Assembly: GCA_029855935.1 (NCBI GenBank)
Contig: JAGSHN010000016.1
Coordinates: 124,001-188,000, forward strand
Reading direction: 5' to 3'
From: Candidatus Thorarchaeota archaeon
GTDB taxonomy: Archaea > Asgardarchaeota > Thorarchaeia > Thorarchaeales > Thorarchaeaceae
Length of the DNA stretch: 64,000 bases
The first letter of the stretch is position 1. Every line of letters starts with the position of its first letter. Made by a program: the position numbers and the translations under genes. Below, one piece after another: positions 1-64,000 of this stretch. The notes beneath the pieces are model-generated. The model was not told where the DNA came from and did not search any database. It saw only the letters and a list, made by a program, of their open reading frames with translations.

Positions 1-331
1 GTTGTGGGCTATCATCAGGTTGGTGTGGTTATATGCGTTCGGGCTGGCACAATCGTAGTGGCGTGTGTGTATACTGAAAGCATTCCCCCAGCACGTTCTC
101 CGTGCGCCGGAGTCCATCGCGGATTGTTTTATATATTACGCGTGGGCAACGAATAATAGCATATAATCCGACGGACAGGGACCTCCTGAGGACATGCTGC
201 GACGCAGTACTTGAGCAAGTAGTCATACTGACGAGTAAGCTGCAAGGAGCGACGTCATGACTCTTGGTCGGTGGGACGTGGCATAGGTTTCAGCTGTGCG
301 TGCCCTCTCCGTCAATGGAGTGTGTCTGACT

Positions 332-982
332 ATGGTCAAGACTGTAGAAGCACCACCGGAGTTGCACGGACTCATTGAGAGCATCGAGGCGAAGTACGAG
401 GAGATCTTCAAGACCCAGCTCGAGTTCAAGCCGGAGGAGAGCCGAATCAGGCTCGTCGGCGGTGAGGTCATGTTCATTGGCCTCAGGGCCATCGCCATCG
501 ACCTCAAGAAGGAGCTGGACAGTGTACTCGGCGAGGCTGGTCGCAACCTGCTTATCTATCGTCTCGGGCAGTCCTTCGGCAGGGCGGAGGCAGAGCGTCT
601 TCTCCCGGTCTTGGGACTGGACGACGTGGTGGCGAGAATCGCTGCGGGCCCCATATGGGCTGCATACTCCGGATTCGTCAGAGTCCGCCTGCTTCCGGGG
701 AGCGTGATCGAGCCGAATGAGAACTTCTTTCTGTTCTATGAGCATCCCAACAACTTCGAGGCGTCCTTCTGGAAGAAGGAGGGTTTCAGTGCACAGGAGC
801 CGGTCTGCTACTTCAATGCAGGATATTCCTCGGGCTGGTGTTCAGTGGCCACTGGTATCGACCTGGACGCAGAGGAGGTCCTGTGCGAGGCCAAGGGCGA
901 TGCTGCGTGCCGATTTATAATGTTCCCCAGCAGCAGGAGAATGGAGTATTTGGAGCGCGCAGACGAGTTCAGGAATATGTAG
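332..982 (+). CDS. V4R (4-vinyl reductase-like) domain protein
   Basis: ORF 296..982, likely ATG at 332; C-terminal AGYSSGWCSVATGIDLDAEEVLCEAKGDAACRFIMFP is typical of the V4R domain. Confidence 0.75.
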   Translation: MVKTVEAPPELHGLIESIEAKYEEIFKTQLEFKPEESRIRLVGGEVMFIGLRAIAIDLKKELDSVLGEAGRNLLIYRLGQSFGRAEAERLLPVLGLDDVVARIAAGPIWAAYSGFVRVRLLPGSVIEPNENFFLFYEHPNNFEASFWKKEGFSAQEPVCYFNAGYSSGWCSVATGIDLDAEEVLCEAKGDAACRFIMFPSSRRMEYLERADEFRNM

Positions 983-995
983 GCGGGGATGAACA

Positions 996-1358
996 ATGAG
1001 TGCGAAGATAAAGAAACTCACGGAGACGTTGAGCCAGCTTATTGCGAACAGTGAAGTCGAGGGCTGTGCACTTGTCAGCACGCGCGGCCAGATGATGGCT
1101 GCAAAGCTCGGAAAGGATGTCGACGACAAGGCGGTGTCAGCAATGGCCGCGGCACTCCTCTCCATCGGCAATAGGGTGGGCGAGGCTCTTGACTCGGGTC
1201 CTCCCAAGAACATCCTGATTGAGGGAGAGCGGAAGATGGTCCTCGTCAGGAGTATCGGAAATGCCACGCTGATTGCGACGGCACCTGCCGATGCCAAGGT
1301 CGGCCTCATCGACTTTGAGATGGACAAGGTCGCCCGTGAGATGGAGCAGATACTATAG
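996..1358 (+). CDS. Roadblock/LC7 domain protein (MglB-like)
   Basis: 120 aa; EGCALVSTRGQMMAA...AMAAALLSIGNRVGEAL... roadblock pattern. Confidence 0.8.
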   Translation: MSAKIKKLTETLSQLIANSEVEGCALVSTRGQMMAAKLGKDVDDKAVSAMAAALLSIGNRVGEALDSGPPKNILIEGERKMVLVRSIGNATLIATAPADAKVGLIDFEMDKVAREMEQIL

Positions 1359-1405
1359 TCGTGCGTTGGGCTGACTAGTGTCACTGATGGAGGAGGCTGC
1401 CGTAA

Positions 1406-2068
1406 GTGCCGAAGCTTGACCTTCGCGCCTACGACTTCAAGGTGTACGTGACAGGACCCTTTCAGGCCGGTAAGACGACTCTGATCCATACTCTCGACCC
1501 AGATGCCATATCGATTGAACGAGAGATGCGTGAGGCGTACCGGGGCGAGAAGGGCACCACAACTACTGGCTTCGACCTTGGTCGGGTCATATGGGTCCGG
1601 AAGGACGAGTCACACGATGGCCTGATTGTCCCCAAGAAGGAGTTCGAGAGGGAGGCCAGCGAGTACGAGGGCTGGATTGTCAAGGAGATTGAGCTCAGGG
1701 GTGTTCCAGGGCAGCTCCACTTCAAGTTCGTCAGGGACACCATGCGGTCTAACACGGATGGGGTCCTGATGGTCGTTGACTCCTCGGACTACGGGATGAT
1801 CGGGGATGCCAGCGCCATTCTGGCCGAGACAATTGCTTCCTTCGGAGAGATACCTCTTGAGGTCATTGCCAACAAGCAAGACCGCGATGACGCCGCCTCT
1901 CCCGAAGAGGTGGCGACGTGGCTTGGTGTTGATAGGGCCACGGGAACTTGTGCCAAGGAGCAGGAGTCGGCCAAGAACGCGCTCATCCGTCTCTTGAGGA
2001 AAGTCGAAGCCTTCAGCAACGCAGTCGAGGCTGAAACCGGCACGTCGACGTCAGTCCCCTCCTCATAG
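1406..2068 (+). CDS. MglA-like small GTPase
   Basis: P-loop GPFQAGKT; G3 position RGVPGQ (Asp replaced); G4 NKQD. Confidence 0.8.
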   Translation: MPKLDLRAYDFKVYVTGPFQAGKTTLIHTLDPDAISIEREMREAYRGEKGTTTTGFDLGRVIWVRKDESHDGLIVPKKEFEREASEYEGWIVKEIELRGVPGQLHFKFVRDTMRSNTDGVLMVVDSSDYGMIGDASAILAETIASFGEIPLEVIANKQDRDDAASPEEVATWLGVDRATGTCAKEQESAKNALIRLLRKVEAFSNAVEAETGTSTSVPSS

Positions 2069-2080
2069 TATGCATCTCAG

Positions 2081-2545
2081 GTGAGAACTATGGCAGCAGA
2101 TAACGAGACCATCCCGCCCGTTGGAAAGGTACGGGAGGCGGTGACCGGCTTCATGTCGCGCGTCCCCGTGTGGAGTGTCACGGTCTTCACAGTGGACGGC
2201 TACATCATCGCCCACCATTCCTCCTCGGAGACAATTCCAGAGGGACTAGAGATGGCAATTGCGAGTCTGTCCGCTGGGCTAATCACTATTGCTGAAGACT
2301 TCATCAGGATGGTTGACCCGTCGAAACTGTTCAAAATGGCGCTCGTCGACAGTGTGGACGAGCGCAATGCGCCCGGTTTCTCAGCAATCCTCGGGCACGT
2401 GGCTCAGAACGTCCTCCTCTCCTGTCTGTTTGCGAGGACTACACAGCTCGGGCTGGTGACCTTCGAGCTTGAGGGTCTAGCAAACGAGATACGCGAGATT
2501 GTGAATGAATGGGAGGTCAAGCTACACAGTGAGACAATGACGTGA
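2081..2545 (+). CDS. Roadblock/LC7-like protein
   Basis: 154 aa; roadblock-like pattern VWSVTVFTVDGYIIAHHSS...MAIASLSAGLITIAED. Confidence 0.65.
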   Translation: MRTMAADNETIPPVGKVREAVTGFMSRVPVWSVTVFTVDGYIIAHHSSSETIPEGLEMAIASLSAGLITIAEDFIRMVDPSKLFKMALVDSVDERNAPGFSAILGHVAQNVLLSCLFARTTQLGLVTFELEGLANEIREIVNEWEVKLHSETMT

Positions 2546-2556
2546 GATGAGATCCA

Positions 2557-2991
2557 ATGACTATAGGAAAAGGCGAGCTACTCAGTCAAGTCATCGACGA
2601 CCTCACGAGGGAGCTGGACCAGAATCTTGTGATGTGTGTTGTGACAACCGAGCGCGGCCTGATAGTTGCAGCGGGGGGCGACGACCAGCTGAGCAACAAC
2701 CTCGCAGCCATGGTATCGCTGATGGTGGACACATCGCATAGGGTGGCAGAGAGTCTAGACCTCTCCACTCCCCGTGTTACAAGAATCGACACCACAGATT
2801 GGACGACAATGGTCTATGAGTTCCCAGTCCACGGTAGACCATTCCGGCTGGGCGTGGTCCTTGGAGCGTGGTCGGCAGGGAGATCCCGAAGCCGGTGGCG
2901 GTGGTCACTACGTCGAAGGCGTGGCAGGAGGAACGTCCAAGAAGTCTTGGGCAAGGCGGCTGACCGGATTCGAGAGATCCTAGAGGGCTGA
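2557..2991 (+). CDS. Roadblock/LC7 domain protein with an apparent internal double frameshift
   Basis: N-terminal roadblock (MCVVTTERGLIVAAGGDDQLSNNLAAMVSLMVDTSHRVAESL); Arg-rich stretch near 2868-2940 reads naturally in another frame. Confidence 0.65.
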   Translation: MTIGKGELLSQVIDDLTRELDQNLVMCVVTTERGLIVAAGGDDQLSNNLAAMVSLMVDTSHRVAESLDLSTPRVTRIDTTDWTTMVYEFPVHGRPFRLGVVLGAWSAGRSRSRWRWSLRRRRGRRNVQEVLGKAADRIREILEG

Positions 2992-3019
2992 TGATCATTG
3001 CACGGAGTGTGACTACTCT

Positions 3020-3388
3020 ATGACTCAGAGGCTTACGGACTTGGAGAACGTACTGAGAGATCTTGCCCAGAGGTGCCCCATTGAGGCTGCAGCCATTGTG
3101 ACGATGCGCGGTCAGATGGTCTGTTCGCTGCTGACAACCAGCACTCCGGAGCGGGCCATGTCTGCCATGGCGGCATCCATTCAGTCAATTGGCGAGCGAG
3201 TGGGCAGAGAGCTCGGAGCAGGACGGCCGAAGACAATCATCATTGACGGTTCCGCCAAGAGCGTGATACTCACGGGGTTCGGCTCTATGATACTTGTCGG
3301 TACAGCCCCGGTGAACGCTGCAATTGCGCTGATCAAGTTCGAACTCCAGAATGCCATAGAAAAGATAAGGGCGATTCTGGGAGAATAG
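3020..3388 (+). CDS. Roadblock/LC7 domain protein
   Basis: 122 aa; EAAAIVTMRGQMVCSLL...AMAASIQSIGERVGREL, paralogous to 996..1358. Confidence 0.8.
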   Translation: MTQRLTDLENVLRDLAQRCPIEAAAIVTMRGQMVCSLLTTSTPERAMSAMAASIQSIGERVGRELGAGRPKTIIIDGSAKSVILTGFGSMILVGTAPVNAAIALIKFELQNAIEKIRAILGE

Positions 3389-3509
3389 ATGGGTCGCAGT
3401 CGTCGCTGGCCAGTCGTGCGGACATCCTCTCGCGGTTGCCTTCGGCCTGCGACACGAGCCCGACGCAGAGAGCAGCTGTGTGAAAAGTCAGCTACAAAGG
3501 AGTTGCAGA

Positions 3510-4598
3510 ATGCACGTCTCTCCATTCGTGGTGCGAGCACCAGGCCGACTGTGCCTGTTTGGCGAGCACAGTGACTACCTAGGCCTCGATGTAATAGCCG
3601 GTGCGATTGATCTGAGTGTCACGATGAAAGTTCAACCCCGGCGCGACTCGACCGTGACGCTATGGTTCGAGGTCACCGGCGAACGGGACACCTTCTCTCT
3701 GGACGAGCCCATCTCGTACAGACACGGAAGGGACTATGTGCGAGCCGCCTTTCGGGTCGCGCAGAGAGCGGGCCTGGGGATGACGGGCGCCGACATCACA
3801 GTCAGTGGTGATATCCCGCTCAGCTCTGGCCTCTCGAGTTCATCTGCGCTCACTGTGGCTGCCATTCTTGCGTGCCACACACTTGCCCGTGCCCCTGTCG
3901 ACCCAATGGAGGTTGCACATCTGGCATTTCAGGCAGAGGTTGTCGAGTTCGAGGAGAGCGGCGGGATGATGGACCACTCGGCGTCCGCCTTCGGAGGGCT
4001 TCTGCACATCTCCTTCGCCAGTGATGTCACGGTCAGCGCATTGCCCGCCGTCCTAGATGGTCTGGTGATTGGCGATTGCGGTCTGAGGAAGAGGGACACT
4101 GTGGGCGACCTGAAGAGGATACGGAGGACCATCGAGCGGGGATACGAGGCGCTTGCCGAGGCAGTCCCCGGGTTCGACCCGCGTACCACACCAGTACGTG
4201 ACATCCTTGATCTTGCCGATGCCATTCCCAAGTCGTGCCGGCGGATGACCATTGCCACACTGAAGAATCGAGACCTGACGGCCAGAGCCTTGGCTCTGCT
4301 CCGGTCACCCCACCCCGACCCGGTCACGCTGGGCAATATGATAGACGAACACCACGCCATAATGCGGGACGGACTTGGCGTGTCCATCCGTGAGATTGAC
4401 GAATTGATTGCTGTCGCTAGAGAGGCTGGTGCACTCGGTTGCAAGATCAACGGCAGCGGACGCGGTGGGACGATGCTTGCCTATGCTCCGGGGAGAGAGG
4501 TCGACGTTATGAGGGCAATGGAGGAGGCGGGAAGTTCTGCCTATCGAGTCCGCATCTCTCGAGGCGCCCACACTGTACGAGACTCCATAGTGGGATGA
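3510..4598 (+). CDS. GHMP-family kinase (galactokinase-like)
   Basis: APGRLCLFGEHSDYLG, GDIPLSSGLSSSSALTVAA, CKINGSGRGGTMLAYA motifs; likely ATG at 3510 in ORF 3480..4598. Confidence 0.85.
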   Translation: MHVSPFVVRAPGRLCLFGEHSDYLGLDVIAGAIDLSVTMKVQPRRDSTVTLWFEVTGERDTFSLDEPISYRHGRDYVRAAFRVAQRAGLGMTGADITVSGDIPLSSGLSSSSALTVAAILACHTLARAPVDPMEVAHLAFQAEVVEFEESGGMMDHSASAFGGLLHISFASDVTVSALPAVLDGLVIGDCGLRKRDTVGDLKRIRRTIERGYEALAEAVPGFDPRTTPVRDILDLADAIPKSCRRMTIATLKNRDLTARALALLRSPHPDPVTLGNMIDEHHAIMRDGLGVSIREIDELIAVAREAGALGCKINGSGRGGTMLAYAPGREVDVMRAMEEAGSSAYRVRISRGAHTVRDSIVG

Positions 4599-4654
4599 GG
4601 ACCGAGCGGCCCTTCCTCGGGAGAGCCATCCTCGCCAATACCTGACAACGTGGC

Positions 4655-6217
4655 CTACTTGCCCTCGGCAAGCTCCTTCATTCGTGCCTCAACTATCTCA
4701 AGGATCTCCTCCTTGAGTCGTCGGCCCTCTGCGATGATGCGTTCGACCTCGGCGCTGATACGCTCTACGAACTTCTTGTCGCGGATGTTGCCGAGATTGA
4801 TCCGGACGTTCAGTGCGGCGCCCTCTATCGCGGCCATCAGTGCATGAGCGGCGACGCCGGCATCAGTGATGGCATTGATATTGCCCTTCTCTGCGGCCAC
4901 ACGTGCGTGTTCTAGGGCATTGAGGGAATGCTGCATAGTCTTGAGCGGTACCTCGGCAGCGTGCTTCGTAGCGGCCTCGAGGGTCTCCTCTTTCTTCCTC
5001 TTCTGTTCAGGCGTGTCCTCCGGCATCTTGAACGCGGACATCACTGCATCAAAGGCAGCAGAGTCCTCCTCGACGAGTCCCATCAGCACACCGCGGTCAT
5101 TCTCGCAGGCGTGGCGATGAGCCAGCATCTCCTCCTTTATCGCAGCGAACTTTCTCCCCGAGAGTGACAGGCCAGTCACCATACAGACAAGGGCTGCACC
5201 GAATGACCCCATCGCAGCAGCAACACTGCCACCGCCTGGCGTGGCACGGGCACGACGCACCTGATTGCCGAACTCGATGAGCGACATCTCGGTGAAGGAC
5301 TTCTTCTTCGGGTCCTCGAAGCCTCCGAGGTAGTAGAGGTCAAGGATCATCGACTCGTCGAACTTCGCTGGCTGCACGTAGTACTTGAATGCGTCAAGGA
5401 TAGCAAACAGCGGCACCATACCCACAATCTCGGTCTCAACGACACTCGCGCCAAACCGACGGGCCTCGTTGCGGACCACCTCGAGGACCTGATGTATCTT
5501 GGTGCGCTTTGGATGCGTCAGGTTCATCGATACCTGAACCATCCCCTTCTCCGGCAGCTCGAGTCCGATGCCCTGGACATATACAAAGCCGCCAGTGGTC
5601 GCGCGCACGGCGTCAGCACAGGCCTTCGCCACACGCACGTCGGTCGTGTTGAGATTTGCATTGAAAGCGATGAGGAAGTTCCTTGCGCCAGTAGCTGTGC
5701 AGCCCGCTGTTGGATGAATCTTCTTGGGACCATAGTCGGGGTCCTTGGAGGGATCAGTACCTATCAGCTCGCGCAGACCCTCGAACTCGCCCTCTCGGAT
5801 GTTGGGCAGGTCGACCCTGTCCGGTCGCGTGGCAGACTTGGCGTATAGGTATACCGGGATGTTGAACTTCTCTGAGAACTCCTGCGCGAACTGCTTCGAC
5901 AGCTCGATGCACTCGCCAATCGTGACACCGTGGAGCGGCACGAAGGGCACGACGTCCACTGCGCCCATTCTCGGATGGGCCCCCTGATGCTTGTTAAGGT
6001 CTATCTTCTCAACGGCCACCTCGGCTGCTCTCAGTGCAGCCTCCTTGACCTTCTGTGGCTCGCCTATGAAGGTGAAGACCGACCGGTTGTGATCGTAGTC
6101 GTACTCCACATCCAAGAGACGGACGCCCTCTACACTCTTGATGGCCTCCGCAAGGGCATCAATGACCTCCTTGCGTCTACCCTCTGAGAAGTTGGGCACG
6201 CACTCGACTATCTTCAA
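4655..6217 (-). CDS. ftcD: Bifunctional glutamate formimidoyltransferase / formimidotetrahydrofolate cyclodeaminase
   Basis: 520 aa; N-terminal KIVECVPNFSEGRR...HQGAHPRMGAVDVVPF; C-terminal cyclodeaminase RRARATPGGGSVAAAMGSFGAALVCMV. Confidence 0.93.
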   Translation of the reverse strand: MKIVECVPNFSEGRRKEVIDALAEAIKSVEGVRLLDVEYDYDHNRSVFTFIGEPQKVKEAALRAAEVAVEKIDLNKHQGAHPRMGAVDVVPFVPLHGVTIGECIELSKQFAQEFSEKFNIPVYLYAKSATRPDRVDLPNIREGEFEGLRELIGTDPSKDPDYGPKKIHPTAGCTATGARNFLIAFNANLNTTDVRVAKACADAVRATTGGFVYVQGIGLELPEKGMVQVSMNLTHPKRTKIHQVLEVVRNEARRFGASVVETEIVGMVPLFAILDAFKYYVQPAKFDESMILDLYYLGGFEDPKKKSFTEMSLIEFGNQVRRARATPGGGSVAAAMGSFGAALVCMVTGLSLSGRKFAAIKEEMLAHRHACENDRGVLMGLVEEDSAAFDAVMSAFKMPEDTPEQKRKKEETLEAATKHAAEVPLKTMQHSLNALEHARVAAEKGNINAITDAGVAAHALMAAIEGAALNVRINLGNIRDKKFVERISAEVERIIAEGRRLKEEILEIVEARMKELAEGK

Positions 6218-6630
6218 TGCCGTTCACCGCGCGCGCGACAGACGGCGCCTTTGAAAAGGCTTTGGGCATGTGCCTGCACCGACAACTAGTGTGGGATTGG
6301 AGGCGTAGGCAAGCAATTGAGCATCGTGTGAACCCCCGTATGGTTGGAGATCACATCACAATCCCGGCGTCGGCGACGCAGCTGACCGAAAAGGGAATAT
6401 GCGATTCGCCATGTTTCTCAAACGAGGCCACCATCAGATGGGTCTGTTGTGGCAAGCTTGGGAGTGAGGAGAAGTGTTGAGAGAATCGAGAAACAGAATT
6501 GGAACTGCCCCTTCGCTCTCTACGGCCAACGTCTTCGAAATACTCTACAAGGCCTGGTGTAACGCACACGACTCCTTTCATATGGTCGACAACGATCAAT
6601 ACTTGCCAAGTCTCACGCCAGCGCTGGGTA

Positions 6631-6701
6631 CCCCTCATAAGGGGCCTGTACTCACAGCTGAGTAGGGGCCATCCGGCCCCCTATTCATTTTCCTTATGGG
6701 G
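6631..6701 (+). promoter_or_regulatory. Cluster of three adjacent hairpins with alternative pairings upstream of ORF 6706..8085
   Basis: CCCCT-CATA-AGGGG (6631-6644), TACTC-ACAGCT-GAGTA (6649-6664), GGGGCC-ATCC-GGCCCC (6665-6680); CCTTATGGGG (6692-6701) complementary to CCCC(TC)ATAAGG (6631-6642). Confidence 0.5.
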
Positions 6702-6705
6702 CTCG

Positions 6706-8085
6706 GTGATAACATTGAGCAGAAATAGAGTCAGATTGGCGGTGTGGCTCTCAATCTTGCTTCTTTCCACAATAGTTGCTTCCACATATTCAATAGTCCC
6801 TCCCACGCCTGAAATAGACCATACGCCAATTCCTCACGGCAATGGTGGTATTCTTGCGGTAGGCTACAATACCACCCGAAGACAGGCAATCATGGAGTAT
6901 GTGATGGCTCTCTACCAGCCGGCGTATGGTACCTTCTATCTGTATCTTCACGACTGGCCGTATGACCCGAGATTCTCGCTCTATCCAACCATGGAACACG
7001 TGTACGTTCCGTTCGTGATATTGCGATATCTAGATTATATCGATGACTTTGACTGGACAAACAGTACACGTTTCCTACAGAGCCTGACGAATGATCCTTC
7101 AAAGGATGACGAGTACGGACCCATAAACATGTCAGAGGCAGTGTGCTCTGATACCTTCGTCTGCAATATGGCAACGGACATGTATCCCGAGCTCGACATA
7201 GGTGATGCCTTGGATATCGATGCAGTGGTGGAGTTTCTGTCGAATCTCCAAGTTCCCAGCGGAGGTTTCTTGGTGGACAAGTGGGCCTACGAAATAGCTG
7301 ATGCTGACCTAGTTCCTACTTGGGATGCACTTGAAACACTCGATAGACTTGGCCGGCCGTCCGCAATCGATCGGAACCGGGCCCTGGACTTCGTTCTGTC
7401 GTGCTATCACGGCAATGGTTTCTCCTACTACCCCTTCTCCTCTGTCGACGTCTATGCGACCCCGCCCGGTCTGATGTGCCTCGGCCATCTCAATGCCACG
7501 GACCGAATAGACCGAGAGAATGTCATCTCATTTGTGTTGTTTCATTTTGACAATCAGAGTGGTTGTGCGGCCTCAGGCACCCTCGTGGAGACAGAGCGCC
7601 TGATCTGGTCACTGTATCTGCTAGATGCTCTGGACCGGATAGACTGCGACGCTGTTGTTCAATGGGTGCTCTGGTGTCAGTCGCCTGCTCACGGTGGTTT
7701 CCTGTCATCCCCAGACGCCGACATCTATGATGAGCGCCTTGTGTACTGTCGTTCTGCGCTCCATATCCTGTCAATGCTGGGGCGGATGGATGTTCTCGAC
7801 CGGAAGTTTCTGATGTATGGCTACCCCGAGCACACGACACCCTCTAGTTACTATCGCGAGGTTGATGAGTGGAACCGGCAGCACAGCAGTACCTCGCCTG
7901 GGGCAGGCTGGGGGGGTTTCCCCAATGTGGACATAGTGGGCACGGTTGCTGGCTCATTGCCTATGCTTTTGTGTATGGTCTGTGTTGGCGCGCCGTTCTT
8001 GTGCATCTGCAACTCTGACAGGGAAGAGAGGGCAAGGCGTGCTCTCCTCAAGGAGAGACGCAAGCGGAGGCGGCCCAAGTGGTGA
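6706..8085 (+). CDS. Exported prenyltransferase/squalene-oxidase repeat (alpha/alpha toroid) protein with C-terminal TM anchor
   Basis: Likely GTG start 6706; N-terminal hydrophobic segment; repeats such as VVEFLSNLQVPSGGFLVD and VVQWVLWCQSPAHGGFLSS; C-terminal hydrophobic helix plus RRALLKERRKRRRPKW. Confidence 0.65.
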   Translation: MITLSRNRVRLAVWLSILLLSTIVASTYSIVPPTPEIDHTPIPHGNGGILAVGYNTTRRQAIMEYVMALYQPAYGTFYLYLHDWPYDPRFSLYPTMEHVYVPFVILRYLDYIDDFDWTNSTRFLQSLTNDPSKDDEYGPINMSEAVCSDTFVCNMATDMYPELDIGDALDIDAVVEFLSNLQVPSGGFLVDKWAYEIADADLVPTWDALETLDRLGRPSAIDRNRALDFVLSCYHGNGFSYYPFSSVDVYATPPGLMCLGHLNATDRIDRENVISFVLFHFDNQSGCAASGTLVETERLIWSLYLLDALDRIDCDAVVQWVLWCQSPAHGGFLSSPDADIYDERLVYCRSALHILSMLGRMDVLDRKFLMYGYPEHTTPSSYYREVDEWNRQHSSTSPGAGWGGFPNVDIVGTVAGSLPMLLCMVCVGAPFLCICNSDREERARRALLKERRKRRRPKW

Positions 8086-8164
8086 CGTACGTGGATTGCC
8101 CCGACTACATCGATACTCTCAGGCCGCCTGCCTGTTGGGATATCGCCAAGGTACAGTCCTCTTG

Positions 8165-9100
8165 CTAACTCACATAGGAACCGTAATCTATGGCGTACGT
8201 GGTGAGAACGTTTGTCTGCGCGAGCTGGAACGAGTAGGCCGCCAGTACGTTGCGTAGCAGCATGGTGATGGTCATCGGGCCAACACCACCGGGCACAGGC
8301 GTGATATAACTGGCCTTGCACTTGATGGCCTCAAAGTCGCAGTCACCGTGTGGTGTGGCAACGTCTATCACAATGGCCCCGTCCTTCACCATGTCGGCCG
8401 TGATGAAGTAGGGGTCCTCGTCGGACTTCCTGCGTCCCACTGCGGTGATTAGGACATCGGCCTGTCTTGTTATGGATGGCAGGTCGCGGGTGTGAGAGTG
8501 GCAGACGGTCACGGTCATGTTCCTGTTCAGCAGGAGCATTATCAGTGGCTTTCCGACAATGGTCGACCTGTTCACTATCACGGCGTGCATCCCGTCCAAG
8601 TCGACGCCGAGAGAGTCGAGGATCATTGCAATGCCCTGTGGTGTTGCGGCAGTCAGAAGCTCTCCTCCATAGAAGAGCCTGTATATGTTGCGCGGAGAGA
8701 AGCCGTCAACGTCCTTCTCAGGATCGATTGCACTTATCACGGTCTCCTCGTCGATGTGCTTGGGGAGTGGCAGCTGCACAAGTATCCCGTGGACTGTCGC
8801 GTCCTGGTTGAGCCTCGCTATCAGACGGAGGAGCTCGTCCTGCGTCGTGTTCTCGGGCAGCTGGTATCCCTCCGAGAGTATTCCTACTCTCTTGCAGGCC
8901 CTATGCTTCATTCGTACGTACATCTTGGAGCCCGGGTCCTCCCCCACGATTATGGTCACCAGCTTCGGCGGGACGCCGTGCAGCTCTGTGAGCCGCTCCA
9001 CCTCCGCAGCTATCTCCTGCCGGAGGCGTTTGGCCAGCTTCTTCCCGCTTATCACGTGTTCCTCGCAGAAGTCACCCGGACCAATGTCGAGTGCAGCCAC
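8165..9100 (-). CDS. folD: Methylenetetrahydrofolate dehydrogenase/cyclohydrolase
   Basis: ILVQLPLPKHIDEETVISAIDPEKDVDGF, VNRSTIVGKPLIMLLL, TPVPGGVGPMTITMLLRN. Confidence 0.95.
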   Translation of the reverse strand: MAALDIGPGDFCEEHVISGKKLAKRLRQEIAAEVERLTELHGVPPKLVTIIVGEDPGSKMYVRMKHRACKRVGILSEGYQLPENTTQDELLRLIARLNQDATVHGILVQLPLPKHIDEETVISAIDPEKDVDGFSPRNIYRLFYGGELLTAATPQGIAMILDSLGVDLDGMHAVIVNRSTIVGKPLIMLLLNRNMTVTVCHSHTRDLPSITRQADVLITAVGRRKSDEDPYFITADMVKDGAIVIDVATPHGDCDFEAIKCKASYITPVPGGVGPMTITMLLRNVLAAYSFQLAQTNVLTTYAIDYGSYVS

Positions 9101-9144
9101 CCTATTGTCACCTCTCTCTCGCTACCGACGTGAGTCGTACCTGA

Positions 9145-10737
9145 CTAGAACACCCCGAAGATCTCGCCATTGTCATCTATTCCCATCCCTATCGCCGCCG
9201 GCTCCTTGGGCAGTCCCGGCATAAGATTGATGTCGCCCATATGGACCACAACAAAGCCTGCGCCGGAGTTGAGAACAACGTCCTTCACGAACACCTTGAA
9301 GCCAGTGGGCCGCCCCATCAGGCGGGAGTTGTCGGACAGACTGAACTGCGTCTTTGCGACGCATATCGGCAGGCCTCCGTAGCCGTGCTTCTCAAGTCGT
9401 TTCAGCTTTCTCTTGACACCGTCACCATACGTCACGCCGTCTGCGCCATAGACCGAGGTGGCGACCTTCTCGATCTTGGTTGTCAGAGGGTCGTCAAGGT
9501 CGTACGTGTAGTGCAGGCTCGACTCTCTCTCAGTGGCCTCGATGACCGCCGAGGCAAGGTCCATACCACCCTCACTGCCTCTTGCAAAGACCTCCGAGAC
9601 CTCCATTCTCCATCCGTGCTCCTCGCACAGACGTCGAAGCAGGTCAATCTCCTCCTGAGTGTCATCAGGGAACCTGTTGAGCGCTATCACAGCAGGTATG
9701 CCCCAGGCCTGGATGTTCTCCATGTGCTTCTCAAGGTTTGGCACACCCGCCTTGAGATCACCCTCGCCGTGCATCTTCAGCGCACGGAGCGATGTCACGA
9801 CGACGACAGCATCGACGTTCAGACTACCCACCCTGCTTACGATGTTTATGAACTTCTCAGCACCCAGGTCGGCACCGAAGCCTGCTTCTACTATCACGTA
9901 GTCAAAGAGGCGCAGGGCGATGTCTATCGCGACGATGGAGTTTGTCCCGTGAGCAATGTTCGCAAAGGGCCCCGTATGGATGATTGCCGGTGTCCCCTCT
10001 GAGGTCTGCACAAGGTTGGGGTTGAGCGCGTCGCGCAGGATGACGCTCATGGCCCCCTCCGCCTTCAGGTCGCGTGCGAAGATGTCCTTCTTATCGTGGC
10101 TCCTCGCCACGAGAATGCGTCCGAGTCTATCCCTGAGGTCGTCATAGTTGGTTGCGAGACCTAGGATCGCCATCACCTCGGACGCAGCAGTGATGACGAA
10201 GGAGTCCTCTCTCGGGTAGCCGTTCTTTCTGCCAAGTCCGACTACTATCTGCCGCAGTGCCCTGTCGTTCATATCGACTGTCCTTGGCCAGTAGATTCTC
10301 CTCACATCGATCTGGAGGTCGTTGCCGTGATAGACGTGATTGTCGATCATTGCGGACAGCAGGTTGTGGGCTGCGCTCACGGCTGGAAAGTCGCCTGTGA
10401 AGAGCAGATTGATGCGTTCAGACGGGAGGACCTGCGACTTCCCCCCACCAGCAGCCCCGCCCTTGACTCCGAACACAGGCCCCAGTGAGGGTTCTCGAAG
10501 GGTCACGACTGATGAGTGTCCCATCCGGTTCAGTGCCATTGACAGGCCTATGGAGTTCGTCGTCTTGCCCTCTCCCGCCTTTGTCGGGTTTGTCGCGGTG
10601 ACAAGGACCAGACGACCCCTTCGTTCTCCCAGTGTCTCTCTGATACGCAGGTCGATCTTTGCCATATACTTCCCATACGGCTCGAGGTACTCGGCCGGTA
10701 TTCCTGCCTTTGCGGCGACTTCAGAGATTGGAATCAT
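9145..10737 (-). CDS. fhs: Formate--tetrahydrofolate ligase
   Basis: VTATNPTKAGEGKTTNSIGLSMAL, EPSLGPVFGVKGGAAGGGKSQVLPSE; likely ATG at 10737. Confidence 0.95.
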   Translation of the reverse strand: MIPISEVAAKAGIPAEYLEPYGKYMAKIDLRIRETLGERRGRLVLVTATNPTKAGEGKTTNSIGLSMALNRMGHSSVVTLREPSLGPVFGVKGGAAGGGKSQVLPSERINLLFTGDFPAVSAAHNLLSAMIDNHVYHGNDLQIDVRRIYWPRTVDMNDRALRQIVVGLGRKNGYPREDSFVITAASEVMAILGLATNYDDLRDRLGRILVARSHDKKDIFARDLKAEGAMSVILRDALNPNLVQTSEGTPAIIHTGPFANIAHGTNSIVAIDIALRLFDYVIVEAGFGADLGAEKFINIVSRVGSLNVDAVVVVTSLRALKMHGEGDLKAGVPNLEKHMENIQAWGIPAVIALNRFPDDTQEEIDLLRRLCEEHGWRMEVSEVFARGSEGGMDLASAVIEATERESSLHYTYDLDDPLTTKIEKVATSVYGADGVTYGDGVKRKLKRLEKHGYGGLPICVAKTQFSLSDNSRLMGRPTGFKVFVKDVVLNSGAGFVVVHMGDINLMPGLPKEPAAIGMGIDDNGEIFGVF

Positions 10738-10921
10738 GACTGTGGACTTCCTTGTGTCAGTTGTTGTTCCCCGTCTTCGAGGTGCGAGTCTACATTTCAC
10801 CACGCTTCAAGATAAGGCATATCGTCTGGGCCAATACCCACCGTGAGGTACGATGGCATCTGGGTGGCCAGCTCCTCTAGGCTGGGGGACAGGCCTCTGT
10901 TCGAGCAAGCAGTCCGCGGGC

Positions 10922-11263
10922 CTAGTACGACGCCTGCTCGACCCTCCACTCACCGTCCTCAATCACAAGATGGATTGGCACCGGACTGCCCCTCAACGAG
11001 CCGTCGCGATTGTGTCTCTTGAAGAACAGTTTGCAGTAGCCCTCTCGCTGCTCTGCTACGCGGTCAAACGTGTAGTATACACCGTACTCCTCGTAGTAGT
11101 GGCGTCCGGTCTTCCACCAATAGTCGGGCGAGTTACCCCATACCTGATTGAGGGCGCCCTCCTTGTTGGACTTCGTGAGGGTCTCGGCCCACTTCTTGAT
11201 ATCATCCTGCTGAAGCAGGTCGTAGTGGCGCTGTGCGACCTTTATGGCATCCTCTACGGACAT
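10922..11263 (-). CDS. Hypothetical, NTF2/SnoaL-like small protein
   Basis: 113 aa; single-domain pattern with C-terminal HLVIEDGEWRVEQASY. Confidence 0.5.
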   Translation of the reverse strand: MSVEDAIKVAQRHYDLLQQDDIKKWAETLTKSNKEGALNQVWGNSPDYWWKTGRHYYEEYGVYYTFDRVAEQREGYCKLFFKRHNRDGSLRGSPVPIHLVIEDGEWRVEQASY

Positions 11264-11444
11264 CGGACTATCCTCTCCTTGTGTAGATGGTCATGCTCAA
11301 GTCCAGATAAGGCTAGTTCCTACGGACCGCTCACGACATCACGTTGACCCCAACAAAAGGAGATGGGAACGGGCTCAGCAGGTCGTGTCCTCCCCGCTGA
11401 CGCCCGTCTCGTCTTCACTCCACCCGGAGTGTGGTCTGTTGACA

Positions 11445-12269
11445 TCAGATTGGCAGGTGCAGAAGCGTGAACAGGCCTATCATCTTCAGACCCATGTAGA
11501 TCATCACAATGATGAAGATCCACTTCAGCGCCTTCGCGTTGATCTTATGCGCAACGTGCGCACCGACCTGCGCCATCGGGACGCTGGTGCCTGCCAGTAG
11601 TATCCACTGCAGCAGGTTGACGTAGCCGATTGAGAACGCTGGCAGTCCTGCCACGCCAAGACCAAGAACCATGTAGCTGATTGCCCCGCCCAGCGATGTG
11701 AAGATCATCATTGCCGTTGATGTTCCCACAGCCTCGTGCATATGGAAACGGAGGAGAATCACCATCACAGGGACTGCCAATACGCCACCACCGATTCCGA
11801 TGAGCCCTGTCACGAAGCCCAGCACGGCGCCCGCGAGCACATAGGCGAGGTCGTTCTGGTTGACCTCCCCCTCAACACGCAGAGGCTTCGCGGTCATCAT
11901 CCGAATTGACCCCAGAAGAATTGCTGACCCGAAGATGATCTTCAGCACCTCGCCGGGGAGCAGAGACGCCACAAATGCCCCCGAGAAACTGGCAATGGCG
12001 CCAACGACTCCCATTATGATGGCCTGCCTCCAGAGCACCGCTCCCTTCTTGCTATGTCTGTACGAGCCACTCAACGCCGTTGGGAGGACAACCAGTAGGT
12101 TCGTCCCAAACGAGACAAGAATGGCTATCTTGGGGTCGATGCCCATCGCCAGCAGGATGTAGTACTGGACGGGTATCATTATGAAACACCCGCCGACTCC
12201 CAGCATACCCGAGACCGCGCCAACAGCAATCCCGGTGATCAGCAGGGCAACCATATAGATCAGTTCCAT
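11445..12269 (-). CDS. TauE/SafE family (sulfite exporter-like) permease
   Basis: Repeated GAVSGMLGVGGCFIMIPV and GFVTGLIGIGGGVLAVPVM motifs; multi-TM. Confidence 0.85.
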   Translation of the reverse strand: MELIYMVALLITGIAVGAVSGMLGVGGCFIMIPVQYYILLAMGIDPKIAILVSFGTNLLVVLPTALSGSYRHSKKGAVLWRQAIIMGVVGAIASFSGAFVASLLPGEVLKIIFGSAILLGSIRMMTAKPLRVEGEVNQNDLAYVLAGAVLGFVTGLIGIGGGVLAVPVMVILLRFHMHEAVGTSTAMMIFTSLGGAISYMVLGLGVAGLPAFSIGYVNLLQWILLAGTSVPMAQVGAHVAHKINAKALKWIFIIVMIYMGLKMIGLFTLLHLPI

Positions 12270-12512
12270 CTCTGTCACCCGTTGACTCATGCTTTCCAGT
12301 ATCGAGCGTCCGCCCACGCCACTCATCTGACGGTGGGCATCACCTGTCCGCGATAGCGAAATATTTCAATATTGTGATAGAATGACACACATCGCCAACA
12401 GGTCTGAGCTCACTGTCAGAACGGGCGGACAGGGAACTGGACTGGCTAGCTTGGCGACGTGGAACGGTCCAGTGCGCCCACTTCCGTTCTTCTGTCGACC
12501 CCGGACGGCCTC

Positions 12513-13277
12513 TCACGCGATTGTGATGATATCTCCCGCCGTGAGTCCGAGAACGCTGGCAGCGGATCCCTCGCGGAGGGACACCTCAAGAGTCCCTGCG
12601 CTGCCGGTGACCAGGAACAGCTCTCCGAAGGAGGCATCAGAATAGGTCCGATGCCACCTCATTTCCCGTTCCGTACCCTTGTACCTGATGACGTACTGGG
12701 TCTTGTCCATCGGTGGCAGATTTGTCACGATGTTCCCGAAGCGGTCGACGCGTACGACCTGTCCCTCGCGCCCCTCGAGGTGAAATTCCAGCGGCGTGGT
12801 CAGTGTCTCTGCATATGACTCGAGCAGGCGACCGACACCGCCAGCGTAGAGGTAGGCAGCAGCTGGTGCAAAGACATCCCGGCCGTGGAATGTGTGTGAG
12901 CCCCCCTCATCGACCTTGATCCTGAATATCTGTTCGATACCATCCTCTGTTGCTGCAGGATACAGGACTCCATTGTCCGGGCCCACAAAGTGGTAGTTCT
13001 TGGTCTTGACGAGGACCGCCGGACGCTCCGTTCCCACCCCGGGATCGACGACGACAACGAAGATGGTGCGATGCGGGAAGTACTTGTAGCTGCTCTTCAG
13101 CACCCAAGCGCCCTCGACTATCGAGTGTGGCGAGATGGAGTGGGTGAGATCTACTATCGGGACCTCCGTACAGATTGTACGGATGATGCCCTTCATGACG
13201 CCAACGTATTCCGACTCGCCAAAGTCAGTGAGAAGTACTATCATTCTGACACCAACCCGGATGATCTTCTCTCTCAC
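12513..13277 (-). CDS. SAM hydroxide adenosyltransferase / SAM hydrolase (DUF62 family)
   Basis: MIVLLTDFGESEYVGVMKG, VVDPGVGTERPAV, GPDNGVL, TFHGRDVFAPAAA. Confidence 0.88.
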   Translation of the reverse strand: MREKIIRVGVRMIVLLTDFGESEYVGVMKGIIRTICTEVPIVDLTHSISPHSIVEGAWVLKSSYKYFPHRTIFVVVVDPGVGTERPAVLVKTKNYHFVGPDNGVLYPAATEDGIEQIFRIKVDEGGSHTFHGRDVFAPAAAYLYAGGVGRLLESYAETLTTPLEFHLEGREGQVVRVDRFGNIVTNLPPMDKTQYVIRYKGTEREMRWHRTYSDASFGELFLVTGSAGTLEVSLREGSAASVLGLTAGDIITIA

Positions 13278-13305
13278 GGCACGGTACAGAATGACACAGC
13301 ACTAC

Positions 13306-14442
13306 CTATTCTACTTTTACCAGACGGACCTCGTTATAGTCGGTGAACACGCGGATGTATCCCCTCAGCATCTCATCGACCTCGGAGTCGCCAGTGTCTA
13401 CCTTCAGAGTCTTGTCCTCTATCCCGGCCAGCTTGCTTGGCGTACATATCACCCAGATGTGGTCCTTCCCCACGAGTCTGATGATGCGGGGGCTGATCTG
13501 TTGGTTGCCCCTTCCGAAGAGCATTCCCTGATGTCCGATGGGCGAGACGACTATCCATGTCTTCTCAGGATTGGTGACGAGTCTGAGGAGCTGCTCCTCG
13601 TTGACGTCGTTGTAGACCTTGCCGGCCTGATACACGTCCACGCCCAGTGTTGTCTTCTTTATTCCCAGCAGGTCTGCAACGGTCTTTACGGTGGTGCCCG
13701 GCCCGAGGATGTAGGTGCCGTCCTTCTCCATACTGTCGATGATGTACCTGGCGATGGCCTCCTGTGCCTCGTGTTCGTCAACGGTCTCGGGGCTTGCCTG
13801 CTTCGCGCCCTGAAACCGTGCCGGGACGGCAGGACCCTTCAGATAGCCGTACAGCCGGATGATGAACCTGTCTTCTCGGAAGGCCTCCTCGTCGGCGTCC
13901 ATCACCTCGAACTCTGCGGCTGTCGCAGTCCCCTCAGCAACGAGGCCCACCACCTCTGCGGCATCAGAGGGGTTTACGACGAAGATACCAGAGTACATCT
14001 TGACGCCCGATGGAACACCGATGACCATCAGATCATCGAGATCGTTCTCCTGCACAGCATCAAGTATGTCCCTTGCGGTGCCGTCGCCGCCGACGAAGAC
14101 GAGCAGCCGGACCCCCGCCTCATAGAGCGCAACAACGCATCTCTTTGTGTCGTCTGCTGATGTCTTCTCTGGAATATCCACGTCTATGACCTCGGAGGAG
14201 AGGCCGCAGTCTCGGGTCACATCTGCGCCCATTGGCCGCGGACATGTGACGAGGCGTATGTCCACGTCTCGATAGGCGAGCGTTGACTCCAGTGCATTGA
14301 GAAACTCCCGCGCCCGGCCGGGTGCCACGGGCTTTGCGCCGCGTCTGATTGCCTCTTCGACCACGCCGTCAGTGCCCTTCAGGCCCACGCGACCACCCAT
14401 GCCTGCTATGGGGTTGACAAGGAGTCCAACCGTCAAGCTCAT
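13306..14442 (-). CDS. ATP-NAD kinase family protein
   Basis: SLTVGLLVNPIAGMGGRVGLKGTDG, VFVGGDGTARDI. Confidence 0.85.
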   Translation of the reverse strand: MSLTVGLLVNPIAGMGGRVGLKGTDGVVEEAIRRGAKPVAPGRAREFLNALESTLAYRDVDIRLVTCPRPMGADVTRDCGLSSEVIDVDIPEKTSADDTKRCVVALYEAGVRLLVFVGGDGTARDILDAVQENDLDDLMVIGVPSGVKMYSGIFVVNPSDAAEVVGLVAEGTATAAEFEVMDADEEAFREDRFIIRLYGYLKGPAVPARFQGAKQASPETVDEHEAQEAIARYIIDSMEKDGTYILGPGTTVKTVADLLGIKKTTLGVDVYQAGKVYNDVNEEQLLRLVTNPEKTWIVVSPIGHQGMLFGRGNQQISPRIIRLVGKDHIWVICTPSKLAGIEDKTLKVDTGDSEVDEMLRGYIRVFTDYNEVRLVKVE

Positions 14443-14501
14443 CCTGCGTTCACCGTCCCTCTGGGACCTATCGTTTCGGCTATAGTACTTCCGATAGGTG
14501 T

Positions 14502-15320
14502 TCATAGCTCACCCAGTTCGCTGAGGCAGGTGCGCAGTACCTGGTAGCCCTCGATCGCCATGTCTCTTGCAGTCTCGTGGTCCTTGAGGCCCGACAGGAA
14601 GAGGTCCCATCCGCGTTCGTAGAACGCAAGATAGTGATTGGCGACGATACCCATCCCCTCGTTCTCAAGCTCATCGAGGACGCGACTGCGGTTCAACCTC
14701 CAGACCGCCACAGGGTCGGCCTGGACTTGGGTCAGCAGTCGGAATGGCGTCAGCGCGACGTGCCCTGCCAGGTCCAGTATCAGATAGAGCAGGTCGGTCC
14801 CCGTCGCAGAGGCAAGTCTGTCAGGAAGGTCTCTCAGATAGCCCTCCTCCTGTTCGAGTCTCCAGCGGTCGACATATCGCACTCTCTCGGGCGGTGGCTC
14901 AGGCAGCTCCGGGAGCGATCCTATCACTGGTCGTATCTCGTCAGGTTGAGGCGGGACATACCACTCCTCCCTCATCAGGCTGTTTATCACCCTCATATGG
15001 GTCCGCGGATGATGCAGGGGGGCCGGCTCCAGTCTTGCGAACGTCTCCTCGTGCTGACGTGATAATGCCCGCGCCACGGTCAGGGGGTCAGACGAGGTCA
15101 CAAGGCGGTCGTCTTCATCTGACAGTATGAGATCGATATCGACGTCGCTGATGACCGGGACGTAGTCAATTGGCGAGTCCCACCTCTTGACGGCCGACCC
15201 CTTTGCGAACATACAGGCGATGCGCCCACCGAGCTGATTCCTGAGGGTCTCCGACCACGCCTGAATGCAGACCCTGATGTCGTGTCGAGCCCGCTTGTGA
15301 AGTGATGAGTAGTCGGCCAT
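14502..15320 (-). CDS. Nucleotidyltransferase-domain protein
   Basis: FAKGSAVKRWDSPIDYVPVISDVDIDLIL (GS...DxD nucleotidyltransferase motif). Confidence 0.65.
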   Translation of the reverse strand: MADYSSLHKRARHDIRVCIQAWSETLRNQLGGRIACMFAKGSAVKRWDSPIDYVPVISDVDIDLILSDEDDRLVTSSDPLTVARALSRQHEETFARLEPAPLHHPRTHMRVINSLMREEWYVPPQPDEIRPVIGSLPELPEPPPERVRYVDRWRLEQEEGYLRDLPDRLASATGTDLLYLILDLAGHVALTPFRLLTQVQADPVAVWRLNRSRVLDELENEGMGIVANHYLAFYERGWDLFLSGLKDHETARDMAIEGYQVLRTCLSELGEL

Positions 15321-15366
15321 CAGGTCCCCTCTACTCGTGCCCATATGAAATCTGTATCGACTGGCG

Positions 15367-15954
15367 TCAGTCCGCGAGCAGCGCTCCTACCTCGGCTGCG
15401 GCACCTATCCAGAAGGCGACCCGCAACAGGAGCGCCTCAAGGAATCTGTCCTTGTCCTGTGGCGTCACATCCTTTGGCCATCTGGTGCTGCGATACTCGT
15501 TGAACTCGTTGAAGGTCTTTCCGTACTTGGTGGTCAGAGGCAGTCTGACGCGACGGTTACAGACCGTGTTGAGAGCGCGGACGAACAGCACAAAGTCAGG
15601 CTCCAGTCGCATCAGCCACTTCCTCATCGCGGGGAAGAACGCTCTCTGGTCAGTCTCATCCCAGGGCAGTGCCTTGAGTCTCTCTCTGTCACGACCGTCA
15701 ATTCTCTCGCTGTTGGTCCTACAGTTCTTCGAGTGTGTACATCTTGCCCGTACCCAGACTGTGTTATCGGATAGCCATACCGCGATCTCATGATTGCCCA
15801 GCGAACGCATCATCTGCTTGTGCTGTCCCGCCGGTAGAATCAGTTCGACAACCCGTTGGTCCTTCAGGCGCCCGCCGTGCTCTCGGTACAGATCGAGGGC
15901 CCACGCCACTGCAGGAATGGTGTTGACGCCGTAATACGTGTCGGGGTTCGGCAT
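15367..15954 (-). CDS. Hypothetical protein, 1-nt TAATG overlap with upstream Rab-like GTPase
   Basis: 195 aa; start ATG shares nucleotide 15954 with GTPase stop. Confidence 0.6.
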   Translation of the reverse strand: MPNPDTYYGVNTIPAVAWALDLYREHGGRLKDQRVVELILPAGQHKQMMRSLGNHEIAVWLSDNTVWVRARCTHSKNCRTNSERIDGRDRERLKALPWDETDQRAFFPAMRKWLMRLEPDFVLFVRALNTVCNRRVRLPLTTKYGKTFNEFNEYRSTRWPKDVTPQDKDRFLEALLLRVAFWIGAAAEVGALLAD

Positions 15955-16508
15955 TATGCTCCAAACTCGGTTGTCTTCCGTCGTGCCTCAATCAGTATCT
16001 TGGCGAGCTCCTCGAAGACATCGAGAATTCCCTCGCCCGTCTTTGCAGAGGACTCCACGTAGGGCATACCGTGCCTCTCGGCGTAGGCACGGCCCTCCTC
16101 CGTCGTCACGACACGGTCGGGCAGGTCAGTCTTGTTGGCGACCAGCACAAGTGGGATTCTCTTTCCAACCGCCTTGTCGAGCTCCTCAAGCCATTCGTCA
16201 AGGACCATGAACGTTCTTCTTCGTGTGACATCGTATACGAGTAGTCCTCCACTGGAGCCGCGGTAGTACATAGGCCTGAGGATCTGGAAACGCGACTGTC
16301 CCGCGACGTCCCATATCTGAAGCTTCACCGTGAAGTTCCCGGAGTCGGTGGCAACCTCGATGTTCTTGACCGCGAACTGACTACCTATAGTCGTCCGATA
16401 GTCCGTCCGGAAGAAACCGTGTGAGAAACGGGTGACAATCGCCGTCTTCCCGACCGCTCCTTCTCCCAGCACAACCACCTTGAATAGATAGTCATAGGTA
16501 CTGCTCAT
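15954..16508 (-). CDS. Rab/Ras-like small GTPase
   Basis: G1 GEGAVGKT, G3 WDVAGQ, G4 NKTD, G5 ESSAK; 184 aa. Confidence 0.95.
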   Translation of the reverse strand: MSSTYDYLFKVVVLGEGAVGKTAIVTRFSHGFFRTDYRTTIGSQFAVKNIEVATDSGNFTVKLQIWDVAGQSRFQILRPMYYRGSSGGLLVYDVTRRRTFMVLDEWLEELDKAVGKRIPLVLVANKTDLPDRVVTTEEGRAYAERHGMPYVESSAKTGEGILDVFEELAKILIEARRKTTEFGA

Positions 16509-16645
16509 TGGCTCCTTGCCACCTTTGGTTATGTCACGGGACTCTCATCCGTTTGGGCGTCTTCCACATTAATAATCTTTTGTGGCCGTCATTCTGCGCG
16601 AGAGGGCCTCTCGTGACAATCTTGCCGTCCAGTTCAGAGGCTCTC

Positions 16646-17494
16646 TCACTGAGGTCTGACTTCGACACCACGGTCCACCCAGTGCAGGAACTCACGTAGA
16701 AGACGGTTGAACTCTCTCGGCTGCTGCACCATTGGACAGTGGTCACTGTCTCTCACAAGAGCGATGTCGGCCCGTGGCAGGGCCTTGGTCAGCTGTTCGG
16801 CCACAACACGCGGGATTATGTCATCGTCAGTGCCGTGGATGACGAAGACGGGGATGTCAATCTCAGGCAGTCGGTCCTGAATGCTAAACCTGTCGCACGC
16901 GCGAAGGTCGCGCTGGACCATCTCGGGATGAGCGCGCTTGGCCTCTTCCTCCTCTCTCAGGATCTTGAACGCGAGCGACTCGCTTCCTGTCAGCATCCCG
17001 CGGATCAGTCCGAAGTATGTCTCGACAGTCTCTATCAGCAGACCAGGGGCGAGCCGGCTCAGGTCGAGGTCTGCAGAGGTGTCAACAAGTGCCATAGCGT
17101 GAGGCATTCTTGCGGGCCTGTTGAGAACGTAGGCCATAGCCACACCTCCCCCCATCGAGTGACCGACAAGCACAAAGTCGTTGAGCATCAGATGTTCAAT
17201 AAGCGCCTCGAGCTCACGCGCACAGTTCTCTGAGATGTCCACCTCCTCCTCTGGCGGCAGGTCTGAGTTTCCGTGTCCGGACAGATCAGGTGCGATGACT
17301 CTCCTCTCCCTGCTGAACTCCTCAATCTGCAGTGTCCAGATGGCGTGCGATGAACCGGCTCCGTGGACGAACATCACGGGAACGCCACAGTCCTCCCCGC
17401 ATCTTGCAACGTCAACATAGTAGAGCCTCAGCCCCTCATAGTCGAAGAACGGCATATCCTTCACTCCATCTCTGGTAAGCCAGCTGGTACTCAT
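16646..17494 (-). CDS. Alpha/beta hydrolase
   Basis: VPVMFVHGAGSSHAIW, LVGHSMGGGVAM, VIHGTDDDIIP. Confidence 0.92.
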   Translation of the reverse strand: MSTSWLTRDGVKDMPFFDYEGLRLYYVDVARCGEDCGVPVMFVHGAGSSHAIWTLQIEEFSRERRVIAPDLSGHGNSDLPPEEEVDISENCARELEALIEHLMLNDFVLVGHSMGGGVAMAYVLNRPARMPHAMALVDTSADLDLSRLAPGLLIETVETYFGLIRGMLTGSESLAFKILREEEEAKRAHPEMVQRDLRACDRFSIQDRLPEIDIPVFVIHGTDDDIIPRVVAEQLTKALPRADIALVRDSDHCPMVQQPREFNRLLREFLHWVDRGVEVRPQ

Positions 17495-17566
17495 ATCTAT
17501 CGGCGACGTATTCTCACGTGAGAGTTACCTTTTTGTCTGCAGAGTCACCTGAGATGCTGAGCCACG

Positions 17567-18964
17567 ATGACCGGCAAGCTGTTTGGAACGACCGGAGTCA
17601 GAAAGGTCTACGGGACAGAGTTCGATATCGAGATGGCACTGAGGCTGGGTAAGGCTCTTGGCACGTATCTGAAGGAGGGCACCGTGCTGATGGCGCGCGA
17701 CGCCCGGACGACAGGCCTGATGATCGAGTCGGCATTGGCCGCAGGCCTGATGTCAACAGGCGTCAATGTGGTCCGTGCAGGAATGGTCCCAACACCGACA
17801 CTGGCGTTTGGCACGAAGTTTCACGGCCTCACTGCTGGTGTGATGATCACGGCCTCCCACAACCCTCCTGAGTACACCGGCGTGAAGTTCTGGCAGGGCG
17901 ACTCAATGGGCTTTTCTCCGGAGCGTGAACGCGAGATTGAGGCGATATACAACAGTGGTGAGTTCAAGACCGCACCGTGGGACAGCCTCGGGACCGAGTC
18001 GCAGATCGACACGCTCGTAGAGGACCATATCTCCGAGATTCTCTCCAGATGCGATGCTGATACAATCCGGTCGCGTGAATTCCGTGTGGTCGTCGACCCT
18101 GGCAACGGCGCTGCCTCCGTGCTCACACCCTATCTTCTGCGTCGCTTGGGCTGCGACGTGATCAGTCTGAACAGCCAGCCCGACGGTACGTTTCCCGGGC
18201 GTCCGTCAGAACCTGATGAGTCCACACTCGGTGACCTCGTCAATACTGTTCGTGCGACCGGGGCTGATCTTGGTGTGGCACATGACGGCGACTCTGACCG
18301 CGTGGTGTTTGTCACGGGCAAGGGCGAGATTATCAGAGGGGACCGGACAATAGCTCTTCTCGCCCGCGAGATGCTTCGGTTGCAGAGCAGTGGTGATGAC
18401 AGGGATGGTACGATAGTCACCACCGTGGACAGCTCACGTGTCCTTGATGAGGCGGTTGCAAATGCGGGAGGTCGGACGATTCGCACGCCCGTCGGCGACA
18501 TTCAGGTCGCCATCAAGGTGAGAGAGACGAACGCACTACTCGGTGGTGAGGCGTGTGGCGTCTTTATATTCCCTGAGTTCCATCTCGCCCCTGAGCCTTT
18601 CCTCGCCGTGTGCAGGGTCCTCGAGACAATGGCCCGTTCCGGAGAGAGCTTTGACTCGCTGATCTCTACAATCCCAGTATACCCGCTCAGGAAGACGAAG
18701 TTGTCCTGTCCGAACGAGCATAAGGCTGCTGTGATGAAACGTCTGACCGAGATGGTCCCATCGGAGATGGAGGGCGTGTCCGATGTGATCACGGTGGACG
18801 GTGTTGGCGTCGTGCTGTCAGATGGCTGGGTACTCATTCGCCCCTCCGGGACAGAGCCAGTCATCAGGATAACCTGTGAGGCCTCTACAGACAAGGCTGT
18901 CGAGAGCATAGTCGCTGCTGCCGCCAGACTTGTCGAGCGTGCGATACGCGAGACTGTCGGATGA
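17567..18964 (+). CDS. glmM: Phosphoglucosamine mutase / phosphomannomutase family
   Basis: GVMITASHNPPEYTGVKFW, AHDGDSDRVVFV, RPSGTEPVIRITCE. Confidence 0.88.
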   Translation: MTGKLFGTTGVRKVYGTEFDIEMALRLGKALGTYLKEGTVLMARDARTTGLMIESALAAGLMSTGVNVVRAGMVPTPTLAFGTKFHGLTAGVMITASHNPPEYTGVKFWQGDSMGFSPEREREIEAIYNSGEFKTAPWDSLGTESQIDTLVEDHISEILSRCDADTIRSREFRVVVDPGNGAASVLTPYLLRRLGCDVISLNSQPDGTFPGRPSEPDESTLGDLVNTVRATGADLGVAHDGDSDRVVFVTGKGEIIRGDRTIALLAREMLRLQSSGDDRDGTIVTTVDSSRVLDEAVANAGGRTIRTPVGDIQVAIKVRETNALLGGEACGVFIFPEFHLAPEPFLAVCRVLETMARSGESFDSLISTIPVYPLRKTKLSCPNEHKAAVMKRLTEMVPSEMEGVSDVITVDGVGVVLSDGWVLIRPSGTEPVIRITCEASTDKAVESIVAAAARLVERAIRETVG

Positions 18965-19024
18965 GACGCCAACAATGTTTATAGCATCACCTCCCCTGCC
19001 AAGTGTGATAACGGGGCCTACGTC

Positions 19025-19441
19025 ATGAGCGAAGATGATGACTTCATCAAGGAAGAGTTCGAGTGGGCGCTGAAAGATCCCACAGAGGAGAAGCTCAGGA
19101 GCCTTGGTGAGGTGGTCAGCACCATCACCAAGAAGCTCGTCGAGGCGATAAGTGAGCTTCAGAATGATGTCTATCAGCTCCAGACACAGCTCCAGAGCCT
19201 GCAGTCCAAGATGAGCAGTCTTGAGAACAGGATGGCAACTGTGCGCGCTGCTCCGGCTGCGGCGGGCGGCGGTGCTGCTGCGAAGGCCCCGGAGGCAGCT
19301 CCGACCTCCGCACCGGCAGTTGCTGCAGCTGCTGCGCCCAAGGCACCTCCGCCACGTGCACCCTCCGGACCGATGGCTATGATGGGCGAGCTGAAGGCGC
19401 TCCTTGCAGCTCGGCGGAGAAAGGCCGAGGGTGGCGAGTGA
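19025..19441 (+). CDS. Coiled-coil, Ala/Pro-rich linker protein with Ena/VASP-GAB-like C-terminal motif
   Basis: SELQNDVYQLQTQLQSLQSKMSSLENRM coiled coil; APKAPPPRAPSGP linker; PMAMMGELKALLAARRRKAEGGE tail. Confidence 0.75.
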   Translation: MSEDDDFIKEEFEWALKDPTEEKLRSLGEVVSTITKKLVEAISELQNDVYQLQTQLQSLQSKMSSLENRMATVRAAPAAAGGGAAAKAPEAAPTSAPAVAAAAAPKAPPPRAPSGPMAMMGELKALLAARRRKAEGGE

Positions 19442-19479
19442 GCAAGCGGGTGTTGAACCTGCAAATCAGCCTGAATTGA

Positions 19480-20151
19480 TCAGAGCAGAGTCTGCACACT
19501 GTTCTGATGGTAGAACGGTCCCGCGTGACGCGGGAGGTACACTGTGAATGCCTCCGCCCTGTCGCAGGCGGCTTGCACGCCCCTGAGCCTAGTTCTCGCA
19601 TCGTACAGGCGTGGATAGAAGCCTCCAGCCTTCTCCACCTGCGACTGGTGCTGTCTGAGTGCGTCGAGGGCAGTGTCGTAGCTGCTGGTGATGTCCACCA
19701 TCACGTTGGGATGAGTGATCAGCGAGTTGATCTCCATAAAGTAGACTCTCTCCACCCTGTGGGCATCATCGTACTGGGTGACGTGGGACGCCCACTCGAC
19801 TGCCTCGACCACCACTCTCGAGGTCTCCACATGCGCTCTGTTGTAGTCATCCTGAGAGTGGGTCATCACTATCTGTGGACGTGTCCGGATGATTGCATCT
19901 GCGACCTCTCTCACGAGCGCGAGACTGATGTCAAAGTCATCTCTCTCACTGGTCAGCACCAGATCCGCACCCAGTCTCCTGCAGGCTGCCCTGAGCTCTG
20001 CATTTCGCTGTTCGTTGCCCGTCAGGCAGAGGACGCCAACACGGTGTCCACAAGTCGTGTGGTTGGCTATGGTGCCTCCCGCTCCTATGCATTCATCGTC
20101 GGGATGAGCGCATACAACAAGGATTGACTGCTCGACCGGCTCGTCGGCCAT
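19480..20151 (-). CDS. bshB: PIG-L/LmbE family de-N-acetylase (BshB-like)
   Basis: ILVVCAHPDDECIGAGGTIANH; MTHSQDDYNRAHVETSRVV; likely ATG at 20151. Confidence 0.75.
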   Translation of the reverse strand: MADEPVEQSILVVCAHPDDECIGAGGTIANHTTCGHRVGVLCLTGNEQRNAELRAACRRLGADLVLTSERDDFDISLALVREVADAIIRTRPQIVMTHSQDDYNRAHVETSRVVVEAVEWASHVTQYDDAHRVERVYFMEINSLITHPNVMVDITSSYDTALDALRQHQSQVEKAGGFYPRLYDARTRLRGVQAACDRAEAFTVYLPRHAGPFYHQNSVQTLL

Positions 20152-20238
20152 AGTGAGATCCTTGTCAAGCGCACAAATCAGTTTACCTAATTCGGCTCCT
20201 TTATCTTGGCTATCATCGACCCTTGGTGGGTGCCCTCG

Positions 20239-21393
20239 GTGCGCATAGGAGTGAACCTGTTTCCATCGGTCGGAGGGTCCGGAAACCTCGCCACAAGACT
20301 CGGAGAACATCTCGCGGATAGGGGTCATATCATCCACTTCATATCGTACCAGAAACCATTCTCGTTGATGTGGCAGCAGCCGAAGGGCGTCTACGTTGAC
20401 CTTGTGGACAACTTTGACTATCCGCTCTTCAAGGACATAGGTTCTCCGTATGGTGTCGCTCTCTCATCCAAGATCGTCCGCGTCAGCCGTTCCGCCAATC
20501 TCGACGTTGTTCACTCTCACTATGCGATACCCCACGCGATGGCAGCGTTCGTGGCAAGGGAGATAACTGGTGTCCCCTATGTGGTGACACTGCACGGCTC
20601 TGATGTGCACACACTGGGCATCGACCCGGCGTACAGACCGATCGTGAAGCATACTGTACAGCACGCTGATGCCGTCACAACTGTTGCTGAGTTTCTGAGA
20701 CAGAAGGCGCTCAACGAGCTTGGCATCGAGCGTGAGATAGAGGTCATCCCAAACTTCATTGACGTGCAGACGTTCAGACGTGCCGAGGGGCTTCGCCTCG
20801 TTGTCGAGAGCGGTTGTGTTGCTCTACGTAGCGGAACCGAGACGATCGACCCAGAGGAGCGAGTGATACTTCACGCCTCCAACTTCAGACCCGTCAAGCG
20901 CGTGGTCGATCTCATAGACGCGATGCGTCTTGTCGTCGACGAGCTACCACGCACACGCCTCGTCATTGCGGGGGATGGGCCGACAAGGATACAGGTGGAG
21001 CGCAGGATCGAGGAGCTAGGCCTGTGTGATAATGTTCACCTGCTCGGCATAAAGAGCAACATGCGTGAGCTGATGTGTACGGCCGACCTGTTCGTTCTCA
21101 ACTCGACGGTCGAGGGAATGCCTCTCGTTCTTCTTGAGGCAATGGCATGTTCGGTGCCTGTGGTGACAACTCCTGCAGGCGGTGTTCCCGAACTCGTACG
21201 CCCGGGAGTCGATGGTGTGGTAACCGAGGGCTTTGAGACAGAGGAGCTGGCATCTGCCATCATCGAGACTCTGGAGGACGATGTCCGTCGCCAGTCGTTG
21301 GGCCGTGCTGGACGGCGTCGCGTCGAGGAGAGCTTCTCAGCATCAGCAGTTGTGCCACGCTACGAGCGACTCTTTGAAGAGGTAATCGAGTAG
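20239..21393 (+). CDS. bshA: GT4 glycosyltransferase, BshA-like (N-acetylglucosaminyl L-malate synthase)
   Basis: RIGVNLFPSVGGSGNLATRLG, HSHYAIPHAMAAF, VTLHGSDVHTLGIDP, IPNFIDVQTF, ILHASNFRPVKRV; likely GTG at 20239. Confidence 0.82.
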   Translation: MRIGVNLFPSVGGSGNLATRLGEHLADRGHIIHFISYQKPFSLMWQQPKGVYVDLVDNFDYPLFKDIGSPYGVALSSKIVRVSRSANLDVVHSHYAIPHAMAAFVAREITGVPYVVTLHGSDVHTLGIDPAYRPIVKHTVQHADAVTTVAEFLRQKALNELGIEREIEVIPNFIDVQTFRRAEGLRLVVESGCVALRSGTETIDPEERVILHASNFRPVKRVVDLIDAMRLVVDELPRTRLVIAGDGPTRIQVERRIEELGLCDNVHLLGIKSNMRELMCTADLFVLNSTVEGMPLVLLEAMACSVPVVTTPAGGVPELVRPGVDGVVTEGFETEELASAIIETLEDDVRRQSLGRAGRRRVEESFSASAVVPRYERLFEEVIE

Positions 21394-21404
21394 GAGTCTG
21401 ATGT

Positions 21405-23147
21405 GTGACGATGAACGGCAGCGTGACCTCAGCATACGACGCATATCTCGCAACAGGAGAGAACGCGGACCTGGTGCGGTATCTGTATGATGATCCTCCC
21501 GTGACGCTCAGAGCGGTGGCCCGGCGCATCCCCTCGGTGATGGAGGAGTTCTCACGCCGGGATGACTGGTTCTCGGAGGAGCGCATTCGTCGCTTGCAGG
21601 CGGCTCTCATTGCTGAGAGCAAGAGACTCGGCTCTCTGACGCCCCGCGTCCGAGAGTCAATCGATCACATTCACGAGGGTGTTGTTGAGGCTGCACATCA
21701 GAGTGTTGTGCTTGGTGGGCCTGCGTTCGTCTTGAACAAGGCGGCAACGTCAGTGGCAATCGTCCGCACAGCAAGGGCCCTGGCTATATCTGCAGTGCCA
21801 TTCTTCTGCGTCGCAGACTATGATGAGGTCCAGCCAGAGCTCACCCACATCAGGACTCCTCTTCTCGGTCACGAGGGGGTGCTCATCCGCGTTCCCGTGC
21901 CGGAGGGGTACGAGAGGTCACCAGTAAGCGCCCTGCCCCTGCCTGGCCCGACTTGGTATGAGGAGTTGGAGGAGAGTATTCGAGAGGGCTACAGGCCGCT
22001 GTTCAAGACCCTTGAGGGCACTGCGAGAACTCTATACCATGAGCGTCTTGAGCAGGCCCTCTCGATGGCTCGCTGGGCCTATCACAGTTCGACGACAATG
22101 GGAGAGTGGGGGACGCGTATCATGGGGCATCTATTCAACATCGAGGGCGACCTCGGTATCCCGCTGTATCCCGCCTCCTCCCACGAGCTCCGAAGGCTCT
22201 GGGTCACAGGAATGGAGCTCCTCCTCCGAGAGGATGTCCGTGAGGTCTTCCTGTCCGTACAGAGTGACACAACGAAGCGTATCACCGACCGTGGACTCAG
22301 ACCGGGACTCTCACCGCGCGACAGGCAGTACGTCCCGTTCTTCTACGAGTGTCCCAACGAGGACTGTCACCGCCAACGCGTTCGTCTAGACTATGAACGC
22401 CGCGGGGACAGGATTGAGATTCTCGGCCAATGTACCGGCTGCGGCGATAGAGTGGTCATCGAGACCTCTGCAGAGGATCCCGATCTTGGAGAACACGCCC
22501 ATCTGTTGTCCCCAAGGGTCGACTCGCGACAGTTCATTATCGACACGGCGGTACCGGTGGCAGTCCACGTTGGCGGCCCTGGCGAGGCTGCCTACTATTC
22601 TCAGGTGATTCCGGTAGCCAGAGCGTTGGAGGTGCCGTTTCCAGTCTTTGTGAAGTATACGCGCGTCTACTTCAACACTCCCTGGGCTGAGAGACTCGGC
22701 AAGAGCCTTGCCGCACGGGGCCTTCCCGTTCTGCACGAGTCCACTCTCTTCAAGTATGTTGGCAAGGTGGCGCGTCTGAGGAAGAAAGGCCGCTACGGGG
22801 AGATGTATAGCATCCTGAATCAGCTTGAGGAGTTCATCCGGGCGCGGGAGCGTGACATGATAGCAAGACTCGCCCAGCTCGGGCAGAATACACCAGCCGA
22901 TGGGGGCACTGCTGAGACGGACGCTGACAAAGAGCATCTCACAAGGACACGAACGGACCTCCAGACCTACTTGAGCTGGACCTACGGACGGTACGCTCCG
23001 GAGAAGAGTGCTCAAGAGGCCTCGTGGTCATGGATTGAGTGGGCGGTGAATGCGGGATTCTCTGACCTGTTCGGCCCCTATGAGCGGATGTACGTGCCTG
23101 ACGCGAGAGTGGGCGGCACGCAGTTTGTCAATCTCGGGCTCGTGTGA
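21405..23147 (+). CDS. bshC: BshC-like putative cysteine-adding enzyme with zinc-ribbon insertion
   Basis: VVLGGPAFVLNKAATSVAIVRTARAL...VPFFCVADYDEVQPELTHIRTP; VHVGGPGEAAYYSQVIPVARALEVPFPVFVKYTRV; CPNEDCH...CTGC insertion. Confidence 0.7.
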   Translation: MTMNGSVTSAYDAYLATGENADLVRYLYDDPPVTLRAVARRIPSVMEEFSRRDDWFSEERIRRLQAALIAESKRLGSLTPRVRESIDHIHEGVVEAAHQSVVLGGPAFVLNKAATSVAIVRTARALAISAVPFFCVADYDEVQPELTHIRTPLLGHEGVLIRVPVPEGYERSPVSALPLPGPTWYEELEESIREGYRPLFKTLEGTARTLYHERLEQALSMARWAYHSSTTMGEWGTRIMGHLFNIEGDLGIPLYPASSHELRRLWVTGMELLLREDVREVFLSVQSDTTKRITDRGLRPGLSPRDRQYVPFFYECPNEDCHRQRVRLDYERRGDRIEILGQCTGCGDRVVIETSAEDPDLGEHAHLLSPRVDSRQFIIDTAVPVAVHVGGPGEAAYYSQVIPVARALEVPFPVFVKYTRVYFNTPWAERLGKSLAARGLPVLHESTLFKYVGKVARLRKKGRYGEMYSILNQLEEFIRARERDMIARLAQLGQNTPADGGTAETDADKEHLTRTRTDLQTYLSWTYGRYAPEKSAQEASWSWIEWAVNAGFSDLFGPYERMYVPDARVGGTQFVNLGLV

Positions 23148-23153
23148 TGCAGG

Positions 23154-24425
23154 TCACCCGAGCTCCTTGGTGAGCAGCTGGCCCAGTCTTGTGACACCCA
23201 CCTCAATCTCTTCTTCATCGGCATACGAGAAGCCCAGTCTCATTGTGTTTGGCTGAACCTTGCTGTCGACCAGATCGGTGCCGTCCTCGTTCAGGCTGTA
23301 GCCCGTCAGCGGATAGAATGGTCCCCCTGGCACGTAGATCACATCGTTGGGGATGGCCACGTCCATCATGAACTTCTTGCTGTCAAAGTCCTTCTTCTCG
23401 CTCTCCCACCAGATGAAGAATCCGCCTGTCGGGTCAGTTCTCTCACCAGCCGGGAACGACTCATCTATCGCCTTGGCCATCGCCTTGTAGCGCTTGTAGT
23501 ACTCTGGCACACTCCTCTTCATTGCGTCATCGATGTACTTGGAGTAGTACTCATCTAGGACTCTCTGCACAAGTGTGGATGTGCACAGGTCAAGGTATCC
23601 CTTGTCCTTCAGCACCTGTTCTTTTATCGCCGGGGGCAACACGGAATAGCCCACACGTAGTACAGCGGCCTCCTTGCTCGTCGTGCCAAGATACGCCACG
23701 CGGGAGTTCTCTTTGTCGAGGGTCTTGATTGCTGGCAGAGTCTTCTTGAACTGGATCTCTGCATAGGCGCAGTCCTCCACGAGCAGGACATTGTGGGTCT
23801 CACAGATGTCGAACAACGCCTGCCGCCTCGACATCGGCAGTGTGGTGCCCTTCGGATTATCAGAGTCAGGCACGACATACAGCATGTCAGGCGTTCTGCC
23901 GAACTTGACCTTAGACAGATGGATTGCTCTCTCCACGTACTCGGGGATTATCCCATCGAGGTCCGTGGGGACAGTCACAATCCTCGCTCCGAGCTTGACA
24001 GCAGGCACGAGAAAGCCGAGATAGGAGGGTGAGGGCGTTATTATGACATCGCCCGTGTCAATGAGGGTATCAAGCAGTGCGTAGAGCGCCTGCTGACTGC
24101 CGTTTGTGATTGTGACATTCTCCCACTCGGTCTCGGGATCGATGGGCAGATTCCTCACATCGTGGAGGCGCCTTGCCAGCGTCTTCAGAAACCACGGCTG
24201 ACCGCCTGTCGGACCATAGTTGAGGTCCTCTATTGCCAGCTCAGGGTTCTCCTTGTATAGCTCGCTCAGGTGCGCAAGAATCTCAGCAAAGGCGTCTGTG
24301 GGGATCACTCCTGGCTTTCCGCCGGCGAAGTAGTACTTGACCTTGTATCTCAAGAGAGCACGAATCTGCGATTCTGCGATAAAGCTAGTCCACGTCGCCA
24401 ACGCGAATCCATTCTGTTTGTTCAT
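23154..24425 (-). CDS. PLP-dependent class I/II aminotransferase (2-aminoadipate/aromatic type)
   Basis: ITNGSQQALYALLDTLIDTGDVIITPSPSYLGFL; VVPDSDNPKGTTLPMSRRQAL; YLGTTSKEAAVLRVGY. Confidence 0.9.
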   Translation of the reverse strand: MNKQNGFALATWTSFIAESQIRALLRYKVKYYFAGGKPGVIPTDAFAEILAHLSELYKENPELAIEDLNYGPTGGQPWFLKTLARRLHDVRNLPIDPETEWENVTITNGSQQALYALLDTLIDTGDVIITPSPSYLGFLVPAVKLGARIVTVPTDLDGIIPEYVERAIHLSKVKFGRTPDMLYVVPDSDNPKGTTLPMSRRQALFDICETHNVLLVEDCAYAEIQFKKTLPAIKTLDKENSRVAYLGTTSKEAAVLRVGYSVLPPAIKEQVLKDKGYLDLCTSTLVQRVLDEYYSKYIDDAMKRSVPEYYKRYKAMAKAIDESFPAGERTDPTGGFFIWWESEKKDFDSKKFMMDVAIPNDVIYVPGGPFYPLTGYSLNEDGTDLVDSKVQPNTMRLGFSYADEEEIEVGVTRLGQLLTKELG

Positions 24426-24466
24426 CTGGTATCCGCTCCGAGGGCTTCAGACCTCGCATGCCGGGT

Positions 24467-24583
24467 GATGTACAACTCTGTACAAGTACATCGATAACCC
24501 GTCTCTCCGGCTCTTTATCTGTTTCTGAGGGCACGGCCCTCTCTCTGTAACAAAATGGTCATCGATGTACAACTCGGTGCATC
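24467..24583. promoter_or_regulatory. Two copies of an imperfect inverted-repeat operator-like element
   Basis: GATGTACAACTCTGTACAAGTACATC (24467-24492) and GATGTACAACTCGGTGCATC (24564-24583) in the intergenic region upstream of the aminotransferase. Confidence 0.5.
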
Positions 24584-24622
24584 TTGTTCTCTCAGTGAGT
24601 TGTTGCATAGTGGTCATAGGGA

Positions 24623-25408
24623 TCACCACGTCTGCGACGCAAGCTGCTGCGCCGCGGCCCTGGGGTCCTCTGCCTCCACTATCGCCCGACCCACGATTAC
24701 ATAGTCGGCTCCTGCATCAATTGCTGTACGCGCATCACCACCCTGTGCCCCTACTCCCGGGCTGAGAATGGGAATCTCCTCTCCGAGGACCTCTCTGACC
24801 TCCCTGATCTTGGCAGGCTGCGTCGCTCCGACAATGACTCCATCTGCATCCCAGAGTCGCGCCATACGAGCGAACTTGAGGTAGAGTGGCTCGAACCTCT
24901 TCTTCTTGGCATCCTCCACGACCTGCAGCCCGAATCCATCCTCGGCACCGGGATGGGACATGTAGCAGAGCAGGATGACGCCCTTCTTCCTCTCTCTCGC
25001 TGTCTTGAACACTCTATCAAGACCCTCTGTCCATCCAACGATGGGGTTCGCAATGACGGCGTCAAACCCCGCATCAAGATAGTATCGGGTGATCACGGCG
25101 TTGGTGTTGCCGATGTCGTTGATCTTGCAGTCCATTATGGCGATGAGCCCCTGGTCATGAACTGCATCTATGAGGCTCGGCACCCTGTCGTAGAGCCCCA
25201 GCGGGAGAACTAGATGACGATTGAACTTGAAGGCGGCCACGTGGTCGGCGGTGGCTGATATGATCTGGCGGGCCTCTCTCTCCAGACGGTCACGTTCTGA
25301 GGCTGCGAGTGAGCCGCCTCCCATAGGAATTGTGGCGGCGAGGTCGAGAGCCAATATCAGACGCGACTTTCTCACGTAGGAGGCCGCTGAGAGCTTCCTC
25401 TTGAGCAT
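24623..25408 (-). CDS. pyrF: Orotidine 5'-phosphate decarboxylase
   Basis: LILALDLA, IAIMDCKINDIGNTN, SPGVGAQGGDARTAIDAGADYVIVGRAI. Confidence 0.92.
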   Translation of the reverse strand: MLKRKLSAASYVRKSRLILALDLAATIPMGGGSLAASERDRLEREARQIISATADHVAAFKFNRHLVLPLGLYDRVPSLIDAVHDQGLIAIMDCKINDIGNTNAVITRYYLDAGFDAVIANPIVGWTEGLDRVFKTARERKKGVILLCYMSHPGAEDGFGLQVVEDAKKKRFEPLYLKFARMARLWDADGVIVGATQPAKIREVREVLGEEIPILSPGVGAQGGDARTAIDAGADYVIVGRAIVEAEDPRAAAQQLASQTW

Positions 25409-25490
25409 CAGAATCCCTCCGGACGCACGCTCCAGTTATCCCCGACCACACTTATATGAGATGTGGCTGCCGCTCTCGCGTGGTGATGTG

Positions 25491-26534
25491 ATGAGCCCAG
25501 ACTGGCTGGCGACCCGTGTCACTGTCGTGGCAATGGCCGTTGCAGCACCGGTCTACTTCTTTGCGCTCGTCTGGTCACTACCCTTTGCGCTCACCCCTCT
25601 TGGCGTGCCGCTCTGGGACTGGATGTTCACCTTCATCGTTGTGCCGTCGGTGTTCTCAATCACGTGGGTAGTACTGATCTTCCTGAATCGCTATAGACTG
25701 GCCAACACCGTCCACATAATGCACTCAACGATGGTGTCCGTACCGCTTCGCTGGCGCGTCTTCTATGGGCTGAACGCGGCCTTCGTGATGATGTTCTTCA
25801 TCCTGCCAGTCGTCACGGCCCCGGTGGCCGTCATCGGTGGGTTGGCTCTCGCGGGAGCGACGACTCACCGCCTCCTCCGCGGTAGGTCAGGTCGTGGCTC
25901 GGTCATCGGGCTGTTCTACGTTCTCCTTGCTGTTGTCCTCGTCGTCCTGCCAGCCTACATAGTCTGGTCGTTCGTACCGCGCTACATAGTCATCTGGAAC
26001 ACTATGATCACGGCCTGGACAGATGCGTGGATTGGGATTGCCAACGGTATCGCGCAGTGCCTCGTGAACTCGCTCAGCCTGTGTTCTCCAATTCATTTCA
26101 TCTATTTCAGCGCACAGCAATATGAGCAGGGCGTCTTTGGCGAGGTCTACAGTGAGAAACCTGCTCACGCAATCCGTGCTCTTGAGGGACTACTCTTTGT
26201 TGTCTTTCTCATTCTATATCTGCCCCCCATGATCACGCCACTGGGAACGCTACCTCTGCTTGACATGCGCTGGCTCTTCACGAACTACATCAACTGGGCC
26301 TCTCTGGGTGTCGTCGCGATAATGACACTGGTCAAGAGACTGACTCACGTGGTAAATGACACGACCATTGGCGGAGCCACGAACACGCTCGTGGTCAGTA
26401 TGTTCCTGCTGGTCGAGATATTCTTCAAGACGAATCTTCTAGTGGTGACACTCGTCATCTGGCTCGCATTCCTGATCTTCGCGCTTGTCACACTGCTCAG
26501 CCTTGCACAGGCCTCACCGAGGGAGATGTATTGA
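25491..26534 (+). CDS. Multi-pass membrane protein, unknown function
   Basis: About 8 hydrophobic segments in 347 aa from ATG 25491. Confidence 0.75.
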   Translation: MSPDWLATRVTVVAMAVAAPVYFFALVWSLPFALTPLGVPLWDWMFTFIVVPSVFSITWVVLIFLNRYRLANTVHIMHSTMVSVPLRWRVFYGLNAAFVMMFFILPVVTAPVAVIGGLALAGATTHRLLRGRSGRGSVIGLFYVLLAVVLVVLPAYIVWSFVPRYIVIWNTMITAWTDAWIGIANGIAQCLVNSLSLCSPIHFIYFSAQQYEQGVFGEVYSEKPAHAIRALEGLLFVVFLILYLPPMITPLGTLPLLDMRWLFTNYINWASLGVVAIMTLVKRLTHVVNDTTIGGATNTLVVSMFLLVEIFFKTNLLVVTLVIWLAFLIFALVTLLSLAQASPREMY

Positions 26535-26980
26535 CAAGGTATAGGAATCCCACACCGACTGTCGACATTGCGATAGTTGATGACTCGGAGCGCATTGTCG
26601 TCGTTCAGCGCGGTCGAGAGCCGTTTCGCGGGAGGTGGGTGCTCCCCGGCGGCTTTGTCGAGTATGGCGAGACCGTGGAGCAGGCGGCTGTGCGCGAGGC
26701 ATTGGAGGAGACTGGTCTTGAGGTCGACCTCAGGGCCATCCTGGGTGTCTATAGCGACCCTCGACGCGACCCTAGAGGCCATACTATCACAACTGTCTTC
26801 GTGGCGCGACCTGTCGGCGGAGAGCTGCGCGGCGGTGACGATGCCTCTGCCGCGCGATGGGCCCCTCTCAGTCAGCTGAGGCGCTCTGAACTCGCCTTTG
26901 ACCACGGCCTCATCGTGAGGGATCTACTCGTCTGGATACGACACGGTGGGACATTCTGGTCCACGAAGAGAAGAGACTAG
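26531..26980 (+). CDS. NUDIX hydrolase
   Basis: GGFVEYGETVEQAAVREALEETGLEV Nudix box; TTG start overlapping upstream stop. Confidence 0.93.
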   Translation: MTRYRNPTPTVDIAIVDDSERIVVVQRGREPFRGRWVLPGGFVEYGETVEQAAVREALEETGLEVDLRAILGVYSDPRRDPRGHTITTVFVARPVGGELRGGDDASAARWAPLSQLRRSELAFDHGLIVRDLLVWIRHGGTFWSTKRRD

Positions 26981-27333
26981 AGGTCGAGAATCTCGGGCAT
27001 ATGAGCGAGATTCACGATTGGTAGGTGGAGCACCATCGGCTCCGCCTCGACAGAGTCCACAAACTTGACCTCCTCCTTCGGCCTCGATCTGTAGGCCAGG
27101 AAGTTACCCGAGGGCGCCTCATCGGTCTCCACATAGACCCAGAGGGGCAGCCCGTACATCTCATAGTATCCGTGGTTGGATATCAGAGTGCCATAGATAT
27201 GCTTTCCCTTGTGCTCGAAGTGAAGCATCGATGCAGGTCTGTCTCGCTGTGACCAGGACACAAGCATCCTTGCAAGGTCGATCATCGATGCAATTCTCAG
27301 ATTGACAGGCGGTCTGATGTCCTCCCTTGTCAT
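26977..27333 (-). CDS. Hypothetical protein
   Basis: 119 aa from internal ATG; convergent 4-nt overlap with Nudix gene. Confidence 0.6.
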   Translation of the reverse strand: MTREDIRPPVNLRIASMIDLARMLVSWSQRDRPASMLHFEHKGKHIYGTLISNHGYYEMYGLPLWVYVETDEAPSGNFLAYRSRPKEEVKFVDSVEAEPMVLHLPIVNLAHMPEILDL

Positions 27334-27441
27334 TGTACCACCGCCCGGGAGTGTCCACCTTTTGCTTTTAAGCAATCGCGTGGGGGCCGTGATAGTGGCC
27401 CATCGTTACACTCAAAACGCTGCTCCCGCGCTGGTATTCCT

Positions 27442-28221
27442 ATGTCGGATGTCATTCAGGACGGCTCTCTCGTGTACATATTCCTTGACGCCCGCCGGAA
27501 CTGGATTCGCAGGGTCCGTGCAGGAGAGGGCTTTCACTCCAATAGGGGGATCATCTACTACGACGACATCATAGGACGTCCCTATGGTATCAAGGTCAGG
27601 AGTCACTCCGGAACGGAGTTCCAGATCCACCGACCCAGCCCGACTGATGTGCAGATCGCGATGGGGCGCAACACGCAGATAGTCTATCCGAAGGACGCCG
27701 GTACGATTCTGATTGAGGCCGGGATTCACGCGGGTTGTCGCGTTGTCGAGTCTGGCACAGGGTCCGGCGCCCTCACGGGAGTTCTCGCGCGCGCAGTGGG
27801 GCCGACGGGTCGTGTCTACACCTACGAGGTCCGGGAGGACATGTTCAAGGGCGCAAGAAAGAATCTGGAGAAGTTCGGACTTCTCGATAATGTGACGATG
27901 TACAATGAGGACATACTGGATGGCATCCACGAGAGTGACGTCGACGCCGTCGTGCTGGACCTCGCCACACCATGGCTGGTGGTGGACGAGGCGCACCGTG
28001 TGCTGAGACCGAGCCACTATCTCGCAAGCTATAGTCCGACCATCGAGCAGGTGATGCGGACCTGCAAGGCACTGGGAGAGAGTGGGAGGTGGGGGATGAT
28101 CAAGACTCTCGAGGTGCTACAGCGGGAGATAATGGTCCGTGAGGGCAAGACCCGTCCGACAACATGGATGGTCGCCCATACCGGGTACATGACCTTTGCG
28201 AGAGCGCTTGTTGTCGAGTAG
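27442..28221 (+). CDS. trmI: tRNA (adenine-N1)-methyltransferase
   Basis: YPKDAGTILIEAGIHAGCRVVESGTGSGALTGVLARAVGPTGRVYTYEVREDM. Confidence 0.92.
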   Translation: MSDVIQDGSLVYIFLDARRNWIRRVRAGEGFHSNRGIIYYDDIIGRPYGIKVRSHSGTEFQIHRPSPTDVQIAMGRNTQIVYPKDAGTILIEAGIHAGCRVVESGTGSGALTGVLARAVGPTGRVYTYEVREDMFKGARKNLEKFGLLDNVTMYNEDILDGIHESDVDAVVLDLATPWLVVDEAHRVLRPSHYLASYSPTIEQVMRTCKALGESGRWGMIKTLEVLQREIMVREGKTRPTTWMVAHTGYMTFARALVVE

Positions 28222-28243
28222 CAGGCTGTTCTCGTTGCTTGCA

Positions 28244-28257
28244 AAGGTTTATATCAT
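28244..28257 (+). promoter_or_regulatory. TATA-type archaeal promoter
   Basis: GCAAAGGTTTATATCATC in a short intergenic region. Confidence 0.5.
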
Positions 28258-28270
28258 CTCCCTACCTGTT

Positions 28271-28320
28271 GTCGGTTGTCGACTGTTGTCGATTATTGCC
28301 GATTACTGTCGGCGGTGGCG
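28271..28320 (+). repeat. Degenerate 10-bp tandem repeat in the 5' leader
   Basis: GTCGGTTGTC/GACTGTTGTC/GATTATTGCC/GATTACTGTC/GGCGGTGGCG. Confidence 0.55.
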
Positions 28321-28326
28321 ACGATA

Positions 28327-28707
28327 ATGAGATACCATCACAAGAGAGCTCCGTGCTGTAAGGACACGCGGGAGATACTTGAGAACGTGTTGAAGGCCGA
28401 GGAGGTCGTCTATGACCTCATTGAGAGATCTGAGTCCGTCAGTGTGAAGAGTCCGGCTGAGGAGGCCCTTGGCTCAGGGACCGATGTCAACGTGATGGAC
28501 GAGACTGCGGACAGGGTCCTCAGCAATGGACCCGCCAAGTCCGAGGAGCTGGCCCCCAGTCCAGCCACAGCGAACGGTGCGGGAACGGAGGTCTACAAGA
28601 ACTCCCTTGAGGTCGGCCTACGTGTCCCCGATGCGGAAGATCCCTACAAGAAGCGACGTGCAAGGGGCAACAGGCTCGACGGCTACAGGGACTACTATGA
28701 GTTGTGA
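28327..28707 (+). CDS. Hypothetical acidic/low-complexity protein
   Basis: 127 aa from ATG 28327; charged C-terminus YKKRRARGNRLDGYRDYYEL. Confidence 0.6.
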   Translation: MRYHHKRAPCCKDTREILENVLKAEEVVYDLIERSESVSVKSPAEEALGSGTDVNVMDETADRVLSNGPAKSEELAPSPATANGAGTEVYKNSLEVGLRVPDAEDPYKKRRARGNRLDGYRDYYEL

Positions 28708-28728
28708 TTGAGGGGGGTCGACTAGAGA

Positions 28729-29106
28729 TTGAGTGAACATGACGAGGTCGAGCGGCTGCGGCAGGAGATAAGAGAGCTCCGCCAGACCGTGCAGACACTG
28801 CGCGAGATCATCAACTCGCTCACTCACAGGCTCGACACTGGAGCGGTTCAGCGTGAGAGTGCGAAGGCCGGGACGTACAGTGTGAGCAGTAGCATCGACA
28901 AGTGTCTTCAGGATGCGAGCTGGGGTCGTCTTCTGAATCTGCTCGAACGGGCTGATGCCGGGCTCACGGCTGCGGAACTGGCCCGGCGCTGGGGCAAGTC
29001 CCGATCAAGGACGAGTGAGGTCCTCAACAGGCTTGTGGCCGAGGGTCGTGTGGTAAAGTATCGTGATGGAAGGCGAATACGTTTCCGTGCGCTTGACACA
29101 GACTGA
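28729..29106 (+). CDS. Coiled-coil plus winged-helix DNA-binding protein
   Basis: N-terminal heptads; LLERADAGLTAAELARRWGKSRSRTSEVLNRLVAEGRVVKYRDGRRIRF wHTH. Confidence 0.8.
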   Translation: MSEHDEVERLRQEIRELRQTVQTLREIINSLTHRLDTGAVQRESAKAGTYSVSSSIDKCLQDASWGRLLNLLERADAGLTAAELARRWGKSRSRTSEVLNRLVAEGRVVKYRDGRRIRFRALDTD

Positions 29107-29124
29107 ATGACATCTGTGCAATGA

Positions 29125-29150
29125 GACAGCGCGATGGGAGAGGCGCTGTC
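29125..29150. terminator. Hairpin downstream of wHTH gene
   Basis: GACAGCGC (29125-29132) / GCGCTGTC (29143-29150) perfect 8-bp stem. Confidence 0.35.
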
Positions 29151-29306
29151 CGGGTCCTCTTCATCACCGGAGAGGATGAATTCTGGGGGCGTCCCCCTCT
29201 CTGACCTTTCATAGCACGAAATCTAGGTGTTGCGAGGTCCCAATTAGTCTTAAGTAGAGGGTCACACCCGTAGTACTATTCGAGTGTGCCACAAGGGGTC
29301 TGCCAG

Positions 29307-31631
29307 ATGTCCAACGAGTTCTCAACCGAAAGACCGGAGCCCTCAGACAAGGAGAAGATACAGGCGACTATCTATACGATGCACCTGCTCGAATTGAACC
29401 AGCGTGCTCAGCGGGCGCTTCGTGACTTTGCCCTCCAAGACTTTGATGACAAGGAGGAGCTCGAGAGGAAACGCATTGCAATGCATGACGCCTTCACGGA
29501 GCTCTACGACCAGCTCGCCACGTTTAACGAGCAGGTGATGGGCGTTGATTTCGACATAGCCTACCTGCGGGAGAGGATCGCGCATGCAGAGGGTGAAACC
29601 AAGGAGTCGCTGGAAAAGGCGCTGTCTGAGCTGGAGGATGAACTCCAACGCAATCTGGCAGAGATCTGGATGGCACGTGTCCTTGCATGGTTGCATCAGG
29701 CCGCCGCGGCCTCGGGCCCATTCACTGATGAGGACGACGAGGAGCGGGAGAAACGTGCATTGCAGCATCTGGCCACCGTCTATACAATGCTGGAGAAGTC
29801 TTTCACGGCGGCCCCCGGTAAGGCCGATGGCACAGAGAAGCTGAGACGAGTCGCTCTTGGTCAGATGGTGATAAAGCTGCTGAGCGAGAGTCTTGAGGCC
29901 GACAAGTCCCGGCTGGCCGAGATAGAGGGCAAGAACAAGGCAGCCGAGGCCGAGTTCTATGACGAGTTTCTGAACGAGCTGATCACTCACGAGAGCATGT
30001 TCAGACAGGCCTTCAATCCCTTTGATGAACTCATCTGGCGCGATATCCTGTTCACGCACATCTACGAACGCGCCACTGATCTCTACAACGAGGCAATCCC
30101 GAAGCTGGAGTCGAGCGGACGCGTCCAGAAGGAGGATGTCGACAAGATCAGGGCGTGGAAGGCCAACACGGCTGGTCTATCCGAGGTCTACCTCGGAATG
30201 ATGTACAACGATATCGCCAATGCTCAGATGCGTGCAGGCAATCTTGAGGACGCCTCGAAGCTGTACCAGTCTGCGTCCGACGCCTTTGCACGTGCAGAGA
30301 AGTGCTTCTCGGATGTCGTGGCTCTGGCTGGCAATGCCCGTCAGGCACGGTCTGACAAGGAGCACAACAAGGCACAGTCGTTGTTCTGTCGTGCAGAGTC
30401 CGCGGTGGAGACTTTCATTCAGCTGCTGAGGGTCGACAACAGGGAGGAGGCAAAGGCTGTCTTGGAGGGTATCTTCAAGGACCTGCGTCAGGCAGAGAAG
30501 CTCTCCAAGACAAGGGAGCTGACAGGCGCGATACGCGAGAATCTCAGAATCTTCTCCTTTGTGGAGGACAAGATTGACCGCGAGGACGTACCCTCATCCT
30601 CAATCCTCGATCAGATCGACATGGCGAAGGGGATTCGCCGCGAGGGCCTGATTCAGGACATCAACAAGTCGTTGGACATCGCAGTCAAGGCGATGCAGAG
30701 CGAGCCAGCCGATGCTCTTGAGGCACTGCGAGAGGGCCTCACCAGTCTTGGGATACTGTTGAGTCTGGAAACCGAGGACGACGAGGTGAGGAGGCTTCGT
30801 CACAGGACACTGGCCATAATGGCCCATCTTCGGTACGTTGTTCAGTTTCAGATGAGTGCGCAGCTTGGCTCGGGAGTCAAGTTCCTCGTGTCGCGTATTC
30901 TCGAGCGTCTGCATGCTGAGGAGGCTGCAGAGCACTATCGTTCCATCGGGATGGATGACACAGCGACAGAGCTCGTGGACATGGGTCGGCTGGCCCTTGC
31001 AACGGCCTGTGCGTCGGAGGCGCAGATCTTTGCAAAGCAGTCGGACCAGTGGGCATTCCGTGCGCAGATGGAACGCATCGGTACCTTCCGTCGCATGGCG
31101 GACGAGATACAGCTCGATGTGGACGAGGACGTGCAGGAGACACTTGCGGCCCACGACAACACAATCGAGAGGCTGAGGCAGGCAGTGGCAGCCTTCGAGG
31201 CTGCTGCAGACGAGCTCGGCCGTGTCGCAGACCAGACCATCCGTGCCAACAACAAGGTGGAACTGCAGGTCCGTCAGCTGCAGGGTGTGGTGATGAAGTT
31301 CAAGGGCGACCTGAAGCGGCTGGAGGCGGCGAAGGCCAACTTCCTCGCCGAGTACGCCTCTAAGAAGGGTGACAAGTCGAAGGCGCGTTCCCTCTTCTCC
31401 GAGGCGAGTGATCAGCTGCGTGAGGCTGTCGGTGCCTACACCACCGCAGCACGAGTGTTCCAGGAGGTCGGCAACCTGCAGGCTGCTCAGTCGGTTGACA
31501 AGAGGGCCAAGACGACCGATCTTCTCGCACGCAGTACGTGGGACAACAAGCAGCGCCTCAGCAGGGATGAGGACCCGAACTACTTTGGCGATCCTGAACT
31601 CAGCGCTCTGTATCTCGGGTCTGTTGAGTAG
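29307..31631 (+). CDS. Large all-helical (coiled-coil/TPR-like) protein, unknown function
   Basis: 774 aa from ATG 29307, charged helical repeats without a recognised catalytic motif. Confidence 0.8.
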   Translation: MSNEFSTERPEPSDKEKIQATIYTMHLLELNQRAQRALRDFALQDFDDKEELERKRIAMHDAFTELYDQLATFNEQVMGVDFDIAYLRERIAHAEGETKESLEKALSELEDELQRNLAEIWMARVLAWLHQAAAASGPFTDEDDEEREKRALQHLATVYTMLEKSFTAAPGKADGTEKLRRVALGQMVIKLLSESLEADKSRLAEIEGKNKAAEAEFYDEFLNELITHESMFRQAFNPFDELIWRDILFTHIYERATDLYNEAIPKLESSGRVQKEDVDKIRAWKANTAGLSEVYLGMMYNDIANAQMRAGNLEDASKLYQSASDAFARAEKCFSDVVALAGNARQARSDKEHNKAQSLFCRAESAVETFIQLLRVDNREEAKAVLEGIFKDLRQAEKLSKTRELTGAIRENLRIFSFVEDKIDREDVPSSSILDQIDMAKGIRREGLIQDINKSLDIAVKAMQSEPADALEALREGLTSLGILLSLETEDDEVRRLRHRTLAIMAHLRYVVQFQMSAQLGSGVKFLVSRILERLHAEEAAEHYRSIGMDDTATELVDMGRLALATACASEAQIFAKQSDQWAFRAQMERIGTFRRMADEIQLDVDEDVQETLAAHDNTIERLRQAVAAFEAAADELGRVADQTIRANNKVELQVRQLQGVVMKFKGDLKRLEAAKANFLAEYASKKGDKSKARSLFSEASDQLREAVGAYTTAARVFQEVGNLQAAQSVDKRAKTTDLLARSTWDNKQRLSRDEDPNYFGDPELSALYLGSVE

Positions 31632-31661
31632 TGTCCCGTCAGTCTGGTCGCGCTGGCGCCT

Positions 31662-33869
31662 CTATGTGGAGGCCGTCGTGGCCGCGGCAACGGGGGCGGC
31701 CGCTTCGGGCGTTGCCCCGCCAGTGCCGGCGATTGGACTCGTGAACCTACGTGTGACGGTATAGGGTCGGAAGGGGATGCCCCCAGCGTGATAGAACTTT
31801 GAGAACCACTCCACAAAGTGCAGACGGAGTGTGTGCATAAACGCGGCCAGTCCCTCAAGAATACCGACAACAAACGTACCTATGATGGCGCCACCCAGGG
31901 GCAGGAACGGCTGGACAAGCTCGCCGTGATGCCACACCTGAGCCGGGACTATCTCGACCCCAAAGAGTGACACATGCGGGAAGGGTATCTCGATGATTGC
32001 TGGGACCATCTGCATGAACAGGCCACTCAGGATGAGGTGGACGATGTTGAGTGCGAAGATTCGCGCATAGCTCACAGTGTGGCTGATCATACCAATCGAG
32101 TACTCGAGATACTCCACAACACCATCCATCTTGCCCATAAAGGAGGCCACAGTCATTATTACCAGTGGAACAAAGAGGAACAGAATAGTGAAGTTGAGGG
32201 CGCTGATGGGGAGAACTGGGTAGACACCATTGTCACCTGAGCCGTGACCGATACCGACGAGTGGAATCCAGAGTGCGACCCTTCGATTGGGGTCAAACCA
32301 CGGGTTGATACTGGTGGTGCTCACTCCAAAGAGAAGATTGACAAAGCCGAGGTACATCCAGACGTAGGCCAGTGCGACAACAGCCCCTCTTATCTCCCTG
32401 TGCTTCAGTCTGTTGTAGAGGTTGAGGAGGATCCCCATCGTCATCTGTACAATGCCCACCTCAATGGCGAGCTTGAGGAGATGAACGGTCCGATACGGGT
32501 TGGTTGACCCATCCTCGAGAGTGTGAGAGAATACTGGCCATATCGGTTCTATGACAGTTTCTGCTCCAAAGAAGCTACCAAACAGAAGGCCCCCTATCAT
32601 AGAGAAAATGCCCATCATAATGAGGCCCGATGCGCCCGTCTGGAGATATCCAAGAACGCCGCCCCAGTCCACGCCCTTCCGCTTCGAGTTCCAGGCAATG
32701 ATTCCTATGAGCATCACGATGAAGCCCTGTCCCACATCCGCAAATATGAGGCCGAAGATGAGCGGAAAGGTGAGCCACATTATCTTGGTCGGGTCGATGT
32801 CGTGTCTTGAGGGAACACCATAGGCCGCGACCACCTCTTCGGTCGGCCTCATAAACGAGGGATTGTCAAGGTACGTCGGTGCGTCGTACTCGGAGAAATC
32901 GGGATGTTGAATTGTCAGCTCGAACGCATCTCCGACGCGTCGCCTCAGTATCTCTCGTAGTTTCTCAGCCTTCGCCTCCGGAATCCAGCCCCAGACCTTC
33001 AGTGCCTGCCTTGTGAAGACCACATAGTTCTTGATATTGATCCTGCGTTCCTCAATCTCCATCTGCTCCCAAGCAGCAAGAATCCTTGGGCCCCACTCCT
33101 TCGCTATCAGGCTCTTGCGCCGTTCGAGGAGGTCAATCTTCTTCTCTAGCTCCTCTATCTTCTCTGTAGCCTGTGCTATTATCCTATCAGGCTTTCCCTC
33201 TGTCCCCTCGGGTACGACAAACGGGTCAAAGCCGAGGGCCGTGAAGATTCTCTCTACGGCATTCTTGGTCTCGATGGGAACTGTCACCACAGCGACAGCA
33301 CGCCTCTTGCTCACGGCCACCGAGCGCATTGCGAAGGAGCCGTCGGTGACCTCACGGATGGTCCATTCCAGCTTCGACACGCTGTCTCTCGCGATTGTAC
33401 CCGCCTGAGTGAATGTGTGCTCGCTCTCTCCGAGGCGTTCGACGCTTATACTCAGGGGCTCGAGTGACACCGCCACATCGAGTATGTTCCTCTGTGCCTG
33501 GAGGTCCATTCGTGCGACAGCGAGTTCGTGGTCGATGTCCTGTACCTCTCCCTCGACAGCCTTCAGCACATCATTTGTCATCTTGAGGCAGTTTGTCAGG
33601 TCGGACTCATCAAACTCAATCCTGTGTCCAGTCCCGCGTCCTGTGTCGAGGCCAAGTGCGGACACCACATTTGAGATCCGCTGGTGAAGCGCTACTACCG
33701 CCTCCTCGTCGCTGCTCTTCTTCACCTCGAGGACCCCGACCTGATGCCTGAGGTCTATGAACTCGAACAGCCCGAACTCTTCAATTGACAGCAGTACCTC
33801 GCGTTCAAGATCCTTATGGGCGACTATGCGGGCGACAGCCATTGGTGCCGGAGAGATAGAGAGGGCCAT
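31662..33869 (-). CDS. atpI: A/V-type ATP synthase subunit I (a)
   Basis: N-terminal coiled-coil domain, then PLIFGLIFADVGQGFIVMLIG and SYARIFALNIVHLILSG membrane motifs. Confidence 0.95.
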   Translation of the reverse strand: MALSISPAPMAVARIVAHKDLEREVLLSIEEFGLFEFIDLRHQVGVLEVKKSSDEEAVVALHQRISNVVSALGLDTGRGTGHRIEFDESDLTNCLKMTNDVLKAVEGEVQDIDHELAVARMDLQAQRNILDVAVSLEPLSISVERLGESEHTFTQAGTIARDSVSKLEWTIREVTDGSFAMRSVAVSKRRAVAVVTVPIETKNAVERIFTALGFDPFVVPEGTEGKPDRIIAQATEKIEELEKKIDLLERRKSLIAKEWGPRILAAWEQMEIEERRINIKNYVVFTRQALKVWGWIPEAKAEKLREILRRRVGDAFELTIQHPDFSEYDAPTYLDNPSFMRPTEEVVAAYGVPSRHDIDPTKIMWLTFPLIFGLIFADVGQGFIVMLIGIIAWNSKRKGVDWGGVLGYLQTGASGLIMMGIFSMIGGLLFGSFFGAETVIEPIWPVFSHTLEDGSTNPYRTVHLLKLAIEVGIVQMTMGILLNLYNRLKHREIRGAVVALAYVWMYLGFVNLLFGVSTTSINPWFDPNRRVALWIPLVGIGHGSGDNGVYPVLPISALNFTILFLFVPLVIMTVASFMGKMDGVVEYLEYSIGMISHTVSYARIFALNIVHLILSGLFMQMVPAIIEIPFPHVSLFGVEIVPAQVWHHGELVQPFLPLGGAIIGTFVVGILEGLAAFMHTLRLHFVEWFSKFYHAGGIPFRPYTVTRRFTSPIAGTGGATPEAAAPVAAATTAST

Positions 33870-33982
33870 TCGTGCGTATCACCTTGCCAGAAGCGTATGT
33901 CCTGTACATGTGCTGAGTGTATGTGAGTCAGCGAGCCAAGCTCCCTGCGTACCTGAGTCGTCTTGAGCCTCTGGACACTACT

Positions 33983-33992
33983 GATAAAGATT
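33983..33992 (-). promoter_or_regulatory. TATA-type element for atpI
   Basis: Minus strand AATCTTTATC, mirror of 34053-34062. Confidence 0.5.
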
Positions 33993-34052
33993 ATGACATG
34001 GACTGTTCAGACTCCTCTCGCGTGTAGGGACTACATACAGTGACCCCAGCCG

Positions 34053-34062
34053 AATCTTTATC
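34053..34062 (+). promoter_or_regulatory. TATA-type element for atpH-atpE
   Basis: AATCTTTATC about 40 nt upstream of atpH ATG. Confidence 0.5.
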
Positions 34063-34101
34063 AAGGATGCATCTGGGCTGAGCAGGTCATTGTTGCAGAG
34101 G

Positions 34102-34440
34102 ATGCGGGCTATGGAGACGACTGACGACGCACTTGACAGGATTGGCGCCGCAGAAGATGAGGCCCAGAAGCGGATAGAGGCCGCCGAGCAGCAGGCCAGA
34201 GAGATTCGCGAAAAGACGAGGGCTGAGGTCAAGGCAATCCTGGAGCACGCCGAGACCGAGGGGAAGCAGAGGGCCTCCAAGATACGTGCGGAGGTCGAGA
34301 AGGCCTCGAAGGCTGCTGTGGCCAAGATTGAACGTCAGACTGAGGAGCAGGTTCAGCAGCTCCGTGAGAACGCTGAGAAGAAGATGGATGATGTCATCGA
34401 GATGGCGATGAGGATTATTCTGGGGGATGAGTCGCAGTGA
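34102..34440 (+). CDS. atpH: A-type ATP synthase subunit H (peripheral stalk)
   Basis: Short coiled-coil Ala/Glu/Lys-rich protein directly upstream of atpE. Confidence 0.8.
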   Translation: MRAMETTDDALDRIGAAEDEAQKRIEAAEQQAREIREKTRAEVKAILEHAETEGKQRASKIRAEVEKASKAAVAKIERQTEEQVQQLRENAEKKMDDVIEMAMRIILGDESQ

Positions 34441-35054
34441 GTGGAGTCGACGGCATCATCGAGATGATCAACAGGAAGACCGAGCAGCGTGTCAACGAGA
34501 TACTTCAGAAGGCGAAGGACACAAGGGCCAAGAAGATAGAGCAGGCCAAGGCTGACGCACAGCGCAGGGTTGAGGAGATCGAGGCAGCAGCGCGTCGCGA
34601 GGCGCAGAACGAGGCGCGGCGCAGGGAGGCGGGGGCCAGACTGCGGGCGAAACGCAGAATCCTCGAGGCGAAGAACGAGATGATCCAGAGTGTGATGGAG
34701 AGCCTAGAGGAGCGGCTGGTGACTCTTCCCGAGTCTGATCGTTATGAGGATATCCTGCTTCGATTCATTGTGGAGGGCGCGGAGGCACTTGGTCTTGACG
34801 AGCTCGAGCTTGTCATTCCCGAGGGTCATCAGAAGTACGTCAACCTGCAAGCAGCGGCAAAGGCCATCAAGAAGGCCACAGGACGCTCCGTCCGCCTCAC
34901 AGTGAGCGATGAGTCGGTACGTTCGAAGGGCGGAGTGATCATCAGGTCCAAGGACGGCAGGAAATGGGTCGACAACACATTCGAGGCCCGACTGGAACGA
35001 ATGGGTCCCGCAATCCGAGATGCGGTGGCGATGAGGCTCTTTGGTCCATCGTGA
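34437..35054 (+). CDS. atpE: A-type ATP synthase subunit E
   Basis: Long N-terminal helix plus C-terminal VSDESVRSKGGVIIRSKDGRKWVDNTFEARLER. Confidence 0.92.
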   Translation: MSGVDGIIEMINRKTEQRVNEILQKAKDTRAKKIEQAKADAQRRVEEIEAAARREAQNEARRREAGARLRAKRRILEAKNEMIQSVMESLEERLVTLPESDRYEDILLRFIVEGAEALGLDELELVIPEGHQKYVNLQAAAKAIKKATGRSVRLTVSDESVRSKGGVIIRSKDGRKWVDNTFEARLERMGPAIRDAVAMRLFGPS

Positions 35055-35094
35055 CTCACGACAAGCAAGGGCGGCCCCTCCCTGTTCGTGAGTC
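35053..35094. terminator. Hairpin at the end of atpE
   Basis: GACTCACGA (35053-35061) / TCGTGAGTC (35086-35094) perfect 9-bp stem. Confidence 0.4.
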
Positions 35095-35386
35095 CTGAGC
35101 AGAGGTCTCGCTGGGAGAAGGAAACTGGCGGGTGGTCTGTCCTCTTAGTGGCTACCTGCCGGAGAAACAGCACTATCTAGAGTACTAGAACTTCACTCAA
35201 CCGAAACAGGAGATGGTAGTGGAGGAACCCCCGCCGCCTCTGCAGATAGGCAGTCGATTGTTACAAGTCTGCCCCTGTATCGCCCATCAAGGGGAGTGAC
35301 GGACACGCCCCAGGGCCAATGTCACGTCGGATGTTTCTCCCTATTGGACTCAGGTGGTTCATCAGGACGCGATTCACGACACCATC

Positions 35387-35779
35387 TCAATGCGCTATGA
35401 TTACCTGCAGGTAGCCGAGAAGCATGTACGCGATGACGAAGCCGTAGATTGCAACGACCTCGATGAACACGACGTAGAGAATGCTCTTACCGAAGGTCTC
35501 GGGCTTCTCGGTGATGGCACCTAGCGCCGCAGCAGACGCTGTTCCCATACCGAGCCCAGCGCCGATACCAGCGAGTCCGACGGCCAGTCCTGCAGCGATG
35601 GCAATACCGCTTATCGCCGTCCCGGAGCTGTCTGTGGTGGTTTCTTGGAGCGGCATCACGCCGCTGCTCGCGACTGGGCTTGCGTAGACTGGGATGAGGA
35701 TGAGTGCCATTGCAAGGGCAAACACTAGATACAATCCCGCAAACATCAACAGGCTTCTGAGTCGTTCTGTCATCTCCAT
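35387..35779 (-). CDS. atpK: A-type ATP synthase subunit K (proteolipid)
   Basis: Gly-rich helix GLAVGLAGIGAGLGMGTASAAALGAITEKPETFGK, second helix VVFIEVVAIYGFVIAYMLL. Confidence 0.94.
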   Translation of the reverse strand: MEMTERLRSLLMFAGLYLVFALAMALILIPVYASPVASSGVMPLQETTTDSSGTAISGIAIAAGLAVGLAGIGAGLGMGTASAAALGAITEKPETFGKSILYVVFIEVVAIYGFVIAYMLLGYLQVIIAH

Positions 35780-35793
35780 TCGTTCTTACCTCC

Positions 35794-36861
35794 TCAAAAC
35801 ATAGTTATCATTCGTCTTATTGTCTTCGGGGGCTCCCCTCTCTCTATTCCCACGGCGATAGACCGGATGTTGCGAATCTCGTAGTACTTCAGGCCGAAGA
35901 ACCCGAAGATTGTGCCCAGCTGGAATGGATATCCGACCATCTGGATTCTGGTGCGCTGAGCCAGGTAGTCCTCCACGGCAATCTCCACATCGGCGAGGTT
36001 CTGCTCCTCACCGTAGACGCGTGCCAGTCGGGACGCCAGGTCTGCGTACCTTGTGGACTCGAGCCTTGCAAACACCTCTCTCCAGTTACTCCTCCCGCGC
36101 ATTGACTGAGAAATGGCGTCTGTCGTCGCTGAGAACCTAATCAGGCTGAGGCCGATAATGTCTTCACTGAGCTTCAGGCGCATCGCGCGCAGCACCGTCA
36201 GCAGGTTGCGCAGGATCACACGCGCCTCGAGCAGCCCGCGAATCCTCTGCTGGTCGGCCATAGGGAACCTGCTGAGCGACTTGAGGATGTTCCTCAGGCC
36301 CCACTCCTCAAGGGCGACCTCAAGAGGGGCCGTGGAATTGTACTGCTCGTATGCCGGCAGTCGGGTGAGCAGAGCAAGTCGCATATCGGTCAGCGGTATC
36401 AGGTCTATCAGCCTGTCGACGGAGCCGGCATCCGCCAGCCTCTGGAACAGGACCTCTTCCTCAGGCGAGGTCGAGACCGCATAGCGGAGTATCTCCTCAC
36501 GCTCGAGTCCCACGTGTACTCCTCTAAGGACTGACTTGACGCTCTCAGCGTGGAGCAGATGGAGATAGCTCTCAGCGAAGTCGCGCACTCTACCCGTCAG
36601 GCTCTTCCCCACACTGTGGACAGTGTCTGCGAAGTGTCTCGCCAGAATCAGGCCGAGGTCCTCAGGATAGGGCACTCCAACGATGTGCGCCTCGCTGATG
36701 ATGGGTCCATAGGCCGTCGCCATCAAGGTCTTTACAAAGTCCTCATACGTCGGCACCTGTAGCAGACGCTCGTAGTCGCTGACGGTCAGGAGCAGAGACT
36801 TCATGCCCCTGATCCGAGCGTTGACAAATGCGAGCTCGTTTACTGCCTTGGAGGACATCAC
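35794..36861 (-). CDS. atpC: A-type ATP synthase subunit C
   Basis: VNARIRGMKSLLLT...YEDFVKTL; C-terminal GTIFGFFGLKYYEIRNIRSIAVGIERG. Confidence 0.94.
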   Translation of the reverse strand: MMSSKAVNELAFVNARIRGMKSLLLTVSDYERLLQVPTYEDFVKTLMATAYGPIISEAHIVGVPYPEDLGLILARHFADTVHSVGKSLTGRVRDFAESYLHLLHAESVKSVLRGVHVGLEREEILRYAVSTSPEEEVLFQRLADAGSVDRLIDLIPLTDMRLALLTRLPAYEQYNSTAPLEVALEEWGLRNILKSLSRFPMADQQRIRGLLEARVILRNLLTVLRAMRLKLSEDIIGLSLIRFSATTDAISQSMRGRSNWREVFARLESTRYADLASRLARVYGEEQNLADVEIAVEDYLAQRTRIQMVGYPFQLGTIFGFFGLKYYEIRNIRSIAVGIERGEPPKTIRRMITMF

Positions 36862-37000
36862 TCTTGACCTGCCGACTACCGGTCCATCGGTGATATGCAG
36901 CGGACCGGGGCCTCACGTTATAAGCTTGACGACCTGTCACCAGTCGCCTCCACTGTCACAGCTGAAAAAGGTATTAGCCGGAACGCGCAATACCTCCTGC

Positions 37001-37408
37001 ATGCCACAGGACGACGAGCGAGAAGAGAGGTCCCGGTCAGAACGGCCACCATCGCATCTACGTAGCGATGAGCCCCGAGACACGCAGCCCACGGAGGAGG
37101 GTCGGGGCATTGGATCGTTCGGCCGCTGGTTCGCCATCGCCAGTGAGCTACCCTGCGCGGTCATCTCCCTGATGCTGGTCGGTCAGGTCATCGGGCAGGC
37201 ACTCGGCGGGCTGCAGGGTGGCAATACTGGTGCGCTGATCGGGGTGTTTGCTGGCCTTCTCTTCGGCACCTATAGCGTGTACGTCACCGCGCAACGCCTT
37301 CAGGAGGCGGAAGAGCGCTCTCGCATACGCAGACGGTACGTACCACCAATTGAGGAGATACTGGAGGAGCCCGAGTTTCTCAGGGAGCCAAAGCCCGAGG
37401 AGGAGTGA
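37001..37408 (+). CDS. Two-TM protein, AtpZ/AtpI-like
   Basis: WFAIASELPCAVISLMLVGQVIGQALGGLQGGNTGALIGVFAGLLFGTYSVYVTAQRLQE; ATG 37001. Confidence 0.5.
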   Translation: MPQDDEREERSRSERPPSHLRSDEPRDTQPTEEGRGIGSFGRWFAIASELPCAVISLMLVGQVIGQALGGLQGGNTGALIGVFAGLLFGTYSVYVTAQRLQEAEERSRIRRRYVPPIEEILEEPEFLREPKPEEE

Positions 37409-37414
37409 GGCGGC

Positions 37415-37996
37415 TCACTCACGGAACTCTGAGTCGTCATCCATGTCAAGGACCTCGATGACGACTCTCGTGGCAGTGCGTCCGACTACGGCAATGACAA
37501 TCTGAATGAGCAGCGATATCACAAAGGCGCCGAGCGCCAGCCCGAAGATCCTCAGTGAGATTGAGCTCAGCGATGCAGCCCACGGTGTCAGAATCGCCTT
37601 GTCGACGAGGTACCACGAGTAGATGCCCGTGACCACCATCAGTATCACGAGGATGCCGTATGTATACATCACTGCCTTGACTCTCGGGGTGTCCCTGGGA
37701 ACGCTGTCCAGTCCTGGTCCGACGACCACATCTCCAATTCGTCCTGAGAGACGTACAAAGGCCCCGAAGGCAGCGAGGAAGACCAGGAGGGTGACTATGA
37801 TACCGACCAGAAGTAGCAGCACCTGTAGGTCCGGGTCTATGGCGCCCAGTGAGCCTCCAATGAGGTAGGCAACGATCGCGCCGAGCATCACGACCGCGGA
37901 GACTATCTCTATCGTCAGAGTCACCTTTGCTGACTGACGGAATATCCTGCTGATGTTGAAGGTCGCCCTTCCACTGTCGTCTCTGGCGCCGCACAT
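37415..37996 (-). CDS. Four-TM membrane protein, unknown
   Basis: 193 aa with four hydrophobic segments. Confidence 0.7.
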   Translation of the reverse strand: MCGARDDSGRATFNISRIFRQSAKVTLTIEIVSAVVMLGAIVAYLIGGSLGAIDPDLQVLLLLVGIIVTLLVFLAAFGAFVRLSGRIGDVVVGPGLDSVPRDTPRVKAVMYTYGILVILMVVTGIYSWYLVDKAILTPWAASLSSISLRIFGLALGAFVISLLIQIVIAVVGRTATRVVIEVLDMDDDSEFRE

Positions 37997-38177
37997 GTCT
38001 CATCCACCTCGACCTACGGTGCGGGTCCTCTCTTTTGAATGCTTCTCCGGTGGGCTCTACGACTTCACCTCTGAGTGCGAATCAGCGTTCATACTGGCCG
38101 GGAGGCGACCGCTGGCGGGTGCCCCAGGCCGAAGGCTTTTCTGTCTATGCGACAACTGAGCGTCAGAGGAATGTGCT

Positions 38178-39464
38178 GTGCGAGTACCAGTGACCTATGG
38201 CGACGGGAAGATTGAGCTTGAGATTCCCGAGGAGAGTCTTGTTGACGTGATCACGCCGAGGCCGACCGAATTCGTACCCGACCTGGAGGCAGAGCTCCAG
38301 CGCGTATTGGACAATCCCCACGGTCCGCATCTTGAGGACCTGGTCCGGAGCAAGAGCGTCTGCGTCCTTGTGGAGGACCACACGCGGGACGAGCCTCACG
38401 AGGAGCTGATCAATGCGGTGGCCCCGCGCCTGCGTGACGCCAACGTTGTCCAGTTCATTGTGACGACTGGTTCTCACGTCGTAGACCACCCCTTGAATCA
38501 TCGCATCGTCGAGCTCATCCACAAGGCTGCTCGTGCGGCGCGTCTGCACAACTACCGTGTGAAGATTCACGACTGCTACGAGGAGGGAATGGTCGACCTC
38601 GGTCGGACCAGTCGAGGCACACCCGTTCTGGTGAATGGTGACGCCGTGGGTCACGATGTCTATGTCGTGCTGGCGGACATGAAGGCGCACTACTTCGCGG
38701 GCTACTCGAACGCGCTCAAGGACTTCCTGCCCGGTGTCTGTGCCTTCGAGACAATTGAGGCCAATCACTCAATGGCGCTAGACGCGCGCTCGACATTCGG
38801 CACGCACCCCTATCATCCGGACCCTGCAAGAAGGGACAATCCTCTCGCAGACGACATGCGGGAGGCAATGGAGATGATCACCCGTGACGCACGAGTGTTC
38901 ACTCTCTCTGTTGTGACATCTGGCGGGAGGTTGGTCTGGGCCGATGCGGGTGAGCCATGTCCGGTCATTGCCAGAGGCATAGAGGTACTGGATGAGACCT
39001 CCGCCTTCGTCGTTGATCCTGTGCCGCGGATTGTGGTCTCTCCGGGCGGCTATCCTCAGGACAAGAGCCTGTACCACGCGCAGCGGGCTCTGGAGCTGAC
39101 AAAGAATGCCGTGCTTGACGGAGGCGAGATACTGTTCATCGCAGAGTGCAGGGATGGTGTCGCCCCCGAGAAGGCGGTGGAGAACTTCTACAACAAGCTG
39201 ACCGCTCCTCTCGACGAGGTGATCGAGGGGATCAGAGGCAAGTATCACCTCTACGAGCACAAGGCCTACAAGTTCGCCGAGCTTCTCAAGAGGGTCTCCG
39301 CTGTCAAGATGTATACGAGACTGGATCGCGAGACTGTCGAGGCCGCTCATCTTCAGTGGGTGCAGGACCCACAGGCCGTCATCGACGAGTGGATGAGAGA
39401 GGACCCGAACGTGAAGATCCTCGTGCTCGACAAGGGCAACAAGATGGCCATATACGCCAGCTAG
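38178..39464 (+). CDS. LarA-family (nickel-dependent lactate racemase-like) protein
   Basis: VCVLVEDHTRDEPHEEL, VTTGSHVVDHP, MKAHYFAGYSNALKDFLPGVCAFETIEANHS. Confidence 0.85.
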   Translation: MRVPVTYGDGKIELEIPEESLVDVITPRPTEFVPDLEAELQRVLDNPHGPHLEDLVRSKSVCVLVEDHTRDEPHEELINAVAPRLRDANVVQFIVTTGSHVVDHPLNHRIVELIHKAARAARLHNYRVKIHDCYEEGMVDLGRTSRGTPVLVNGDAVGHDVYVVLADMKAHYFAGYSNALKDFLPGVCAFETIEANHSMALDARSTFGTHPYHPDPARRDNPLADDMREAMEMITRDARVFTLSVVTSGGRLVWADAGEPCPVIARGIEVLDETSAFVVDPVPRIVVSPGGYPQDKSLYHAQRALELTKNAVLDGGEILFIAECRDGVAPEKAVENFYNKLTAPLDEVIEGIRGKYHLYEHKAYKFAELLKRVSAVKMYTRLDRETVEAAHLQWVQDPQAVIDEWMREDPNVKILVLDKGNKMAIYAS

Positions 39465-39478
39465 GCGCGTCGGACACC

Positions 39479-41005
39479 TCAGTCCCATCGTATGTCCGCG
39501 ATGCTCTGATACAGTCGCCGATATCTCTCGAATGCCCTGTCGTAGACCTCTCTCCTGTCGGGAACGGGCTCGAGCCGCGAGCGGAGTCGCACCATCTCCC
39601 CTGCCGCCTCGCGGACGTCACTGAAGAGACCCACGCCAGTCGCTGCAAGAATCGCTGCGCCCAGTGCTGTTGCCTCTCCCACCTCTGTCCTGATGACGGG
39701 CACTCCGAGCACATCTGCCTGGATCTGCATCCAGATATCGCTCTTTGCAGCACCGCCTGTGACACGCATCTCAGAGACATCGAGTCCCAGTGAGCGAACG
39801 ACATCAAGGTTGGTCCGGATCTCATACGCCACGCCCTCAAGTATGGCCCGGATGAGATGGGCCCGTGTGTGACCGAGGGCGAGACCTGCAAAGACCCCTC
39901 TCGCATATGGGTTCCAGTACGGCGCACCAGCACCGACAAAGTGCGGGATGTGTATCACACCCTCCGCCCCGGGCGGTACCTTCTCTGCACGCTGTGCCAT
40001 CACATCGTACGGATCGGCGCCTCGTTCCTCGGCCTCCTCGCACTCCTCGCGGCCAAGGTTGTCGCGGAACCATCTCAGAGCAGACCCCGTGGTGAACATA
40101 CTGGCCTCCACCACAAACGAGTCACCGACGACATGTCTGCTGCACAGGAGGCGCATCTCAGGGTCGAGCCGCGGTGAGTCCGAGTATGCCAGCATGAACG
40201 TCCCAGTGCCTGTCGTGGTCTTGATCATCCCCTCCTTGACGACTCCGACACCAAGGGCCGCGCACTGCTGATCCCCACCGCCCGCCACAACAGGAGTGCC
40301 CTCAGCCAGACCACAGTGTCTCGCGGCATCTCCTGTCAGCTCGCCGACAATCGTACCGGGTCGCACTGGCTCGGGGAGCTTCTCCTCCGGGATGCCCAGC
40401 GCCTCCAGCATCCTGTCTGACCACTGCGCCCTCTTGATGTCGAAGAGCATGGTCCTGCTGGCATTGGAATAGTCCGTCACAGTGCGTCCCGTCATCTTCA
40501 GGACCACAAAGTCGTGGACGAGGAGAAACTTGTGCGTCCGCTCGAACAGGTCGGGCTCGTTCTGCTTTATCCACAGTATCTTCGGGGCGCTGAAATATGG
40601 GTCGATTGTGAGGCCCGTTGTCCTGTAGACCTCCTCGCGGCCCAGGAGCTCCCGTATGTGGTCGCACTGTGGAACCGTCCGCCTGTCCTGCCACACAATT
40701 GCCCTGCGCAGCGGTCTCCCCTCTGCGTCTATCGGCACAATCGTCTCTCTCTGGTTGGTCACGCTGATCCCCGCAACATCGTGCGGGTCGAACGTGCCGG
40801 CCCTCATGACCTGTCCGACCACCTTGCAAGTGGTGGTCCACCAGTTTGGCGCCTCCTGCTCGACCCACGACGGGCTCGGGAAGAGGCTGTTGAACTCCTC
40901 ATAGGCGGATGCTAGGACAGCACCTGTGGTGTCGAAGAGCATTGCGCGGACGCCGGATGTGCCAACATCGATGGCAACAACGAGTCTCGTCACAGTCTGC
41001 CTCAC
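39479..41005 (-). CDS. FGGY-family carbohydrate kinase (xylulokinase-like)
   Basis: VVAIDVGTSGVRAMLFD, GISVTNQRETIVPID, GGGDQQCAALGVG, VTGGAAKSDIWMQIQADVLGVPV. Confidence 0.9.
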   Translation of the reverse strand: MRQTVTRLVVAIDVGTSGVRAMLFDTTGAVLASAYEEFNSLFPSPSWVEQEAPNWWTTTCKVVGQVMRAGTFDPHDVAGISVTNQRETIVPIDAEGRPLRRAIVWQDRRTVPQCDHIRELLGREEVYRTTGLTIDPYFSAPKILWIKQNEPDLFERTHKFLLVHDFVVLKMTGRTVTDYSNASRTMLFDIKRAQWSDRMLEALGIPEEKLPEPVRPGTIVGELTGDAARHCGLAEGTPVVAGGGDQQCAALGVGVVKEGMIKTTTGTGTFMLAYSDSPRLDPEMRLLCSRHVVGDSFVVEASMFTTGSALRWFRDNLGREECEEAEERGADPYDVMAQRAEKVPPGAEGVIHIPHFVGAGAPYWNPYARGVFAGLALGHTRAHLIRAILEGVAYEIRTNLDVVRSLGLDVSEMRVTGGAAKSDIWMQIQADVLGVPVIRTEVGEATALGAAILAATGVGLFSDVREAAGEMVRLRSRLEPVPDRREVYDRAFERYRRLYQSIADIRWD

Positions 41006-41020
41006 CTGTTCTGTCGTTGT

Positions 41021-41359
41021 CTACGGAACGCGGGACGATGACCCGGATGGCGGTACTGGAGTCTCTGTGGCCTCCCGGTACTCCAGCTCGGTGGCTATCA
41101 CCTCTCTGATGTCTCTCCTCGGGCCGATGAGACTCATCTTCAGACGGCGGTTGCGCTGAATCTGTCTCTCGCGCCGGATTGCCTCGCTCCTCGTCCTAAA
41201 CTCCTCAAGGTGCACAACGTACTCCGGCCTGTGCATTCTCAGATACCGGGCTGACTTTGGTCCGCCCGACAGATGCTCAGAGAGACGACGGGCGAGGTCA
41301 TTTGTGTGACCCGTGTAGTACGTGCCGTCTGCGGTCTCGATTATGTAGACAAAGTACAT
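41021..41359 (-). CDS. GIY-YIG nuclease-domain protein
   Basis: YFVYIIETADGTYYTGHTNDLARRLSEH. Confidence 0.92.
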   Translation of the reverse strand: MYFVYIIETADGTYYTGHTNDLARRLSEHLSGGPKSARYLRMHRPEYVVHLEEFRTRSEAIRRERQIQRNRRLKMSLIGPRRDIREVIATELEYREATETPVPPSGSSSRVP

Positions 41360-41470
41360 TGAGCCGCACGAGTGGGGAAACGAAGATAAAGGATACTGGG
41401 GTCATCCTGTCCCATCGCACGGCCCAGCGCTCTGCCAGCCTGTGCGGCTCCATATCGGGAGAGTAGGACT

Positions 41471-42493
41471 ATGAGCGAGACTCGCAAGGCACCTCTTCTG
41501 CTCCTTGGACTGCTTTCAATGACCTTTGCCGAGGTCTTCTCGGGATCCTCTCCCGGATGGTTTCTGGACATCGGCGGATGGATTCTGCCCTTCCCCCTCT
41601 ACTGGTCGCACACGGTGTTCTTTCTCGGGCTGGCACACAGGTATCAGAAGGCCTCGATCCCCCATCTCTACCTATGGGGTGTGCTATTCGGACTGTATGA
41701 GACTTGGGTGACAAAGGTGGTCTGGGCAGGCTTTTTTGACTCTCCACCGCTCATCGCGCCAGTACTGGGCTTCGCCGTGTTCGAGACGCTTGTCATCGTG
41801 TTATTCTGGCATCCTGTGTTCTCCTTTATGGTCCCCGTCCTCGTCTTTGAGATGCTGACATACAGCCCAGACCATCCGACCGTGCTGTTGCCCGGTCATC
41901 TCAGGTGGCTGGTCCCCCGCTGGAGGTCGAAGATCATCGCCCTTGTGTTCCTCTTCATAGGCGGTGCCAATCTTGCCGTGGGCTGTGGTGGCGACATCGG
42001 CCTCGCTGCAGTGACATCACTGGGGAGCATTCTGCTCATCTACTTCGCGTACCTACTGGCACGACGCGGCGAGCCTCACTTCACAGTCGAGTCCGTGTTT
42101 GTCGGGCGTCGCGGGCTCATCATCTCAGGTGTGTATATCGTGTGTCTCTACGCGGTGACATTCTTTGTTCTTCGGCCGGAGGCGCTTCCGAGCATCGTCA
42201 CGATTATCATCACGCTCCAGATCTACGCCATTGTCGCAGCCGTTCTGTATGCTGCTCCTACCAGCCTCGTCGATCTCGAGACGGTCGAGAGGATGCCTCT
42301 CCTTGGGCCTGACTGGGTCTGGAGACGTTTCCTCATCTTCGTCATCCTTGCCACCGTGCTTGCCGCAATCGCGGCTGTAGTCTATTCAGTCGTGGCAATC
42401 GCTCTTCTCCTGATGGCGGCTCTGGGACCCGCACTGTTTGCGATGTCTGTCATCAGGCTGTGGCGCACACCCGACTACAGGGTTGCGCGCTGA
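41471..42493 (+). CDS. Multi-pass membrane protein
   Basis: 340 aa, many hydrophobic segments. Confidence 0.75.
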   Translation: MSETRKAPLLLLGLLSMTFAEVFSGSSPGWFLDIGGWILPFPLYWSHTVFFLGLAHRYQKASIPHLYLWGVLFGLYETWVTKVVWAGFFDSPPLIAPVLGFAVFETLVIVLFWHPVFSFMVPVLVFEMLTYSPDHPTVLLPGHLRWLVPRWRSKIIALVFLFIGGANLAVGCGGDIGLAAVTSLGSILLIYFAYLLARRGEPHFTVESVFVGRRGLIISGVYIVCLYAVTFFVLRPEALPSIVTIIITLQIYAIVAAVLYAAPTSLVDLETVERMPLLGPDWVWRRFLIFVILATVLAAIAAVVYSVVAIALLLMAALGPALFAMSVIRLWRTPDYRVAR

Positions 42494-42684
42494 GCTGGTG
42501 TGGTCCGGCGCTGGGGGTTGGCAGCCAGGACTCCTCGGGCCTCACAAAGTCCGCCAAGACGAAGTTTATCTGGGTGCTCGTCTATGGCTGAGACAGACTG
42601 CCGCAGTCCAGACAACGGATCCGGGTTGTGTATGACGAACGTCGCCGGGTCCCGATGTTTGAACCCCGATGTGGAGCAGATACG

Positions 42685-43167
42685 ATGACAGGCGAAGAGA
42701 GAGATCGCAGCGAAGAAGAGGTCAACAACATCCTCTCTGACTTCTCCCAGTTCTATATCCTTCTTCTGCTGAGCGAGGGACCGAGTCACGGCTATGCCCT
42801 CATCAAGGCCTTCAGAGAGAGGACCGGACGGAATCTCAGTGCGGGCACTCTCTATCCGTTCCTGCACAAACTACAGGAGAGAGGGCTGGTGACGCAAGAG
42901 GACCGCCCAGTGGGAAAGAAGCCTCGTACCATATACTCGCTGACGAAGAAGGGGCGAGAGTTCTGTGAGAGGCTCTTCGAGCGGTTCGCTGCAATCACAG
43001 CCTCTGCAATCGAGCCACGTCTTGAGACATGCGCCAGTTGCGGTGTCAAGATCTACGACGGCGGCTACTACGAGGTGATTGACGGACGCAAGATGGCCTT
43101 CTGTTGCAAGCACTGCGCCGCCGCCTACAAGAGGGGCGGTCATCACGATCACGACGACCATAAGTGA
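42685..43167 (+). CDS. PadR-family regulator with C-terminal TRASH-like metal-binding domain and His-rich tail
   Basis: YILLLLSEGPSHGYALIKAFRERTGRNLSAGTLYPFLHKLQERGLV; ETCASCGVKIYDGGYYEVIDGRKMAFCCKHCAAAYKRGGHHDHDDHK. Confidence 0.88.
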   Translation: MTGEERDRSEEEVNNILSDFSQFYILLLLSEGPSHGYALIKAFRERTGRNLSAGTLYPFLHKLQERGLVTQEDRPVGKKPRTIYSLTKKGREFCERLFERFAAITASAIEPRLETCASCGVKIYDGGYYEVIDGRKMAFCCKHCAAAYKRGGHHDHDDHK

Positions 43168-43282
43168 CGTGTTCTGCGTCAGTCCAGACCCAAACCGAGT
43201 GCTAGGGTGGTCATCACATTGTCGTCAGTCCTGATGCATTGGGACGGGGGTAGGATGGGCGGTCGTCCCGCCCGTCCAAGAA

Positions 43283-44854
43283 TCAGGGTGACCCACTGAG
43301 CATCGCCACAAGACTGCCAAAGTTCATCAGGGCTGATCCTGCCGCCTCGGCGATTGAGTACACCGGGGCCGGGTAGATGCCTATTATGACGAGTGCCAGT
43401 GCCAGGACCCCCATCCCCAACGTCATCGTCCTGCTCGTTCTGTGCGCTCCTGCGGCTCTCTCGGAGAGAGGCCTGAACCACACGGTGTGGATCATCCGCA
43501 GATAGTAGCCCAGCGCGAGCAGGGCATTGAAGATGGCAAGGATGCTGAAGACGAGGTAGTATGAGGACACCAACAGGCCAGCCTGAACGCCCGCAGTCAG
43601 TATGAGAAGCTTGGCCCAGAAGCCGGCGAGTGGCGGCATCCCCATCAGTGACAGCACACCGATGGCGAAGAAGCCCGCAGTGACCGGCATCCTCTTTCCT
43701 ATGCCACTGAGGTCGTCAAGGTCTCTACTGCCGATAGCGTGGAGGAACGCTCCAGCACAGAGGAACAGGAGTCCCTTTGAGAGAGCGTGGTTGATGATGT
43801 AGAACGACCCCGTCTGAAAACCGAACTCGGTGGCAGTCCCAAAGGCGAACAGTATGAAGCCGATCTGGGTTATCGAGCTGTAGGCGAGCATCCGCTTCAG
43901 GTCGCTCTGGGTCAGCGCCCAGAAGTTGCCGGCCGTCATCGTGACCACTGCAAAGATGCCGAGCAGCAGCGGCCAGTTGAAGTAGACCGTATGGATTGGG
44001 AACAGCAGCGTGTTCATCCGTATGATGCCGTATACACCGACCTTGATGACAACTCCCGAGAGCATCGCGCTGATGCCGCTCGGAGCAGCGGGATGTGCAT
44101 CCGCAAGCCAGGCCGCAAAGGGCACCACCGCACCCTTGACTGCGAACCCCGCCGACATCAGGGCGACAACCACTGGCACCACGGGGTTGTCTGGGTGTGT
44201 CTGCAACAGATGCGACATCACTCCGAGGTTGAGAGTCCCAGTCAGTCCGTACAGGAGGCTGGCTGAATACAGGACCAGCGTCGAGCCAATCGCCTCCATC
44301 ATGAGATACTTGATTGCGGCCTCGATGCCCTCCCAGTTTCTGCGGAACGCAACAAGGACGAAGCTTGTCGCCCCCATCGTCTCATAGAAGACAAAGAGGG
44401 TGAACAGGTCGCCTGAGATGACGACACCGTTCATTGATGCGACCATCAACAGGAGGAGTGTGTAGTAGTGTGGAAGGCCCGTGTCCTCGCTCATATAGCC
44501 AACAGAGTAGATTGACACTATCAGTCCCATCAGGCTGAAAAGGCCGACCAGCATCACGGAGAACTGGTCAGCAGCGAGCACCACGCCCATCGGCGGACCA
44601 TACTCCGTACCGTTCCATGACCAGACGAAGGACCTCACGCCGTTGGTCCAGACGTCGCTCCCAAGCAGGTAGGAGTACAGGACGGCGAAGGCAAAGCCGA
44701 TTATCGCCAGTCCGTCAGGCAGGCCCCGTGGCACGCGCTTGAGAACGACCATGCACGCCTCTGAGATGACTGCCACGAGGAGAGCGGAGACAACGAGGAT
44801 CACTACGGGCATCACGACACCGAGACCCGGGATGTAGAGGATGTCAAGCTGCAT
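43283..44854 (-). CDS. NuoN/MrpD-like antiporter-type subunit
   Basis: 523 aa; proton-conducting membrane transporter motifs, e.g. GAVVPFAAWLADAHPAAPSGISAMLSGVVIKVGVYGIIR. Confidence 0.92.
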   Translation of the reverse strand: MQLDILYIPGLGVVMPVVILVVSALLVAVISEACMVVLKRVPRGLPDGLAIIGFAFAVLYSYLLGSDVWTNGVRSFVWSWNGTEYGPPMGVVLAADQFSVMLVGLFSLMGLIVSIYSVGYMSEDTGLPHYYTLLLLMVASMNGVVISGDLFTLFVFYETMGATSFVLVAFRRNWEGIEAAIKYLMMEAIGSTLVLYSASLLYGLTGTLNLGVMSHLLQTHPDNPVVPVVVALMSAGFAVKGAVVPFAAWLADAHPAAPSGISAMLSGVVIKVGVYGIIRMNTLLFPIHTVYFNWPLLLGIFAVVTMTAGNFWALTQSDLKRMLAYSSITQIGFILFAFGTATEFGFQTGSFYIINHALSKGLLFLCAGAFLHAIGSRDLDDLSGIGKRMPVTAGFFAIGVLSLMGMPPLAGFWAKLLILTAGVQAGLLVSSYYLVFSILAIFNALLALGYYLRMIHTVWFRPLSERAAGAHRTSRTMTLGMGVLALALVIIGIYPAPVYSIAEAAGSALMNFGSLVAMLSGSP

Positions 44855-44860
44855 CTGTCA

Positions 44861-46375
44861 TCAACCTCCTGCGACAAGGCCCGCCAGAACGGGCTGTAGG
44901 AACTGTCCGAGCAACCACGGCCAGATGCCGATGACCACGACGAAGAAGGCCATCACGACCATTATGCCGAGGACGGACCGTGGCGGGTCGCTGACACTCT
45001 CAAGGCCCTGAGGCACCGGACCGTACATCGTCCGTCGAATCGCCCACAGATAGTACGCCGCAGTCAGGCCGGTGGCCACAACAGCAACCACCAAGACAGC
45101 GACATACGCCCATCCCTGACCAATCATCTCAGCCGCACCGGCAAAGAGCATCAACTCTCCGGGGAAGGCGCACATCGGTGGAGTGCCTGCTATGGCCAGC
45201 CCTGCGAGTACGAACACTGTCGCGAGCACGGGCATCCTCGGAGCGAGTCCACCAAGTTGGTCGAACTCCATCGTGCCAGTCTGCATCTTGATGGCACCAG
45301 CGGCAAAGAACATCAGGCTGGCAAGGATGCCGTGGCTGATCAGCTGGAACGCCGCGCCATTGAGTCCCACCTCGGTCATGGTGGAGTACCCGAACATCAG
45401 ATAGCCGAGCTGACTGATGCTGGAGTACGCGAGCATCATCTTCAGGTCGCGCTGGGCGATTGCCATCATCGCCCCATAGAACATCGTGATGACGGAGATT
45501 GTCATCAGACCAAGAGAGTAGTCGACCATGAACGTTCTCACAATGGGTATGACCACACGGATGACGCCATATGCTGCAGTCTTCGTCATCGCGCCGCTGA
45601 GGAGGACCAGCACGGGGATGGGCGCCTCACGGTATGCTGGTGGTGCCCACACGTGCAGTGGGACCAGGCCCAGCTTGATACCGAAGCCCAGGAGGAACAC
45701 GACTCCAACGACCTTGGCTGTGCTGGCCGCAAGAGGAGCCGTGTACAGCGCCTGAATGTTGAACGTCCCGGTCGCCGAGAAGAGCATCAGTGTGGCGAAG
45801 ATTGAGATTATTCCTCCGACTGCCGTCCAGACCCAGAACTGGAATGCGTTGCGTGTACGTTCGTCCGCGTCCTCGGAGACACCGTACAGATAGACGAGCA
45901 GGAAGGCGGGAATCAGCATCACCTCGTAGAAGAGGAAGAACTGCAGGAGGTCTGTCGCATAGACGACGCCCACCATCGCGGCGACGAACCAGACCATCAG
46001 AGAGTAGTACACTCCAGGCCTGTGCAGGTCCCTCATGTAGGCGAAGGAATACACGACCGAGAAGAGGCCCAGGGAGATGATCAGCACCGCCACCGGTGCG
46101 CTCAGCCCGTCTCCGAGAAAGCCCAGAGTGACCAGCGGGTGGGTCTCGTCGCCGAGCCACACAATGTCATGGAAGACGGTCGACACATTCACTCTGAGCA
46201 GCAGGAGGACATTGAGGGCCAGCGCACCGAGCAATGAGAGGACCGAGAGCGCCCTTGCGCCTCTCTCCGACCGGGTGCCGACGAGGAGCGTCAGCAGACC
46301 GCCGAGAGTGAGGCCGAGTAGCGTGAGTATCATTGGAAAGTCCGACAGGAGCGGGATGTTGACGAGTTGCATCAT
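44861..46375 (-). CDS. NuoM-like antiporter-type subunit
   Basis: LQFFLFYEVMLIPAFLLVYLYG; GLVPLHVWAPPAYREAPIPVLVLLSGAMTKTAAYGVIR. Confidence 0.92.
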   Translation of the reverse strand: MMQLVNIPLLSDFPMILTLLGLTLGGLLTLLVGTRSERGARALSVLSLLGALALNVLLLLRVNVSTVFHDIVWLGDETHPLVTLGFLGDGLSAPVAVLIISLGLFSVVYSFAYMRDLHRPGVYYSLMVWFVAAMVGVVYATDLLQFFLFYEVMLIPAFLLVYLYGVSEDADERTRNAFQFWVWTAVGGIISIFATLMLFSATGTFNIQALYTAPLAASTAKVVGVVFLLGFGIKLGLVPLHVWAPPAYREAPIPVLVLLSGAMTKTAAYGVIRVVIPIVRTFMVDYSLGLMTISVITMFYGAMMAIAQRDLKMMLAYSSISQLGYLMFGYSTMTEVGLNGAAFQLISHGILASLMFFAAGAIKMQTGTMEFDQLGGLAPRMPVLATVFVLAGLAIAGTPPMCAFPGELMLFAGAAEMIGQGWAYVAVLVVAVVATGLTAAYYLWAIRRTMYGPVPQGLESVSDPPRSVLGIMVVMAFFVVVIGIWPWLLGQFLQPVLAGLVAGG

Positions 46376-46390
46376 CGTGTCTTCAGCCTC

Positions 46391-48412
46391 CTACAGGAAC
46401 AGTATCACAAGAAGGAACAGTGCTATCCCCGCCATCATGGCCAGCACATTGGTGTTCAGTACTCCCGTCATTGTACGCCTCCAGCCGCGCGACACCGAGT
46501 CCAGTCCCTCCTGCGTCGTCCTGCTGAACGCCAGCAGGGCCGACTCAACCCGCCTGTGGAGGCCCCTGCTCAGCCAGAGATAGCCGCCCACGAACACGCG
46601 GTTGTACAGCGTGTTGACGTACCACCTGTTCTTGAGGAACCGTCCGAGAGGGCCGTCACGCAGGCTGGAGAAGTCGCCCTTCCCCCTGTGATAGATGAGG
46701 TAGGCCGGTGTTATGCCGACGACCCAGATCCCCACAGTGAGTAGTGTCAGTGGCCCCATTGCGAAGAGGTGAATGCTCGACCACTCGAACGGATGAATGA
46801 GGCTCTCGCCAATGGGGGAGAACGCTCCGAAGAAGACCAGTTCGAAGAGGCCTCCTCCCAGGGCCAGCGTTGCGAGTACGATGAGCGGGATCCTCATGCT
46901 CCAGGGGGCCTCGTGGATGTGATGTCCGTGGGCCTCCAGCTCCTCGACGTGCGCAGACCGCTTTCCGAAGAAGGTCATGAACACCATCCGGAAGGTGTAG
47001 AATGCTGTCAGAATAGCGGTCACAAAGGCGAGTACGAATAGCCAGAACTGGCCGCCCTCGAGCAGTGCATCGAAGATCATCTCCTTTGACCAGAAGCCTA
47101 TCGTCGGGAAGACGCCGGCGAGCGCCAGCGCACCAATCGTGAAAGTCGCTGCGGTGATCTTCATGTTGCTCCACAGACCGCCCATATCACGCATTGACTT
47201 GCTCTCGACGGCGTGGAGGACAGAGCCTGCGGCGAGAAAGAGTAGCGCCTTGAATATCGCGTGAGCAAGCAGATGGAACGTCCCCGCACTGTACGCCGTG
47301 ACGCTCTCTGCGACGAGCCCTGCGGCGCCAAGTGCAGTGAACATATAGCCGAGCTGCGAGATTGTGGAGTAGGCCAGCACCTTCTTGATCTCGTCCTGAA
47401 CTAGCGCCATTGTCGCTGCCATGAATGCGGTGAACGCCCCAATCCACGCCACGGTCTGGAAGAAGACAGTGACGCCGACCACATTCACAGTCATGTCGAT
47501 GAAGACCGGTACAAGCCGCGCGACGAGATAGACTCCTGCCTTCACCATAGCAGCGGCGTGGATGAGCGCGCTGACAGTGGTGGGGCCTGCCATTGCCTCT
47601 GGGAGCCACACGTGTAGCGGAAACTGAGCGCTCTTTCCTATCGGGCCAGCGAATATCAGCAGAGCGGCAACGGGCAAGAGCTGTGAGAGAGTCACGCCGA
47701 GGCCAGCCGCCCACGAGGCATTCCCCGCGAGCGACTGCAGCTCCACATAGTTGAAGGTGCCAGTGATCATGAACAGGATGAGGATACCAGCCAGCAGCCC
47801 TATGTCGCCGACACGCGTGACCATGAATGCCTTCATCCCGCAGACAGCATTGTACTCTCCCTCTGTCCTATAGTCGGCGACGGGACTGGGCGCCGTCACG
47901 TTGTGCCAGAAGCCAATCAGCGCATAGGAACACATCCCGACGACCTCCCAGCCGATGAAGGTCATCAGGAGGTTGTCCGCCATCACAAGGAGAATCATCC
48001 CGCCGACAAACAGCTGCATGAAGAAGTAGTACCTCGTCAGACTGGGGTCCTTGACGAGATTACCCTCTGCATCACGGCCAGTCATGTAGCCGATGCTGAA
48101 CAGGATGATCAGGGAGCCGATCCCTCCTGCTATGACCGCCAGCAGGACGCTCAGCGGGTCGACAAACACTCCAAAGTCCAGCCTGTAGGGTCCTGCGACC
48201 AGCCACGTCAGAAGGACGTAGTCTTGAGCCTCAGGATGGAGGACCATCGATGCGGTCAGGTCAAGAGCGAGAAATGCCGTCGCAAACCCCACGAGGACTG
48301 CCATTGCATCGCGGACTGTCCCTCCGATGCGCGCGAAGACGGGTGTCAGTACTGCGCCCACGAGCGGGACAACAAAGACAAGCCAGGCGGCGAGTTCCAC
48401 TGGGACAATCAA
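46391..48412 (-). CDS. NuoL-like subunit
   Basis: GKSAQFPLHVWLPEAMAGPTTVSALIHAAAMVKAGVYLVAR; likely TTG start overlapping the K stop. Confidence 0.93.
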   Translation of the reverse strand: MIVPVELAAWLVFVVPLVGAVLTPVFARIGGTVRDAMAVLVGFATAFLALDLTASMVLHPEAQDYVLLTWLVAGPYRLDFGVFVDPLSVLLAVIAGGIGSLIILFSIGYMTGRDAEGNLVKDPSLTRYYFFMQLFVGGMILLVMADNLLMTFIGWEVVGMCSYALIGFWHNVTAPSPVADYRTEGEYNAVCGMKAFMVTRVGDIGLLAGILILFMITGTFNYVELQSLAGNASWAAGLGVTLSQLLPVAALLIFAGPIGKSAQFPLHVWLPEAMAGPTTVSALIHAAAMVKAGVYLVARLVPVFIDMTVNVVGVTVFFQTVAWIGAFTAFMAATMALVQDEIKKVLAYSTISQLGYMFTALGAAGLVAESVTAYSAGTFHLLAHAIFKALLFLAAGSVLHAVESKSMRDMGGLWSNMKITAATFTIGALALAGVFPTIGFWSKEMIFDALLEGGQFWLFVLAFVTAILTAFYTFRMVFMTFFGKRSAHVEELEAHGHHIHEAPWSMRIPLIVLATLALGGGLFELVFFGAFSPIGESLIHPFEWSSIHLFAMGPLTLLTVGIWVVGITPAYLIYHRGKGDFSSLRDGPLGRFLKNRWYVNTLYNRVFVGGYLWLSRGLHRRVESALLAFSRTTQEGLDSVSRGWRRTMTGVLNTNVLAMMAGIALFLLVILFL

Positions 48413-48738
48413 CCCTTCAACCTCCTCAGTTCGCGGATGTCCAAGGTTCCATAGTGTCTGTAGGCGTTGACGATCAGGCTCAGGGCGATGGCCGCTATCG
48501 CTCCCCCGATACATATCGAGACTATGACGAAGACCTGCACCATCGGGTCAATGGGCCCAAGAACAGACGGACTGCTCGTGAATGCGCCCAGTGCAAGGAA
48601 ATTGAGATTGGCCGCAGCCACGAGAATCTCTATGCCGATGACGAGCTTGATCATATTCCGAGCGCTGGCGAGTGTGTATACACCGAGCAGATACATCAGC
48701 AGCGCGAAGATGAGATAGATGTGCAGCATCTCAAGCAT
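48409..48738 (-). CDS. NuoK/MnhC-like subunit
   Basis: LLGVYTLASARNMIKLVIGIEILVAAANLNFLAL...VFVIVSICIGGAIAAIALSLIV. Confidence 0.9.
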   Translation of the reverse strand: MLEMLHIYLIFALLMYLLGVYTLASARNMIKLVIGIEILVAAANLNFLALGAFTSSPSVLGPIDPMVQVFVIVSICIGGAIAAIALSLIVNAYRHYGTLDIRELRRLKG

Positions 48739-48740
48739 AC

Positions 48741-49025
48741 TCACTCCACCTCCTCCCTGTCCCTGTTGTGGTCCCTCATGGACCGAAACATTGCGGACGC
48801 TCCGACGACAGCCGCGAGCAGCAGTGTCGCCTGCACCAGCACATCCACGACACGGAAGGACCAGAGCCACTCCCCTATTGTGGTACCAATCTGGTCCCAC
48901 GCATCAGGCGACAGGAGCGGCCCTGCAGGCGCGCCGAGAGAGAAGATGCTGAAGTCGACCAGTCGGCTACCTACGAGGACAACGATGACAAGAGAAAGCA
49001 GGAATGCCGCAGCCCTGTATCGCAT
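48741..49025 (-). CDS. MbhE-like small membrane subunit
   Basis: 94 aa; SFRVVDVLVQATLLLAAVVGASAMFR resembles MbhE / MrpA C-terminal region. Confidence 0.6.
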   Translation of the reverse strand: MRYRAAAFLLSLVIVVLVGSRLVDFSIFSLGAPAGPLLSPDAWDQIGTTIGEWLWSFRVVDVLVQATLLLAAVVGASAMFRSMRDHNRDREEVE

Positions 49026-49321
49026 CAGGCTGTCACCTCCGTGCCAGACTCATCCTCTGGGACACCAGCAGCCTCCTCCGGTGTCGCCAGGCTCATTGTG
49101 GCGAGGAAGAGTATCGCTATCGCTCCAGAGAACACGCTGAAGTTGAACACGGCCACATAGGGTGCGCCGAGGACAAAGTAGAGCAGGCTGAGAAGGCCAT
49201 TGCCCACTGCAAAGGCGATGATTGCAAGGGCAAGCCTTCGATGCTCCACTGCCACGACGAGAAACCCTAGAGCCAAGACCAGAATTGCCAGTTGGACGAA
49301 CTCCAAGGGTTGCGATATCAT
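49025..49321 (-). CDS. MbhD/DUF4040-like small membrane subunit
   Basis: 98 aa, three TM; RLALAIIAFAVGNGLLSLLYFVLGAPYVAVFNFSVFSGAIAILFLATMSL. Confidence 0.6.
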   Translation of the reverse strand: MISQPLEFVQLAILVLALGFLVVAVEHRRLALAIIAFAVGNGLLSLLYFVLGAPYVAVFNFSVFSGAIAILFLATMSLATPEEAAGVPEDESGTEVTA

Positions 49322-49551
49322 ATCTGACTCCCGCCAGCACTCTTTCCTAGGGGACGCGCCGACCCGCAGGTGAGCCGTCTATAAATGTGACGGAGCAGGA
49401 ACTGCGTGCCCCACCCCCTCATAGAACGGGTCGTCCTCTCATATGGCTGTGACTACTGTCCGGTCTGCCCACAGTTTCTTGCTGACTTGCGGGCGTGGGG
49501 TGACAACGGTTATAGGTGAGCTCTCTGCCAATCGGTCAGAGGTCGCTTCAT

Positions 49552-50502
49552 ATGGCGAGGAAGGCTCTTGTCACTGGCGCAGCAGGATTCATTGGCAGCA
49601 ACCTTGCGGATCGCCTCATTGAGCAGGGCTATTCGGTGATTGGCATAGACAACCTCAGAACAGGGACCATGTCCAACCTCGAACAGGCTACTCGTCATCC
49701 CAACTTTGAGTTCATCCGCGCCGACATCTGTGACACTGACCTGCTAGGGTTCGCGTCGGACAACATCGATGTGGTCTTTCATCTCGCTGCGATATCATCT
49801 GTCGCGCAGAGCGTGGAGGACCCTCTCTCAGTCAACGAGACCAATGTCAACGGCACGGTAAATGTCCTGCGTCACGCGGTGGATCACGGTGTACGACGCT
49901 TTGTCTTCATCTCCAGCGCCGCGGTCTATGGACAGCCCTCCTCCCTGCCTGTCACTGAGGATGCCCCCATCCGTGCGATGAGCCCCTATGGCGCGTCGAA
50001 GATTGCTGGCGAGCAGTACGTGCGGGCGTTCAAGACAACCTACGGGATGGAGACAGTCATCCTCAGGTACTTCAATGTCTATGGTCCGAGACAGGCCCTC
50101 TCTGAGTACAGCGGTGTGGTCTCGATCTTCATCAACCGGGCACTGCACGACGAGCCTCTGACGATATACGGTGATGGTCTTCAGACACGCACTCTGATCT
50201 TTGTCGACGACGTGACGGAATACACAATGCGTGCAGCGGAGGTCTCCGAGGCCGACGGTGCAGTGCTCAACATCTGTGGTCCTGATGCCCTACGTGTGAT
50301 CGACATCGCAGAGACCATCCTACGACTGATTCCCGAGTCGCGCTCGGAGATCAGATACGCGCCAGCCCGCCCCGGCGACATTCGTGAGAGCGTCGGGTCG
50401 CTGGACCTCGCCTGCAAGGTCCTTGGGTACAGTCCTGTCACGGCCTTCGAGGATGGAATATCAAGGACTATCCAGTGGTACAGAGAGCTCCACCGTCGGT
50501 GA
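49552..50502 (+). CDS. NAD-dependent epimerase/dehydratase (UDP-glucose 4-epimerase-like)
   Basis: KALVTGAAGFIGSNLADRL, SSAAVYG, YGASKIAGEQY; ATG 49552. Confidence 0.93.
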   Translation: MARKALVTGAAGFIGSNLADRLIEQGYSVIGIDNLRTGTMSNLEQATRHPNFEFIRADICDTDLLGFASDNIDVVFHLAAISSVAQSVEDPLSVNETNVNGTVNVLRHAVDHGVRRFVFISSAAVYGQPSSLPVTEDAPIRAMSPYGASKIAGEQYVRAFKTTYGMETVILRYFNVYGPRQALSEYSGVVSIFINRALHDEPLTIYGDGLQTRTLIFVDDVTEYTMRAAEVSEADGAVLNICGPDALRVIDIAETILRLIPESRSEIRYAPARPGDIRESVGSLDLACKVLGYSPVTAFEDGISRTIQWYRELHRR

Positions 50503-50575
50503 GCAGCGAGCAGAGTGGCACTGCCCCTCGGGGTGCCCGTCCTCCGTCCGAGCCCCAGAATGTTGGTCACTCCGA

Positions 50576-51154
50576 ATGACTTATCTGCGGACTGCTGGCG
50601 CCACGCCCGCGACAAGATTCAGCGAATCACAACGACGTGACCACTACTGGAGGTGGACAGCAACGAGCAACACATCATTCGAGGTACACATCGAGTGCGC
50701 AGAGAGTCCAATGGCGCTGACAACAGCGCTCGGGCCTGACAACACTGTCGTTGTCACTCCTCCCGATGCCGTTGGCAACGTCTCGGGGGCGACCTGCCCG
50801 CACAATCTGTTTCTCGCGTCCATAGGGACGTGCATCAATCTCGTGTTCCAGGCTGCACTGCGGCGGGGTCGTGTCCCTGCCGAGGATGTGCGCAGTGTCG
50901 TGACTGGAGTGTACGAGCGCGATGAGTCGACCGGACGCAGCCGGTTCGTCAGAGTGGAGGTCAGGACGACAGTGGTCGTCTCTGAGGGCATCAGCGAGAG
51001 GCGCGTCCGTCACCTGTACGATCTGGCGTGTCGGAACTGTCCGATTGGAAACACGCTTGAGGGCGCGAGGCTGGCCCTTGAGGAACACTTGGAGATCGTC
51101 TATGCTCCTCAACTGAGCGCAGAGACTAGGTCAGAGGCAGGCCAGACCGCGTGA
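50576..51154 (+). CDS. OsmC-family protein
   Basis: CPHNLFLASIGTCINLVFQAALRR and RNCPIGNTL conserved Cys motifs; start uncertain. Confidence 0.8.
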   Translation: MTYLRTAGATPATRFSESQRRDHYWRWTATSNTSFEVHIECAESPMALTTALGPDNTVVVTPPDAVGNVSGATCPHNLFLASIGTCINLVFQAALRRGRVPAEDVRSVVTGVYERDESTGRSRFVRVEVRTTVVVSEGISERRVRHLYDLACRNCPIGNTLEGARLALEEHLEIVYAPQLSAETRSEAGQTA

Positions 51155-51210
51155 GCCCGCTGCGTCGACGCTCTCACTACTCACAGACACCGGGGCTGGA
51201 GTGGGCGTCA

Positions 51211-54200
51211 TCACGTCGCTGTGAGGAACAGCGAGACTTGGTCGACCACGCCCTCCTCGGTCCTCAGCGTCACCAGCACCATATACGTCGCAGTGACCAC
51301 CCCCTGAGGAAGCGTGACCGAGATGAGCGGGCTCGTCCCGTAGACATCGCCCGGACCGACGGTACCTATGCTCAACGTGTAGGTCGTATTCGTGGGATAG
51401 ACTGTTGGCGTGATCTCCGTACCGTGCCAGACGACCGAGAAGTCGCCCGTGAGAACTGAGATGTCCACGTAGAGGTCGTGGCTCACGTTGTCGTTGTTGC
51501 GAAGCATCATCACAAGCTGGGAGTACTCACCTGATGTGATCGTTGCCGGGTCGAAATGCGCAGAGTCGATGCCTACCTGCCCCTCACCGACACCGGTCTG
51601 GTTCAGGAGGCCGAACATACGATAGTACGCCTCCACCACGTTGGCCCCCAGCTGGACACGCTCTCCGGTCTCGGCATCAACCAGTCCCACGCCACCGAGC
51701 TTCTCAATGACCCTGTTGCTGGATGTCTGTACCTCGAGAAAGACGGGTATCACATAAAACAGGTCACCGCCGAGATGATACAGCAGCCTGTTGCCGAATC
51801 TATGCGCGCCCCACAGCTGGAGATGCGTCCTCACATCGTCGTTCGTCTCGAAGGCCTGCACTGCTGCGGAGGGCCCCAGAAGCGTCGACTGGCCGACCTG
51901 TCCTGAGCCGTAGAAGACGAGCTGACCGAAGTTCTTGTTGCCACAGCCCATCACGTATATGCCAGCCAGATTCCGTCCCGCTGAGTCTCTGAACTCGGCA
52001 TTGTGCATCGCAACGAACCTGTCCTGTCCAGCAATGCGCATGATGATGTATCGTGTGTCAGACCCCGCAGGTGACTCGTGAAAGTCGACTCCGCTCCTGA
52101 ACACGAAGCCGTCCCGGACGTGATAGATGTATGCCACATCGAGTTGCCTCTCATAGAGGTCCTCCGGCCATCTGATCTGTGACTGCAGCCAGTCAGGGGT
52201 CTCCCGCCAGGGATAGTATTCCCTGTACGTCCGATCGATGAAGAATGGCTCCTCGCCATCATCGCGCGGAGCATAGAACGTCAGGTAACCACTGGTCGTA
52301 TCCACGAGGACAACACCCATGAAACGCATGTACCTCTCGTGAGCATAGCCCGTGGACAGCGGGTAGTCGGCATAGACGGAGACCGCGTAGTAGAGATTGC
52401 CCGACGGGTCGACAACAATGTACGGATCGGAGTCGGTCTCTAGGCCCTGCAGCAGTATTGACTGTACCCGCATACGCACATCGCGCGCGACAAGCATATC
52501 CAAGTCCCGACCCATGAACGACCACGCATCGGGACCCAGAGTGAATATGAAGAATGTCGATTCGAAGCCTGTGAGGGTGTAGTCAGGTGTGCCCTCAAAG
52601 GAGTAGTTTCCGACCTCCTCGAAGCCGGGGACATTGACGAACACGGGATGCGAGAATCCCGCGCCCTCTCCGTAGTAGAAGTTGATCGGGGCGGAGCGGT
52701 TGAGCAGCACGGTCAGGTCTATGTGCTCCACGATGTCACCGCTGTACGCGTTGAGTACGACCAGCCCCTCGGTGTGCGTGTAGTACAGGTACTGGTTGAT
52801 GAAGTTCCCTGCAATGGAGTCGTAGTCGAACGTGAGCGGCGCTATCCAGTACTCGTGTCCCTTGAGATAGACGATGTCCGAGTCTGCCAGTTGCATCCAG
52901 TTCGTGCCTATCTGGTTCTTCATACGGAGATAGCTGGCCACCTGATCCCACTGTCGGACGGTGGTGAGGAACTCCACCTCGCTCTCAGGCGTGGCGTTCG
53001 ACGTAAGGTCGTCGAGCGTCTTCATCTGCATGTCCTGGACTCCGGCGGCCCAGTTGGTGATGGCAATCTCCTTCTTGGTCTCGTAGTTGAACTTCCACTC
53101 TATGTACTTGTCACCAGACATCTGGACACCATAGTAGACGGCCTGAATCACTGGTAGCATCGCCACCACAATGATGAGAACTATGGCGATCCCTGCGAAG
53201 CGTCGTGGGGACTCCGGCACGGGCAGGAACCTCGCCACCTTCAGACGGGAGAGCTCCTTGCGAACGACTGACCGGTCCTGCATAAGCAGGCCGAGACGAT
53301 GAGTATACTCCTCCTTTGAGATACGCCCCTCCTCGTAGTCCGACCGCAGCATCCCCATCTCGCTCTCGAGTCGGACGAGGTCGTCCTGCAGCTGCGCGAT
53401 CTTGATCTTCGTCCTTCTCTGCGCGGGGCCAGCCCGGATCCTCATTATCAGAAAGATGACAGTCCCCACGATTGAGGCACCGAGCGCGATTATCAGAGCG
53501 AGATAGCTCATCCACGTGCCGGCATTGACGGTCCAAGTGGGGACAGCCAGTATCTCCATTGTCAGACTGAGCGATACTATCACGAGTATCGTTGAGATCA
53601 TCACGTAGGAGTCCTTCTTCTCGTGCATCACCTGTGCTGCAAGATAGAGGCCAAAGCGGCCAGCGGTCGTCACCAGGAGGGTGTCGATCAGCCCGACGTA
53701 CAGCTGATAGGCCTCCATTGCGGGGATGAGGCCTATTACAGAGTCCGAGGAAACTCCCGGACTGAAGGGCAGAGAGAACAGGGTGACCACCTGCGACGAA
53801 GTGACATGTATTGACCCGTCGCCCATCAGCATCATCAGGAAGGCCACGTTCTGACCTGTGATGGCCCGGCCACCCATCGAGACATAGAAGGCAAACAGCA
53901 TCACAGCCTCAAAGACTCTCCACACAATGGCCTGCCGCGTCTCGAGGCGGACCACACCGTGGCCGTGAGGTGTCAGGCTGGTGAGAAATGTGATGAACAT
54001 CGATCTCTGTGGCAGCGTTATCATGCTCAGAATGGTCAGCAGGGCTGCTGCATAGAAGATGTTGTTACGTAGAGTCCACGTTGCCCAGTAGTCGACCCCT
54101 GCCTTTGTGGCGTAGGTGTTCTCGTATATGGTCTGCGAGAGCCACCATCCGTAGAAAGCGCCTGCCGCTACAAGAAGAGTGACGACCGCCAGAATCAGCA

Positions 54201-54225
54201 TAGGTAGTAGCGCTCGGACCTTCAC
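51211..54225 (-). CDS. Large membrane protein, UPF0182 (COG1615)-like
   Basis: 1004 aa; TM-rich N-terminus; NFINQYLYYTHTEGLVV, SDPYIVVDPSGNLYYAVSVYADYPLS; SHOCT-like MLRSDYEEGRISKEEYTHRLGLLM segment. Confidence 0.55.
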   Translation of the reverse strand: MKVRALLPMLILAVVTLLVAAGAFYGWWLSQTIYENTYATKAGVDYWATWTLRNNIFYAAALLTILSMITLPQRSMFITFLTSLTPHGHGVVRLETRQAIVWRVFEAVMLFAFYVSMGGRAITGQNVAFLMMLMGDGSIHVTSSQVVTLFSLPFSPGVSSDSVIGLIPAMEAYQLYVGLIDTLLVTTAGRFGLYLAAQVMHEKKDSYVMISTILVIVSLSLTMEILAVPTWTVNAGTWMSYLALIIALGASIVGTVIFLIMRIRAGPAQRRTKIKIAQLQDDLVRLESEMGMLRSDYEEGRISKEEYTHRLGLLMQDRSVVRKELSRLKVARFLPVPESPRRFAGIAIVLIIVVAMLPVIQAVYYGVQMSGDKYIEWKFNYETKKEIAITNWAAGVQDMQMKTLDDLTSNATPESEVEFLTTVRQWDQVASYLRMKNQIGTNWMQLADSDIVYLKGHEYWIAPLTFDYDSIAGNFINQYLYYTHTEGLVVLNAYSGDIVEHIDLTVLLNRSAPINFYYGEGAGFSHPVFVNVPGFEEVGNYSFEGTPDYTLTGFESTFFIFTLGPDAWSFMGRDLDMLVARDVRMRVQSILLQGLETDSDPYIVVDPSGNLYYAVSVYADYPLSTGYAHERYMRFMGVVLVDTTSGYLTFYAPRDDGEEPFFIDRTYREYYPWRETPDWLQSQIRWPEDLYERQLDVAYIYHVRDGFVFRSGVDFHESPAGSDTRYIIMRIAGQDRFVAMHNAEFRDSAGRNLAGIYVMGCGNKNFGQLVFYGSGQVGQSTLLGPSAAVQAFETNDDVRTHLQLWGAHRFGNRLLYHLGGDLFYVIPVFLEVQTSSNRVIEKLGGVGLVDAETGERVQLGANVVEAYYRMFGLLNQTGVGEGQVGIDSAHFDPATITSGEYSQLVMMLRNNDNVSHDLYVDISVLTGDFSVVWHGTEITPTVYPTNTTYTLSIGTVGPGDVYGTSPLISVTLPQGVVTATYMVLVTLRTEEGVVDQVSLFLTAT

Positions 54226-54365
54226 ATCGTCCCACCTTTGTGGTTCCCCATCATATCAGCCGCACCAACTTATGACCGTTGCGGCCAGAGTGGCTCTCAA
54301 TCCGTGCAACGCCACATCTCCGCGAGTCTGTGTTCTGAGGACACACAACGTTGTCAAGCAACCGC

Positions 54366-55646
54366 CTAGTTGGTCCGACGCAGGACCCTGACGCACTCGC
54401 GCAGGAAGACATCTGCAAGATGGTCCCACGAGTACCCCCTCTCGACAATTGCCCGTGCCTCTGCTCCAAGCCGCGAGCGGAGTTCGTCATCCCTGCACAG
54501 CCGGATGACCGCCTCGCAGAGCGCGTTGCCATCGCCCGGCGGGACAAGGATGCCTCCTCCACTGCTCAGCACCTCAGCAGTACCCGACACCGACGTCGCC
54601 ACGATGGCCGTTCCCGCTGCCATATACTCGAACAGCTTCAGGGGTGAGGCCGCGTGAGCCACGGGGCTGTCCGGGAAGAGGCATAGTGCCACATCTGCTG
54701 CTGCTGTGAACTTTGGCATCTCTTCGTGAGGGTGCAGCCCGGCGTGGATCAGCATATGTCCGAGATTGCTGCTGACGAGTCTGTCAAACAACTCAACGAT
54801 TGACTCCCCGGAGCCCACGAGTAGGATCCTCGAGTCGGGGTACTCCCTGTCAAGTCGCGCAGCGAGGTCGTACATCAGTGAGACGCCCGCCCACTCCTCA
54901 AGGTGTCCCGAGAAGAGGATGACTCGCAGGCCCTCCAGATGATACCGGCGCCTCACGGTACTTGTGTCGACATCTGGTGAGAACTCGTGCGGGTCGACCC
55001 CGTTCGGGATGACGACGATCTTGTCTGTGGGGACTCCTGCGTGGATGAGGAGCCGTCTGAGATAGTGCGTAACTGTGAAGACCCGGTCTGACCACTTGTA
55101 CAGCTGCGTCTCCAGAACGTGAAGCAGCATCGGCCCGAGGCTGTGCATCGAGGTGCCGAGCAGGCCTGCTGCGTAGGCGCTCATCCAATCAGGACAGCCC
55201 ATGAACAGCCTGCGAAGTGTGAGGCGCGCCGACAGGAGTGCGACAACTCCCAGCAGCGGTGTGGCATGAGCAGAGATGATGAGGTCGGAGTTGTGGCGCA
55301 GAATCGGTCGGATGGAGTACGCGGTGAACAACAGAATGGTGATGAGGAGGGCGATGATGCGACTGCGTTTCCAGAGTCCCTCGAGCCGTCGTCCGACCAG
55401 AAGATAGTGCGCGGTGATGTTGGGATGGACCTGTGGCGGGGGTCTCGACCAGTGCTTCTTGTACTCCCAGTCATCAGGACGCCCGCCGAGAAGATAGCGC
55501 AGTGGCTGTGTGGCAATGAACTGTACTCTGACGTCACGAGCGGCAGCCCGCTTTGCGAGCTCGAAGACCGACCGGTCGGATCCGAGGTACGGTGGGAAAT
55601 GCTCGACGAACACGGTCACCCTTCGAACGCCAGTACTACGGGCCAA
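54366..55646 (-). CDS. GT4-family glycosyltransferase
   Basis: VIPNGVDPHEFSPDV, LFEYMAAGTAIVATSVSGTAEVL, GGGILVPPGDGNAL. Confidence 0.92.
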   Translation of the reverse strand: MARSTGVRRVTVFVEHFPPYLGSDRSVFELAKRAAARDVRVQFIATQPLRYLLGGRPDDWEYKKHWSRPPPQVHPNITAHYLLVGRRLEGLWKRSRIIALLITILLFTAYSIRPILRHNSDLIISAHATPLLGVVALLSARLTLRRLFMGCPDWMSAYAAGLLGTSMHSLGPMLLHVLETQLYKWSDRVFTVTHYLRRLLIHAGVPTDKIVVIPNGVDPHEFSPDVDTSTVRRRYHLEGLRVILFSGHLEEWAGVSLMYDLAARLDREYPDSRILLVGSGESIVELFDRLVSSNLGHMLIHAGLHPHEEMPKFTAAADVALCLFPDSPVAHAASPLKLFEYMAAGTAIVATSVSGTAEVLSSGGGILVPPGDGNALCEAVIRLCRDDELRSRLGAEARAIVERGYSWDHLADVFLRECVRVLRRTN

Positions 55647-55794
55647 TATCCTCGCCTCTCACAACCCGCCGCCCGCCAGTCTGTGGCGTTGTCGCGGTGG
55701 TGTCTCTGCGGGCAACGAGAGCAGCTCTGCGACTCAGTGCCGTCTTCCACATATATCTTGCGAGTCCAGAGGGAATGGCTGCGACCGTTGTCGC

Positions 55795-57867
55795 TCACGA
55801 CTCGTCCTCTCGTCCAGACCCTGCTCTCATCTCCTGCTCGCGCCTGAGGCCTGCGTATGCGATGATGGAGAGGCCCAGCAGCGCAGGCACCGTCACCGCA
55901 CTGACGGGATACAGGGGTCCCACATAGGTGGTGTACAGGTAGTCGACGAGGTACTCAGACCGAACGCATCTCTGTGGGTAGACGATTATCTCAAGCCTGT
56001 GAATGACACCGTGAGACGGAGCGGATGAGTTGCTGACGAAAGCGTACCTCCAGACAACGTAGGACAGGTTCGTGAACATCGCGCTTCGAGAGATGATGTC
56101 GCCACCAATCGGGGAGCCGTCATCTGACGTCCCGGAGTATCTCAGGATGATGTGCGCGAGGGCGCCAAAGGTCGGGTCCCAGGCTGCGCCAATCCTTGCC
56201 ACGAACTCCGTCGTGCTGTCAATCTCTATCTCTACGGGTCGAGAGTAGATGATGCTGACATTGGCGAGCAGGGAGGGATCTGTCACCCTGCTCGTGTCGA
56301 ACTCAAGATGCGCTATCCCGTCAGTGGAACTGATCGATGCATCGACCGTGGAGGGCGGTAGCGAACTGGCGTTGACCATGACCGACCACTCGTCAATAGA
56401 GTCGAGGTCGTCGCCCCAGGTCCTCTGTTCCTGATAACCGAGAGCGCCGAAGTCCGTGTGGGTGTACGCCGGATAGAGCATCAGCAGACAGATTACGACT
56501 GTGAGACCGAGCGTCCTCTTCCTCACGAGCAGGAAGAGCGGAAGCGACCACATCAGATACCAGCCGAGAAAGACATCACGAGACATAGAGAACAGCAGCA
56601 GCACCGTGGCCGACATCATCAACAGTAGCGTCACCTGGTCGACACGGACATGCTCTCTGTGTATGATTCGCCTCAGTGAGGAGCGCATCATCAGGCTGGC
56701 GACGATGACCGTCACCACCCCGCGTACGAGGCCCACATCAGCGGGATGACGCCACCAGACGGTGGCCGCGACGGAGGTCAGAGGATGTATGCTGGAGATC
56801 AGACCCATCGTGACCAGTACCCCACCGAGGAACAGCGTCGTCCAGTCGAACCTTGAGCCGTGAAGACGTCCCGAGGGCCGTAGCAGCGAGTCTGCAACGA
56901 CTATGATCCCAAAGACCCATCCCAGTGCGATGAGCAGCGTCACGGGAGTGATGTGTGCCAGCAGGTCGGAGAGGAGGCGAGAGAGTAGAGAGGGTTGGGC
57001 CATGCTGGATGCGGCTCCTGTGGCGGCCGAGCCAGTGTCTGTTGAGGGTAGGAGCATCAGTGGCAGATAGGCGGCGACAGCAGCCGCAAGGGCTGTGGCA
57101 GCGAACTTCAGTCTGGCTCGATTCTCGGCAAGGTAGAATAGCATCATAGGGGCGATGAGAGCAGGGTAGACCTTCGTGGCAGCGCCAAGCCCGATGAGGA
57201 GTCCGGCCCTCACTGGCCGCTGCTTGAGGAGGTACCACACGGCGAGAAGCATCAGCAGGTTGACCAGCGGCTCGAAGTGTCCACTCCAGCCCGACTCGAT
57301 GATAGAGATCGGAAGGAGCGCATAGGCCACCACCGCAATGGATGCCCATCTGCGGTCGAATCGCTGCGATGCGATGGCCCAGAGCAGGACAGCAACTCCT
57401 GCATCACAGGCGATGGCGAGGAGGCGGAGGCTATCGACAGCGGGTGCGACCCCATATATCGCGAAGATGACGTAGGCGAACAGAGGTGGATATGGAAAGT
57501 AGAAGCCAGAGTAGGGGGTCAGTCCTCTGCTCATGAAGACCCCGTAGTCGAGATACCACTTTGCATCATTGGAGATCATATTGGTCTGTCCGAGGAAGAC
57601 GAGCCTGACGGCTACGAGCAGCACGAGGACCAGACCGAGAGAGCGATGGTCGTGCAAGAGCGGCCTCTGGGTGATCCGGTCCCACCAGAGAAGCAGGGTC
57701 AGAAGTGCCACATAGGCGGCGGTCCACACATAGTACGCGGCGAAGAACGGGTACATGATGTAGCCAACCATCCGGACGATGGGGACAAAGACGATGTTGG
57801 CCACCAGTGCTAAGACGAGGAGGAGACGACACACCGACTCGCAGTCCCTGTCGAACAGTCGTATCAT
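55795..57867 (-). CDS. GT-C fold integral membrane glycosyltransferase-like protein
   Basis: 690 aa, multi-TM; SNDAKWYLDYGVFMSRGLTPYSGFYFPYPPLFAYVIFAIYG. Confidence 0.8.
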   Translation of the reverse strand: MIRLFDRDCESVCRLLLVLALVANIVFVPIVRMVGYIMYPFFAAYYVWTAAYVALLTLLLWWDRITQRPLLHDHRSLGLVLVLLVAVRLVFLGQTNMISNDAKWYLDYGVFMSRGLTPYSGFYFPYPPLFAYVIFAIYGVAPAVDSLRLLAIACDAGVAVLLWAIASQRFDRRWASIAVVAYALLPISIIESGWSGHFEPLVNLLMLLAVWYLLKQRPVRAGLLIGLGAATKVYPALIAPMMLFYLAENRARLKFAATALAAAVAAYLPLMLLPSTDTGSAATGAASSMAQPSLLSRLLSDLLAHITPVTLLIALGWVFGIIVVADSLLRPSGRLHGSRFDWTTLFLGGVLVTMGLISSIHPLTSVAATVWWRHPADVGLVRGVVTVIVASLMMRSSLRRIIHREHVRVDQVTLLLMMSATVLLLFSMSRDVFLGWYLMWSLPLFLLVRKRTLGLTVVICLLMLYPAYTHTDFGALGYQEQRTWGDDLDSIDEWSVMVNASSLPPSTVDASISSTDGIAHLEFDTSRVTDPSLLANVSIIYSRPVEIEIDSTTEFVARIGAAWDPTFGALAHIILRYSGTSDDGSPIGGDIISRSAMFTNLSYVVWRYAFVSNSSAPSHGVIHRLEIIVYPQRCVRSEYLVDYLYTTYVGPLYPVSAVTVPALLGLSIIAYAGLRREQEMRAGSGREDES

Positions 57868-57881
57868 CAGGTATCCTCTCC

Positions 57882-58571
57882 TCAGCGACGCCGGCGGAAC
57901 AGCAGCTTGACGACCAGAAGCAGAAAGCTGAAGATCGTTGTTCCGCCCAGCTTGCTCTCTCCATACCTCCTGTCTGTGAAGACTATCGGCACCTCGGCGA
58001 CTCGCAGATGCCGGTTCTGGGCCACGACCTCAAGGAGGAACTTGTAGTTGGCGTGCCTCACGTTGTCGAGCAGGAGTCGTGCCGACCTGAAGGCGACGAA
58101 CCCGCTCATCGGATCTCGCAATGGCACCTGTAACAGGAGTCTCGCCAACACTGTTGCAAACCTGCTCACGGCCAGTCTGCTACCGGGCCAGCCCCGTACT
58201 TCGCCACCGGGGACGTATCTCGACCCAACCACAACGTCGTATCCTCTGTCCAGAAGACTCAGCATCGCGGGGATGAACCTGGGGTCGTGAGACAGGTCGG
58301 CGTCCATCACGACCACTGCTCCATCCCTCACCTGCTCGGCCCCAAGCCTGACCGCGCTGCTCAGCCCACGCTGACCGTGTCGCACTATCAGCCTCGTGCC
58401 AGGGAACCTCTCAGCGAGCTGGCGTACGACCCGTTGCGTCTTGTCAGTGCTGTCGTCATCGACAACGATCACCTGCACCCCGTCCGTGCCGAGGACTGAG
58501 TAGATTCTACGAATCAGGGGACCGATGTTCTGCTCCTCGTTGAGCGTCGGGATAATGACTGAGCATCTCAT
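57882..58571 (-). CDS. GT2 polyprenyl-phosphate mannosyl/glucosyltransferase (DPM1-like)
   Basis: CSVIIPTLNEEQNIGPLIRRI, VIVVDDDSTDKTQ, VVMDADLSHDP, DRRYGESKLGG. Confidence 0.94.
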   Translation of the reverse strand: MRCSVIIPTLNEEQNIGPLIRRIYSVLGTDGVQVIVVDDDSTDKTQRVVRQLAERFPGTRLIVRHGQRGLSSAVRLGAEQVRDGAVVVMDADLSHDPRFIPAMLSLLDRGYDVVVGSRYVPGGEVRGWPGSRLAVSRFATVLARLLLQVPLRDPMSGFVAFRSARLLLDNVRHANYKFLLEVVAQNRHLRVAEVPIVFTDRRYGESKLGGTTIFSFLLLVVKLLFRRRR

Positions 58572-58660
58572 CCTACGGCACCGGACACAATTCTTCACAT
58601 CATCTCACACGGTCTAATGAATCTGGCTGGTTGTGTGGCGCCTCCGTCAGGTCACAGGTG

Positions 58661-59524
58661 TCAGGCCTCACCCGCGCGTCTCAGGGCCTCCTCAGCAAGC
58701 CTCAGGCCCTTGCCATCATTGACTGGGAACCACGTCTCAGTAGGAATGCTGACCGCGAAGAGGCGTCCCTCTCGGGCGAGCACTGGAGCGACGACGTTCT
58801 CAAACGACGACTCGACCTCGAGGCTCACCAGCCTTCTGAAATAGTCGTACGCCTGCGGGTCGAACACAGTTATGCCAGTGTGCGCGGGGACGGCAATCAT
58901 AGGGTACTTCGTGACATCAACGACACGCCCCCTGTCTATGACCAGTCCTGAGTACGGATAGGGGGTGCCGGGGACAACGACGAATGTCCCTATGCAGCCG
59001 TTCTTAAGTCCGCGAGCGTGGCCCTCAAGGAAGACCTCGCCGTACGGTCTATCAAGGCCGATGATTATATCGTCTGGGTTGTGGACGATGGAGGTCAGTC
59101 TGTCATCCAGTGTGCCGTTGTTCAGGGCATTGAGAATGGCACCTGCATTGCCCACCTTCCGTCCCTCTGGGTCACAGGAGTAGCGAATCTCCACGCCCCA
59201 GCGCGAGCCATCACCAAGATGCTCCTCCACTCTCTCCGCGAGGAACCCGGTGAGCACCACAAACTTGTCTATTCCAATCTCGGAGTACTGACGAACGACA
59301 CGCTCAATCATGCTCTCCCCTCCCACGGGGATCATCACCTTGTTGATGCCGAGATTCTGCGTCTCGGCCCGAATCCGCTCTCCCTTTCCCCCAGCTGGGA
59401 GCACCACAACGGTCTCGGCCTTCAGTCTCTCGACCTCTTCCGGCGAGACCTGAGTCTCAGTGTCCTCGGTATGGACTCGGGAACGTATCTCCTCCATTAT
59501 GGACTCCAGCGTGTCGGTCATCAC
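58661..59524 (-). CDS. Sugar-nucleotide NTP transferase (nucleotidylyltransferase)
   Basis: VVLPAGGKGERIRAETQNLGINKVMIPVGGESMIERVVRQ. Confidence 0.9.
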   Translation of the reverse strand: MMTDTLESIMEEIRSRVHTEDTETQVSPEEVERLKAETVVVLPAGGKGERIRAETQNLGINKVMIPVGGESMIERVVRQYSEIGIDKFVVLTGFLAERVEEHLGDGSRWGVEIRYSCDPEGRKVGNAGAILNALNNGTLDDRLTSIVHNPDDIIIGLDRPYGEVFLEGHARGLKNGCIGTFVVVPGTPYPYSGLVIDRGRVVDVTKYPMIAVPAHTGITVFDPQAYDYFRRLVSLEVESSFENVVAPVLAREGRLFAVSIPTETWFPVNDGKGLRLAEEALRRAGEA

Positions 59525-59593
59525 TCCTCACACGTGCGAGGGACGGGACCACGCTCAAAAAGGTTCCTCAGAAGTCGTGACCCGAGGAGGATA

Positions 59594-59821
59594 TCATTCT
59601 CCTCCGGACACTCGGGCCATCTCCTCGAAGAGGGCGAGAGTCTTCTTCGCCTCCTCGGGATTCATGCTCTCGATGGCATAGCCAGTGTGGACGATGACGT
59701 ACTCCCCGGTCTTCACATCAGGCACAAGACTGATGCAGACGCGCTTCTTGACCCCTCCAAAGTCCACCTCGGCATAGTCTCCATCAATGCTGACAACAAG
59801 ACCAGGGACCGCTAGACACAT
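59594..59821 (-). CDS. hypC: HypC/HupF hydrogenase maturation chaperone
   Basis: MCLAVPGLVVSIDGDYAEVDFGGVKKRVCISLVPDVKTGEYVIVHTGYAIESMNPEEA. Confidence 0.94.
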   Translation of the reverse strand: MCLAVPGLVVSIDGDYAEVDFGGVKKRVCISLVPDVKTGEYVIVHTGYAIESMNPEEAKKTLALFEEMARVSGGE

Positions 59822-59887
59822 CGTCGTTCACCTGGAGCTACTCTCAGTCTGTTTTAGAATCTTGTGAATTGACCACGCCGCCCTCTC

Positions 59888-60997
59888 TCAGCTGACAGGT
59901 CGCCAGCAGATGCCCAGCTCGTCCGCTATCTCGAATGCTCTGCGCATCTCCTCGTTATTGACACGGCGCGCAATGTCTGAGTACGTGTCCGGCTCTCGGA
60001 GGACTCTGTGTTCGGGCCGGTACTGACCCATTATGTTGACCATACACTGTGGCATGTTCTCTGCTATCCACTCAAGAATCGGAATCGTGCAGCAGTCCAC
60101 GTGGTTTGGCATCACGAGGTGCCGGACTATCACCTCGCCCGACTCGTACGCCATCAGGTGATTGCGTGAGACCACCTCGAAGTACCTCTTGATCCCTGAG
60201 AGTTTCAACGCGCACTCATCATTGCCGTACTTGAAGTCCGGGAGCCAGACGTCGAAAACGTCCCGCAGGAGTTGCATCGTCTCGACACTGCAGTACAGGT
60301 TCGAGTTCCACAGCTGGGTGATGTTCCGGTCCTGATGGACTAGCGAGGCAAGGATCGTGTGCGTGTTCGGTATAGGGTCGCCACCGACATAGTTGATGTT
60401 CAGTGCGCCATCGCGGGCCAGCGAGTCGGCGATCTGCGCCAGCTGCCTGGGCGTCACCACTCGTCCCGAGTAAGGGTTGGTCGAGATATCCTCGTTCTGA
60501 CAGAAGACACAGCCGAAGCAGCAAGATGAGAAGAAGATCGTGCCACTGGGGACGAGCGGTGCCTCCTCGCCCGTGTGGAGGAACGCCGATGAGACACGCG
60601 ACTCCTGACCGAGCCTGCACCAGCCCTTCTCGTCGTTCGCACGGTTGGCTCCGCATCTCCGCTCGCAGAAGTGGCAGGACTGGAGGATTCGATTGGCGAG
60701 TTCGACCTTCAGGTCGAGAAAGGTGGCTCTCCCATCAACATCATCCCGCCTCCGCTCTCCGCCCTCATCCACAGACCTGACATAGTCCTGAAACTCGCTG
60801 GATAGGTTTCGATGGGCTGACCAGAGTTCCTCGGTGGAGGCGTCCAGCGAGGTGGGGCACGGGATTTCCTTTGCGAGCAGGTACCTTGCCCATCTCTCAC
60901 CGTCGATGATTCCTCTGTATCTACTGAGCCTCCGGACTGTCTCCGCATCCTGCCATACCCGGAGTGCGTCCGGACGGAGGAATCGCCACATAGTCAT
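59888..60997 (-). CDS. Radical SAM protein, PflA/PflX-like
   Basis: CEFRC-type upstream cysteines HFCERRCGANR; CCFGCVFCQNEDIS containing CxxxCxxC. Confidence 0.88.
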   Translation of the reverse strand: MTMWRFLRPDALRVWQDAETVRRLSRYRGIIDGERWARYLLAKEIPCPTSLDASTEELWSAHRNLSSEFQDYVRSVDEGGERRRDDVDGRATFLDLKVELANRILQSCHFCERRCGANRANDEKGWCRLGQESRVSSAFLHTGEEAPLVPSGTIFFSSCCFGCVFCQNEDISTNPYSGRVVTPRQLAQIADSLARDGALNINYVGGDPIPNTHTILASLVHQDRNITQLWNSNLYCSVETMQLLRDVFDVWLPDFKYGNDECALKLSGIKRYFEVVSRNHLMAYESGEVIVRHLVMPNHVDCCTIPILEWIAENMPQCMVNIMGQYRPEHRVLREPDTYSDIARRVNNEEMRRAFEIADELGICWRPVS

Positions 60998-61103
60998 TAG
61001 TTTCGCCGGGAGTCATAAAAGGGATTTGCAGGAATTCATCAAGGGATAGGCCTGCGCAAGTGCAGCAGGCTGTTCCTACCTGTTCTCATAGGGGTCGACT
61101 ACT

Positions 61104-61796
61104 GTGGTTTCCCAGCCTAGAGCGAGCGGCCTGAGTGACATAGAGCATATTGCGTTTGAATTCATACCAATCACACAGTACTTCTCAGACCTCCAGAGTG
61201 CGAGGGGTGCTGGGCGGCTGGATCACGGCTTTCCCGATATGGACCCGCCTGTACCGTCGTTCGAAGAGCTGTATAAGCGCACAGTGGGGCTTGTACCCCA
61301 GTATCACCAGTATACAACGTACCTACTTGTGACGGAGCCAGTTGGTCGTGAGAAGGAACCCATTGGAGTACTGGCAGTCCAGAGGACGTCGCACGATGAG
61401 ATCACTAGGAAGCTGGTGGGTGTCGAGCCACCCTTCGAGGGGACTTGTCTCTACCTGAGCTGGATAGTCCTGCATAAATCTTGGCAGAGGTTGAGACTGT
61501 TCAAGCTGCTCTTCGTCTTCTACGAAACTCTCCTCAAGCGGCTTCGGGCCAAGACCGGTCAGCCAGTATATGGCGCGGCAAAGGCTGTCAGGCGTCTACG
61601 ATACCCCTTCTACCTAATCTCTGGTTCTGAGGATCGGTACGTTGAGTCCAATGACACCGAGTTCAGGTTTCGGGGTCGGCAGGTCGAGTTCTGGGGAATT
61701 CCCGGTGAGGTACTCAACCCAGAGACCTATGCGGGGATTGACTGCTACTACATCAGAATTGTCACAGAGGAGGACAGGGGGTGTTCGAAGGGCTAA
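61104..61796 (+). CDS. Hypothetical protein, possibly acetyltransferase-like fold
   Basis: 230 aa; good ORF, only weak GNAT-like pattern. Confidence 0.6.
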   Translation: MVSQPRASGLSDIEHIAFEFIPITQYFSDLQSARGAGRLDHGFPDMDPPVPSFEELYKRTVGLVPQYHQYTTYLLVTEPVGREKEPIGVLAVQRTSHDEITRKLVGVEPPFEGTCLYLSWIVLHKSWQRLRLFKLLFVFYETLLKRLRAKTGQPVYGAAKAVRRLRYPFYLISGSEDRYVESNDTEFRFRGRQVEFWGIPGEVLNPETYAGIDCYYIRIVTEEDRGCSKG

Positions 61797-61853
61797 TAAG
61801 ACTCCGCCCGCAAGATAGTATTGTGTGAGAAGTAAGTTTGAGGTGCAGGCTGA

Positions 61854-61997
61854 ATGGACCTGGGGAATCCTGTCAAAGTAGACGAGGAGGTCAAGAGAAG
61901 GATTCGGAGGAAACTGGAGGTCTGGGAGCGGGAGTTCAAGGAGAAACTCGAACAGTACAGAAGAGATGGCACCCTCGACGCGGAGGCACAGCTCTAG
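61854..61997 (+). CDS. 47-aa charged helical microprotein
   Basis: ATG 61854 to TAG 61995-61997: MDLGNPVKVDEEVKRRIRRKLEVWEREFKEKLEQYRRDGTLDAEAQL; below the ORF-track size cutoff. Confidence 0.5.
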   Translation: MDLGNPVKVDEEVKRRIRRKLEVWEREFKEKLEQYRRDGTLDAEAQL

Positions 61998-62103
61998 AGT
62001 CTATGATACCTGCAGGAATAGTCGAAGTTTCGTTGATTGTCTGACACAATGCTCCTCTGTGAGGCACTCACGTACCTGAGTGGGCCGCGGCCCGTCCCTA
62101 CGC

Positions 62104-63051
62104 TCATATCATTCCACGGTTGCCTACGACATCGAGGATTGCGGAGGCCAGTACTGAGGCACTCCTCTGCAGCCATAGTGGCGTGAGATTGGACTCGTGA
62201 GAGAGAAGCTCTTGGTCAGCAGCCATCTCTGCCCTGACGGGCGGCTCGGTCAGAAATAGCGTCCCGTCCGGGATGGACGAGCGTGTGAAGTACCAGTCGC
62301 GGTACTGGGCCGCCATCTCACGGTTTCTCTCAACGTCATCAAACTCGTCCAGACTGCGCCAGTTGAGTGCTATCATTGCGTCGCTCTTGGGGATTGCCTC
62401 AGGCCACTCCTCAGACTCCACCACCTCGACCATATCTTGACCCGAGGCTCTCTCGGCCTCTCGCACGACTCGCCTCAGCGGCCCGAATCGCGGTGGAGCG
62501 ACGACCGAGACCCGCGCCCCGAGGGCAGGCGCCAGCATCAGCAGGCTGTGGACAGTCCCGGGTGTGTCAAATCTGTCACCGAAGGCCCACGACACCGTGA
62601 TCTTTGCATCGTTCAGCGACCCCAGTCTGTCACGGATGAGGGACAGATGCGTGAGGGCCGCTACGTCTGCATAGACTTCGTTTCGAATGACAACGCTGAG
62701 GCACGAGAGATGCTCTGCCACAGCGTTTGTTACAGTCACGCCCCCTCCGAGGGTTTCGGTGTCAACAAAGCCCACAAGCATTGCGTCTGCGGCGTTGCTG
62801 CAGATAATGGCCTCTGTGATCAAGTCGTCGAGTGACGTACGGGTCGGCTCGTCCCAACCAAGATGCACGAGATGGGCATTGAGGCGTGCAGCTGCCAGCT
62901 CAGCAGCTCGGAGGTCCCACGATCTCAGCCCGTGAGCAAGAAGACCAATCACACGAGGGGTCGGTTCGTCGAGTGACAGACTGCCCTGCTCTATCAGTAG
63001 GGTCCTCCTCAGTATACCGCGTATCCGGTCGCTATCTCTGGCCAACTCCAT
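62104..63051 (-). CDS. Divergent aspartate/ornithine carbamoyltransferase-like protein
   Basis: TNAVAEHLSCLSVVIRNEVYADVAALTHLSLIRDRLGSLNDAKITVSWAFGD...VHSLLMLAPALGARVSVVAPP; likely ATG 63051. Confidence 0.65.
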   Translation of the reverse strand: MELARDSDRIRGILRRTLLIEQGSLSLDEPTPRVIGLLAHGLRSWDLRAAELAAARLNAHLVHLGWDEPTRTSLDDLITEAIICSNAADAMLVGFVDTETLGGGVTVTNAVAEHLSCLSVVIRNEVYADVAALTHLSLIRDRLGSLNDAKITVSWAFGDRFDTPGTVHSLLMLAPALGARVSVVAPPRFGPLRRVVREAERASGQDMVEVVESEEWPEAIPKSDAMIALNWRSLDEFDDVERNREMAAQYRDWYFTRSSIPDGTLFLTEPPVRAEMAADQELLSHESNLTPLWLQRSASVLASAILDVVGNRGMI

Positions 63052-63431
63052 TGTGGTTGCGGTGGACTGAGCACAGCTGGCCTTTAGACGTTCCGTAGGG
63101 CACGCTCTGTGGCGCATCCGTCGGATGGTGGGTGTCATCGACGTCCGTGGCGTCCGCCACTGGTCAGTGGCCTCACCGAGCTGATTGACGCGCCCTTGGC
63201 GAGTAGTGACCTCTCCGATAACGAGTGGGCACTGGTTGACGAACCCGTCCGTGTCAGGCGCAGCGACATTCTCGCCAGCATAGTGGTGGAATCGCAGCAT
63301 CGGGCACAGGTATGTTCCCACGGAGCGTCTATCCTGCTGATGGCCCTGGGACAGAATCTCTCGATGGTCGCATCGGCAATGAGCAGAAATATCAGGGGAT
63401 TCCGAGCAAGGGCGGACCGAGGACTCTCAAG

Positions 63432-64000
63432 ATGCCTGTCTGCCCCATAGACTATGGTCGCTACGGTCACCGCGATATGGTGAGGCTGTTCGAGGAGGAA
63501 TATCGGCACGCACTATGGCTGAGGATCGAGGCCACTGTTGCGGAGGTGCAGGCCGAGCTCGGTATCATACCATCTGAGGCGGCTGAGGACATCATAGCGA
63601 CTGCCAGACCAGAGGTGGTCACACTTGAGAGAACGATGGAGATCGAGGCACTGCGACGGCACGATGTGGCGGCGCTGTACGAGGCGATAGCCGAGGAGTG
63701 CCAGGGCCCGGGTCGACGGTGGGTCCACTACGGCCTGACGAGCAATGATGTGAAGGACACAGCTCTCGCACTGCAACTGAGGGCTGCATTCGACGTACTC
63801 CTCCCACAGGTGGATGCGCTGTGTGATACCCTGGCAAGACGCGCTGAGGAGACAGTCGACCTCGTTGCTGTGGGGCGTTCCCACGGTCAGCATGCTGTCC
63901 CCATCACGTACGGGATACGCTTTGCAGTCTGGCTGGATGAGTTGAGGCGTCACAGACTGCGGCTGCTCGAGGCGCGTCACAGGGCCGTTGTCGGAAAGGT
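63432..64000 (+). CDS. purB: Adenylosuccinate lyase (N-terminal part, runs off window)
   Basis: Manual translation from ATG 63432: MPVCPIDYGRYGHRDMVRLFEEEYRHALWLRIEATVAEVQ...VHYGLTSNDVKDTALALQLR...GRSHGQHAVPITYG; open to the window end, absent from ORF track. Confidence 0.93.
   Translation, partial: MPVCPIDYGRYGHRDMVRLFEEEYRHALWLRIEATVAEVQAELGIIPSEAAEDIIATARPEVVTLERTMEIEALRRHDVAALYEAIAEECQGPGRRWVHYGLTSNDVKDTALALQLRAAFDVLLPQVDALCDTLARRAEETVDLVAVGRSHGQHAVPITYGIRFAVWLDELRRHRLRLLEARHRAVVGK

What the first reader, a model, noticed from the sequence alone, without database searches (positions are those of the whole stretch)
19480..23147. Apparently complete bacillithiol-type thiol pathway in an archaeal genome
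bshB-like PIG-L deacetylase (minus) is divergent from a bshA-like GT4 (PSVGGSG, HSHYAIPHA, VTLHGSDVHTLG, NFID, HASNFRPVKRV, all hallmarks of BshA) followed about 12 nt later by a divergent BshC-like protein (GGPAFVLNKA...VPFFCVADYDEVQ; VHVGGPGEAAYY...PFPVFVKYTRV align by eye with BshC GGQQAGLLTGPLYTIHK...PVFWVAGEDHDLDE and AFIAGPGEINYW). A phosphoglucosamine mutase lies just upstream. Together they imply synthesis of GlcNAc-malate, GlcN-malate and Cys-GlcN-malate or a variant. Bacillithiol is mainly established in Firmicutes, Deinococcus and Bacteroidetes/Chlorobi.
Basis: partly seen in the sequence, partly recalled or inferred. Interest (0 to 1): 0.88.

Follow-up and report, generated by a model that had tools for sequence, protein, structure and literature searches.

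The report
Archaeal bacillithiol pathway with zinc-ribbon BshC
This Asgard (Thorarchaeota) genome carries neighbouring genes for all three steps needed to make bacillithiol or a close relative, a small protective thiol known so far only from bacteria; the last enzyme is a separate archaeal version with a zinc ribbon, and the same gene set recurs across several archaeal groups, so archaea probably make such a thiol, though nobody has yet detected it.

Summary
BshB-like PIG-L (19480-20151, -) lies divergent from bshA (20206/20239-21393, +), which is followed after 11 nt by a BshC homologue (21405-23147, +). BshA passes NCBI's equivalog cut-off (366 vs 274 bits). The BshC homologue passes Pfam's BshC cut-off but is far below the equivalog cut-off (64 vs 266). 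Its AlphaFold model (pLDDT 90.5) best matches solved B. subtilis BshC (E 1.3e-17).

It belongs to a separate archaeal BshC clade (100/100 support) carrying a Cys4 zinc ribbon absent from bacterial BshC. All three genes stay neighbours in Thor-, Hermod- and Bathyarchaeota despite reshuffled order. DinB_2 (thiol S-transferase superfamily) genes co-occur with BshC across 228 Asgard genomes (104/119 vs 13/109), also within one family (6/9 vs 2/56). BrxA/B is absent everywhere; no true YpdA was found in the window's genome.

A 2020 review (PMC7278568) already reported BshA and BshC homologues in Asgard archaea. New here: linked BshB, the zinc-ribbon clade, the Bathyarchaeota clusters, the DinB association, a GT2-BshB-BshC variant, and a bacterial-type operon in one Asgard family. 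Product and BshC activity remain untested.

The parts
19480..20151 (-). BshB-like PIG-L zinc deacetylase (GlcNAc-malate deacetylase, inferred); zinc and catalytic motifs AHPDDE and the third His (YNRAH) conserved
   Evidence: PF02585 67.3 bits; TIGR04001 E 5.4e-25 but below cut-off; H16, D18, D19, D102, H107 invariant in alignment A8 with bacterial-type and other archaeal BshB; start at 20151
20152..20238 (.). divergent intergenic region between bshB and bshA (87 nt, if bshA starts at the GTG of 20239)
20239..21393 (+). BshA, GT4 N-acetyl-glucosaminyl L-malate synthase (a TTG at 20206 is an alternative start)
   Evidence: TIGR03999 366.5 bits, cut-off 273.7; best solved relatives 2JJM/3MBO/5D00 BshA at 1e-72 to 4e-73
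21405..23147 (+). archaeal-type BshC homologue (putative cysteine:GlcN-malate ligase), 580 aa
   Evidence: PF10079 58.4 bits; TIGR03998 E 1.2e-17 but 64 bits vs cut-off 265.8; AF2 model pLDDT 90.5; Foldseek top hit 4WBD BshC E 1.3e-17
22350..22442 (+). Cys4 zinc-ribbon segment of the BshC homologue (C316, C321, C343, C346; ECPNEDC...GQCTGC)
   Evidence: all four Cys invariant in alignment A4 of 23 Thor/Hermod/Heimdall/Bathy sequences; absent from bacterial-type BshC
17567..18964 (+). archaeal GlmM phosphoglucosamine mutase, likely supplier of the UDP-GlcNAc precursor (conserved neighbour in Thorarchaeota only)
   Evidence: TIGR03990 524.5 bits; synteny
23154..24425 (-). PLP-dependent aminotransferase convergent with bshC; conserved convergent neighbour in Thorarchaeota and in Asgard family f9; role unknown

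Best explanation
The locus encodes a complete three-step route to bacillithiol or a very close relative. BshA joins UDP-GlcNAc to L-malate, giving GlcNAc-malate. BshB removes the acetyl group, giving GlcN-malate. The archaeal-type BshC, a class-I-synthetase-like ligase with a zinc ribbon, joins cysteine to the free amine. The product serves as the cell's low-molecular-weight thiol, used at least by DinB-superfamily S-transferases. Shown here: the genes, their families, conserved active-site residues, fold, linkage and co-occurrence. Inferred: substrates, the cysteine specificity and amide chemistry of BshC, the product and its use.
For: BshA passes the equivalog cut-off and is closest to solved BshA enzymes. 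BshB zinc and catalytic residues are conserved. BshC: PF10079 over cut-off, only real PDB match 4WBD at 3.8e-23 with the Asgard profile, hhalign 99.8%/5.8e-30 to bacterial-type BshC, Foldseek 4WBD E 1.3e-17, and Q99, G105, K112, D140, E145, F312, R325, G391, E394, Y397 shared by archaeal and bacterial BshC. bshA, bshB and bshC are neighbours in Thor-, Hermod- and Bathyarchaeota but in different orders and orientations. DinB_2 co-occurs with BshC in Asgard genomes: 104/119 vs 13/109, p 5e-33; inside family f20 6/9 vs 2/56, p 3e-5. DinB/YfiT proteins include known bacillithiol S-transferases (PMC4360819, PMC5815605). One Asgard family (f11) carries a bacterial-type bshC-bshB1-bshA operon and DinB genes as well.
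Against: BshB and BshC fall below the equivalog cut-offs. BrxA/B was found in 0 of 228 Asgard genomes, and YpdA over cut-off in only 4, all in family f8. Bacterial BshC activity itself had not been shown in vitro as of PMC4360819. No thiol has been measured in any archaeon with these genes (PMC7278568). DinB_2 is not exclusive to bacillithiol users: it is also found in 75/257 genomes of the class around a Bathyarchaeota genome, most not checked for BshC. The Fisher tests treat related genomes as independent.
Confidence: 0.72

Rival explanations
1. A variant thiol is made: the same scaffold, but a different aglycone than malate or a different amino acid or modification than plain cysteine, because the archaeal BshC has diverged and carries a zinc ribbon.
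For: BshC is separated from bacterial BshC by very long branches (2.2 and 1.31 changes per column). Related archaeal BshC genes sit in GT2-BshB-BshC operons without BshA in families f19 and f20, and families f9/f10 have BshC without BshA, so the ligase family evidently works with other glycosyl steps.
Against: In the window's own lineage BshA is a clear equivalog, so the aglycone there is most likely malate; conserved catalytic-region residues are shared with bacterial BshC.
Confidence: 0.17
2. The three enzymes decorate a surface glycan or lipid (GT4, PIG-L deacetylase, amino-acid ligase) and no thiol is involved.
For: GT4 and PIG-L are large families with many glycan roles; a remote BshC-like protein with a HQPNFLP motif (L051) lies in a genome very rich in GT4 matches.
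Against: BshA is over the equivalog cut-off; the trio is linked across phyla; thiol S-transferase-superfamily genes track BshC.
Confidence: 0.06
3. The genes are present but the pathway is partly decayed or repurposed, the low scores of BshB and BshC reflecting loss of function.
For: Sub-cut-off scores.
Against: Intact frames and conserved residues in 42 of 47 genomes of the window's family indicate purifying selection.
Confidence: 0.05

Closest known systems
Bacillithiol biosynthesis BshA-BshB-BshC of Bacillota and Deinococcota
   Same: Three homologous enzymes; BshA equivalog; zinc-binding and catalytic residues of BshB; fold and ten invariant residues of BshC; presence of DinB-superfamily genes
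   Different: BshC forms a separate clade with a Cys4 zinc ribbon and scores far below the equivalog cut-off; all three genes adjacent; no BrxA/B, no YpdA over cut-off in the window's genome
B. subtilis BshC, PDB 4WBD
   Same: Best fold match (E 1.3e-17, prob 1.00) and best profile match (3.8e-23)
   Different: About 14% identity in the structural alignment; no zinc ribbon in the bacterial sequence; global TM-score only 0.61-0.65
BshA/BshC homologues in Asgard archaea noted by InterPro search in PMC7278568 (2020)
   Same: Same families, same superphylum; bacillithiol suggested there too
   Different: That note gives counts only: no BshB, no gene linkage, no zinc ribbon, no split of archaeal-type and bacterial-type BshC, no S-transferase association
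Class I lysyl-tRNA synthetase, PDB 1IRX
   Same: Second-best fold match (E 1.4e-8, prob 1.00); a Cys4 ribbon followed by an LxxRVD motif aligns in order with archaeal BshC (hhalign score 40 vs maximum 24 in 60 column shuffles)
   Different: TM-score only 0.32-0.38; no HIGH motif; HHalign probability only 30%; function clearly different
Mycothiol ligase MshC and CysRS
   Same: Class-I-like Rossmann ligases acting on cysteine
   Different: Only weak fold matches (E about 0.07-0.3)

Membership tests
BshA (TIGR03999) | score over curated equivalog cut-off 273.7 bits | tested here: met
   366.5 bits
BshA (TIGR03999) | nearest solved relatives are BshA, with the SVGGSG, HYAIPHA, TLHGxD, NFID and SNFRxVKR motifs | tested here: met
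   2JJM, 3MBO, 5D00 at about 1e-72; motifs aligned
BshA (TIGR03999) | uses UDP-GlcNAc and L-malate | not testable with these tools
   needs enzyme assay; malate-contact residues could not be taken from the primary paper (not held)
BshB (TIGR04001) | score over equivalog cut-off 182.5 bits | tested here: not met
   88.4 bits, E 5.4e-25
BshB / PIG-L deacetylase (PF02585) | Pfam cut-off and AHPDD...H metal and catalytic residues | tested here: met
   67.3 vs 28.2 bits; residues invariant
BshC (TIGR03998) | score over equivalog cut-off 265.8 bits | tested here: not met
   64 bits; all 26 Asgard sequences of alignment A2 match this family as their only NCBIfam hit
BshC superfamily (PF10079) | Pfam cut-off of the N-terminal Rossmann-like BshC domain | tested here: met
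   58.4 vs 27 bits
BshC superfamily (PF10079) | BshC fold | tested here: met
   4WBD top hit E 1.3e-17, prob 1.00
BshC | ligates cysteine to GlcN-malate | not testable with these tools
   not shown in vitro even for bacterial BshC as of PMC4360819
Bacillithiol system | bacilliredoxin BrxA/BrxB (PF06491) | tested here: not met
   0 of 228 Asgard genomes; control B. subtilis rings
Bacillithiol system | bacillithiol disulfide reductase YpdA over cut-off (TIGR04018) | tested here: not met
   best in window genome 88 bits vs 339.9; 4 of 228 genomes over cut-off, all family f8
Bacillithiol system | DinB-superfamily S-transferase genes | tested here: met
   window genome 1 match E 2e-6; 41 of 47 family members; co-occurrence with BshC

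The most novel reading that the evidence does not exclude
Archaea have their own branch of amino-sugar-thiol metabolism. The zinc-ribbon BshC is a link between class I lysyl-tRNA synthetase-like enzymes and bacterial BshC, which lacks the ribbon. Different Asgard lineages pair this ligase with different glycosyltransferases (GT4 BshA, GT2, or one not yet found) to make bacillithiol and at least one undescribed thiol.
Probability: 0.3. Interest if true: 0.78.

Novelty: new variant of a known kind. Interest (0 to 1): 0.6.

Why it matters
The major small thiol of many archaea is unknown, and bacillithiol has not been reported from one (PMC7278568). A conserved, linked BshABC set across Asgard lineages and Bathyarchaeota makes the question directly testable by one LC-MS experiment. 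The zinc-ribbon BshC gives a second, very distant form of an enzyme whose mechanism is unsolved, and may show where BshC came from. The GT2-BshB-BshC operons point to a further thiol.

Tried and rejected
Hit in G178 (L051) as a true archaeal BshC: rejected, no PF10079 or TIGR03998 match and a WbqC-like HQPNFLP motif. Absence of BshC in Asgard family f11: rejected, it has a bacterial-type BshC beside bshB1-bshA that the window protein was too distant to find. Finding the glycosyltransferase of f9 near its BshB1-like genes: nothing found in four loci. A profile of all 26 Asgard BshC sequences was too diverse for the pattern scan of genome contigs, so a narrower one was used. Viral fold library: one match at E 2.6e-5 to an unnamed viral protein, TM 0.34, the rest weak matches, several to viral tRNA ligases; nothing informative.

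Full report
What is there. The BshB frame should be shortened to an ATG at 20151 (minus strand), and bshA most likely begins at the GTG of 20239; bshB and bshA are then divergent across 87 nt. bshC begins 11 nt after the bshA stop. Upstream lies an archaeal GlmM (TIGR03990, 524.5 bits, cut-off 439).

Which organism. The window is in a 2.97 Mb, 97% complete genome. Named relatives of its family are nearly all labelled Candidatus Thorarchaeota, Asgard archaea (a same-genus contig is JAGSHP010000242.1). In Thorarchaeota the whole stretch GlmM, small coiled-coil protein, BshB, BshA, BshC, aminotransferase, PyrF is syntenic, so contamination or chance assembly is very unlikely.

Family assignment. 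BshA is an equivalog by NCBI's own cut-off (366.5 vs 273.7 bits), with the solved BshA enzymes as nearest structures. BshB is a PIG-L deacetylase (PF02585 over cut-off) whose AHPDD and His metal/catalytic residues are invariant with bacterial-type BshB1, but it is below the BshB1 equivalog cut-off. The third protein passes Pfam's BshC model (58.4 vs 27 bits) and fails the BshC equivalog cut-off by a wide margin (64 vs 265.8). A profile of 26 Asgard homologues has one real match in the PDB, B. subtilis BshC 4WBD, E 3.8e-23. Profile-profile comparison with five bacterial-type BshC sequences gives 99.8% and 5.8e-30 over nearly the full length, coiled coil and C-terminal QE motif included. The AlphaFold model (pLDDT 90.5, pTM 0.91) has 4WBD as best match (E 1.3e-17, prob 1.00; TM 0.61-0.65). 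It looks like a BshC by every test available except the equivalog score, and it is therefore filed here as a separate archaeal subfamily of the BshC superfamily, not as a BshC equivalog.

What is different. Archaeal-type BshC carries C316, C321, C343 and C346 in a strand-rich insert (PFFYECPNEDC...GQCTGCG). The four Cys are invariant in 23 sequences from Thor-, Hermod-, Heimdall- and Bathyarchaeota. Families f5 to f7 have lost one or two of them, and the bacterial-type sequences have none. Metal binding itself is inferred from the motif. In the tree the 30 archaeal-type sequences are split from the bacterial-type ones with 100/100 support and very long branches; the bacterial-type side includes two Asgard sequences of family f11. 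In f11 the order bshC-bshB1-bshA and BshB1 scores over cut-off point to acquisition of a bacterial operon. So two forms of the pathway exist in Asgard archaea.

Linkage and distribution. The window protein finds relatives in 111 of 228 Asgard genomes (one of them, G178, is only a remote paralogue). BshA is over cut-off in 90. A named scan finds archaeal-type BshC in Thorarchaeota, Hermodarchaeota, Heimdallarchaeota and four Bathyarchaeota. In Thor, Hermod and Bathy the three genes stay close together but in different orders and orientations, which argues for functional linkage rather than inherited order. The BshA of these three groups also form one clade (100/99), apart from bacterial and f11 BshA.

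Use of the thiol. Bacilliredoxins BrxA/B are absent from all 228 Asgard genomes, and YpdA over cut-off occurs only in four genomes of family f8, so the redox partners known from Bacillus are missing. DinB_2 proteins, a superfamily that includes bacillithiol S-transferases (PMC4360819; PMC5815605), occur in 104 of 119 BshC-bearing and 13 of 109 other Asgard genomes (p 5e-33 without correction for kinship). Within family f20, where BshC is patchy, the figures are 6 of 9 and 2 of 56 (p 3e-5). All four Bathyarchaeota with BshC have DinB_2 against 75 of 257 in the class. This supports a thiol cofactor, but DinB_2 is not specific to bacillithiol.

Variants. In f19 and f20 the operon is GT2-BshB1-BshC, with a GT2 glycosyltransferase where BshA would be (the GT2 assignment is by eye from its sequence). 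In f9 and f10 BshC occurs without BshA over cut-off, and in f9 no substitute was found near its BshB1-like genes. These lineages may make a different thiol; this is inference.

Possible origin. The second-best fold match is class I lysyl-tRNA synthetase 1IRX (E 1.4e-8, prob 1.00, but TM only 0.32-0.38). Profile-profile comparison aligns the zinc ribbon and an LxxRVD motif of archaeal BshC with the same features, in the same order, of archaeal class I LysRS (score 40.2, E 6e-4; best of 60 column shuffles 24.0; reversed 19.2; bacterial BshC 23.1). Zinc ribbons can resemble each other by convergence, and HHalign's probability is only 30%, so this is a lead. No held paper mentions BshC together with lysyl-tRNA synthetase.

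What was known. PMC7278568 (2020) reports 39 InterPro hits each for BshA and BshC in archaea, mostly Asgard, and says archaea may make bacillithiol. The survey in PMC6282198 covers bacteria and does not mention archaea. I found no paper in the held library that describes the gene cluster, BshB, the zinc ribbon, the Bathyarchaeota sets or the DinB association; most subscription papers and all bioRxiv preprints are outside it.

Verdict. Observation confirmed; interpretation supported with the product unproven. New variant of a known kind. The basic claim was partly anticipated in print, which lowers its surprise; the separate zinc-ribbon BshC, the cross-phylum linkage and the variant operons raise it again.

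Noticed in passing
window 23154-24425 (-); L037-L040: A PLP-dependent aminotransferase gene is convergent with bshC throughout Thorarchaeota and also in Asgard family f9, whose BshC genes have no BshA neighbour; its role in the pathway, if any, is unknown.
   Followed up: partly
L047:4246-7574, L048:5883-9211, L049:2492-5823: GT2-BshB1-BshC operons in Asgard families f19 and f20 with no BshA; a possible route to an undescribed amino-sugar thiol.
   Followed up: partly
L108:347-2619, L109:1285-3560: Asgard family f11 carries a bacterial-type bshC-bshB1-bshA operon without the zinc ribbon, apparently acquired from bacteria.
   Followed up: yes
L051:6306-8021 (-): A remote BshC-like protein with a HQPNFLP motif recalling WbqC and its own Cys pairs, in a genome with very many GT4 candidates; suggests a wider BshC-like superfamily.
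   Followed up: partly
window 19025-19441 (+): A 138-aa coiled-coil, alanine/proline-rich protein between glmM and bshB, conserved in Thorarchaeota, with no family assignment.
   Followed up: no
L121, L122 (family f8 genomes G039, G037; also G033, G041): YpdA over its curated cut-off in four Heimdall-type Asgard genomes that also carry BshA and BshC.
   Followed up: no
Asgard genomes, e.g. G052, G205 (13 copies each): Large expansions of DinB_2 genes in Asgard lineages that carry the bacillithiol genes.
   Followed up: partly
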